NCBI RefSeq assembly: GCF_016793825.1
Contig: NZ_JAEULM010000041.1
Location: 1 to 35,619 of the forward strand
Reading direction: 5' to 3'
DNA length: 35,619 bases
Origin: Sphingopyxis sp.
GTDB taxonomy: Bacteria; Pseudomonadota; Alphaproteobacteria; Sphingomonadales; Sphingomonadaceae
This document shows, piece after piece, positions 1-35,619 of this stretch. Positions within the stretch are counted from its first letter, which is position 1, and every line of letters begins with the position of its first letter. The notes under the pieces are model-generated. The model did not search any database, was not told the DNA's origin, and worked only from the letters and a program-made list of their open reading frames with translations. The position numbers and the translations under genes were made by a program.

Positions 1-25
1 GAACCACTGTCTCCACGATCAACAT
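1..25 (-). CDS. istA: 5' fragment of IS21-family transposase gene istA
   Basis: Reading out of the window on the minus strand, ATG at 25-23 begins a frame M-L-I-V-E-T-V-V, then the sequence ends. IstA proteins of the IS21 family commonly start MLxVETIVKIR or a close variant. About 8 of roughly 400-500 codons are present, so nothing can be said about the catalytic DDE domain. The other copy at 35595-35619 gives the same residues. Confidence 0.55.
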
Positions 26-140
26 CCCGTTCTCGCCAACTGATCAAAACCAGTCGGCCGACTAAATCCCCGGGATGAAGGGGTCCTTTTTGCACGCCGA
101 TCACCCCACGAAGGGGGTGCCTATTGCACGCTGATCCTCA
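1..140 (-). mobile_element. Left end of an IS21-like insertion sequence, cut by the window edge
   Basis: This stretch is the exact reverse complement of 35480-35619. Read on the minus strand from base 140 it starts TGAGGATCAGCG, so the element begins with TG as IS21-family elements do. It then carries two tandem, imperfect copies of a ~33-base unit beginning GCGTGCAA (GTGCAATAGGCACCCC and GTGCAAAAAGGACCCC), each with a small GC hairpin. Multiple terminal repeats that bind transposase are typical of IS21 ends. The start of istA follows at base 25. Only this end is present. The insertion point lies at 140/141 inside the hsdS-like gene. The family call rests on the terminal layout and on eight residues of IstA. 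Confidence 0.72.
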
Positions 141-856
141 GCATCAAGACCCGAAAGCGACGCATCGGCTGCCGCCAGCCCCGTATCGCGCGCTACACGA
201 GCGACATCGAGCTCAGCGAGGAGCGCTGCTTGAACAGCTGGCTTAGGAAGCGGAATCCGCAACGTGCGAATTTCCTCGGCATTGATGTTGGTCATACCGA
301 TGATCTGACGACTTTCACGCTCGATCTGCGCCCGCCCGCTTGGACCGCTAAGATAGGCCGAGACGAATTCCGGCGACGCAAGGTCCCGATCGACGGTAAG
401 CCGCATCAAATAGGAAGCGAATACCCATTCACCAGGCTCGTTGAACACCTCACATTTCCCGACCAGTTCCTTCGAATTGGTGCGGTTGAAGAGAATGTCC
501 CCCTTATCGAGCAGCCAGAGCGCGCGTTCCTTGTCATTCAATTCGACATATTTCAGTTCACTCAAGTCCCAACCGTCAGGCTGCATGTTGCTCATCCGAA
601 GAATGGGCAATCCAATCGGGTCAAGATCGGCCCGCTTCGAGCAGCCATATTGCAGCCGAGTTTCGAGTTTCCCGATGGTTTCAACGGGATATAGCGAACA
701 AGCCAGTCGCTCCTCGACAGCAGAGCGAAGGGCACTGTAGTTGACGTCCAGTCGAGCCTTTGCTTCGCCCCGGCGAACAGCGAAACCGCCAAGGGCTTCG
801 CGTTCGGCGGGGCTTAGACGAAAAAACTTGTGGGATCCCTTTGGAACCGTGCCCAA
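141..856 (-). pseudogene. hsdS: Type I-like restriction specificity subunit (HsdS), truncated by IS insertion
   Basis: This gene encodes a DNA-recognition subunit of a restriction-modification system. About 238 native residues remain. They form one target-recognition domain: a GLPILRMSNMQ strand, the GDILFNRTNS turn, and IGMTNINAEEIRTLRIPLP before a helix of the conserved spacer type. These are hallmarks of HsdS half-subunits. The frame then runs across the IS junction at 140/141 and stops 13 codons inside the element (residues EDQRAIGTPFVG, stop at 101-103), so any second recognition domain is lost. The likely start is TTG at 856, 43 bases inside the end of the upstream methylase gene, which implies translational coupling. 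Some BcgI-type specificity subunits are small, so the truncated product might keep partial binding, but loss of function is more likely. Confidence 0.8.
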
Positions 857-2814
857 GCCCCGAGCACGCCGTCATGCGGAAGCACCTTGCGCGGTCCTGC
901 TTCCTCCCATTTTCCGTCCTTGAATGCCTCTACGGCTTCATAAGTGAACAGGTCGTGATGCTTGCGCACGCGCCTTTCTTCTTCGCCGGGCTCGATAACT
1001 TCCGTACGGACGGTATCGCGGCCCGTGGCATCGTAACCGATGTTCCCCGGAGCAGCCATGAAGATGGCTTCATCGTCGCTTACCACCTCCTTGTCGGCGC
1101 GCCGCCGTACAAACAGCAACGATGCCTTCACGCTCGCTCCCGAATGCTGGAACGCTGCTTGCGGCAGCGAGACCACGGCCAGAATCTGGAAGCGGTCCAT
1201 CAGCCAGTCGCGGACGCCCTGCAGCGATCCGTTAGTCAGAATGCCATCGGGGACGACGATCGCCGCGCGGCCAGTGCCGGCTTTGAGAAAGTCGTGAATG
1301 CGTTCCAGGAACAGGATTTCGGTCTTGACGCTCGCGCGCCGCTTGATCGCTGCCTTGCCTGCCTTTTGCTTTTCGTCGCCCGGAGCGGACGGTTTTCCCA
1401 AATGGCGGCTGAGATCGAACCGGTCGATATAGGCCTGTCCCTTTTCGGCCGCCTTGACGACGGCGCCGAAAGGCGGATTGGTCAGAACGATGTCGAACGT
1501 GCCCGGCTTCAGGTCGCGGTTGATCTTTTCGAGGACCGGCCAGTCCTCCAGCCCGTCGGCTGCGACCACATTGGTATGACCGTCGTCGTGCAGGATCATG
1601 TTCATTTTAGCGACGCGGCTGATCTCGTCATTGATTTCGATGCCGAACAGCCGCTTTTCAGCAAAGTCGTGCCACTTACGAAAACGCGCGACCTCGTTCT
1701 GAATACCTGCGGCCGCGTGGCGAACATGGTCCATTGCATAGAGCAGAAAACCACCCGAGCCGCAGGAAGTGTCGAGAACATAATCGTCGGCTTTTGGCGG
1801 CATCATTGCTACGCAGAACTGGATGATCTCGCGCGGGGTGAAATATTGTCCGAAATCGCCTTTGAAGAATCCATCCAAAAATCGTTCGAAAGCGACGCCC
1901 TTGGTATCGAGATCGGTGGCTGAGAAATTGATGCTTTCGAGATGTTCGACGCACATTTTTATCGTCAGGTCGTCAATCTTCAGCCGCTCGGTGAAGACAT
2001 CTTTCTCACGCTCCATTTCGGCGTCGTAGAGTTTGCGGATGCGAGCACCTAGCTCAACGGCACTCTCATCGGTGTTGATCTGGAACTCATAGACCGTTCC
2101 GGCGTCGCTCTCTTCGACGCGTTTTTCGTCGCGCACCTTCACGAAAATGAGTTTGCAGAACTCGCCGAACGCCGCAGGCGGCGATAGGCGGCCACCACCC
2201 CACAGCGTCTGGTGCGTTTTGTCTATTGCAGCGATCAGATCGCCTTTCTCGACGGCGGCGATGTCGCGCTTGCCGTCGATGCCGCCCTTGACGAATTTAT
2301 AAGGGGGCGGCTTGCCATAGTTAATGGGGAGATCGGCGACCTGGTTGCCGTCGCGTTCAAGTGCTCCATACTTCTCTGCACAATCGAGGAAACGACGTGT
2401 GGCGCCAGCGACCACCCCCACATATGCGGCACGGAATTTATGCGCGTTGCCGTTGCCCCATGCCTGTTCCACGGCCTGATTGAAGATCGCGGCTGCAATC
2501 GGTTTGCCGCCGTAACTTTCAGCCTTGCATTCAATCACTGCAAAGGGGCGCTTTCGCTCGTCGTCTTGAAACACGACGAGGTCCGCGAAGTCGTTCGGCG
2601 AGCGGTCGGGAACGGTCACTTCCACTCCGATGCGCTTCGGCGAATAGCCGTAGCGGTGGATCAACTCAGCGTAATATTCAGCGCGCACCTTTTCTTCGGG
2701 ATCAGACCAGCGCTCGGCCCGGTCGACGGCAACATATCGGATTCGGACCGTTTTGCTGCTCGATTCGATGCTAAGATGACCGGCTGCAATGGCCTGATCG
2801 AGATATGATTGCAT
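814..2814 (-). CDS. hsdM: N6-adenine DNA methylase fused to an HsdR-N-type nuclease domain
   Basis: This 666 aa protein combines restriction and modification modules. Residues ~35-170 look like the HsdR N-terminal (PD-(D/E)xK) fold, with Asp78 in FADLVVF and the E-C-K triad at 95-97. Residues ~215-330 resemble the HsdM helical region, ending in FGQYFTP (321-327). The class-gamma amino-methyltransferase core follows, with motif I DTSCGSGG (348-355) and motif IV NPPF (446-449). No SF2 helicase motor is present here and no separate hsdR lies in the window. The layout (nuclease plus methylase in one chain, with a separate S subunit) resembles BcgI-like type IIB enzymes more than classic type I. 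The start ATG has AAGGGG upstream. It lies 59 bases after lepA on the same strand, and its lower-GC codon use than its neighbours (by eye) fits acquisition. Its partner S gene is broken, so restriction may be off. Confidence 0.85.
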   Translation of the reverse strand: MQSYLDQAIAAGHLSIESSSKTVRIRYVAVDRAERWSDPEEKVRAEYYAELIHRYGYSPKRIGVEVTVPDRSPNDFADLVVFQDDERKRPFAVIECKAESYGGKPIAAAIFNQAVEQAWGNGNAHKFRAAYVGVVAGATRRFLDCAEKYGALERDGNQVADLPINYGKPPPYKFVKGGIDGKRDIAAVEKGDLIAAIDKTHQTLWGGGRLSPPAAFGEFCKLIFVKVRDEKRVEESDAGTVYEFQINTDESAVELGARIRKLYDAEMEREKDVFTERLKIDDLTIKMCVEHLESINFSATDLDTKGVAFERFLDGFFKGDFGQYFTPREIIQFCVAMMPPKADDYVLDTSCGSGGFLLYAMDHVRHAAAGIQNEVARFRKWHDFAEKRLFGIEINDEISRVAKMNMILHDDGHTNVVAADGLEDWPVLEKINRDLKPGTFDIVLTNPPFGAVVKAAEKGQAYIDRFDLSRHLGKPSAPGDEKQKAGKAAIKRRASVKTEILFLERIHDFLKAGTGRAAIVVPDGILTNGSLQGVRDWLMDRFQILAVVSLPQAAFQHSGASVKASLLFVRRRADKEVVSDDEAIFMAAPGNIGYDATGRDTVRTEVIEPGEEERRVRKHHDLFTYEAVEAFKDGKWEEAGPRKVLPHDGVLGAWARFQRDPTSFFV

Positions 2815-2873
2815 GGTATCCCCTTTGCTGCGCTCGTCCTAACAGGGACATTCGCGGGGGCAAGCCTCTCGTT

Positions 2874-4697
2874 CTAAGCATCATCCCCCATCCGCAGCGC
2901 GGCAATAAACGCCTCCTGCGGAATGTTCACATTCCCATATTCCCGCATCCGCTTTTTGCCTTCCTTCTGCTTTTCCAGCAGCTTCTTCTTGCGGGTCGCG
3001 TCGCCGCCATAGCATTTGGCGGTCACGTCCTTGCGCAGCGCGGCGATGGTTTCGCGGGCGATCACCTTGCCGCCGATCGCGGCCTGGATCGGGATCTTGA
3101 ACATGTGGCGCGGAATCAGGTCCTTCAGCCGCTCGCACATGCCGCGGCCGCGGCTTTCGGCGGTGCCGCGGTGGACGATCATGCTCAGCGCATCGACCGG
3201 CTCGTTGTTGACGAGGATGCTCATCTTGACCAGGTCGCCGGGGCGGTGGCCGATCTGGTGATAGTCGAAACTGGCATAGCCGCGGCTGATGCTCTTCAGC
3301 CGGTCATAGAAATCGAACACCACCTCGTTGAGCGGCAGGTCATAGGTGATCTGCGCGCGGCCGCCCACATAGGTCAGGTTCTTCTGCACCCCGCGGCGGT
3401 CCTGACACAGCTTCAGGATCGGACCCAGATAATCGTCGGGGACATAGATCACCGCCTCGATCCACGGCTCCTGAATCTCGTCGATGCGGTTGGGGTCGGG
3501 CATGTCGGCGGGGTTGTGAAGCTCGATCTCCTTCGCCGCCTCATTCTTGGTGTGGCTGAGCTTCAGCTTGTACACCACGCTCGGCGCGGTGGTGATCAGG
3601 TCGAGGTCGTACTCGCGGGTCAGCCGTTCCTGAATGATCTCGAGGTGGAGCAGGCCGAGGAAGCCGCAGCGAAAGCCAAAGCCCAGCGCGGCACTGCTTT
3701 CCATCTCGAACGAGAAACTGGCATCGTTGAGGCGCAGCTTCTGGATGCTTTCGCGCAGCTTTTCGAAATCATTGGCGTCGGTCGGGAACAGGCCGCAGAA
3801 CACGACCGGCTGGACTTCCTTGAAGCCCGGCAGCGCCTGTGCGGCGGGTTTCTTCGCGTCGGTCACCGTGTCGCCGACGCGCGCCTGCGCGACGTCCTTG
3901 ATCTGCGCGGTGATGAAGCCGATCTCGCCGGGGCCGATCTCGGTCAGCTCCTCGCGCTTCGGCGTGAAGCAGCCGACGCGGTCGATCAGATGGGTGGTGC
4001 CCGCCTGCATGAACTTGATCTGCTGCCCTTTTTTCAGGACGCCGTCGATCACGCGGACCAGGATGACGACGCCCAGATAGGGATCGTACCAGCTGTCGAC
4101 GAGCATCGCGACCAGCGGCGCGGTCGCGTCGCCCTTCGGCGGCGGGATGCGGGCGACGATGGCTTCCAGCGCTTCTTCGATCCCGATGCCCGACTTGGCG
4201 GACGCCAGCACCGCGTCGTCGGCGGGCAGGCCGATGATATCCTCGATCTCGGCCTTCACCTTGTCGACGTCGGCCGCGGGCAGGTCGATCTTGTTGATCA
4301 CCGGCACGATCTCATGGTCATGTTCGATCGACTGGTACACGTTCGCCAGCGTCTGCGCCTCGACCCCTTGCGCGGCATCGACGACCAGCAACGCCCCCTC
4401 GCACGCCGCGAGGCTGCGCGAGACTTCATAGGCGAAATCGACGTGGCCGGGCGTGTCCATCAGGTTGAGCTGGTACGTCTCGCCATCATGCGCCTTGTAC
4501 GTCAGGCGCACGGTCTGCGCCTTGATCGTGATCCCGCGTTCCTTCTCGATATCCATGTTATCAAGGACTTGTGCCGACATCTCGCGCGCCGTCAGCCCGC
4601 CGGTGAACTGGATCAACCGGTCGGCCAGCGTCGACTTGCCATGGTCGATGTGCGCGATGATCGAGAAGTTGCGAATATGCGAAAGCGGAGTTGTCAT
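2874..4697 (-). CDS. lepA: Elongation factor 4 (ribosome back-translocase LepA)
   Basis: This 607 aa protein has the full length of the family. It is a translational GTPase that acts on stalled or misaligned elongating ribosomes. The G1 loop AHIDHGKS is at residues 15-22. The G3 motif DTPGH, the G4 motif NKID and the SAK of G5 follow. The LepA-specific C-terminal domain is intact, with [20 protein letters not shown] and [13 protein letters not shown] near the end. The start [20 protein letters not shown] matches the family's usual N terminus. The gene stands alone, with 165 bases before it and the restriction locus directly after it. Confidence 0.98.
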
Positions 4698-4862
4698 CGC
4701 GCGCCGTTAGCAGCGGAAAGCCGCGCTGTCAGCAGCGGAAGCTATTGGCCCAGCTTGCGCCGGCACAGGAACGACAGGCGCGTGCGCATTGCACCCGGTC
4801 CGCTGCTTGCGATGTGCCAAACGGTCCGATAGCGCGGATGGACGAAATTGCAGCACCGGCCG

Positions 4863-5639
4863 CTAAAAACCCGTCGCCTCTATCCAGATCGAAAGTCCTG
4901 CGGGTGGATCGGTCGGCGCCACTTCGGCGGCATGCCGCTCCGCATCGGCGCGCGCGCGGTCCATAATCGCCGCGGGGGTGCCCGCAGGGTGAAAGATGTG
5001 GTCGGCCTCGCCGAGAAGGCGCGCAGCACGAAGCGTCAGGTCGTCAGGATCGACGCTGGTCAGGGAGATGGTTTCAAGCCGCGATGACGTCGGCGGGGCG
5101 TTGCTGGCAAGCCAATGACCAACCCTGTTCGTCGCATCGCCATCGAGCGGATCCAGCAAACCGCGCGGAGCCAGCGCAGCGTCGATCGCACGGCGACGAT
5201 CTGCGGCGACGGGCCAGCGCGCCCGCATCGCGTCGCGTTCGGCACGCAGCGTCGTCGCCAACTCGCCCAGTCGTGCCGGGAGCAACGTCTCGATGCGCTG
5301 GCGCACGGCCTTGGCAAGTCCTGCCGATGCACCGCCGGTGCCGATCGCGATCGTAACCGGCGCGCGATCGACGATCGCGGGGGTGGTGAAGTCGCACAAG
5401 TCAGGACGATCGACAACATTGACAAGCAGACCCCGTGCGCGAAGCGCCGTGGCAGCGGCACGCGCCGCCGCCTCGTCCTCGATCGCGACGAAGGCGAGCG
5501 CTGCGCCTGCCTCCCACCCGGAAACGATCCGTCCGCCCGCCCGCCCGATCAGCCGCGCCTTAGCTTCCGCCACCGCGCCTTCCCCCACGAGCACGACCGT
5601 GCGGCCGCGCAGGTTGAGGAAGACGGGGAGTTGTTCCAT
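4863..5639 (-). CDS. cysG: Siroheme synthase, precorrin-2 dehydrogenase/ferrochelatase part (CysG N-terminal-like)
   Basis: This 258 aa protein oxidises precorrin-2 with NAD+ and inserts iron to give siroheme, the cofactor of sulfite and nitrite reductases. The NAD-binding turn VLVGEGAVAEAKAR lies at residues 16-29, and NVVDRPDLCDFTTPAIVDR with TGGASAGLAK follows at 74-110; both are family signatures. Residues ~191-235 (DPDDLTLRAARLLGEADHI and the following helix) look like the start of the uroporphyrinogen-III C-methyltransferase domain of full CysG. The glycine-rich SAM loop and the rest of that domain are missing, so this is probably a remnant. The gene starts 3 bases after lysA and is probably co-transcribed with it. 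The methyltransferase step must come from a separate gene elsewhere. Confidence 0.85.
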   Translation of the reverse strand: MEQLPVFLNLRGRTVVLVGEGAVAEAKARLIGRAGGRIVSGWEAGAALAFVAIEDEAAARAAATALRARGLLVNVVDRPDLCDFTTPAIVDRAPVTIAIGTGGASAGLAKAVRQRIETLLPARLGELATTLRAERDAMRARWPVAADRRRAIDAALAPRGLLDPLDGDATNRVGHWLASNAPPTSSRLETISLTSVDPDDLTLRAARLLGEADHIFHPAGTPAAIMDRARADAERHAAEVAPTDPPAGLSIWIEATGF

Positions 5640-5642
5640 CTG

Positions 5643-6902
5643 TCAGTCTATCCAGTCCGGCACCCGCTCGGCCGCCATGATGGTGCCAGCCGCAATGCGA
5701 TCGGCAACCGTTATGTAGCGGTCGCCATCGACGAGAACCTCGGGCACCAGGCTACGGCTATTGTAGGTCGAAGCCATCGTCGCGCCATAAGCACCCGCGG
5801 TTCGGAAGACGGCAAGATCGCCCGAATCAACCCTGTCGATCACACGATCGCGTGCGAACGTGTCGCCGGTTTCGCACACCGGACCGACGATCGACGCGGT
5901 CATCGTTTCGCCCGTAGGCCTGACCGCCACGAAGTCGTGCCATGCATCGTAAAGCGCCGGGCGCGCAAGATCGTTCATCGCGGCATCGACGATCACGAAC
6001 GGATTGGTCGCACCCGGCTTCACCCACAATACCTCGGTGAGCAGCACACCCGTATTTCCCGCGATCACGCGGCCTGGCTCGAACATCAAGGTGACGTCCC
6101 AGTCCTTGGTCACGCGCGCGACCATCGCGCCATAGTCGGCGGGGCTCGGCGGATTATCCTCGGGCCGATATGGCACCCCAAGCCCACCGCCAAGATCGAC
6201 GTGGGTAATACTGTGCCCCGCCGCGCGCAGGTCGGCGACGAGGCGACCGACACGTTCGAAGGCGGCTTCCAGCGGCGCCAGACTCGTGAGCTGGCTGCCG
6301 ATGTGAAGCGCGATACCGCGCATCTGCAACCCCGGCAGCGCGGCGAGGCGGCCGAATATTTCCGGCGCCGCGTCGATGCCGACGCCGAACTTGTTCTCGG
6401 CCTTGCCGGTCGAGATCTTCGCATGCGTTCCGGCATCGACATCGGGATTGACGCGCAGCACCGCCGGGGCGGTCATCTCCCTTGCAAGAGCAATGGCCGC
6501 AAGCGCGACGCCCTCGGGCTCATGCTCGATGTTGAACTGGCCGATACCGCGATCGAGGCCCTGAGCCAGCTCGGCTCGGGTCTTGCCGACGCCAGAGAAG
6601 ACGATGTCCTGCGGCGCCATGCCCGACGCAAGCGCGCGTTCGAGCTCGCCGCCCGACACGACGTCGGCGCCATAACCCTGCCGCGCCAGCACGCGCAGCA
6701 CACCGAGGTTGGGATTGCACTTGATCGCAAACGCGATGTGCTTGCGCGGAATATCCTTCAGCGCATCGGCGAACACCTGCGCATGGCGTTCGAGCGTCGC
6801 GCGTGAGTAGACATAGACGGGTGTGCCGATCTCCTCGGCAATACGGGACAGGGGAATATCTTCGGCGTGGAGGACGCCGTTACGCAGTTCGAAATGGTCC
6901 AT
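5643..6902 (-). CDS. lysA: Diaminopimelate decarboxylase
   Basis: This 419 aa PLP-dependent enzyme of the alanine-racemase-like fold decarboxylates meso-diaminopimelate to L-lysine in the cytoplasm. The PLP lysine is expected at K61 in AFAIKCNPN. The HIGSQ phosphate-binding motif is at 200-204, GGGLG at 238-242, EPGR at 275-278, and the partner-subunit CETGD motif with the active-site cysteine at 343-347. The length is normal. It lies downstream of argH and the small lipoprotein and directly upstream of cysG, the usual alphaproteobacterial argH-lipoprotein-lysA order. Confidence 0.98.
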   Translation of the reverse strand: MDHFELRNGVLHAEDIPLSRIAEEIGTPVYVYSRATLERHAQVFADALKDIPRKHIAFAIKCNPNLGVLRVLARQGYGADVVSGGELERALASGMAPQDIVFSGVGKTRAELAQGLDRGIGQFNIEHEPEGVALAAIALAREMTAPAVLRVNPDVDAGTHAKISTGKAENKFGVGIDAAPEIFGRLAALPGLQMRGIALHIGSQLTSLAPLEAAFERVGRLVADLRAAGHSITHVDLGGGLGVPYRPEDNPPSPADYGAMVARVTKDWDVTLMFEPGRVIAGNTGVLLTEVLWVKPGATNPFVIVDAAMNDLARPALYDAWHDFVAVRPTGETMTASIVGPVCETGDTFARDRVIDRVDSGDLAVFRTAGAYGATMASTYNSRSLVPEVLVDGDRYITVADRIAAGTIMAAERVPDWID

Positions 6903-7030
6903 CGAAGGGAATCCTGATCTTCACTTTCTGTTCGCATCGCGCGTAGGCGAGATCGCCCTGCGGACTGCGCCGCGCGGATGGGCATCTCGACCCGGCTCGA
7001 CACGAACGAAACAACTGGGTCTTGTTTCGA

Positions 7031-7282
7031 TCAGCCGGGAGGCGGCAAATCGAAATCGTCGGGTTCGCGTTGTTCGGACCGTTTGAGAAGTTCGTCGCTG
7101 CGCGCTGGCCTGGCCTGCGCGTCGGGCGTCGTCAGTTCCTCCGTGGTTGGGGCGCGCTTTGCGCCGACGGGAATCGCCGGGGCGGGTTCGCCCGCCGGCG
7201 GTTTCAGATCTTCCTTGCTGCCGCACGCACCGAGAAGCGCGGTGACGGCAAAAGTCGCGACGATGAGGCGGCTCTTCGCCAT
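7031..7282 (-). CDS. Small lipoprotein, LptM (YifL/LppL)-like
   Basis: The 83 aa product has a basic N terminus, a hydrophobic run and the lipobox LGAC with the acylated cysteine at residue 20. The mature part is short, Pro- and acid-rich and without a recognisable fold. After the cysteine it reads C-G-S-K-E-D-L-K-P-P, which matches the C-G-x-K-G-P-L-x-x-P pattern of LptM, a lipoprotein that helps the LPS translocon LptDE mature. The usual genomic place of that family is between argH and lysA or next to dapF, as here. The ATG overlaps the argH stop in TGATG, so translation is probably coupled. The pattern match is short and the missing G-P makes the assignment tentative. A generic lipoprotein is the alternative. 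Confidence 0.7.
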   Translation of the reverse strand: MAKSRLIVATFAVTALLGACGSKEDLKPPAGEPAPAIPVGAKRAPTTEELTTPDAQARPARSDELLKRSEQREPDDFDLPPPG

Positions 7283-8685
7283 CAATCCTGTTCCTCCAGC
7301 GCGGCACGCGCCGCGGCGATGGCCTGCCTTACCCGTTCGGGCGCCGTGCCGCCATAGCTTGTACGGCTGGCAACCGACGCCTCGACGGTTAACGCCGCCA
7401 GCGCGGCGGGAGTGACGGCGGGATGGATCGCCGCCGCGTCATCGGCGGGCAGTGCGGACAGCTCGACCCCCAGTTGCTCGGCGCGCTTGACGCAGGAGCC
7501 GACGACGTGATGCGCCTCGCGGAACGGCACGCCAGCCTCGCGGACCAACCAATCGGCGAGGTCGGTCGCAGTGGAATAGCCCGACGCCGCAAGCGCCCGC
7601 ATACGATCGGTGCGGAACGTCAGCGTTTCGACCATGCCGGTCATCGCCGCGAGTGACAGAGCAAGCGCGTCGAAGGCGCCGAATACCGTCTCCTTGTCGT
7701 CCTGCAGATCCTTTGAATAGGTGAGCGGCAGCCCCTTCACGATTACGGAGAGCCGCTGGAAGGCCCCGAGCAGCAAACCCGCGCGGCCGCGCACCAGCTC
7801 CGCGGCGTCGGGGTTGCGTTTTTGCGGCATGATCGAACTGCCGGTCGACCAGGCGTCGGGCAAGGCCACGAAGCCGAACGGTTGACTCGCCCAGATCACG
7901 ATCTCCTCGGCAAGCCTCGAGAGGTGGAGCGCCGCGATCGACGCCGACGCGCAGAATTCGAGAGCGAAGTCGCGGTCCGAGACGGCATCGATGCTGTTTG
8001 CCATCGGTCTGTCGAACCCCAGCGCGGCGGCCGTCTTATCGCGATCGAGCGGGAAGCTGGTTCCCGCGAGCGCCGCAGCGCCGAGTGGCGATTCGTTGAG
8101 GCGACGACGCGCGTCGGAAAAGCGCGAACGGTCGCGGCCGAACATCTCGACATAGGCGAGCAGGTGATGGCCGAGCGTGACCGGCTGCGCGACCTGCAAA
8201 TGCGTGAAACCCGGCATGATGCTGGCCGCGTGCTCCTCGGCGCGCGTCAGGAGTGCTGCCTGGATCGCCTTCAGCCCCCCGTCGATGCGCACGCAAGCGG
8301 TACGTACCCACAGGCGGAAATCGGTCGCGACCTGATCGTTGCGCGAGCGAGCCGTATGGAGGCGACCAGCGGGCTCCCCGACGAGTTCCTTCAGCCGCGA
8401 TTCGACTGTCATATGAATGTCTTCGAGACCAAGATCGACAGGGACACCCCGCGCGGCGAACTCGTCACCGATCAGCGCAAGGCCGCGGTCGATCGCGGCG
8501 GCATCCGCGGCGGAGATGACCCCCGTCGCGCCCAGCATTGCGGCATGCGCGCGGCTGGCGACGATATCTTCCTCCCAAAGGCGTTTGTCGACCGGAATGG
8601 AGGCGTTAATTTCTTGCATGATGGCGGCCGGTCCGCCACCAAAGCGACCGCCCCACATGCTGTTACTATCCGGAGTATCCGCCAT
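7282..8685 (-). CDS. argH: Argininosuccinate lyase
   Basis: This 467 aa protein is the last enzyme of arginine synthesis and cleaves argininosuccinate to arginine and fumarate. It belongs to the fumarase/aspartase superfamily. HTARSRNDQ is at residues 110-118, the conserved FTHLQ histidine is near 162, and the signature loop [12 protein letters not shown] with the catalytic serine is at 282-293. The start was set at ATG 8685 ([15 protein letters not shown]), because WGGRF sits close to the N terminus in the family. The open frame continues upstream to 8841, but that part has no homology-like features and crosses the divergent tlpA signal sequence. The first 29 bases overlap the 5' end of the divergent TlpA-like gene. 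Confidence 0.97.
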
Positions 8686-9292
8686 TCGCCGCGTTCCAAG
8701 CTTGTTTCCCGCGACCCTCGCCCTGATTTTGGCCGGATCGGTCGCGGGCTGCGATAGGCAAAAGGCCGACGAGGAGCAAGCATCAGGCTCCCAAGCAAAT
8801 ATTTCGGGCGGTGAAGCGAAGGATGGCGGCGCCATCGACACTTTTCAGCATCAGGTCGATCGCAGCCGGGCTGGCAAGGCCGCACCGGCGGCGGCGTTCA
8901 AAGGCCCCGACGATGCGGCGGTCACGCTCGCCGCGTTCCGGGGCAAACCGTTACTGGTCAATCTGTGGGCCACTTGGTGCGCGCCCTGTGTCGCCGAGAT
9001 GCCGACCCTTGATGCACTGGCGACGAAAGAAGGTTCGCGCATGACGGTGATCGCCGTCGCACAGGATCTGCAGGGTGCTGAGGTTGTCGATCCCTGGTTC
9101 CAGAAGGCGAAGCTGAAGGCGCTCCAGCCCTATCTCGATCCAGAAAACGCGTTGCTCGACGCCAGCGCCGGCGCGCTCCCGACGAGCATCTTCTACGATG
9201 CGAAGGGTCGCGAGCTGTGGCGGGTGGTCGGCGCCATCGACTGGCAGGGTCAGGAAGCAAAGGCGCTGCTTGCGGAAGGCGGGATCAGATAA
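8657..9292 (+). CDS. TlpA-like thiol:disulfide oxidoreductase lipoprotein
   Basis: This 211 aa periplasmic thioredoxin-fold protein probably reduces or shuffles disulfides, as TlpA/ResA proteins do in cytochrome maturation. Residues 1-31 form a signal peptide ending in the lipobox VAGC, with the lipidated cysteine at 32. A polar linker follows to ~75. The thioredoxin domain then carries LWATWCAPC (active-site CxxC at 108-111) and the cis-proline loop ALPTSIFY. The start ATG at 8657 lies inside the argH 5' end. The only later in-frame option noted is TTG at 8702, which would shorten the signal peptide. It is divergent from argH, so any argH promoter on the other strand must lie within tlpA. 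Confidence 0.88.
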
Positions 9293-9340
9293 TGCTCCTC
9301 CCCGCGGCGAGGCCATGGGCGGATTTGACATGTGCGAAGA

Positions 9341-9365
9341 GGGCGGACGCCACACACGCCCGCCC
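9341..9365. terminator. Possible hairpin between convergent genes
   Basis: GGGCGG at 9341-9346 can pair with CCGCCC at 9360-9365, in the gap between the TlpA-like gene (+) and the small exported protein gene (-). A second weak hairpin, ACCCGG/CCGGGT, lies at 9372-9390. No U-tract follows on either strand, so termination is only inferred from the convergent context. Confidence 0.3.
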
Positions 9366-9389
9366 CCTCCTACCCGGGCAAGGTCCGGG

Positions 9390-9728
9390 TTAGCCGCCCA
9401 CTGTCACGCGGCCGGTTCGATAGCCCTTCTTGCGCATTTCCCGTGCATAATCCTTGTCGGCATCGACAACCTCGGCGGTCCATTCGTCCCATGCGTCCCA
9501 ACGGTCTTCACGGTCGGTCGAATGGCGCAGATCGCTGATCAGCTCCTTTTCGGCCTCGAGGATGTCCGCTTTGTAATTGTACCAGTATTGATTGTAGACG
9601 CCGGCAATCGGCACCGCGCGGATTTCGGGTCGCTCGAACCCAGCCGGCATCGAGCCATAGGGAACAGCGGCCACTGCGGCGCTGGCCGGAAGCGCCAGCA
9701 GCAAGGCGAAGCTCGTCCATTTTTTCAT
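9390..9728 (-). CDS. Small exported protein of unknown function
   Basis: The 112 aa product starts MKKWTSFALLLALPASAAVA, a clear Sec signal peptide with likely cleavage after ASAAVA or nearby. The mature ~85 residues are charged and aromatic (YNQYWYNYKADI, then WDAWDEWTAEV), mostly helical in appearance, without cysteines. No known family is recognised. The ATG at 9728 has AAGGAG a few bases upstream (rc of 9736-9741), which decides the start over a longer frame. It follows gpsA on the same strand after ~100 bases and could be the last gene of that transcript or separate. Confidence 0.75.
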   Translation of the reverse strand: MKKWTSFALLLALPASAAVAAVPYGSMPAGFERPEIRAVPIAGVYNQYWYNYKADILEAEKELISDLRHSTDREDRWDAWDEWTAEVVDADKDYAREMRKKGYRTGRVTVGG

Positions 9729-9828
9729 CGTCTGTCTCCTTGGACCCCGTTGGTCAGGAGAAGAACGAAGCAAGCGCGCTATTTCTTCCCGCCTGATCGA
9801 CGATTCGGCACGGCCCGCGGCAAAAGGG

Positions 9829-10830
9829 TCAGCCGGGGTGGGCTTCGTCGCCCACGCTCGACCGGAGCAGACCGCGGAACACTTCCTGTGCGTCGCGTTT
9901 GCCTTGCGTGACGTCGAACACGTCGCGCGCGATCGGCATCGCAATGTCATATCTGTCGGCGAGTGCCATGACCGTCGGCGCGCTCTTCACGCCCTCGGCG
10001 ACCATGTTCATACCGGCGATGATATCGGCGATAGGACGCCCCTTGCCAAGTTCGACCCCGACGTGGCGGTTGCGCGACAAGGGGCTGGTGCAGGTCGCGA
10101 TCAGATCGCCCATGCCGGTCAGTCCCGCGAAAGTTTCGGGCCGCCCGCCCATCGCTACACCGAGTCGCGTGATCTCGGCCAGCCCGCGCGTCATCAGACC
10201 GGCGCGCGTGTTGTCCCCCGCGCCGAGCCCATCGCCCATGCCGACGGCGATCGCGATGATGTTTTTGAGCACACCGCCAAGCTCGCAGCCGAGGAGGTCG
10301 GTATTGGTGTAGACGCGGAACAGTCCCGAATGGAAAACCGGCTGAAGCGCGCGAACGACGATCTCGTCTTCCATCGACAGCACGCTTGCCGCCGCCTGTC
10401 CCGCCATGATCTCCCGCGCGAGGTTCGGCCCCGTCAATACGCCGACCGGATGACCGGGAAGAATTTCCTCGATCAGCTCGGTCATCCGCTTACCCGTCGC
10501 GAGTTCAAGCCCCTTGGTCAGGCTGATCACCGGAACCCAGGGACGGAGATGATTGCGCGCTTCTTCCAGAACGCCGCGAAAGCTGTGCGAGGGAACGCCC
10601 ATCACCAGCACGTCGGCGGCCGCGACGACCGCCGCCATATCGTTTGTGGCGCGCAAGGCTGCGGGCAACTTGATCCCGGGCAGATATTTGCGATTCTCGC
10701 CGACGCTGTTGATGCCTTCGACCGTTTCGGCATCGCGCGCCCACAGTGTGATGGGGGCGTTGCGCGACACGACCGACGCGACCGTCGTCCCCCAACTGCC
10801 CCCGCCGAGCAGCCCGACCTTCAACCGCAT
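9829..10830 (-). CDS. gpsA: Glycerol-3-phosphate dehydrogenase [NAD(P)+]
   Basis: This 333 aa cytoplasmic enzyme reduces dihydroxyacetone phosphate to sn-glycerol-3-phosphate, the backbone for all glycerolipids. The dinucleotide loop LLGGGSWG is at residues 7-14, SLTKGLE at 103-109, TGPNLARE at 133-140, and the catalytic lysine is expected at K189 in GGVLKNI. RAGLMTRGL follows at ~209. The start ATG has GGGAGAGG upstream. It is the last member of the lipid block, 38 bases after an alpha/beta hydrolase, which places substrate supply with the acyltransferases. Confidence 0.97.
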   Translation of the reverse strand: MRLKVGLLGGGSWGTTVASVVSRNAPITLWARDAETVEGINSVGENRKYLPGIKLPAALRATNDMAAVVAAADVLVMGVPSHSFRGVLEEARNHLRPWVPVISLTKGLELATGKRMTELIEEILPGHPVGVLTGPNLAREIMAGQAAASVLSMEDEIVVRALQPVFHSGLFRVYTNTDLLGCELGGVLKNIIAIAVGMGDGLGAGDNTRAGLMTRGLAEITRLGVAMGGRPETFAGLTGMGDLIATCTSPLSRNRHVGVELGKGRPIADIIAGMNMVAEGVKSAPTVMALADRYDIAMPIARDVFDVTQGKRDAQEVFRGLLRSSVGDEAHPG

Positions 10831-10868
10831 GAACCTCTCCCTATTTTCGGAAGAGACTGGCGCGCATT

Positions 10869-11804
10869 TCAGAGCTTGGCAAGAAAGCCCTTCATCACGT
10901 CCGCTGTCGCCTTGGGATCTTCGACCATCGGGACATGGCCGACATGTTCGAAGATGTGCGAACGGCTTCCCGCAATGCCAAACTCAAGCACCGGGACACA
11001 ACTGACATCGAGCAAACGGTCGTGGCGACCCCAGAGAATTAAGGTCGGCGCCTTCACGTCGCCCAGCCGGTCGTTGAGCGGATGATCGCGCCCTTCGTTC
11101 GCGATAACCCAGAAGATCGCATCGAGCTGGTCGCGGTATTTGAGACCATCGGCGTAGATGACAGGCTTCAGTCGCGACGGGATATGCGGTGGCTTGTGAA
11201 CGACCATCGCAACCAGCCGGTCGGCATCCTCCAGGTTGGCGAGGACGAGCGGATTGTAATCGAGATTCGCGGCCTGTTTCTGAAGGTCGCTTTCATGCTC
11301 GCCGTTGATGCCCGCATTGTTGAGAAGGATCAGGCTGGCGAGCGCGCCCGGATAGTCGAGCGCATAGCGAAGCGCGATCCAGCCACCCATGCTGTTGCCA
11401 GCCACATGCGGGCGGTCGAGGCGAAGCGCGTCGACAAAAGCTTTCAACCGGGCGGTTTGGGCCGTGATATCATAGGCAAGATCCGGGTTGCGCTCATTCT
11501 CGCCGAAACCGGGCAGATCGGGCGCAATGATGTGATAGTCGCGGGTCAGATAGGGCGCGAGAAAAGACCAGTTATCCTTGTCGCCCGAAAAGCCATGGAC
11601 AAGCAGCAACGTCGGCTTCGCCGGGTCGCCGCCCTCCAGATAGGGCCAGGCACGACCTTCCACGACCACGCTCTTCTGCACCGTACCGCCGCGCTTGCGG
11701 AGCAGCCAGCGCCCTGAGGCGACAAGGCGACCCGGAAAGACGAAATACATCAGCACGAGTGCGATCAGCGGCGCAAACAGGAGGATAAGAAGGAATTTGA
11801 TCAT
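10869..11804 (-). CDS. Membrane-anchored alpha/beta hydrolase (lipase/esterase-like)
   Basis: The 311 aa protein has an N-terminal hydrophobic segment (residues ~3-23) that probably anchors it in the inner membrane, then an alpha/beta hydrolase domain. The HGFSGD oxyanion loop is at ~70-75, the nucleophile elbow GNSMGG at 136-141 (Ser138), an acidic residue is expected in LILWGRHDRLLD, and the histidine in HVGHVPMVEDP. This layout resembles LipG/esterase-V-type lipases. Its place between the monoacylglycerol-lipase-like gene and gpsA suggests an acylglycerol or fatty ester as substrate, but the sequence does not prove it. Confidence 0.85.
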   Translation of the reverse strand: MIKFLLILLFAPLIALVLMYFVFPGRLVASGRWLLRKRGGTVQKSVVVEGRAWPYLEGGDPAKPTLLLVHGFSGDKDNWSFLAPYLTRDYHIIAPDLPGFGENERNPDLAYDITAQTARLKAFVDALRLDRPHVAGNSMGGWIALRYALDYPGALASLILLNNAGINGEHESDLQKQAANLDYNPLVLANLEDADRLVAMVVHKPPHIPSRLKPVIYADGLKYRDQLDAIFWVIANEGRDHPLNDRLGDVKAPTLILWGRHDRLLDVSCVPVLEFGIAGSRSHIFEHVGHVPMVEDPKATADVMKGFLAKL

Positions 11805-11840
11805 GCGCGTGACGTCCCTCTCAACCCGTTGGCGTCCACT

Positions 11841-12689
11841 TCAGGCCGCAACATGCGCGTCGAACCAGCCGATCAGATCATCGAGAACCGTATCGCGTTC
11901 GGGCTCGCTATAGATTTCGTGGAACAGGCCTGGATAGATTTCGAGCCGTTTGTCCCGCGACGCGACATTGTCGAAAAGATAGCGCGAACCCGCCGGTGCA
12001 GTCAGCCGATCTGCCTCGCCATGCTGGATCAGCAGCGGCAAACTGATTTTCGGCGCATCGGCCTGTGCGACAGCCATCGCATCCATGAATTCCTTGCCCA
12101 GCCGCGCGCCGATCTTGCCGCCATAGACCAGCGGGTCCGCCTGATAGGCCGCGACGACTTGCGGATCACGGCTGACGCCGGTCGCGTCGAGCGACAGCAC
12201 GCCAAGACGCGGAAAGAAACGTGACAGAAAGCGGCTGATCCAGACCGTGAAACGCGACGGTGGCTCGGCCGGCAGGATCGCCGGTCCCGAGAGCGCGGCG
12301 GCAACGAACGCCTGCTGTCGCTCGACCAGAAACAGCGTCGCAATAAGCCCGCCCATGCTGTGGCCGAGAAGGACGCGCGGCGTGTCACCATGGTTGACCT
12401 CGACCAGCGTCAGCAACTCGCTCATGCCGTCGAGGAACGCCGAAAAGCGCGGCACGAACCCTCCCTCGCCATCCGAGTTTCCGTGACCCCAATGATCGAT
12501 CGCATAGACCGCATAGCCGGCTGTTGTCAGCCGCTTGGCAACATACTCATAGCGCCCCGCATGTTCAGCATAGCCGTGCGCAAGCAGCACGACCGCCTTC
12601 GGTCGCCCCTCCGGCAGCCAGTGCGTGACATGCAGCTTTGCGCCCGCACCGGCCGACCTCGGCGGCAGGATCACCGAAGCTGCGGTCAA
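11841..12689 (-). CDS. Alpha/beta hydrolase, monoacylglycerol lipase-like (S33 type)
   Basis: This 282 aa protein carries HGYAEHAGRYEYVA (residues 38-51), close to the HG-EHSGRY signature of monoacylglycerol lipases and lysophospholipases. The nucleophile elbow LLGHSMGG has Ser111. The acid is expected in HGEADRLT and the histidine in YPGLFHEIYSEPE near the C terminus. It should hydrolyse monoacylglycerols or lysophospholipids to free fatty acid. Its start overlaps the stop of the patatin lipase by 4 bases (ATGA), so the two lipases are translationally coupled. No signal peptide is seen. Confidence 0.88.
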   Translation of the reverse strand: MTAASVILPPRSAGAGAKLHVTHWLPEGRPKAVVLLAHGYAEHAGRYEYVAKRLTTAGYAVYAIDHWGHGNSDGEGGFVPRFSAFLDGMSELLTLVEVNHGDTPRVLLGHSMGGLIATLFLVERQQAFVAAALSGPAILPAEPPSRFTVWISRFLSRFFPRLGVLSLDATGVSRDPQVVAAYQADPLVYGGKIGARLGKEFMDAMAVAQADAPKISLPLLIQHGEADRLTAPAGSRYLFDNVASRDKRLEIYPGLFHEIYSEPERDTVLDDLIGWFDAHVAA

Positions 12690-14134
12690 CGAACCGCTTT
12701 CTTCAGCGCCGAACTGCGATGGCCGGGCCCATCGTCGCCCGCCTTGTCGAGCTTCGCGAGGATCGCGTCCAGCGCGCGGCTGATCGCCGTCTGGGTGCGG
12801 ACCATTTCGATCTTCGGCCAGGCGGTACGCTGACCGGTGTCGATCAGTTCGTCGATGTCATCCTGCGCCAGATCGCTTAAAATCTTGGTTGGCGACCAGA
12901 ATTTGGGTGGACGAATGATGTTGATGTCGCCGGTATATTCCTGATTGATGACCGAGCGCGCCATATTGGCGAGGCTGTTGAGCGGCGGCACCATTTCAAG
13001 CGGCTTCTGGAAAATCACCATGTTTGCGTTAAGCCACGCCTTGAACGTCGCGATCGACGCATGCTGAATGGCTTCGATCGGCGCCATCTGCTTGCGCGTG
13101 TCGGTTGCAAACGGCAGCGCCAGCGGGTTGGCCTGACTGACGATATGATGGTTCACGCCATAGAGGCGTTCGAGGCGCTTGGTCGGAATATCGTGCGTCA
13201 CAGACCCATCGACCCAACGCCGGTCGGGCTGATAGGCAACACGGTTGCCCGCCTCGTCGCGCGCCATCAGCATCACGGGCGGGAAGACGCCCGGAACCGC
13301 GCACGACGCCAGTACCGCCTCACGGATCAGCACATTGGGCGCGGTGATCGCGTTGAGCAGGCGACCGTTCTGATGCTTTTCGGCGGGAGCGACCGAAACG
13401 TTGAGATGCCGGCCGCTGATCTCATACGCTTCCTGAAAGGTCAGGTCGGGAATCAATTCGGCCAGCCGGTCGCGCACTTCGTCGGGCGCAAGCCGCTTCA
13501 TTTCGGGGCCGCGGTCGGGATTGGCGAGCCGCTTGCTTTCAAGGAAGGGACCGACGTCGGCGTCCTTGCGCGTGCAGACGATGGCCGCGACGATCGATCC
13601 GCCACTCGACCCCGCCAGGATGTTCGGCAGCACGCCTTCGCCCCACAGCGCCTTGACGACGCCGACGTGGAAGAAGAGGAAACTGCCCGACCCCGACAGC
13701 AGCAACGCCGAACGTCCATAGCAATGCTGCGCGCGGCGGAAGAAATCACGCTTTTCTTCGCGCGGGATCAAGCGCGAGGCCGCGATCTTGTCGAGCGCTG
13801 CGACGACTTCGGCGACATAGGCCTCGATCAGCTTCTTCGTGCCGAACCGAGCCTTCTGATACAGGCGTTCGTGGCCCATGCCGTCGATGTTGCCGTGGAT
13901 GCCCTCGTTGAGTACGAACAATAGTCCCTTGACGTCACCCGCCGCCGACAGCTTGCGCAATTTTTCGAGCCGGGTGCGGATCGCCTTATAGTCGAAGTGC
14001 CGGCTTTCGTCGGCGTCTCGCCACCCCTGCATCCCCGATTTCGCGTCGTGCGCCTGTGCCGCTTTCGACCAGGCGGCATAATTGGACGCACTTGCAAGCT
14101 CGGCGTCGGCGCTGAGCGTCGGGGCAAATATCAT
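12686..14134 (-). CDS. Patatin-like phospholipase/TAG lipase with DUF3336 domain
   Basis: This 482 aa protein has an N-terminal DUF3336 region (about residues 20-135, with WRDADESRHFDYKAI and NEGIHGNIDGMGH). The patatin domain follows: oxyanion-like LLSGSGSF (~145-152), the lipase elbow AGSSGGS with Ser177, and the dyad aspartate in WVDGS (Asp309). The same two-domain order occurs in yeast Tgl3/4/5 and plant SDP1 triacylglycerol lipases, which act on lipid droplets. It lies 21 bases after the WS/DGAT gene, so it probably degrades the product of that gene. It has no signal peptide, and a cytoplasmic or lipid-inclusion location is inferred. Confidence 0.9.
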   Translation of the reverse strand: MIFAPTLSADAELASASNYAAWSKAAQAHDAKSGMQGWRDADESRHFDYKAIRTRLEKLRKLSAAGDVKGLLFVLNEGIHGNIDGMGHERLYQKARFGTKKLIEAYVAEVVAALDKIAASRLIPREEKRDFFRRAQHCYGRSALLLSGSGSFLFFHVGVVKALWGEGVLPNILAGSSGGSIVAAIVCTRKDADVGPFLESKRLANPDRGPEMKRLAPDEVRDRLAELIPDLTFQEAYEISGRHLNVSVAPAEKHQNGRLLNAITAPNVLIREAVLASCAVPGVFPPVMLMARDEAGNRVAYQPDRRWVDGSVTHDIPTKRLERLYGVNHHIVSQANPLALPFATDTRKQMAPIEAIQHASIATFKAWLNANMVIFQKPLEMVPPLNSLANMARSVINQEYTGDINIIRPPKFWSPTKILSDLAQDDIDELIDTGQRTAWPKIEMVRTQTAISRALDAILAKLDKAGDDGPGHRSSALKKAVR

Positions 14135-14155
14135 TCGTTGATCCTGCGAGATGGC

Positions 14156-15745
14156 TTATTTTTTCCGATTCTTGCCGGTTGCGTTGCCTTTGGCAACCGG
14201 TTTCGGCTTGGGCTTGCCCGCCAGTTTTGGCACAGCTTTCACCTTGGCCCGCGGTTTCGGCACCGCTTCGGCGACCGCTTTCGGCTTTGCCGTAGCGGCT
14301 TTTCGGTTCGCGATCGGCTTCTCCGGCTTCGGTATCGCCGCCATCAGATCGGCGAAACTTTCATCAATGCAGGTCCGAAAAAAGGCGATGTCGGGCATGA
14401 TCGCGCGCTCGCCGATGATCGAGAAGGCGATCCGACCATTATAACTGGGGGTCGCGATGAACAGCCCCATATTGTTCGCAAGTGGCGCCATCCCGTACTG
14501 TTGCACAAGCTGCGCACCGGCGAGATACAGCGGCACCTGCGCACCGGGGACGTTCGAAATGAAAAGATTGGTCCCCCGCACCGCGAACCTTTCGCTGGTG
14601 ACGATGCGCGCGACGGCCGCCATCGTCGCGCCCGGAATATGCTGTGACAGATCGGTCATGATCCGCGCGCTGACGCCCGCTTTCGCTTCCTTGGCTTCGA
14701 CCGTATAGTCTCGCACCGCCGCCAGCCTTTCCAGGGGATCGGCGATGTCGGTGCGGATCGGCACGCTCATCGCCGAGACCTGATTGCCGGGGGTCGATGC
14801 CTTCCCCGCGGCCTTCTCCTTGCCGCGCAGGTTGATCGGCGCGACCGCGACCAGACTCTCCTTCGGCAATTCCTTGTGCTTCGCAAGATATTTGCGGAGC
14901 GCGCCGCCGACGGTGGTCAAGACCACGTCATTCACCGTCGCGCCGGGCACTTTTTTGCGAATTTCCGCGACATCGGCCAGCGCCACGGTCGTACCCTCGA
15001 ACATCTTGTGCGGACCAACGGGCGCGTTGAAGCGCGTCTCCGGAACCCCCGCCGTCATCCCGCCTTCGGCGATCGACTTGCGCGCCGACGCGACAATAGC
15101 AGGCGACATCTTCATCAAGGCGTTCATGAACTTGACGGGTGACTGGAGCGAGGCCGACCATGCGCGCGTCACGGTCTCGGCACTTGACGGTGGGCGACCG
15201 AGGTCTTCGGACGGCGGCGGTTCGGAAATCGCGGGCGTCCCCTTCGCGTCGATATCGCTCATCGCGATGAAAGCGTGGGCGCCCGACGCACCATCGACCG
15301 CGGCATGATGAACGCGGTGCAGCATCGCAAAACTGCCCTTTGGGATGCCGGGAATGCGGTCGAGCCCCTCGATGACATAAATGTCCCATAGCGGTCGGTT
15401 CATATCCATCGGCTTCGAGAAATAGCGCGCCACCGCGATGCAGAACTGTCGCCAGTCACCGGGTTCGGGCAGCCGCGCATGGCTCATATGCGCCTCGATG
15501 TCGAAATGCTCGTCCTCGACCCAATAGGGATGGTCGAGGTCGAAGGGCAGCCGGTGAAGGCGGCGCTTGAACAGCGGCGAGGTGTGAACCCGGCTTTCGA
15601 CGTGACGGATGATGTCCTTGAAGCGCACGAAGCCGCCGGGCGCGGTCGAGGGATCGTAGATATAGATCCCCATGATGTGCGTCAGATTGTTCGCTGTCTG
15701 CGTATAGAGGAACTGGGCGTCCTGCGCGCTGAGCTGCTTAAGCAT
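14156..15745 (-). CDS. Wax ester synthase/diacylglycerol acyltransferase (WS/DGAT)
   Basis: This 529 aa protein makes triacylglycerol and/or wax ester from acyl-CoA and diacylglycerol or fatty alcohol. The PLW motif is at 118-120, the catalytic HHAAVDG at 146-152, and the conserved ND in VNDVVLTTVGGALRKYL lies in the second half. All three define the family. Residues ~473-529 are an added low-complexity tail rich in Lys, Pro and Ala with no fold. The gene overlaps the plsB stop by 8 bases and is followed by the patatin lipase. Whether it prefers diacylglycerol or alcohol cannot be read from sequence. No fatty-acyl reductase lies in the window, which favours triacylglycerol. Confidence 0.95.
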   Translation of the reverse strand: MLKQLSAQDAQFLYTQTANNLTHIMGIYIYDPSTAPGGFVRFKDIIRHVESRVHTSPLFKRRLHRLPFDLDHPYWVEDEHFDIEAHMSHARLPEPGDWRQFCIAVARYFSKPMDMNRPLWDIYVIEGLDRIPGIPKGSFAMLHRVHHAAVDGASGAHAFIAMSDIDAKGTPAISEPPPSEDLGRPPSSAETVTRAWSASLQSPVKFMNALMKMSPAIVASARKSIAEGGMTAGVPETRFNAPVGPHKMFEGTTVALADVAEIRKKVPGATVNDVVLTTVGGALRKYLAKHKELPKESLVAVAPINLRGKEKAAGKASTPGNQVSAMSVPIRTDIADPLERLAAVRDYTVEAKEAKAGVSARIMTDLSQHIPGATMAAVARIVTSERFAVRGTNLFISNVPGAQVPLYLAGAQLVQQYGMAPLANNMGLFIATPSYNGRIAFSIIGERAIMPDIAFFRTCIDESFADLMAAIPKPEKPIANRKAATAKPKAVAEAVPKPRAKVKAVPKLAGKPKPKPVAKGNATGKNRKK

Positions 15746-18080
15746 CTGACCCTCCGGGTAGTTTGTCGGCCAGCGCCGTCGTCGACAGGCGCATCGATTC
15801 CATCACATTGGCAAGCCCGCGAAGTTCCACCAGCAGCGCGCGCCGCGCGGCGAGGCTGTCGGGGGTTGCGATCTCGGCGAGCCCCATATGCCGCATCAGC
15901 GACAATCCGTTTTCAAAGAGCAGCTTGCCGATGGCGGCCTCGCTGCTGATCCGGCGGAGGAGATAGGCCTGCCGACCCTCGACCAGCGCGGTGTCGAGCA
16001 GCGCCTTCGCATCGACCTCGTCGCCTGGCTTCGCGCGCGTCAGCAGGTCGGCGACGACCGAATAGGCCTCCGCGAAGGGAAGAAGGATCGCGTGACCGAC
16101 GACGGGCTGGCTGCGACGGATCAACTGCGCGACGCCGCGGTCTCCGCTGGCCAGACGCTTCTCCCAGGCCGGATCGATGCGCGCGAGCTCAGCCTCCAGA
16201 GCCGCGCGATGCTCGTCGCGGGGAGGATAGAAGAACTCGAACTTGAACAGGTCGCGCAGCCGGTCGATCTTCGCCCAGAACCCTGCGCCCGTGTCGCGTT
16301 CGCCGCTGTCGCGAAGCTGGAACAGCGCCAGTTCGATCATCGCACGATCCAGGAAGTGGTGGGCAATGATGTTGCGATAATAGCTCGCCATCGGATGCTT
16401 CGCGGGATCGATCGAATAGACATTCTCGCTCCCTGCCTCATAGCGAGCGAGCAGACCGCTCTCGACAAGCGTATCGACGGTCAAGGAAAGCGCGCGGTCG
16501 TCGCGGCTTTCCAGTTCCTTGCTGAGCCGAATATCGCGCACCCGCGCCCAGTCGGTAACCGCCGCGATCGCCGCCAGCAGTTCAGCCGCAGTCGCGCCGC
16601 GCGGAGCAAGCCCGAGGAGGATAAGACACATAACCGAAGTGACAGTGAGCGGCGTGACACGGTTCGCCTCGACCGCAACCGCGAAGGCGATCCGTTCGAG
16701 CGCGCGCTTGTCGTCGGGTCCCGGTGCCTCGTCAATCACCACCGGATCGCCGATATCCAGCCGGATGCGGCCCGACGGTTCCTTCAGGCTCTTCATATAC
16801 CCGATGAACCAGCTCAGGCTTTCGGGTTTCTTGTTCCGGCCGGTCTGTTCGGCGGCATATTCCTCGACATCGCGGATCAGGTCGAAACTGGTCACGAAGG
16901 GCACGAAATGCACATCGCGCGTGCCGGTCGCGTGCGCCGCGTCGAGGACATATTTCATCAGTCCGTATTTCGGCGGCATCAGCTTGCCGAGCCGCGAGCG
17001 CGTTCCCTCGAACGCCCAGCTCAGCGGAAAGCGTTTTGCGAGCAGCCAGGCGATATAGTGGCGGAGCACCAGCTTGTAGACCGGCTGGTCCTGGAAACTG
17101 CGCCGGATGAAGATCATTCCCGACCGGCGAAAGAATTCGCCCATCACCGCAAAGTCAAGGTTCGCGCCGCCGAAACTGTGCAGCATCGGCATGTCGTTTT
17201 CATAAAGTAGCCGGCTGGGCGTCGCGCCATCAATATAAGTCTTATGCGTGAACAGGATCGAGGTCGGATGCTCGCGAAGGATGCTGCGCAGCTTCGCCAT
17301 TTCGGCCGCATCGACTTCCATCTCGGGCGCGTAGCCGCCGAACATCATCCGGTCGAGCCGCGCCCGCAAATCAAGGAACAGCGCCGAAGGCCGCGCGATG
17401 ACTTCCTTCATCAGCGGTCGCGCCTCGCGATAGAGATCGGCGACCGGGCGCCCCGTCGTATCGGAAAGCTCGGCCAGCGCGGCGCGGAATTTGGGACTGG
17501 TACGCAGCCCATCGGCAACGAAGCGCGGCACCTTGTAGCGGCTACCGCGAATGCCGCGTTCGGCGACATCGAGCGCCAGCGCCGCTTGCCGTGCAACGAA
17601 GCCCGCAAATTCCGGGCTTTCAGTCCCCTCCCCATCACCGCCGCCGGTCTGCGTACAAAAGCGATCCCGCAGCGCGTCGAGCGTCGCGGCCTCACCGACA
17701 AGAATCTGCGCGCGGCGCCGGTCACGCCACAGGATGAACCGCGCCCGCAGCGGCCCCGGATGTCGCGGATCACCGAAGATCAGGTGACGAAATTTGAGTG
17801 CGCGATCCCGGTCGAAGGCGGGAATACGCCACGCGACGCGCAAGGGAACGACCAGCCGCGATGGCGCGCCATCGAGCCGCAACTGCAGCATGTCGATGGG
17901 CAGCGCATGATCGCCGTCCTCGATGTCGAGGCTCGCCCACTGCGGCTCGCGGTCGCCCGATGTCGCGTGAATCCAGTCGAGCAGAATGCGCCGTTCGACC
18001 CCATTGCGTGCGTCGATGATATAGAGCCGGTCGGCCGCCTGTTCCGCCACGATTCCGGCGCGGGGGGTGCCGTCGGCCAT
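15738..18080 (-). CDS. plsB: Glycerol-3-phosphate 1-O-acyltransferase, PlsB type
   Basis: This 780 aa inner-membrane-associated enzyme acylates sn-1 of glycerol-3-phosphate. The four acyltransferase blocks are present: I, HKTYID at 279-284 (HxxxxD); II, GMIFIRRSF at 321-329; III, FEGTRSR at 357-363; and IV, VHFVPFVTSFD a little later. The long N-terminal region before block I and the helical C terminus match the PlsB rather than the PlsY or PlsC type. It follows the HAD-PlsC gene by 120 bases and overlaps the WS/DGAT start by 8. Some sphingomonads may also have PlsX/PlsY, in which case this copy could be dedicated to storage lipid. That is not testable here. Confidence 0.95.
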   Translation of the reverse strand: MADGTPRAGIVAEQAADRLYIIDARNGVERRILLDWIHATSGDREPQWASLDIEDGDHALPIDMLQLRLDGAPSRLVVPLRVAWRIPAFDRDRALKFRHLIFGDPRHPGPLRARFILWRDRRRAQILVGEAATLDALRDRFCTQTGGGDGEGTESPEFAGFVARQAALALDVAERGIRGSRYKVPRFVADGLRTSPKFRAALAELSDTTGRPVADLYREARPLMKEVIARPSALFLDLRARLDRMMFGGYAPEMEVDAAEMAKLRSILREHPTSILFTHKTYIDGATPSRLLYENDMPMLHSFGGANLDFAVMGEFFRRSGMIFIRRSFQDQPVYKLVLRHYIAWLLAKRFPLSWAFEGTRSRLGKLMPPKYGLMKYVLDAAHATGTRDVHFVPFVTSFDLIRDVEEYAAEQTGRNKKPESLSWFIGYMKSLKEPSGRIRLDIGDPVVIDEAPGPDDKRALERIAFAVAVEANRVTPLTVTSVMCLILLGLAPRGATAAELLAAIAAVTDWARVRDIRLSKELESRDDRALSLTVDTLVESGLLARYEAGSENVYSIDPAKHPMASYYRNIIAHHFLDRAMIELALFQLRDSGERDTGAGFWAKIDRLRDLFKFEFFYPPRDEHRAALEAELARIDPAWEKRLASGDRGVAQLIRRSQPVVGHAILLPFAEAYSVVADLLTRAKPGDEVDAKALLDTALVEGRQAYLLRRISSEAAIGKLLFENGLSLMRHMGLAEIATPDSLAARRALLVELRGLANVMESMRLSTTALADKLPGGSDA

Positions 18081-18200
18081 CGCTCAGCAAGCCCCCACCG
18101 GTTCTCCGCTCGTAGCGAGCGAAGGCAAGACAGCCACAAGGAGCGCGCTACCGTTCGGCATCTCGACTTCGCCCGATGCGAACGGGTTTTATATCGACCA

Positions 18201-19760
18201 TCACCCCTTTGCCGCCTTCCTCGCGGCAGCCTTTTTCTTCGCCGGTTTCGGCTCGGCCTTCTTTCCGGCTGTCTTCTTCGCTGGCTTCGCTACCGCAGCC
18301 TGCGCTTCCGCGACCGCACTCTCTTCCTCGGCTTGCCCCAGCGTGCGCAGAAACATATTCCGCACATCGCGCACATGAGTGTTCAGCGTCTTGACGCTCC
18401 ACTGCGAGGTATCGACCGGCGGCAATACGGTAACGCGCACCGTGGCGGGGCGCATGACGAATTCATTCTTCGGCGCAACGTCGGTTGCATTGTGGATCAC
18501 GATCGGGACGATCGGCACGCCCGCCTGCATCGCGAGGTGGAAGGCCCCCTTCTTGAAAGGTTCCAGCTTCGGGGTCAGGCTGCGCGTCCCTTCGGGCGCA
18601 ATACAGATCGACTTGCCTTCTTTCCGGATCGCATCGACCAGCGGTTCCATCGCCTTGATCGCGCTCTTTCCGTCGGCACGATCGACGAAGACGGTGCCGC
18701 CCCATTCCATCAGTTTGCCGAGGATGGGAATATTCTTGATTTCCTTCTTCCCCACCCCGCCCATGTCGCGACGGATGAGCTTGGCAAGGATCATCACGTC
18801 CGCCTTGCTCTGATGGTTGAAGATGAAGATGCACGGACGCGAGGACCAAAGATGGCGTTCGTCCTCGACCTCCAGCTCAACCCCGGTGATCGCGGTCGCG
18901 AAATCGCCGAACAGCCCCATCGAGAAATTGACCGCCTCCCGCTGTGAGCGGGTGAGCGCCCAGATCGGCAGGCCGGCGGCGAACGCCCCGACGAGCGAAC
19001 CAGTCGCGTAAATGGTCCGTGTATAGTCGATCCACGACGGCGTTCCGCGGCTGCCAAAGCGCTGAACCGGCCAGTTTCGTTCGTCCGCGATTCCCTTCAG
19101 TTTCATGTTCGGATTGAGCGGGCGCGGCTTGCCGACACGTTCAAGCAGTTCGATGTCGTCGTCGCTGTCCGAGTAGAAAAAGCTCTGGTCCAGATCGAGG
19201 CCATATTCGGCGGCGAGTTCCTCCGCCGCGATCACCTTGCCTTCGCCAAAACAGAGCGGGCGGATGATATCGCCGGTGAATATCCCGTCCTCGATCTCGT
19301 AGGCCGAGCATTTGATGTCGGTAATGCCAAGGTCGCGCGCGGTCGGCTCGATCTGATAGATCGTCGCCGACGAGATGATCGCGACGCGATGCCCCTTTGC
19401 CTGATGCGCCTCGATGATCGCGCGCGTCTCCGGGTAGATTTTCCGTGCGATGTGCTTCTTGTAGAGTTCTTCGCCGAACTGGGTGAAACTCTCCTCGTCT
19501 ACGCCCTTCATGAACTTGGCGGCAGCGCTCATCAGGCCGGAAAAGCCGATCTGCCCCAGGCTATGCTGCGCCACAACCTGCGCGGTTTCCGCGATTTCTT
19601 CCATCGACATTTCGCGACGCTGGAATTTCTCGCGCAGCATCGCAGTTGCCGAGTAGCCGGATATGATGGTGCCATCGAAATCGAAAAGCGCGGCAATGTG
19701 CGATCCGGGTTCGGACGCGAGGACTTCTTCCAAATGTGGCTGCGGCCTTGGCACGCGCAT
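18201..19760 (-). CDS. HAD-IB phosphatase-1-acylglycerol-3-phosphate acyltransferase fusion (PlsC-like)
   Basis: This 519 aa protein has two enzymes in one chain. The N-terminal HAD-IB domain carries ALFDFDGT (nucleophile Asp27, residues 24-31), SSAT near 131-134 and the Mg-binding YSDSDDD at ~196-202. Its substrate is unknown; HAD-IB relatives include phosphoserine phosphatase. The C-terminal PlsC domain has NHQSKAD (315-321), FVDR (358-361) and PEGTRS (389-394), the motifs for acylating lysophosphatidate at sn-2. A ~30-residue Lys/Ala-rich tail ends the protein. It is the first gene of the lipid block, 60 bases after eda. The same fusion lies next to plsB and a DGAT in mycobacteria (Rv2483c), which supports a shared role. 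Dephosphorylating a phospholipid intermediate is an attractive but unproven role for the HAD part. Confidence 0.92.
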   Translation of the reverse strand: MRVPRPQPHLEEVLASEPGSHIAALFDFDGTIISGYSATAMLREKFQRREMSMEEIAETAQVVAQHSLGQIGFSGLMSAAAKFMKGVDEESFTQFGEELYKKHIARKIYPETRAIIEAHQAKGHRVAIISSATIYQIEPTARDLGITDIKCSAYEIEDGIFTGDIIRPLCFGEGKVIAAEELAAEYGLDLDQSFFYSDSDDDIELLERVGKPRPLNPNMKLKGIADERNWPVQRFGSRGTPSWIDYTRTIYATGSLVGAFAAGLPIWALTRSQREAVNFSMGLFGDFATAITGVELEVEDERHLWSSRPCIFIFNHQSKADVMILAKLIRRDMGGVGKKEIKNIPILGKLMEWGGTVFVDRADGKSAIKAMEPLVDAIRKEGKSICIAPEGTRSLTPKLEPFKKGAFHLAMQAGVPIVPIVIHNATDVAPKNEFVMRPATVRVTVLPPVDTSQWSVKTLNTHVRDVRNMFLRTLGQAEEESAVAEAQAAVAKPAKKTAGKKAEPKPAKKKAAARKAAKG

Positions 19761-19820
19761 CTCCCCACCAGCGACTATATTGCCGCTTTCCCTGCACGAT
19801 GGCAGTAAAGATGACGTTTA

Positions 19821-20444
19821 TCAATGGCGCGAAAGTGCAGATGCCTCGCGGGCCAATGTCTCGACGCTGACCGGGTCAAGCGATCCCGACGGGACAACCC
19901 AACTGCCACCGACACAGAGCACCGCGTCGAGCGCGAGCCATTCGGGCGCCGTCGCCGCGCTGATGCCGCCGGTCGGGCAGAAACGCGCGTTTCCGAAGGG
20001 CCCGGCGAGCGCTTTCAGCGCCGGAATGCCGCCGCTGGTCGCCGCAGGGAAGAATTTGAAACGCGACAGGCCAAGGTCCATGCCGCGCATGATGTCCCCG
20101 GCATTCGCGGTGCCGGGCAAGAAGGGAATGCCGCTCGCGACCGCCGCTTTACCCAGATTGTCGGTGAGCCCCGGCGAGACGATGAATTCGGCGCCCGCCT
20201 GAATCGCACTGTTCAGCATCGCGGGATCGAGCACCGTGCCGGCGCCGACGACCGCGCCCTTCACCGCCTTCATCGCGGTGAGCGCATCGAGCGCGGCGGG
20301 GGTGCGTAGCGTGACTTCGAGCACCGGCAGGCCACCGGCAACGAGCGCCTCGGCCATGGGCACCGCATCCTCGACCCGATCGATCACGATCACCGGGATG
20401 ACGGGCGCAAGGCGCATGATCTGGTCGATGCTATGGTCGGTCAT
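19821..20444 (-). CDS. eda: 2-dehydro-3-deoxy-phosphogluconate (KDPG) aldolase
   Basis: This 207 aa class I aldolase splits KDPG into pyruvate and glyceraldehyde-3-phosphate, the last step of the Entner-Doudoroff route. Glu43 in LEVTLRTP, the GAGT loop at 67-70 and the Schiff-base lysine K130 in FKFFPA are present, as is the phosphate-binding CPTGGIS. The start is ATG 20444 (MTDHSIDQIMRLAPVIPVI). The upstream in-frame extension to 20630 overlaps edd and is not needed. It lies 34 bases after edd. Confidence 0.97.
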   Translation of the reverse strand: MTDHSIDQIMRLAPVIPVIVIDRVEDAVPMAEALVAGGLPVLEVTLRTPAALDALTAMKAVKGAVVGAGTVLDPAMLNSAIQAGAEFIVSPGLTDNLGKAAVASGIPFLPGTANAGDIMRGMDLGLSRFKFFPAATSGGIPALKALAGPFGNARFCPTGGISAATAPEWLALDAVLCVGGSWVVPSGSLDPVSVETLAREASALSRH

Positions 20445-20478
20445 TACTGGCTTCTCTTTCTCGTCATCCCGGCGAAAA

Positions 20479-22320
20479 TTAGACGACGGTCTCCATCGCC
20501 GCCAAAATTGCCGATCCGCCCTTTTCGGCTTCGTCGGCATGATGGCGGAACAGCGCGAACAGTTCGCGGCCGACGCCAAGCGCCGGAGGCGGCGCGATGG
20601 CGGGAGAGCGCGCGGCCCATTCGGCCTCATCGACCAGCGCGACCGCTTCGCCGTTCACGGCGCAGACGCGGACGATGTCGCCATCCTTGAGGTAAGCGAG
20701 CGGACCGCTGACGCCGTCGGGACCGGGCAAGGCTTCGGGGGAGAGGTGAATCACCGCGGGCACCTTGCCGCTCGCGCCCGACATGCGGCCGTCAGTGAGC
20801 AAAGCAACGCGGAAACCCTTGTCCTGCAACACGCCGAGCGCGGGGGTCAGCTTGTGGAGTTCGGGCATGCCGTTGGCGCGCGGGCCCTGGAAGCGGACGA
20901 CGACAACGACGTCGCGGTCGAGTTCGCCCGCCTTGAACGCTGTGAGCACCTGATTCTGGTCGTCAAAGATCCGGCACGGCGCCTCGATGGTCCAGCGATC
21001 CTTGTCGACGGCGCTGGTCTTGATGATCGCGCGGCCGAGATTTCCTGCCAGAAGGCGCATGCCGCCGTCGGGCGAGAAGGGCGCTGCCACCGGCCGTAAC
21101 ATCGTGTCATCGCGGCTTTTCGCCGGCGAGGCCCGCCAGTGCAGTTCGTCATCCACGAGCATGGGCTCGGCGGCATAATCAGCCATCGTTCCGCCTACGG
21201 TCAACACATCGCCGTGGAGCAGCCCCGCGCCCAGCAACTCGCGAACGACATACCCAATTCCGCCCGCGGCGTGGAAGTTGTTCACGTCGCCCGCACCGTT
21301 CGGATAGACGCGCGCAAGCAGCGGGACCGCGTGGCTGAGTTCGTCGAAATCCTGCCAGTCGATGATAATCCCCGCCGCGCGCGCGATCGCGGGCAAATGG
21401 ATCGCGTGGTTGGTCGATCCACCCGTCGCGAGCAGGCCGATCGCAGCGTTGACGATCGCCTTTTCGTCGATACAGCGCGCCAGCGGGCGATAATCATCGC
21501 CATCCCAGCCGATCCGGGCGATCCGATGCGTCGCGGCACGTGTCAGTTCCTGCCGCAGCTTGGTGCCGGGGTTGGTGAAGGCGCTGCCGGGAATGTGCAG
21601 CCCCATCAGTTCCATCATCATCTGGTTGCTGTTCGCGGTGCCATAGAAGGTGCAGGTGCCGGCGCCATGATAGCTCGCCGCCTCGGCCTCGAGCAGCTCG
21701 TCGCGGCCCACCTTCCCCTCGGCATAAAGCTGGCGGACGCGCTGCTTTTCCTTGTTGGCGAGGCCCGATGGCATCGGGCCTGCAGGAACGAGAATTGTCG
21801 GCAGATGCCCGAAACGCAGCGCGCCGATCAACAGGCCGGGGACGATCTTGTCACAAATGCCAAGCAGCAGCGCGCCCTCGAACATCGCATGGCTGAGCGC
21901 GATCACGGTCCCCTGCGCGATATTGTCGCGGCTGAACAGCGACAGGTCCATGCCTGCCTGCCCCTGCGTGACCCCGTCGCACATCGCGGGAACCCCGCCC
22001 GCAACCTGCGCCGTCGCACCGACTTCACGGGCAAAAAGTTTGATCTGCTCGGGATAGCGACCATAGGGCTGATGCGCCGAGAGCATGTCGTTATAGGCGG
22101 TGACGATACCGATGTTCATTTCGGTGCCCGCGCGAATCGCAGGCTTGTCTTCGCCCGACGCCGCGAACCCATGCGCGAGGTTGCCGCACGACAGGTTCCC
22201 CCGATTGGTGCCAGCCTCGCGCTGACGGCCCATCAGGTCAAGATAGGCGGCCCGCCTCGGCGCGCTGCGGGCGATGATGCGGTCCGTGACCGCTGCGATG
22301 GACGGGTGCAGGTCAGTCAT
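20479..22320 (-). CDS. edd: 6-phosphogluconate dehydratase
   Basis: This 613 aa iron-sulfur enzyme of the IlvD/Edd family converts 6-phosphogluconate to [43 protein letters not shown] and GICDKIVPG are Edd signatures and include the cluster cysteines. [12 protein letters not shown] lies near the C-terminal part. The start ATG overlaps the zwf stop by 8 bases, so the two are coupled. The length is normal. Confidence 0.98.
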
Positions 22321-23776
22321 GCCAACTCGCTCCGTCCCGCTCGATCAGCGCGATGGCGCTCGACGGGCCCCAGCTTCCGGCAGTGTAGGATTGCGGTGCC
22401 ATGTCGACTTCGGCCCAGGCGTCGCGGATCGAATCGATCCACTCCCATTGCGCCTCGACCTCGTCGCGGCGCACGAACAACGTCTGGTCTCCCTCGATGA
22501 AATCGAGCAGCAGCCGCTCATATGCGATGCGCCGCCGTTCGCCCTCGAAGCTGTGCGAGAGCGAGACGTCCATCGTCACTTCCTTCAGCTTGACCCCATC
22601 GCGGTCGAGCCCGGGCTGCTTTGCCATCACCCTGACCCGAATATTCTCCTCCGGCTGCAGGTTGATGATCATCATGTTCGCATCGAGCTTGCCCGCGCCG
22701 ACGCGCGCAAAGATATTGTGCGGAACGGGCTTGAACTGGATCAACACTTCCGACTTGCGCTGTGGCATGCGCTTGCCGGTGCGAAGGTAAAAGGGGACGC
22801 CCTTCCAGCGCCAATTGTCGATGAACGCCTTGATCGCCACGAAGGTCTCGGTATTCGACGGCCGGCCGAGTTCGTCGGCATAGCCGGTGACCGCGGCGCC
22901 GTTCACCGCGCCGCTCGTGTACTGGCCTTTCACGCTGTGCGCCTTGACGTCCTCGGCTTTCAGCTTGCGGAGACTGCGCAGCAGCTTGACCTTCTCGTCG
23001 CGCACCGCGGTCGCCGACACGCTGGCAGGCGGCTCCATCGCAATGATCGCGAGAAGCTGGAGCATATGGTTCTGCACCATGTCCTTCAGCGCGCCGACCC
23101 CGTCATAATAGGAAACGCGGCCCTCCAGCCCGACCGTCTCGGCAACGGTGATCTGGACGTGGTCGATCGCCTGCGCGTTCCACAGCGGTTCGAACAGCAT
23201 GTTCGCAAAGCGCAGCGCGAGCAGATTCTGGACCGTTTCCTTGCCCAGATAATGGTCGATGCGGAACACCCGGTCTTCGGCAAAGGCATCGCCGACCTGC
23301 GCATTCACTTCGCGCGACGAAGCCAGGTCGTGGCCGATCGGCTTTTCCATTGCGATGCGGCATTCCGCGCAGGCGATTCCGGCGGCACTCAGGCCCTGCG
23401 CGATCGGCCCGAACATCGACGGCGGCGTCGACAGATAGGCGCCGACCGGGCGACCGAGACGGTCGCCGAGCTGGGCTGCGAGTTCATCATAGCCGGTGCC
23501 CGCGCCAGCATCGACCGGGCAATAATCAATGCGGCCGAGAAAGCTTGCGATGGCATCCTCATCGATCCGGTCAGCGGAAAGATGATCGGTCAGCGCCGCG
23601 CGCACCATTTCGTGGCAACCCGCGCGGTCCATCTTCGAGCGACCCGACGCGACGATCGTGAGCGTATCGGCAAGCAACCCATCGACGTGGAGATTGTAGA
23701 GCGAAGGAAAAAGCATGCGCTGCGCGAGGTCGCCCGTCGCGCCGAACAGAATCAGGGTTTCGACTTTCACGCTCAC
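22313..23776 (-). CDS. zwf: Glucose-6-phosphate 1-dehydrogenase
   Basis: This 487 aa enzyme oxidises glucose-6-phosphate to 6-phosphogluconolactone and yields NADPH/NADH. The coenzyme loop GATGDLAQR is at residues 12-20, EKPIGHDL at ~144-151, and the active-site RIDHYLGKE at 172-180. The start is GTG at 23776, with AAGGGG six bases upstream. It leads the zwf-edd-eda operon and is divergent from glpD across 124 bases. No 6-phosphogluconolactonase gene (pgl) sits between zwf and edd, as it does in many operons of this kind. Confidence 0.98.
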
Positions 23777-23900
23777 TTCAGTCCCCTTGGTATAGTTTCA
23801 ACGAATTGGAGAATGCCCGGCCCGAATGCAACGCGCATACGTAGGCCGCATACGATGTCTGCCCTTGGCAAAATCCCCGTACTTGCCATAGGGAGCGGCC
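23777..23900. promoter_or_regulatory. Divergent promoter region zwf/glpD
   Basis: These 124 bases hold the 5' regions of the zwf-edd-eda operon (-) and glpD (+). AGGGAGCGGCC precedes the glpD ATG and serves as its ribosome site. No confident -35/-10 pair or operator palindrome was identified. Both transcripts must start in or very near this stretch, so it is where glucose and glycerol use could be co-regulated. Confidence 0.5.
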
Positions 23901-25421
23901 ATGCCCGACAGCGCCCTTCCCTATGATGTCATCGTCGTCGGCGGCGGTGTCAATGGCGCCGGCATCGCGCGCGATGCCGCAGGGCGCGGTGCGCGCGTGC
24001 TGTTGCTCGAAGCCGGCGACCTTGCGCGCGGTACCTCTTCGGCGTCGACCAAGCTGATCCACGGCGGGCTGCGCTATCTTGAGCATTATGAGTTCGGCCT
24101 TGTGCGCGAGGCGCTGAAGGAGCGCGAGATATTGTGGGGGATCGCACCGCACATCATCCGCCCCCTGCGCTTCGTCCTTCCCTATCGCGACGGCCTCCGC
24201 CCGCGTTGGCTGCTGCGGCTTGGTCTCTTTCTCTACGATCATATCGGCGGACGGAAAAAGCTGCCGGCAACGCGCTCGGTCGATCTCAGACGCCATGTCG
24301 CGGGGGAGCCTCTCCAGCCCCAATATGTGAAGGCGTTCGAATATTCGGACGGCTGGGTCGACGATGCACGGCTTGTCATGCTCAATGCACGCGACGCCGC
24401 CGACAAGGGCGCGCGCGTGAGGACGCATACGCGAGCCGACATGATGCGCGTCGAAGACGGCCTGTGGATCGTCGAAGCCAGTGACGACCGTGGACACAGC
24501 TATCGCTTCACCGGCAGAAGCCTGGTCAACGCGGCTGGCCCGGCCGTCCTCGACCTGCTGGCCCGCGCCTCGGCACCGCCCGACTATGGGATGCGGCTCG
24601 TGCGCGGTTCGCACATCGTCGTGCGCAAGGCGTTCGAGCATTCTTACGCCTATTTCTTCCAGCTTCCCGACGGGCGGATCTTCTTCGCCATCCCCTATGA
24701 ACGCGACTTCACGCTGATCGGGACGACCGACCTCGATCACGAGGGACCGCTGGACGACATCCGGGCGAGCGCGGAAGAGATTGAGTATCTGTGCGAGGGC
24801 GCCAGCCAGTATTTCAATTCTCCCGTCACTCCGGCCGACGTCGTCTGGACCTATTCGGGGGTACGCCCGCTGATCGAGGACGGGTCGGGCCGCCCCGAGG
24901 CGGCCACGCGCGGCTATCGCATCGACCTCGACCTCGAGGAAGGCGCACCGCTGCTCACTGTCTACGGCGGCAAGATCACCAGCTATCGTCACGTCGCCGA
25001 ACATGCAGTCGATGAACTCGCCGCGCATATTCCTGCACTGTCGGGCAAGCGCTGGACCGGCCATGCGCCTTTGCCGGGTGGCGATTTTCCGACCGACGGC
25101 GCCGCAGCGCTCCGCGCCGAATACAAGCTCGCCTATCCGTTCCTGCCCGCCGCGACGGTCGATCGCATCGTCAAGGCTTATGGCACCGATGCGCGCCGGT
25201 GGCTGGCCGACGCCACAGGGTGGGATACGCTGGGCGGCGAAATCGCGCACGGATTAAGTGCGGCCGAAGTCCAGTGGATGGTGACCCGGGAATGGGCACG
25301 CGATGTGGAGGATATTCTCTGGCGGCGCAGCAAGTTGGGGCTGCATTTCACGCCCGACGAAATCGAACGGCTGGCTGCGTGCCTCGACGCGATCGCTCTC
25401 AAGCCGACTATTCCGGAATGA
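23901..25421 (+). CDS. glpD: FAD-dependent glycerol-3-phosphate dehydrogenase
   Basis: This 506 aa membrane-bound flavoenzyme oxidises glycerol-3-phosphate to dihydroxyacetone phosphate and passes electrons to quinone. The FAD Rossmann loop YDVIVVGGGVNGAGIARDAAG starts at residue 8. TSSASTKLIHGGLRYLEHYEF follows and is a GlpD signature, and the DAAO-like fold continues through YAYFFQLPDGRIFFAIPYE and GTTDLDHEGP. The C-terminal helical domain includes WMVTREWARDVEDILWRRSKLGL. It stands alone, with no glpK or glpF near it, so the glycerol-3-phosphate may come from lipid turnover as well as from glycerol. Confidence 0.97.
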   Translation: MPDSALPYDVIVVGGGVNGAGIARDAAGRGARVLLLEAGDLARGTSSASTKLIHGGLRYLEHYEFGLVREALKEREILWGIAPHIIRPLRFVLPYRDGLRPRWLLRLGLFLYDHIGGRKKLPATRSVDLRRHVAGEPLQPQYVKAFEYSDGWVDDARLVMLNARDAADKGARVRTHTRADMMRVEDGLWIVEASDDRGHSYRFTGRSLVNAAGPAVLDLLARASAPPDYGMRLVRGSHIVVRKAFEHSYAYFFQLPDGRIFFAIPYERDFTLIGTTDLDHEGPLDDIRASAEEIEYLCEGASQYFNSPVTPADVVWTYSGVRPLIEDGSGRPEAATRGYRIDLDLEEGAPLLTVYGGKITSYRHVAEHAVDELAAHIPALSGKRWTGHAPLPGGDFPTDGAAALRAEYKLAYPFLPAATVDRIVKAYGTDARRWLADATGWDTLGGEIAHGLSAAEVQWMVTREWARDVEDILWRRSKLGLHFTPDEIERLAACLDAIALKPTIPE

Positions 25422-25425
25422 GCTT

Positions 25426-25563
25426 CTAGTCTTTCGGCGGACCCTTATCGCGGACGCGACGCGCCTTGTCGTCACTCTCCTCGCGCAGCCGGTTTTCGCG
25501 CTGCGCCAATTCTTCGAACCGGCAGAGCGGAATCGGCGCCGGCGGCTCCTTCTTTTCGGTCAT
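25426..25563 (-). CDS. Small hydrophilic ORF, 45 aa
   Basis: ATG at 25563 opens a 45-codon frame starting MTEKKEPPAPIPLCRFEELA and ending DKGPPKD with a TAG stop at 25428-25426. The product is very charged and looks helical in the middle (FEELAQRENRLREESDDKARR). The stop lies 4 bases beyond the glpD stop on the other strand. No family is recognised. A short conserved protein is plausible because the frame is clean and charged, but chance is not excluded in such GC-rich DNA. Confidence 0.45.
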   Translation of the reverse strand: MTEKKEPPAPIPLCRFEELAQRENRLREESDDKARRVRDKGPPKD

Positions 25564-25580
25564 TGCAGCCCATCCTTCGT

Positions 25581-25649
25581 CATCCCGGACCTGATCCGGG
25601 CGCGATGCAAGCTTGCGCCGTAAAGGGGCGCCGGATCAAGTCCGGGATG
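25581..25649. repeat. REP/BIME-like inverted repeat
   Basis: Left arm 25581-25599 (CATCCCGGACCTGATCCGG) and right arm 25631-25649 are reverse complements with one mismatch. Inside lies the perfect 10-base palindrome GCAAGCTTGC at 25607-25616. Repeats with CATCCCGGAC...GATCCGG are common between genes in sphingomonads and other alphaproteobacteria. It sits between the small ORF and the ahpF 3' end, where it could also form a transcript-end hairpin. A related fragment, CGTCATCCCGGCG, lies in the edd-eda gap near 20462. Confidence 0.75.
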
Positions 25650-25696
25650 GCGAAAAACGGGAACCTAGACGTAAACCGCGCCCGCGCGACCCAACA

Positions 25697-27280
25697 TCAA
25701 GCCGCCTCGGCTTCGACTTCCAACGGGAGGCGAATCATATAGTCGAACGCCGACAGCGCCGCCTTCGACCCTTCGCCCATCGCGATGACGATCTGCTTGT
25801 ACGGCACGGTCGTGCAATCGCCGGCAGCAAAGATCCCCGACTGGCTGGTCTCTCCGCGGTGATCGACCTCGATCTCGCCGTGGCGCGACAGGGTCACAGC
25901 GTCCTTCAGCCATTCGGTGTTGGGGACCAGGCCGATCTGGACGAAAACCCCTTCGAGTTCGACCTGGTGATCGATGTCCTTGTTGCGGTCCTTATACGAC
26001 AGGCCGGTCACCTTCTCGCCGTCGCCGAGTACTTCGGTCGTGAGCGCCGACGTGATGATCCTCACATTGGGCAGGCTGGCCAATTTCCGCTGCAACACCG
26101 CATCGGCGCGCAGTTCGCCATCATATTCGATCAGCGTCACATGCGCGACAATGCCCGCGAGGTCGATCGCTGCCTCGACCCCACTGTTGCCGCCGCCGAT
26201 CACCGCGACGCGCTTACCCTTGTAGAGCGGGCCGTCGCAGTGCGGGCAATAGGCCACACCCTTGTTGCGATACTGGTCCTCGCCCGGCACGCCGAGCTGG
26301 CGCCAGCGCGCACCGGTCGACAGGATCACGGTCCGCGCCTTCAGCGACGCGCCGCTTGCGAGCTTCACCTCGTGCAGGCCGCCTTCGGCCTTCGCCGGTA
26401 TCAGCTTTTCGGCTCGCTGCAGGTTCATGATGTCGACGTCATAATCTTTGACGTGCTGTTCGAGCTGCGCGACGAGCTTCGGCCCTTCGGTGTGCTGGAC
26501 CGAGATGAAATTTTCGATCGCCATCGTGTCGAGAACCTGCCCGCCGAAGCGTTCGGCGGCGATACCGGTGCGGATGCCCTTGCGTGCCGCATAGATCGCG
26601 GCTGCGGCGCCAGCCGGACCACCCCCGACGATGAGCACGTCGAACGCATCCTTCGCGGCGATCTTTTCGGCCGCTTTGGCTTCGGCGCCGCTGTCGAGCT
26701 TGGCGAGGATCTGCTCGAGTTCCATGCGACCCTGCCCGAAATCTTCGTTGTTCAGGAAGATCGTCGGAACCGCCATGATCTTGCGCTCCTCGACCTCGGC
26801 CTGGAACAAGCCCCCGTCGATCGCGGTGTGGGTGATGCGCGGATTGACGACGGACATCAGATTGAGCGCCTGCACGATGTCCGGGCAATTCTGGCACGAC
26901 AGCGAGAAATAGGTTTCGAAGTGAAAATCGCCGTCGAGCGCGGCGACCTGCTCCAGCACCTCGGGCGCGACCTTCGGCGGGTGGCCGCCGACCTGCAGCA
27001 GCGCAAGGACGAGCGAGGTGAATTCATGCCCCATCGGGATACCGGCGAAGCGCACCGCGACGTTGGCATCGCTGGCGCGGCGGATCAGGAAGCTGGGGCG
27101 GCGCGCGTCGTCGTCGGCCCGGGTCACGCTGACCTTGTCCGAGAGCGCGGCGATGTCGCCCAGCAGGGTCTCCAGCTCGGCCGACTTGGCATCGTCGCCG
27201 AGCGACGAGATCAGTTCGATCGGTTCACGAAGATTCGTGAGCAGGCCTTGAAGCTGCTGCTTCAGATTGGCGTCGAGCAT
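25697..27280 (-). CDS. ahpF: Alkyl hydroperoxide reductase subunit F
   Basis: This 527 aa flavoprotein passes electrons from NADH to AhpC. The N-terminal double thioredoxin fold carries CQNC (129-132). The FAD loop VGGGPAG is at 218-224, the thioredoxin-reductase-type redox centre CPHC at 345-348, and the NAD loop GGGNSG at 362-367. The start at ATG 27280 ([14 protein letters not shown]) matches the family. The open frame upstream to 27454 runs into the intergenic hairpin and ahpC and is rejected. It is 80 bases downstream of ahpC. Confidence 0.97.
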
Positions 27281-27316
27281 GGGGAGAGTTCCTGCGAGAG
27301 GGGGGAAAGAAACCGT

Positions 27317-27341
27317 GGGGCGGCGAGCGTGCCGCCGCCCC
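27317..27341 (-). terminator. Hairpin between ahpC and ahpF, possible attenuator
   Basis: GGGGCGGC at 27317-27324 pairs with GCCGCCCC at 27334-27341 around a 9-base loop. On the transcribed (minus) strand it is followed by a pyrimidine-rich stretch with GGTTTCTTT, not a long U-tract. It could stop part of the transcripts so that more AhpC than AhpF is made, or protect the ahpC mRNA end. Only the hairpin is seen; the role is inferred. Confidence 0.4.
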
Positions 27342-27360
27342 TCCGGCCTATGCGGTATGC

Positions 27361-27924
27361 TTAGATCTTGCCGACGAGGTCGAGCGAGGGGGCAAGCGTT
27401 TCGGCGCCCTCTTCCCACTTCGCGGGGCAGACTTCGCCCGGGTGGCTGACCCAATATTGCAGCGCCTTGATCTTGCGGAGCAGTTCGGCAGCGTTCCGGC
27501 CCACGCCCTCGGGGGTGATTTCGAGGAGCTGGATTTCACCCTGCGGGTCGAGGACGAAGGTGCCGCGGTCGGCAAGGCCGACGCCCTGGCGCAGAACCTC
27601 GAAATTGTTCGAGATGCTGTGGTTCTGGTCGCCGACCATATAGTAATTGATCTTGCCGATCGCCGGCGACGTGTCGTGCCAGGCCTTGTGGCAGAAATGC
27701 GTGTCGGTCGACACGGCATAGACCTCGACGTCCATCTTCTGGAGCGTGGGGTAGATGTCGGCAAGATCTTCGAGTTCGGTCGGGCAGACGAACGTGAAAT
27801 CGGCCGGGTAGAAGAAGAAGACCGCCCACTTGCCCTTGACGTCGGCGTCGCTGATGTCGACGAACTTGCCGTCCTTGTAGGCGGTCGCGTTGAAGGGCTT
27901 GAGGATCGTGTTCAGAACGGACAT
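27361..27924 (-). CDS. ahpC: Alkyl hydroperoxide reductase subunit C (peroxiredoxin)
   Basis: This 187 aa typical 2-Cys peroxiredoxin reduces hydrogen peroxide, organic peroxides and peroxynitrite. The peroxidatic cysteine is C47 in [13 protein letters not shown] and the resolving one C166 in [10 protein letters not shown]. The ATG at 27924 has AAGGAG upstream. It leads the ahpC-ahpF operon. A palindrome 80 bases upstream (28004-28022) is a possible LysR/OxyR-type site. Confidence 0.98.
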
Positions 27925-28003
27925 TCGGGAGAGCTCCTTGGTTGGTGGAGGCTCCCCCTAGCGCCAGTCATTCCTGCGCGAAAAGTGAAATTATCCGACG
28001 CTT

Positions 28004-28022
28004 TGATCGAAAATTTCGATCA
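28004..28022. promoter_or_regulatory. Palindrome upstream of ahpC, possible OxyR/LysR-type operator
   Basis: TGATCGAAAATTTCGATCA is a perfect 9-1-9 inverted repeat. It contains a T-N11-A core (T at 28007, A at 28019), the shape bound by LysR-type regulators, and lies 80-98 bases upstream of the ahpC start. OxyR controls ahpC in many proteobacteria. It also covers the stop codon of the PepSY protein gene (28020-28022), so a role at that transcript end is the alternative. No regulator gene is nearby. Confidence 0.45.
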
Positions 28023-29531
28023 GTGCGTGACTACGGCCGGTCCCGACGAAGCCGCGCGGCGCAAATCCGGTGCGAGCAGCGCCAGCCCCCCGAGCAGGAA
28101 GCCGGCGTTGACAATCCACGCGACCGCATCGGCCGACGCGGCGCCACCGCGCAGCGCCAGATGGACGCCGACCACCAGCAGCATCAGCACGCCGGTCGCG
28201 ATACGACCCACCTTGCCCAGCCCTCGCGCATCGAAGCGAAAGGCGAGCAGCCAGAAAGCGACCGACAGGATCGCCCACGCGCCGATGGCGGCCGCCGTTT
28301 CACCCATGATCAGGCTCGCGACCGCGGCACCGGCAATCGATGCCGGCTGGCCCCATATCGTGGCGCTCCATATCCGTTCCCAGCCGGGAGCCGGGCGCCC
28401 CTTGTCGCGGCGGCGCGCAAGCCAGATGTTGACGCCGCTGGCGGCCAGATAGGTGAGGCCGAGCCCGAGCATGAAATAGACGATCTTGACGATCCCACCC
28501 CCGAACCAGCCGAAGTGAAGCTGCCCCATGCCCGAAAGCAGGTCTTCGCCCAGATTGTTATCGGCCGATTTCGACGCATGGTAGATCGTTCCGTCGCGAC
28601 GGAAAGCATAGCCGTCGGTCCGACCGATGCGATCGGGACGCTTGACGTTGAACAGCGCCGCACCGCCCATTTCGGTCGGATGCTCGGTGAAGATATATTC
28701 TAGCCGGCCGCCATCTTGCGGTAGCTTCGAAAACATCGGTTCAAGGTCAAGGACGGGCGCGGGGCGCGGATCGTCGATCGGCGGCACAGGGATGAACAGG
28801 GCATAGACCTTGTTCACGTCGCCATTGAACATCGCCATGCCGAGAACCCCGACGATGATCGTGGTAAGGCCAAGGAACGCGCCGGTCAGCGAGATGATGA
28901 TGTGAAAGGGCAGCGCCCACACGCCAAGGCGATTGTGCAGGTCCGCCTCCTGCAACCGCCTCGACCCGCCGAGGCGAAGGTGGAAGGCGTCGCGGAAGAT
29001 CCGTGGATGGGCAAGGATGCCCGAGATCAGCGACGACAGCAGCGCCACGCCGATCAGGCCGACGAGAAAACCACCCCAGGTGCGCGGCAGGTGCAGATTG
29101 ATGTGGAGGCGCGTGATGAACTCGGTCCAGGCGAATGGCTTGCCGGGCACGATCCGGCCGGTCGCGTCGGCAACGAATTCGCTGTCTTTCGCGGCATCGA
29201 CATAAAGAAGAAGGCGGGGGAAATCATCGGTCGGCAGCGTGATATAGACATGTTCGACATCCTTCCCGCCCCTGGCAATCGCACCCTCGAACGCCGCCTG
29301 CACCGCATCGGGCGTCACTGCCGAGACTTGCGGAGCCGATGCGCTTTCCCAGCGCTGATATTCGTGCGCGAAAACCGCGATGCTCCCCGAAAGGCAGACA
29401 AGATAGATGAGCGCCGCAAAGGCGAGCCCCAGCGAGCTGTGCCCGCGCAGTACCGCACGGACGAAGCCCGCCGGGATGCGAGACATCAAGTCTTTGGGCT
29501 TCCTGGGCCTGGCAACGGGAGCAGAGGTCAT
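28020..29531 (-). CDS. PepSY-domain membrane protein, iron-siderophore reductase-like
   Basis: The 503 aa product belongs to the PepSY_TM family of inner-membrane proteins often found beside TonB-dependent receptors and thought to reduce ferric siderophores or metals. A first membrane helix (LGLAFAALIYLVCLSGSIAVF, ~35-55) is followed by FAHEYQRWE and a periplasmic PepSY-like part. Further helices follow with LHINLHLPRTWGGFLVGLIGV, and then a cluster of C-terminal helices (~380-495). Conserved histidines near membrane edges (HSSLG, HEYQRW, HINLH) could bind heme. The start at ATG 29531 overlaps the stop of the upstream membrane protein in ATGA. The longer frame to 29786 lies inside that gene and is rejected. 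Confidence 0.88.
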   Translation of the reverse strand: MTSAPVARPRKPKDLMSRIPAGFVRAVLRGHSSLGLAFAALIYLVCLSGSIAVFAHEYQRWESASAPQVSAVTPDAVQAAFEGAIARGGKDVEHVYITLPTDDFPRLLLYVDAAKDSEFVADATGRIVPGKPFAWTEFITRLHINLHLPRTWGGFLVGLIGVALLSSLISGILAHPRIFRDAFHLRLGGSRRLQEADLHNRLGVWALPFHIIISLTGAFLGLTTIIVGVLGMAMFNGDVNKVYALFIPVPPIDDPRPAPVLDLEPMFSKLPQDGGRLEYIFTEHPTEMGGAALFNVKRPDRIGRTDGYAFRRDGTIYHASKSADNNLGEDLLSGMGQLHFGWFGGGIVKIVYFMLGLGLTYLAASGVNIWLARRRDKGRPAPGWERIWSATIWGQPASIAGAAVASLIMGETAAAIGAWAILSVAFWLLAFRFDARGLGKVGRIATGVLMLLVVGVHLALRGGAASADAVAWIVNAGFLLGGLALLAPDLRRAASSGPAVVTH

Positions 29532-30103
29532 GCGAAGCCCTTCAGAATGGCGGCGCCAAAGCTGACTACGGCGACGCCGACAAGGACGGCGGTCGCGCGA
29601 ATGATCCGGTTGTCGGCAAGCGTCCACGCCATGCAGCCTCCCCAGACCACGGGAACGATCAATCCGCCGACGACGAGCCGGGTCTGCTGCTCCCCGGGAA
29701 CCAGAGCTGCCCAGGCGATGCCGACACCCATTGCGGCGACCATCCCGATCGGCCCGGCGAGAAGCCAACGCAGCGTCTCGCGCCATCTGGTGGTCGCCCG
29801 GTCGGACGGCTCGGGGGCAAGGCTCTCACGCGCCGCACGCGCCTTGGCCTGACGCACCGTGTAGTTCGACGCGACAACGCCGAGCGCGATCGCCGAAACC
29901 AGCGCGAGGGCGATGAAGGGGCCACGCGCCGGGCCAAGCTGCCACGCGGGCCAGATGAGCGACGCCGCGATCAGCGCCCAGCCGCCGGCGACGATTCCCG
30001 GCCGCGACGCCTTGCCCTGCCACGACCGGCGCAGCAGCCAGACCCCTGCCCCCGACGTTACGGCAATCAAGAGCGCTGGCCAGAATGGCGAGCTGTCTTC
30101 CAT
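29528..30103 (-). CDS. Six-helix small membrane protein, linked to PepSY reductase
   Basis: The 191 aa product has about six hydrophobic segments (near residues 5-20, 37-58, 64-84, 108-130, 140-160 and 167-187), with a charged loop around 85-107. The start is ATG 30103 (MEDSSPFWPALLIA) with GGGGGAT just upstream; the open frame to 30199 upstream would enter the Fur-box region. It overlaps the PepSY gene by 4 bases. Small proteins of this shape often precede PepSY_TM proteins in iron-uptake loci. A DUF3649/DUF3325-like identity is possible but not recognised with certainty. It is divergent from the TonB receptor across 95 bases. Confidence 0.82.
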   Translation of the reverse strand: MEDSSPFWPALLIAVTSGAGVWLLRRSWQGKASRPGIVAGGWALIAASLIWPAWQLGPARGPFIALALVSAIALGVVASNYTVRQAKARAARESLAPEPSDRATTRWRETLRWLLAGPIGMVAAMGVGIAWAALVPGEQQTRLVVGGLIVPVVWGGCMAWTLADNRIIRATAVLVGVAVVSFGAAILKGFA

Positions 30104-30134
30104 ATATCCCCCTTGCGACCTGCATCGCTCCACT

Positions 30135-30153
30135 ATTGACTCGCATTCGCAAT
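30135..30153. promoter_or_regulatory. Fur-box-like site between TonB receptor and membrane protein genes
   Basis: ATTGACTCGCATTCGCAAT in the 95-base divergent gap matches about 11 of 19 positions of the gamma-type Fur pattern AATGAGAATGATTCTCATT, and its reverse complement has the GCGAATGCGA character often seen before alphaproteobacterial TonB receptors. It is enclosed by the inverted CTATTG/CAATAG. The position would let one repressor control both directions. The match is by eye. Confidence 0.55.
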
Positions 30154-30198
30154 AGCAATAGCGGCCCCGCTGAATAGCGACGCAGGGGGTTTTTGACA

Positions 30199-32517
30199 AT
30201 GACCAAGACGACCAATCTACTGGCCCTTTTGCTGGCCGGCGCGGCCATGCCCGCGCATGCGGAGGAGGCAGCGATCGACGCCGCCGCCGCGACCGAGACC
30301 GACGGCAACGAAATCATCGTGACGGGGCTGAAATTCGACCGCACGCTCCAGGACACACCGACCAGCGTCAAAGTCTTTACATCGGAAGAGATCGACAAGC
30401 AGAACCTGATCAGCGTCTATGATCTGATCGACCGCACGGCGAACCTGTCATCGACCTTTGCCGAGTCAGGTTTCAACATTCGCGGCATTTCAAGCACGAA
30501 TGTTTCGGGCACGGGCTTCGGCGATCTGGCGACGGTCTATCTCGACGGATCACCGCTGCCCCGCGAAGCCAGCGGCGGCGGGCCTCTCGACCTGTGGGAC
30601 CTCGAACAGGTCGAGATCCTTCGCGGCCCACAGTCGACGCTGCAGGGCCGCAACGCCCTGGCGGGCGCAATCATCCTCAAGACAGCCGATCCAAGCTTCG
30701 ACTGGCAGGGCAAGGCGCGCGCGATGATCACCGACGCCGACGGCGAATATCGTCTCGCGGCGGCCGTCGGCGGACCGATCATCCCCGACGTGCTGGCGTT
30801 TCGCGTGGCGGGCGAACGCGCGCGCGGCGATGGACTGATCGAGAACAGTTTCACTGGCAGCGACTATGCGAAGTCGCACAGCGACGTCCTGCGCACCAAG
30901 CTGCTCTTCACGCCATGGGGACCCGATGGCCTGCGTATCGTCGCATCCTACCTTTACGATCGCCACTTCGGAAACGACGGGCGCGGCTATACGTTCACCG
31001 ACCTGCCGAACAGCTGGAAGCGCCGCACCGTGGATGCGAACCGCGAAACCTATTCGAAAACAAGCACCGATCTTTTCACCTTCGACATATCCCTGCCGCT
31101 GGGCGACGTCTTCACCCTGTCGTCGATCAGCACGTATAATCACCTCAAGACCTTCTCGACCTACGACGGCGATTTGCGCCGGGACGACGAAGCCTATGGC
31201 GACTATTCGACCAACCAGAAGATTTTCAGTCAGGAATTACGCCTGACGTTCGACACCGGCCCGCTGCAAGGTCTGGTCGGCGCCTATTATTCGAAGCACA
31301 AGAATCCCGATTATCTCGCGAACAGCACGTTCAGCCTCGACCTTGATGAGAATCTGGGCCTGACATCGCGCGTCGCGGATTTCCTCGTTCAGAATGCCGG
31401 TTTCGATCCCGCAACCGCGCTCGGTACGGCGCAGGCGGTCCGCGGCGTCTATCCGCAGCGCGTTTTCATCTCGTCGGTCCAGCTCTATCCCTTCAACATC
31501 GAAACGCAGGCGCTGTTCGGGGATGCGAGCTGGGAGGTCGCGCCGGGACTCAAGCTGCTCGCCGGCTTCCGCTACGATCGCGAAAAGCAGATCGTGCGCA
31601 ACGAGAACGCAGTCACGCTGAACACCGTCCTGCCGAACCCGGCGGATTATGCCGCGAACCCGACCTTTGCCTTCATCCTGCAGACGGTGAACAATCTCCT
31701 GCTCTCCGACGTGTCCAACGCTAACAGTTCGGGCCCGCAGCAAAAGACCACCTATCAGGCGTTCCTCCCCAAAGGCGGCCTTTCGTGGGAAGTCGCGCCC
31801 GACAAGACGGTCAGCGCCATCGTCCAGCGCGGCTATCGATCGGGTGGCAACGGGATCAATCCCGGCCGCGCCCAAGCCTTTACCTATGACCCCGAATATA
31901 CATGGAACTACGAACTGTCGCTGCGCACCCAGTGGCTCGACCGGCGACTGACGCTCAACGCCAACGCCTTCTACATCGACTGGACCGATCAGCAGGTGAA
32001 CGTCCAGCTATCCGAAAACCAATATGATTATGAAACGCAGAACGCGGGCAAGTCGCGCGTCTGGGGCTTCGAAGTCGAAAGCAATGTCCAGGCGACCGAT
32101 CGCCTGAACATCTACGGCTCGGTCGGCTTCGCCAAGAGCAAGTTCCTTACCTTCGTCGTCCAGAACGGTCAGGCGCTGGACCTGTCGGGCAACGCCTTTT
32201 CCGGCGCACCGAAATGGACGGCGGCGGCGGGGTTCGACTGGCGCCATCCCAGCGGTTTCTCCCTGAACCTCAACGCCAATTATCGCGGCGCCCAGTTCCA
32301 GAACGTCATCGATCAGGCGACCGGGCGCGATGTTCCCGCGCGCACGCTCGTCAATGCAAAGATCGGCTACAGCAACGACAACTTCGGCGCCTATCTGGTC
32401 GCGACGAACCTCTTCGACGACAAATATTACGACTATCAGTATGAAAATGCCGGCCGCCTGCAGGCGCTGCTCGGCGAACCGCGAATGATCGGATTGACGT
32501 TCGAGGGGCGCTTCTGA
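30199..32517 (+). CDS. TonB-dependent outer-membrane receptor
   Basis: This 772 aa beta-barrel receptor imports a scarce ligand, probably a ferric siderophore, using TonB energy. A signal peptide ends at MPAHA (about residue 21). The TonB box EIIVTG lies at ~35-41. The plug domain contains DTPTSVKVFTSEEI, FNIRGISSTN and DLWDLEQVEILRGPQSTLQGRNALAGAIILKT. The barrel ends in the final aromatic MIGLTFEGRF. ATG 30199 is preferred over TTG 30193 because the AGGGGGT ribosome site is 8 bases from the ATG. The divergent PepSY protein and the Fur-box-like site point to iron. The ligand cannot be read from sequence. Confidence 0.95.
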   Translation: MTKTTNLLALLLAGAAMPAHAEEAAIDAAAATETDGNEIIVTGLKFDRTLQDTPTSVKVFTSEEIDKQNLISVYDLIDRTANLSSTFAESGFNIRGISSTNVSGTGFGDLATVYLDGSPLPREASGGGPLDLWDLEQVEILRGPQSTLQGRNALAGAIILKTADPSFDWQGKARAMITDADGEYRLAAAVGGPIIPDVLAFRVAGERARGDGLIENSFTGSDYAKSHSDVLRTKLLFTPWGPDGLRIVASYLYDRHFGNDGRGYTFTDLPNSWKRRTVDANRETYSKTSTDLFTFDISLPLGDVFTLSSISTYNHLKTFSTYDGDLRRDDEAYGDYSTNQKIFSQELRLTFDTGPLQGLVGAYYSKHKNPDYLANSTFSLDLDENLGLTSRVADFLVQNAGFDPATALGTAQAVRGVYPQRVFISSVQLYPFNIETQALFGDASWEVAPGLKLLAGFRYDREKQIVRNENAVTLNTVLPNPADYAANPTFAFILQTVNNLLLSDVSNANSSGPQQKTTYQAFLPKGGLSWEVAPDKTVSAIVQRGYRSGGNGINPGRAQAFTYDPEYTWNYELSLRTQWLDRRLTLNANAFYIDWTDQQVNVQLSENQYDYETQNAGKSRVWGFEVESNVQATDRLNIYGSVGFAKSKFLTFVVQNGQALDLSGNAFSGAPKWTAAAGFDWRHPSGFSLNLNANYRGAQFQNVIDQATGRDVPARTLVNAKIGYSNDNFGAYLVATNLFDDKYYDYQYENAGRLQALLGEPRMIGLTFEGRF

Positions 32518-32534
32518 CGCCCCGTCACGCTCTC

Positions 32535-32565
32535 ACGCCGCCGCGACCACAAGACGCGGCGGCGT
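32535..32565. terminator. Bidirectional terminator hairpin
   Basis: ACGCCGCCGCG at 32535-32545 and CGCGGCGGCGT at 32555-32565 form a perfect 11-base stem with a 9-base loop. It fills the 52-base gap between the convergent TonB receptor (+, stop 32517) and the PNPOx-like gene (-, stop 32570). There is no U-tract, which is common for GC-rich terminators. Confidence 0.7.
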
Positions 32566-32569
32566 CGCG

Positions 32570-33577
32570 TCAGTACAGGTTGTCCTTGTAATCCTTGTCG
32601 AGCCCGCGCTGCATCAGCCCGGGCACCGACACGAACGCCCCCGCGATCCGCGCGCCAAGTCCCTTGTCCTTGTTGAGCCGAATATGCTCCGCAAACATCT
32701 TGGCGGGCCGGATGTCGGCAGGCGCGGCGGCGGCGGGCCACAGGGCGGCCCGTGCAAGCGCCGCGCTCTCCCGCCGCACCATCCGAACGGTGTCGATGCG
32801 CGTCACCAGCAGAGGCGTCTTCCCGCGCACGGCGAACGCCTCACGCATCGCCGCGTCGGTCGTCACCGCCGCGCGTCCATCGACGATCATCACGGCCGTC
32901 GATCCCGGGATCAGCAGCGCCGCCGCGACGCGCGGCTGGGCGATGATGTTTCGGAAACTGTCGACGCGGCGGTTGCCGGGTCGATCGGCGAACCATAGCC
33001 GGTCGCCCTCGACGCCCGCCATCGTCCCCGCCGGATCGCCCTTCGGGCTGAGATCCGCGCCGCCGTCCGCGTCGATCGTCGCGAGCGCTATGAATCGGCT
33101 GGCAGCAGCGAAAGCCCGATGGTCGTCGGGAGCATCGGCTTGCGCACCTGCGCCCCAGAATTCCGAACGGATCAGCGCCTTCGCGCAATGAACATAGCAT
33201 TCATCGATCGCGATTCGCGCTCTGTCATCGGCGACCGCCGCCACGCGGCCGTTTATCCGCAGCGTCTCTCCGATGCCGGGGATCAGAAACAGCGAGCCAA
33301 AGCTGGCGTCGGCGACGAACAGCGCGGGGTCATCGACATCATCCATCGACAGTTCGAGGACGCCCGGTTCCGGTGCTTGCACGAAACCGGCCGCACCGCC
33401 GCCAAGTGTCACGGAAAGATGCGTCAGATCGCCCAGCCCCGCGAACATCAGCGGCGCCGCCGCAAGCCACCGCCGCGCGGTCGCGTCGACATGATCGATG
33501 ACCTTGAGGCCGATCGCGGGCGGCGTCTTGCCGATCACCGATTCCAGCGCCTTCATGCTCCCGATCGCGTCGCTCAT
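32570..33577 (-). CDS. Pyridoxamine 5'-phosphate oxidase-like flavin protein, two split barrels
   Basis: The 335 aa product looks like two FMN-binding split-barrel repeats of the PNPOx superfamily. The first carries FGSLFLIPGIGETLRINGRVAAV (residues ~92-114), a signature of the MSMEG_1024-like group. The second carries FIALATIDADGGADLSPKGDP, then WFADRPGNRRVDSFRNIIAQPRVAAALLIPG (~197-227), the usual FMN-contacting region. Members include F420- and flavin-dependent reductases and heme-degrading HugZ-type proteins. The start ATG overlaps the stop of the upstream 114 aa gene (ATGA) and has GAGGGGGT before it. It is the last gene of a three-gene operon with a Fur-box-like site, so a role in iron, heme or siderophore reduction is inferred. 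The true substrate is unknown. Confidence 0.82.
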   Translation of the reverse strand: MSDAIGSMKALESVIGKTPPAIGLKVIDHVDATARRWLAAAPLMFAGLGDLTHLSVTLGGGAAGFVQAPEPGVLELSMDDVDDPALFVADASFGSLFLIPGIGETLRINGRVAAVADDRARIAIDECYVHCAKALIRSEFWGAGAQADAPDDHRAFAAASRFIALATIDADGGADLSPKGDPAGTMAGVEGDRLWFADRPGNRRVDSFRNIIAQPRVAAALLIPGSTAVMIVDGRAAVTTDAAMREAFAVRGKTPLLVTRIDTVRMVRRESAALARAALWPAAAAPADIRPAKMFAEHIRLNKDKGLGARIAGAFVSVPGLMQRGLDKDYKDNLY

Positions 33578-33918
33578 ACCCCCTCCGCCATCATGACCCG
33601 GGTCGAACGCAGCGCCGAGCCAAAGGGCGTTGCGATATCCGCTGCCGTATCCAGCAGGTCGAGGAGCAGCGCCTCGTCGGCCGAAAGCCCTTTTGTACCC
33701 AGCGCAGGCGGACGGCCAAGCGAGTCCTCGAACAGTCGCATCAAGCTGTCGAGTGCCGGTGCAAGCATCGGCCTCCTGCTCGGGGCCAGCAGCCGATACA
33801 GGCGCGGCGCGGCGGCAAGGCCGGCCAGATGCGCGCGCCGCCAGCAGCGGAACGCTTCGATAATCAACACAGCGCCCGACAGCCGCACGGCGGGCATTTC
33901 GATCGCGGTATGGATCAT
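33574..33918 (-). CDS. Unknown 114 aa protein of a methyltransferase/PNPOx operon
   Basis: The start at ATG 33918 (MIHTAIEMPAVRLSGAVLII) overlaps the upstream methyltransferase-like gene by 4 bases (ATGA). It also overlaps the next gene by 4 at its stop, so all three are likely translated together. The product has one moderately hydrophobic N-terminal stretch (~8-20), a basic middle (LYRLLAPSRRP) and an acidic leucine-rich helix (ADEALLLDLLDTAADI). No catalytic motif, cysteine-pair or known family is recognised. A longer frame upstream to 34026 lies inside the methyltransferase-like gene and is rejected. Confidence 0.75.
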   Translation of the reverse strand: MIHTAIEMPAVRLSGAVLIIEAFRCWRRAHLAGLAAAPRLYRLLAPSRRPMLAPALDSLMRLFEDSLGRPPALGTKGLSADEALLLDLLDTAADIATPFGSALRSTRVMMAEGV

Positions 33919-34601
33919 GCCGGCCTCTTCGGCCAAAGCCGTCCCGCCCGCCGGCAATAGGCGTCCCAGTCCGCGCCGAACCGGCGGCGCATCAACGCCT
34001 CCTCGTTGGGGACGCGAATAAACCACATCGCCGCAAAGGCGGGCACCACCAGCGCGCCGGCTACCCAGTTATGGATCAGCAACGGCTGCGCCAGCGCCGA
34101 CATCCAGATCGCGGCATACATCGGGTTGCGCATCCTGCCATAAACGCCCCCGGTAACCAGTTGGTGCGCCTCACGCACCTCAAGTCCCGGACTCCAGTTA
34201 CGTCCGAGATCGACGTGACTGCGCCAGAAGAGCCACAGGAACGGCACCTGCACCGCCGCGCCGATCGCCGTCGCCCAGTCGGGCAATATATAGTCGGCAA
34301 AGCGGAAAAGCGGCGTAACCAGATAGGTCAGCGGGAGCAGCATCATCGCAAGGAACATCGCTGAAAGCAGCAGCTTTTCGATCGCGTCCTTGCGCGCATC
34401 GACGACGATGTTGGCGCGATTGCGCAGCGAATGCGGCATACGGATCGCGGTCATCGCAACGAAGGCGACAAGCCAGACAAGCGCGCCCCAGCCAATTTCG
34501 CGCCAGCGCCACAGGGCCACCAGCATAAGCCCCAGCGCCGCAACGCCCGTGATCATGGCGGGCAAGCTGGTCATCATCGATCGATCGCGAAGGCCGGTCA
34601 T
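33915..34601 (-). CDS. Isoprenylcysteine carboxyl methyltransferase-like membrane protein
   Basis: The 228 aa product is a multi-pass membrane protein of the ICMT/PEMT-like methyltransferase family. Hydrophobic helices lie at roughly 8-30, 33-50, 75-95 and 112-132, with another helix pair near 165-200. The signature YGRMRNPMYAA (about 156-166) and RFGADWDAYCRRAGRLWP near the end match the SAM-binding C-terminal part. In bacteria the substrate is unknown in most cases. ATG 34601 is chosen because GGGAGAG lies 5 bases upstream. The alternative ATG 34637 has no ribosome site and touches the Fur-box-like site. It leads the three-gene operon with the unknown and PNPOx-like proteins. Confidence 0.85.
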   Translation of the reverse strand: MTGLRDRSMMTSLPAMITGVAALGLMLVALWRWREIGWGALVWLVAFVAMTAIRMPHSLRNRANIVVDARKDAIEKLLLSAMFLAMMLLPLTYLVTPLFRFADYILPDWATAIGAAVQVPFLWLFWRSHVDLGRNWSPGLEVREAHQLVTGGVYGRMRNPMYAAIWMSALAQPLLIHNWVAGALVVPAFAAMWFIRVPNEEALMRRRFGADWDAYCRRAGRLWPKRPA

Positions 34602-34638
34602 GACATCTCTCCCACTTTCGTGATCGTCGAATGACATA

Positions 34639-34657
34639 TTTGCAACTAATTCTCAAT
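34639..34657. promoter_or_regulatory. Fur-box-like site before the methyltransferase-like operon
   Basis: Read on the minus strand the 19-mer is ATTGAGAATTAGTTGCAAA, with about 12 of 19 positions fitting the Fur pattern AATGAGAATGATTCTCATT, including the core TGAGAAT. It ends 38 bases upstream of the chosen start at 34601, a typical place for a repressor site over the promoter. It resembles the second site at 30135-30153. By-eye match only. Confidence 0.55.
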
Positions 34658-34770
34658 AGCAAAATATTGGAACCGGTGCTGCGATAGAACGACCTCCCTG
34701 CCCCGAAACGGGAAAAAGCGGCGGAATTGCGTTAGGCATTTTGTGACACCGTCATGATATCTGTGCCCGA

Positions 34771-34941
34771 ATGGACCAGATTCGCGACTCCATCTATTAT
34801 GAACAGCTCGCGCGCGTCGCCCGATTGAAGGCCAACGCGACCGACGACCCCTTCCTTGCGCTGCGCCTGCGCGAGGCTGCGGTCAAGCACGAGCGGAAAG
34901 CGCGCAAGCTGAAACGCGCCGAGCAGCCACCGCCCGCCTGA
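34771..34941 (+). CDS. Small conserved-looking ORF, 56 aa
   Basis: ATG at 34771 opens a 56-codon frame starting MDQIRDSIYYEQLARVARLK and ending AEQPPPA with TGA at 34939-34941. The charged, helical pattern (YYEQLARVARLKANATDDPFLALRLREAAVKHERKA, split here only for description) is like short alphaproteobacterial proteins of the YYxxxAxxAR...D...L type, whose function is unknown. It lies on the opposite strand, divergent from the ICMT-like operon, and its promoter would share the 34602-34770 gap. Confidence 0.6.
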   Translation: MDQIRDSIYYEQLARVARLKANATDDPFLALRLREAAVKHERKARKLKRAEQPPPA

Positions 34942-35124
34942 TTTGCGCATCGTAATATTTGAACGGCAGCCGACCGGCGGTCGTCGGCACCAATCGACAC
35001 CGGTTCAACACCCTGCAATTCATATCTGGCCCCGACCGAACTTTTGGTCTGCGTCTGCCCCCGTTCCGCTCGCCTATGATCGGCCGCCCAGCATTTGGGA
35101 TTGCGGAGACAGGTACGAATGCAC

Positions 35125-35479
35125 CTAATCATTGACCCTTGGCCTTGGACCCCGCTTGCCCGGCATCAAATACAGGCCGGTTCGCTCCGCCATATCTTCC
35201 AGCCACTCGGTTAAGCCGACGGGCCGCCCCAGAGTCTCGACTTTTCGCAGAGCAGCATGAGTAAGGGCCTCATCGAACCCTTCACCAAGAAAGGCTCTGA
35301 AGTCTCCGACTCTGTCAAGCGCGGGCGCTACTCGCACGACATGGTCATCCTCTCCGGCAATATGGGCCTGAGCGCTCGACCAGCGCCAATCTTCCGCGCG
35401 GGTCACGAGCCGAGCGCGAACCGGATTGAGCGCGACATAACGGAACGCCGCATGAAGATGTTGCTCATCCATCGCAACC
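35125..35479 (-). pseudogene. REP-associated tyrosine transposase (RayT-like), 5' end removed by IS
   Basis: About 117 residues of the C-terminal part of a Y1-HUH (IS200-like, TnpA_REP) transposase remain. AMDEQHLHAAFRYVALNPVR followed by ARLVTRAEDWRWSSAQAH is the family hallmark, and the end has LGRPVGLTEWLE and PGKRGPRPR. The N-terminal half with the HUH histidines is absent: the IS copy at 35480-35619 lies where it should continue. The apparent start in the element (TTG at 35496) is fortuitous. RayT proteins are linked to REP repeats, one of which is at 25581-25649, but this copy should be dead. Confidence 0.85.
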
Positions 35480-35619
35480 TGAGGATCAGCGTGCAATAGG
35501 CACCCCCTTCGTGGGGTGATCGGCGTGCAAAAAGGACCCCTTCATCCCGGGGATTTAGTCGGCCGACTGGTTTTGATCAGTTGGCGAGAACGGGATGTTG
35601 ATCGTGGAGACAGTGGTTC
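35480..35619 (+). mobile_element. Second left end of the same IS21-like element, cut by the window edge
   Basis: This is the reverse complement of 1-140 without a mismatch. It starts TGAGGATCAGC at 35480 and has the two tandem ~33-base units at 35489-35521 and from 35523. istA begins at 35595 and reads out of the window. It interrupts the RayT-like gene at 35479/35480. The matching extra base pair 141/35479 is probably chance. Confidence 0.72.
35595..35619 (+). CDS. istA: 5' fragment of IS21-family transposase gene istA (second copy)
   Basis: ATG at 35595 opens M-L-I-V-E-T-V-V up to the window edge, identical to the other copy. Only eight codons are present, so intactness of the element cannot be judged. 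Confidence 0.55.

Follow-up and report, generated by a model that had tools for sequence, protein, structure and literature searches.

The window, a 35,619-nucleotide stretch of Sphingopyxis sp. DNA (contig NZ_JAEULM010000041.1), carries a conserved block of seven lipid genes, two of whose products, a HAD-PlsC fusion and a WS/DGAT, end in lysine-rich C-terminal tails. The block is probably (at a rough probability of 0.78) a Kennedy-pathway unit that would draw on acyl-CoA and is dedicated to storing and mobilising triacylglycerol (TAG), apart from housekeeping phospholipid synthesis. In the proposed pathway GpsA would supply glycerol 3-phosphate (G3P), which PlsB and the PlsC domain would acylate to phosphatidate (PA); the HAD domain of HAD-PlsC would then take off the phosphate, WS/DGAT would form TAG, and the DUF3336-patatin, MGL-like and ABHD6-like hydrolases would release fatty acids stepwise. 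The tails most likely keep HAD-PlsC and DGAT at one and the same polyanionic surface, either nucleoid DNA or an anionic membrane or droplet, so that PA, diacylglycerol (DAG) and TAG would be handled in one place.

Gene clusters of this known type have been published before, as has the proposal that the HAD half supplies the missing phosphatidate phosphatase (PMC10351704, PMC4850399); what was not found in print are the Lys-rich, histone-like tails on HAD-PlsC and the block WS/DGAT. TAG storage in this phylum outside the Gammaproteobacteria has been little studied, and PMC10351704 calls itself the first to acknowledge TAG potential in the remaining classes. Being compact and equipped to supply its own G3P, the block lends itself to clean genetic work, and the conserved tails offer a direct, cheap test of Gram-negative lipid-body positioning and of synthase-fused tethers.

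Gene content, order and conservation

The original prediction named seven genes on one strand in a given order, and all seven are present by open reading frames, Pfam and NCBIfam, the last two of which assigned the families:

18201..19760, minus strand: HAD-PlsC fusion (HAD-IB phosphatase, residues ~17-236; PlsC/LPA acyltransferase, ~240-476)
15738..18080, minus strand: PlsB, glycerol-3-phosphate acyltransferase (NF002886, 936 bits, cut-off 721)
14156..15745, minus strand: WS/DGAT, predicted last step to TAG (TIGR02946, 398.8 bits, cut-off 309.95)
12686..14134, minus strand: DUF3336-patatin, candidate TAG/DAG lipase (PF11815 and PF01734)
11841..12689, minus strand: monoacylglycerol-lipase-like (MGL-like) hydrolase (PF12146; TTG start)
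10869..11804, minus strand: second alpha/beta hydrolase, hydrophobic N-terminus by eye (resembles 6i8w and the MAG lipase ABHD6)
9829..10830, minus strand: GpsA, second glycerol-3-phosphate dehydrogenase (NF009098, 533 bits, cut-off 436)

PlsB, GpsA and DGAT thus exceed curated cut-offs. The overlaps of 4-8 bases that had been claimed at two junctions are also there (8 bases for PlsB/DGAT and, with MGL read from its TTG start, 4 for patatin/MGL), and the remaining intergenic gaps are 120, 21, 36 and 38 bases.

Adjacency of WS/DGAT, a PlsB-type GPAT and HAD-PlsC on one strand is the arrangement of the atf9-type clusters of Rhodococcus jostii RHA1, in which atf9-plsB-plsC (WS/DGAT, GPAT and an AGPAT-HAD fusion) form one operon by RNA-seq (PMC4850399); the text on that operon names these three genes only, whereas the Sphingopyxis block adds GpsA and three hydrolases. 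The block had also been said to mirror mycobacterial Rv2482c-Rv2485c. This is borne out for the PlsB/HAD-PlsC/DGAT core (PMC10699116, PMC4850399), since PlsB2, HAD-PlsC (named a bifunctional enzyme) and a TAG synthase are described there as adjacent (PMC10699116, PMC10593935), but not for the lipase: by description, the fourth mycobacterial gene is LipQ, a putative carboxylesterase, and here it is a DUF3336 patatin. Kennedy-pathway ws/dgat clusters of the same kind, with HAD-AGPAT, GPAT and in some cases G3P dehydrogenase or hydrolases, are described for Parasphingorhabdus halotolerans JK6, Woeseiaceae and Arenicella (PMC10351704); the words Sphingopyxis, lysine, tail and patatin are absent from the main text of that paper.

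Comparison of gene order, which had been proposed as a check, shows no scattering of the seven genes among close relatives: full order and strand are kept at 33 of 80 related loci, many of which are close relatives, so that the counts are not independent. Because of this recurrence, conservation of the block order exceeds chance. The loci concerned belong to Sphingopyxis, Sphingorhabdus, Parasphingorhabdus and kin and represent at least two neighbourhoods. Outside Sphingomonadales-type rows, relatives were recovered from Halieaceae, Woeseiaceae and other gammaproteobacteria, with shorter versions of the block in the Halieaceae and Woeseiaceae rows. At 74/80 loci HAD-PlsC is the first block gene upstream of PlsB and shares its strand. 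Mycobacterium and Nocardia relatives of PlsB are 33-34% identical, and the relatives of PlsB and HAD-PlsC in Mycobacterium paragordonae and Nocardia span 33-38%.

Phylogenies, restricted to PlsB (39 rows) and DGAT (25 rows), agree in how they group Sphingopyxis, the Novosphingobium MAGs and the Sphingorhabdus-type rows; because actinobacterial PlsB rows and locus L023 sit on long branches, no transfer event is claimed. Among same-genus genomes that lack a block gene (GpsA in G088 and G209, PlsB in G088 and G116), the search for a clean empty site found zwf, eda and block genes unmatched (E 1e-6) in the 14-kb stretches around the best edd copies, and the site is therefore not comparable.

Lysine-rich C-terminal tails

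The two tails of the window are as follows:

18204..18314, minus strand: HAD-PlsC tail, residues 483-519, basic, Lys/Ala/Pro-rich and probably disordered (pLDDT <50), with two PAKK motifs
14159..14338, minus strand: block WS/DGAT tail, ~residues 470-529, basic and Lys/Ala/Pro-rich by tail statistics

The tails are specific to these two enzymes. Net charge is at least +7 in 65/80 HAD-PlsC and 55/58 block DGAT tails, and a strict tail test is passed by 54/81 HAD-PlsC and 39/59 DGAT proteins, by none of the other block proteins (PlsB 0/84, patatin 0/50, MGL 0/51, ABH 0/46, GpsA 0/59) and by 1 of 697 background ORFs. Within 15 Sphingopyxis genomes, which hold 35 WS/DGAT places (tails were examined in the 30 with loci, and 5 weaker ones were left out), the block DGAT passes in 15/15 and its paralogue in 0/15. 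Pooled tails contain 23-25% K, 22-23% A and 12-15% P; F and W are absent, Y is nearly so, and large hydrophobics are scarce. PAKK, [STA]P[KR]K or KPA[AK] motifs occur in 54/80 HAD-PlsC and 28/59 DGAT, and elsewhere in 1/84 PlsB and 1/50 patatin and in none of MGL, ABH and GpsA; the DGAT tail of the window itself contains none of the three.

The 15 HAD-PlsC tails (of 80 rows) that fall below the charge threshold comprise the whole Woeseiaceae group (3/3), both Novosphingobium MAGs (2/2), 4/32 Sphingopyxis rows and loci L023, L054, L068, L071 (a fragment), L077 and L104; the below-threshold DGAT tails are those of L075, L077 and L104. Most Halieaceae-group loci show a tailed HAD-PlsC without an adjacent DGAT, and the HAD-PlsC tail is therefore not tied to an adjacent DGAT. 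The tail is missing from the two actinobacterial HAD-PlsC and the one actinobacterial DGAT that were examined.

Lys/Ala/Pro-rich, disordered C-terminal tails are the type known from AlgP, PhaF and MLDS, and those described here are of this type, low pLDDT coming from the HAD-PlsC model only. Rhodococcus MLDS, Pseudomonas PhaF and AlgP and Cupriavidus (Ralstonia) PhaM are likewise described with histone-like or Lys/Pro/Ala-rich C-terminal parts, and with AlgP, PhaF and MLDS it is tails of this sort that link the storage granules to DNA (PMC5504291, PMC9239181, PMC13052382); in these descriptions, however, the tail is on a non-synthase granule protein, whereas here it is on predicted TAG-synthesising enzymes. 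The MLDS C-terminus, with PAKKA, binds DNA, and replacement of lysine by glutamate abolishes binding (PMC5504291). No printed description of tails on HAD-PlsC or DGAT was found.

Within the best explanation the tails can be read in two ways. One, a possibility somewhat short of even odds, is that they anchor the enzymes electrostatically to anionic phospholipid (PA, PG, cardiolipin) of the inner membrane, at the site of lipid-body budding. Judging from their families, both tailed enzymes would act at PA- or DAG-bearing surfaces, and the strong positive charge suits such binding; but the tails lack F and W, have hardly any Y and are poor in large hydrophobics, and PlsB, which also acts on lipid, has no tail.

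The other reading, a tentative one, is that the tails attach to DNA whatever its sequence and thereby position nascent lipid bodies at the chromosome, the enzymes themselves then doing what separate MLDS, PhaF/PhaM and AlgP proteins do. It is consistent with the Lys/Ala/Pro composition free of F and W, the frequency of PAKK-type motifs in both proteins, the low pLDDT of the HAD-PlsC tail, the DNA binding of the MLDS C-terminus, the tails described for AlgP and PhaF, and the tailless actinobacterial HAD-PlsC and DGAT. However, the window DGAT tail lacks the named motifs, and basic tails also bind other polyanions. It is conceivable, if doubtful, that the TAG-making enzymes of Sphingopyxis and its marine proteobacterial relatives carry histone-H1-like tails of their own and so carry out fat synthesis at the surface of the nucleoid; if true, PHA and polyphosphate granules would be joined by a further Gram-negative storage body on the nucleoid, one whose tether is part of the synthases and not a separate protein such as MLDS.

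Catalytic residues and alternative roles

Catalytic residues tested across the block are kept with few exceptions. The HX4D and EGTR residues of PlsB are present in 84/84 homologues; the protein is of the PRK03355 kind, which we take to be that of mycobacterial PlsB2. Purified M. smegmatis PlsB2 transfers acyl from acyl-CoA to sn-1 of G3P (PMC10593935), and acyl-CoA would be used by the block. The HHxxxDG residues of WS/DGAT are kept in 59/59. The patatin has its nucleophile Ser in 49/49 rows covering it and its dyad Asp in 50/50, and has no PDB sequence relative at E 0.01; DUF3336 patatins are linked to TAG lipases of yeast and plants. The MGL-like hydrolase matches PDB monoglyceride lipases (6eic, E 6.4e-60; 7ozm, E 1.6e-59), and the second alpha/beta hydrolase matches 6i8w (E 1.1e-58) and ABHD6 (7ots, E 3.4e-32).

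In the HAD domain the catalytic motifs are intact: D27 and D29 are found in 76/76 covering rows, S or T at 130 in 77/77, K175 and D198 in 77/77, and D202 in 76/77 (E in L023). Structurally it is matched best by 3fvv, a protein of unknown function, and by numerous phosphoserine phosphatases. Inside the block no gene for a separate phosphatidate phosphatase was found (ORFs, Pfam, NCBIfam), and PA is probably dephosphorylated by the HAD domain; this domain need not be the phosphatase, however, because the genome encodes two PAP2 proteins, both on contigs other than that of the window. The prediction of genes for making and hydrolysing TAG, together with a G3P dehydrogenase, is borne out, but the route from G3P to TAG is complete within the block only if the HAD domain acts as phosphatidate phosphatase. 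As a new idea the HAD phosphatase was dropped, having been proposed in 2016 as an alternative phosphatidate phosphatase in RHA1 (PMC4850399) and again in 2023 (PMC10351704). Plant sn-2 GPAT4/6/8 likewise join an acyltransferase and a phosphatase domain in one polypeptide but, by description, convert G3P to 2-monoacylglycerol for cutin (PMC5945757).

A role in phospholipid remodelling or in salvage of exogenous fatty acids, with TAG as a side product, is unlikely. PlsB and PlsC would make phosphatidate, patatins can be phospholipases, and many Halieaceae-group loci have HAD-PlsC, PlsB and GpsA without an adjacent DGAT; against this, DGAT lies within the block with its HHxxxDG invariant, and the same genome has PlsY and a further GpsA (40% identical to that of the block). 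The futile cycle originally suggested, in which synthases and lipases active together would remodel acyl chains, is less probable still and finds no support here: synthases and three hydrolases do share one conserved block, but their co-location says nothing on simultaneous activity, and storage followed by mobilisation accounts for the gene set equally well.

Flanking genes and transcription

Upstream of and within the proposed TAG storage unit lie three further features:

19821..23776, minus strand: zwf-edd-eda (Entner-Doudoroff genes), the immediate upstream flank, not counted in the block
19761..19820, minus strand: conserved leader of 60 bases ahead of HAD-PlsC, a candidate promoter/operator
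18081..18200, minus strand: HAD-PlsC/PlsB gap, likely an inserted palindromic repeat (GTCGAGATGCC word, -46.6 kcal/mol fold)

The block begins 60 bases downstream of zwf-edd-eda (eda identified by Pfam and NCBIfam, zwf and edd named by eye), and at least two of these three genes are seen at 28/80 related loci. The leader aligns across 30 Sphingopyxis loci; where the eda/HAD-PlsC gap is longer, the extra DNA is on the eda side, among the matches listed. Because the leader is conserved, and because Sphingorhabdus-type loci carry the block without zwf-edd-eda neighbours, a transcript start at HAD-PlsC, rather than only read-through from zwf-edd-eda, is argued for, though not proved. A scan for promoters yielded 4 sites where 2.7 were expected, and one for terminators 17 where 12.9 were expected; the gaps between block genes and the eda/HAD-PlsC gap contain no minus-strand terminator-like site. 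The gap lengths, with a minimum across rows of at most 60 bases at every block junction, and the conserved leader are compatible with a single transcript for the seven genes.

The 120-base HAD-PlsC/PlsB gap likely contains an inserted palindromic repeat. In 8 of 31 Sphingopyxis rows this gap is 3-14 bases and in the other 23 it is 104-177, and the repeat word is also present elsewhere in Sphingopyxis loci.

The seven-gene block and its relatives

The ORFs and their Pfam and NCBIfam families place seven genes on a single strand of the window (a 35.6 kb contig of a 3.86 Mb genome), as the original prediction had it, and the ORF coordinates likewise bear out the overlaps claimed at two junctions (8 and 4 bases), the remaining gaps being 120, 21, 36 and 38 bases. 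A zwf-edd-eda run (zwf and edd named by eye) lies upstream on the same strand, with 60 bases between eda and the block.

814-2814: N6 DNA methylase with an HSDR_N_2 domain, in a lower-GC stretch (GC about 0.57) near the contig end
9390-9950: ORF following GpsA; contains, by eye, an internal signal-peptide-like start and has relatives at the same position in many Sphingopyxis loci; without match in Pfam or NCBIfam
9829-19760, minus strand: HAD-PlsC (phosphatase-acyltransferase fusion), PlsB, WS/DGAT, DUF3336-patatin, MGL-like hydrolase, second alpha/beta hydrolase (ABH), GpsA
18081-18200: the 120-base HAD-PlsC/PlsB gap, containing GTCGAGATGCC
19761-19820: 60 bases before HAD-PlsC; the consensus includes CTGC-N6-GCAG and CGGC-AATATA-GCCG, both short inverted repeats (last arm GTCG in the window)

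Gene order was counted in the best 80 of at least 468 confirmed loci with PlsB relatives, among which Sphingopyxis supplies the nearest named relatives of the window PlsB. The complete order and strand is found in 33 of these 80, several others ending at contig edges. Going upstream from PlsB, the first block gene reached is a same-strand HAD-PlsC in 74; in the six exceptions PlsB is followed by DGAT (2), HAD-PlsC is reversed (1), patatin lies between (1), or PlsB stands with GpsA or alone (2). Of the 80 loci, 28 show two or more of zwf, edd and eda. The seven genes of Sphingorhabdus sp. EL138 (L052) have other neighbours than zwf-edd-eda: gcrA and genes for a gyrase B-type protein and an ABC-2 transporter lie close by, and one for an enoyl-CoA hydratase comes after the block. 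The block order is therefore kept in at least two neighbourhoods. Most Halieaceae-group loci have a short form, HAD-PlsC/PlsB/GpsA, with MGL added in some; the Woeseiaceae-group loci L098, L101 and L103 (the last titled only Gammaproteobacteria) have HAD-PlsC/PlsB/DGAT facing ABH and DUF3336-patatin. PlsB matches at E 1e-100 or better occur in 8 of 196 genomes drawn from the order, six of them of the window's genus (own genome included); NF002886 has some match in 116 of 398 phylum genomes and passes its cut-off in only two, both of that genus.

In a distant form (L023, G136:C7) HAD-PlsC and MGL converge with PlsB and GpsA, a search for DGAT at this locus gave no match, and the neighbours by eye resemble transketolase, gapA, pgk and fructose-bisphosphate aldolase.

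Enzymes of the block and their counterparts in the genome

Clusters of this kind have been described before, and the block is a member with an unusually full complement of genes; the futile-cycle-like remodelling also proposed for it is unsupported. The tested catalytic residues are retained in homologues, apart from uncovered rows and the substitutions S130 to T (L068), D202 to E (L023) and, in the short DGAT of L104, N272 and D273 both to S. Sequence searches relate the MGL-like hydrolase to monoglyceride lipase structures and ABH to 6i8w and ABHD6, and gave no solved structural relative of DUF3336-patatin at E 0.01.

The genome also encodes PlsY, found in 20 of 21 genus genomes (the sole miss being 88% complete), and a second GpsA with 40% identity to that of the block; two GpsA matches occur in 19 of the 21, the other two keeping only the lower-scoring one. 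With PlsY and a second GpsA encoded elsewhere, the block seems to have its own glycerol-3-phosphate supply and acyltransferase (GPAT). Two PAP2 proteins, one PHA synthase and a second WS/DGAT are present as well.

Basic tails on HAD-PlsC and DGAT

Both HAD-PlsC and the block DGAT end in Lys/Ala/Pro-rich tails (pooled composition K 23-25%, A 22-23%, P 12-15%, F and W 0). The part beyond the catalytic domain has a net charge of at least +7 in 65 of 80 HAD-PlsC and 55 of 58 DGAT, many of them from closely related loci and hence not independent. With a stricter criterion applied to the C-terminal 40 residues, 54/81 HAD-PlsC and 39/59 DGAT pass; PlsB (0/84), patatin (0/50), MGL (0/51), ABH (0/46) and GpsA (0/59) never pass, nor do more than 1 of 697 other non-overlapping ORFs, which were picked by length (at least 150 codons) and will include some that are not genes. 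In 15 Sphingopyxis genomes, where 30 of 35 WS/DGAT places were inspected, the block DGAT passes in 15/15 and a paralogous DGAT in 0/15. HAD-PlsC residues 483-519 have pLDDT below 50 in the structure model, and the window HAD-PlsC tail carries two PAKK motifs; a scan of the window DGAT tail for PAKK, [STA]P[KR]K and KPA[AK] gave none of them.

Rows below the net-charge threshold are counted against a universal tail: for HAD-PlsC, the Woeseiaceae group (3/3), Novosphingobium MAGs (2/2), 4 of 32 Sphingopyxis rows, and L023, L054, L068, L071 (a fragment), L077 and L104; for DGAT, L075, L077 and L104. Two actinobacterial HAD-PlsC and one DGAT, when inspected, had no such tail.

The tails may serve as an anchor on anionic membranes, at a probability of roughly 0.4, or, at a slightly lower one, as a nucleoid tether. 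Passages of PMC5504291, PMC9239181 and PMC13052382 describe DNA binding by similar tails of MLDS (Rhodococcus lipid droplets), AlgP (polyphosphate granules) and PhaF and PhaM (PHA granules), respectively. Those tails, however, are on storage-granule proteins, whereas the present ones, read from sequence, are on synthesising enzymes; 'lipid droplet' and 'triacylglycerol' never occur in the main text of PMC13052382. Such tails on bacterial TAG enzymes were not found in print among the matches listed by a search of mostly non-subscription literature, and the main text of PMC10351704 contains neither 'lysine' nor 'tail'. The tails are a new feature on an otherwise known kind of cluster and merit a bench test.

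The second WS/DGAT of the genome (L002/L024, G000:C7:189766-191157) is without a basic tail, and each of the 15 Sphingopyxis genomes has a like paralogue. Luminiphilus HAD-PlsC tails (L097, L100) are extreme, at 268 and 183 residues.

Junction DNA and the leader

In 31 Sphingopyxis rows, window included, junction gaps are mostly of two kinds, tight or longer by about 100-200 bases; among the exceptions are 1395 bases (MGL/ABH, L047) and 289 bases (L043). The shortest, in order from eda through GpsA, are 60, 3, -8, 20, -5, -7 and 37 bases, two negative values (L032, L048) being excluded as artefacts of the automatic start call. Palindromic repeats are common in the extra DNA: 568 kb of Sphingopyxis loci hold 38 copies of GTCATTGCGA or its complement and 11 of GTCGAGATGCC, where equal base use would predict about one of a given 10-mer.

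Insertions of ~100-150 bases, often containing palindromic repeat words, occupy varied junctions in Sphingopyxis and leave the gene order unbroken (window 18081-18200, L018, L021, L025-L050, L066, L072).

The 60 bases of 19761-19820 align across 30 loci, and where the eda/HAD-PlsC gap is longer the extra DNA lies, among the matches listed, on the eda side; a promoter there is thus plausible, and this leader is a candidate promoter or operator.
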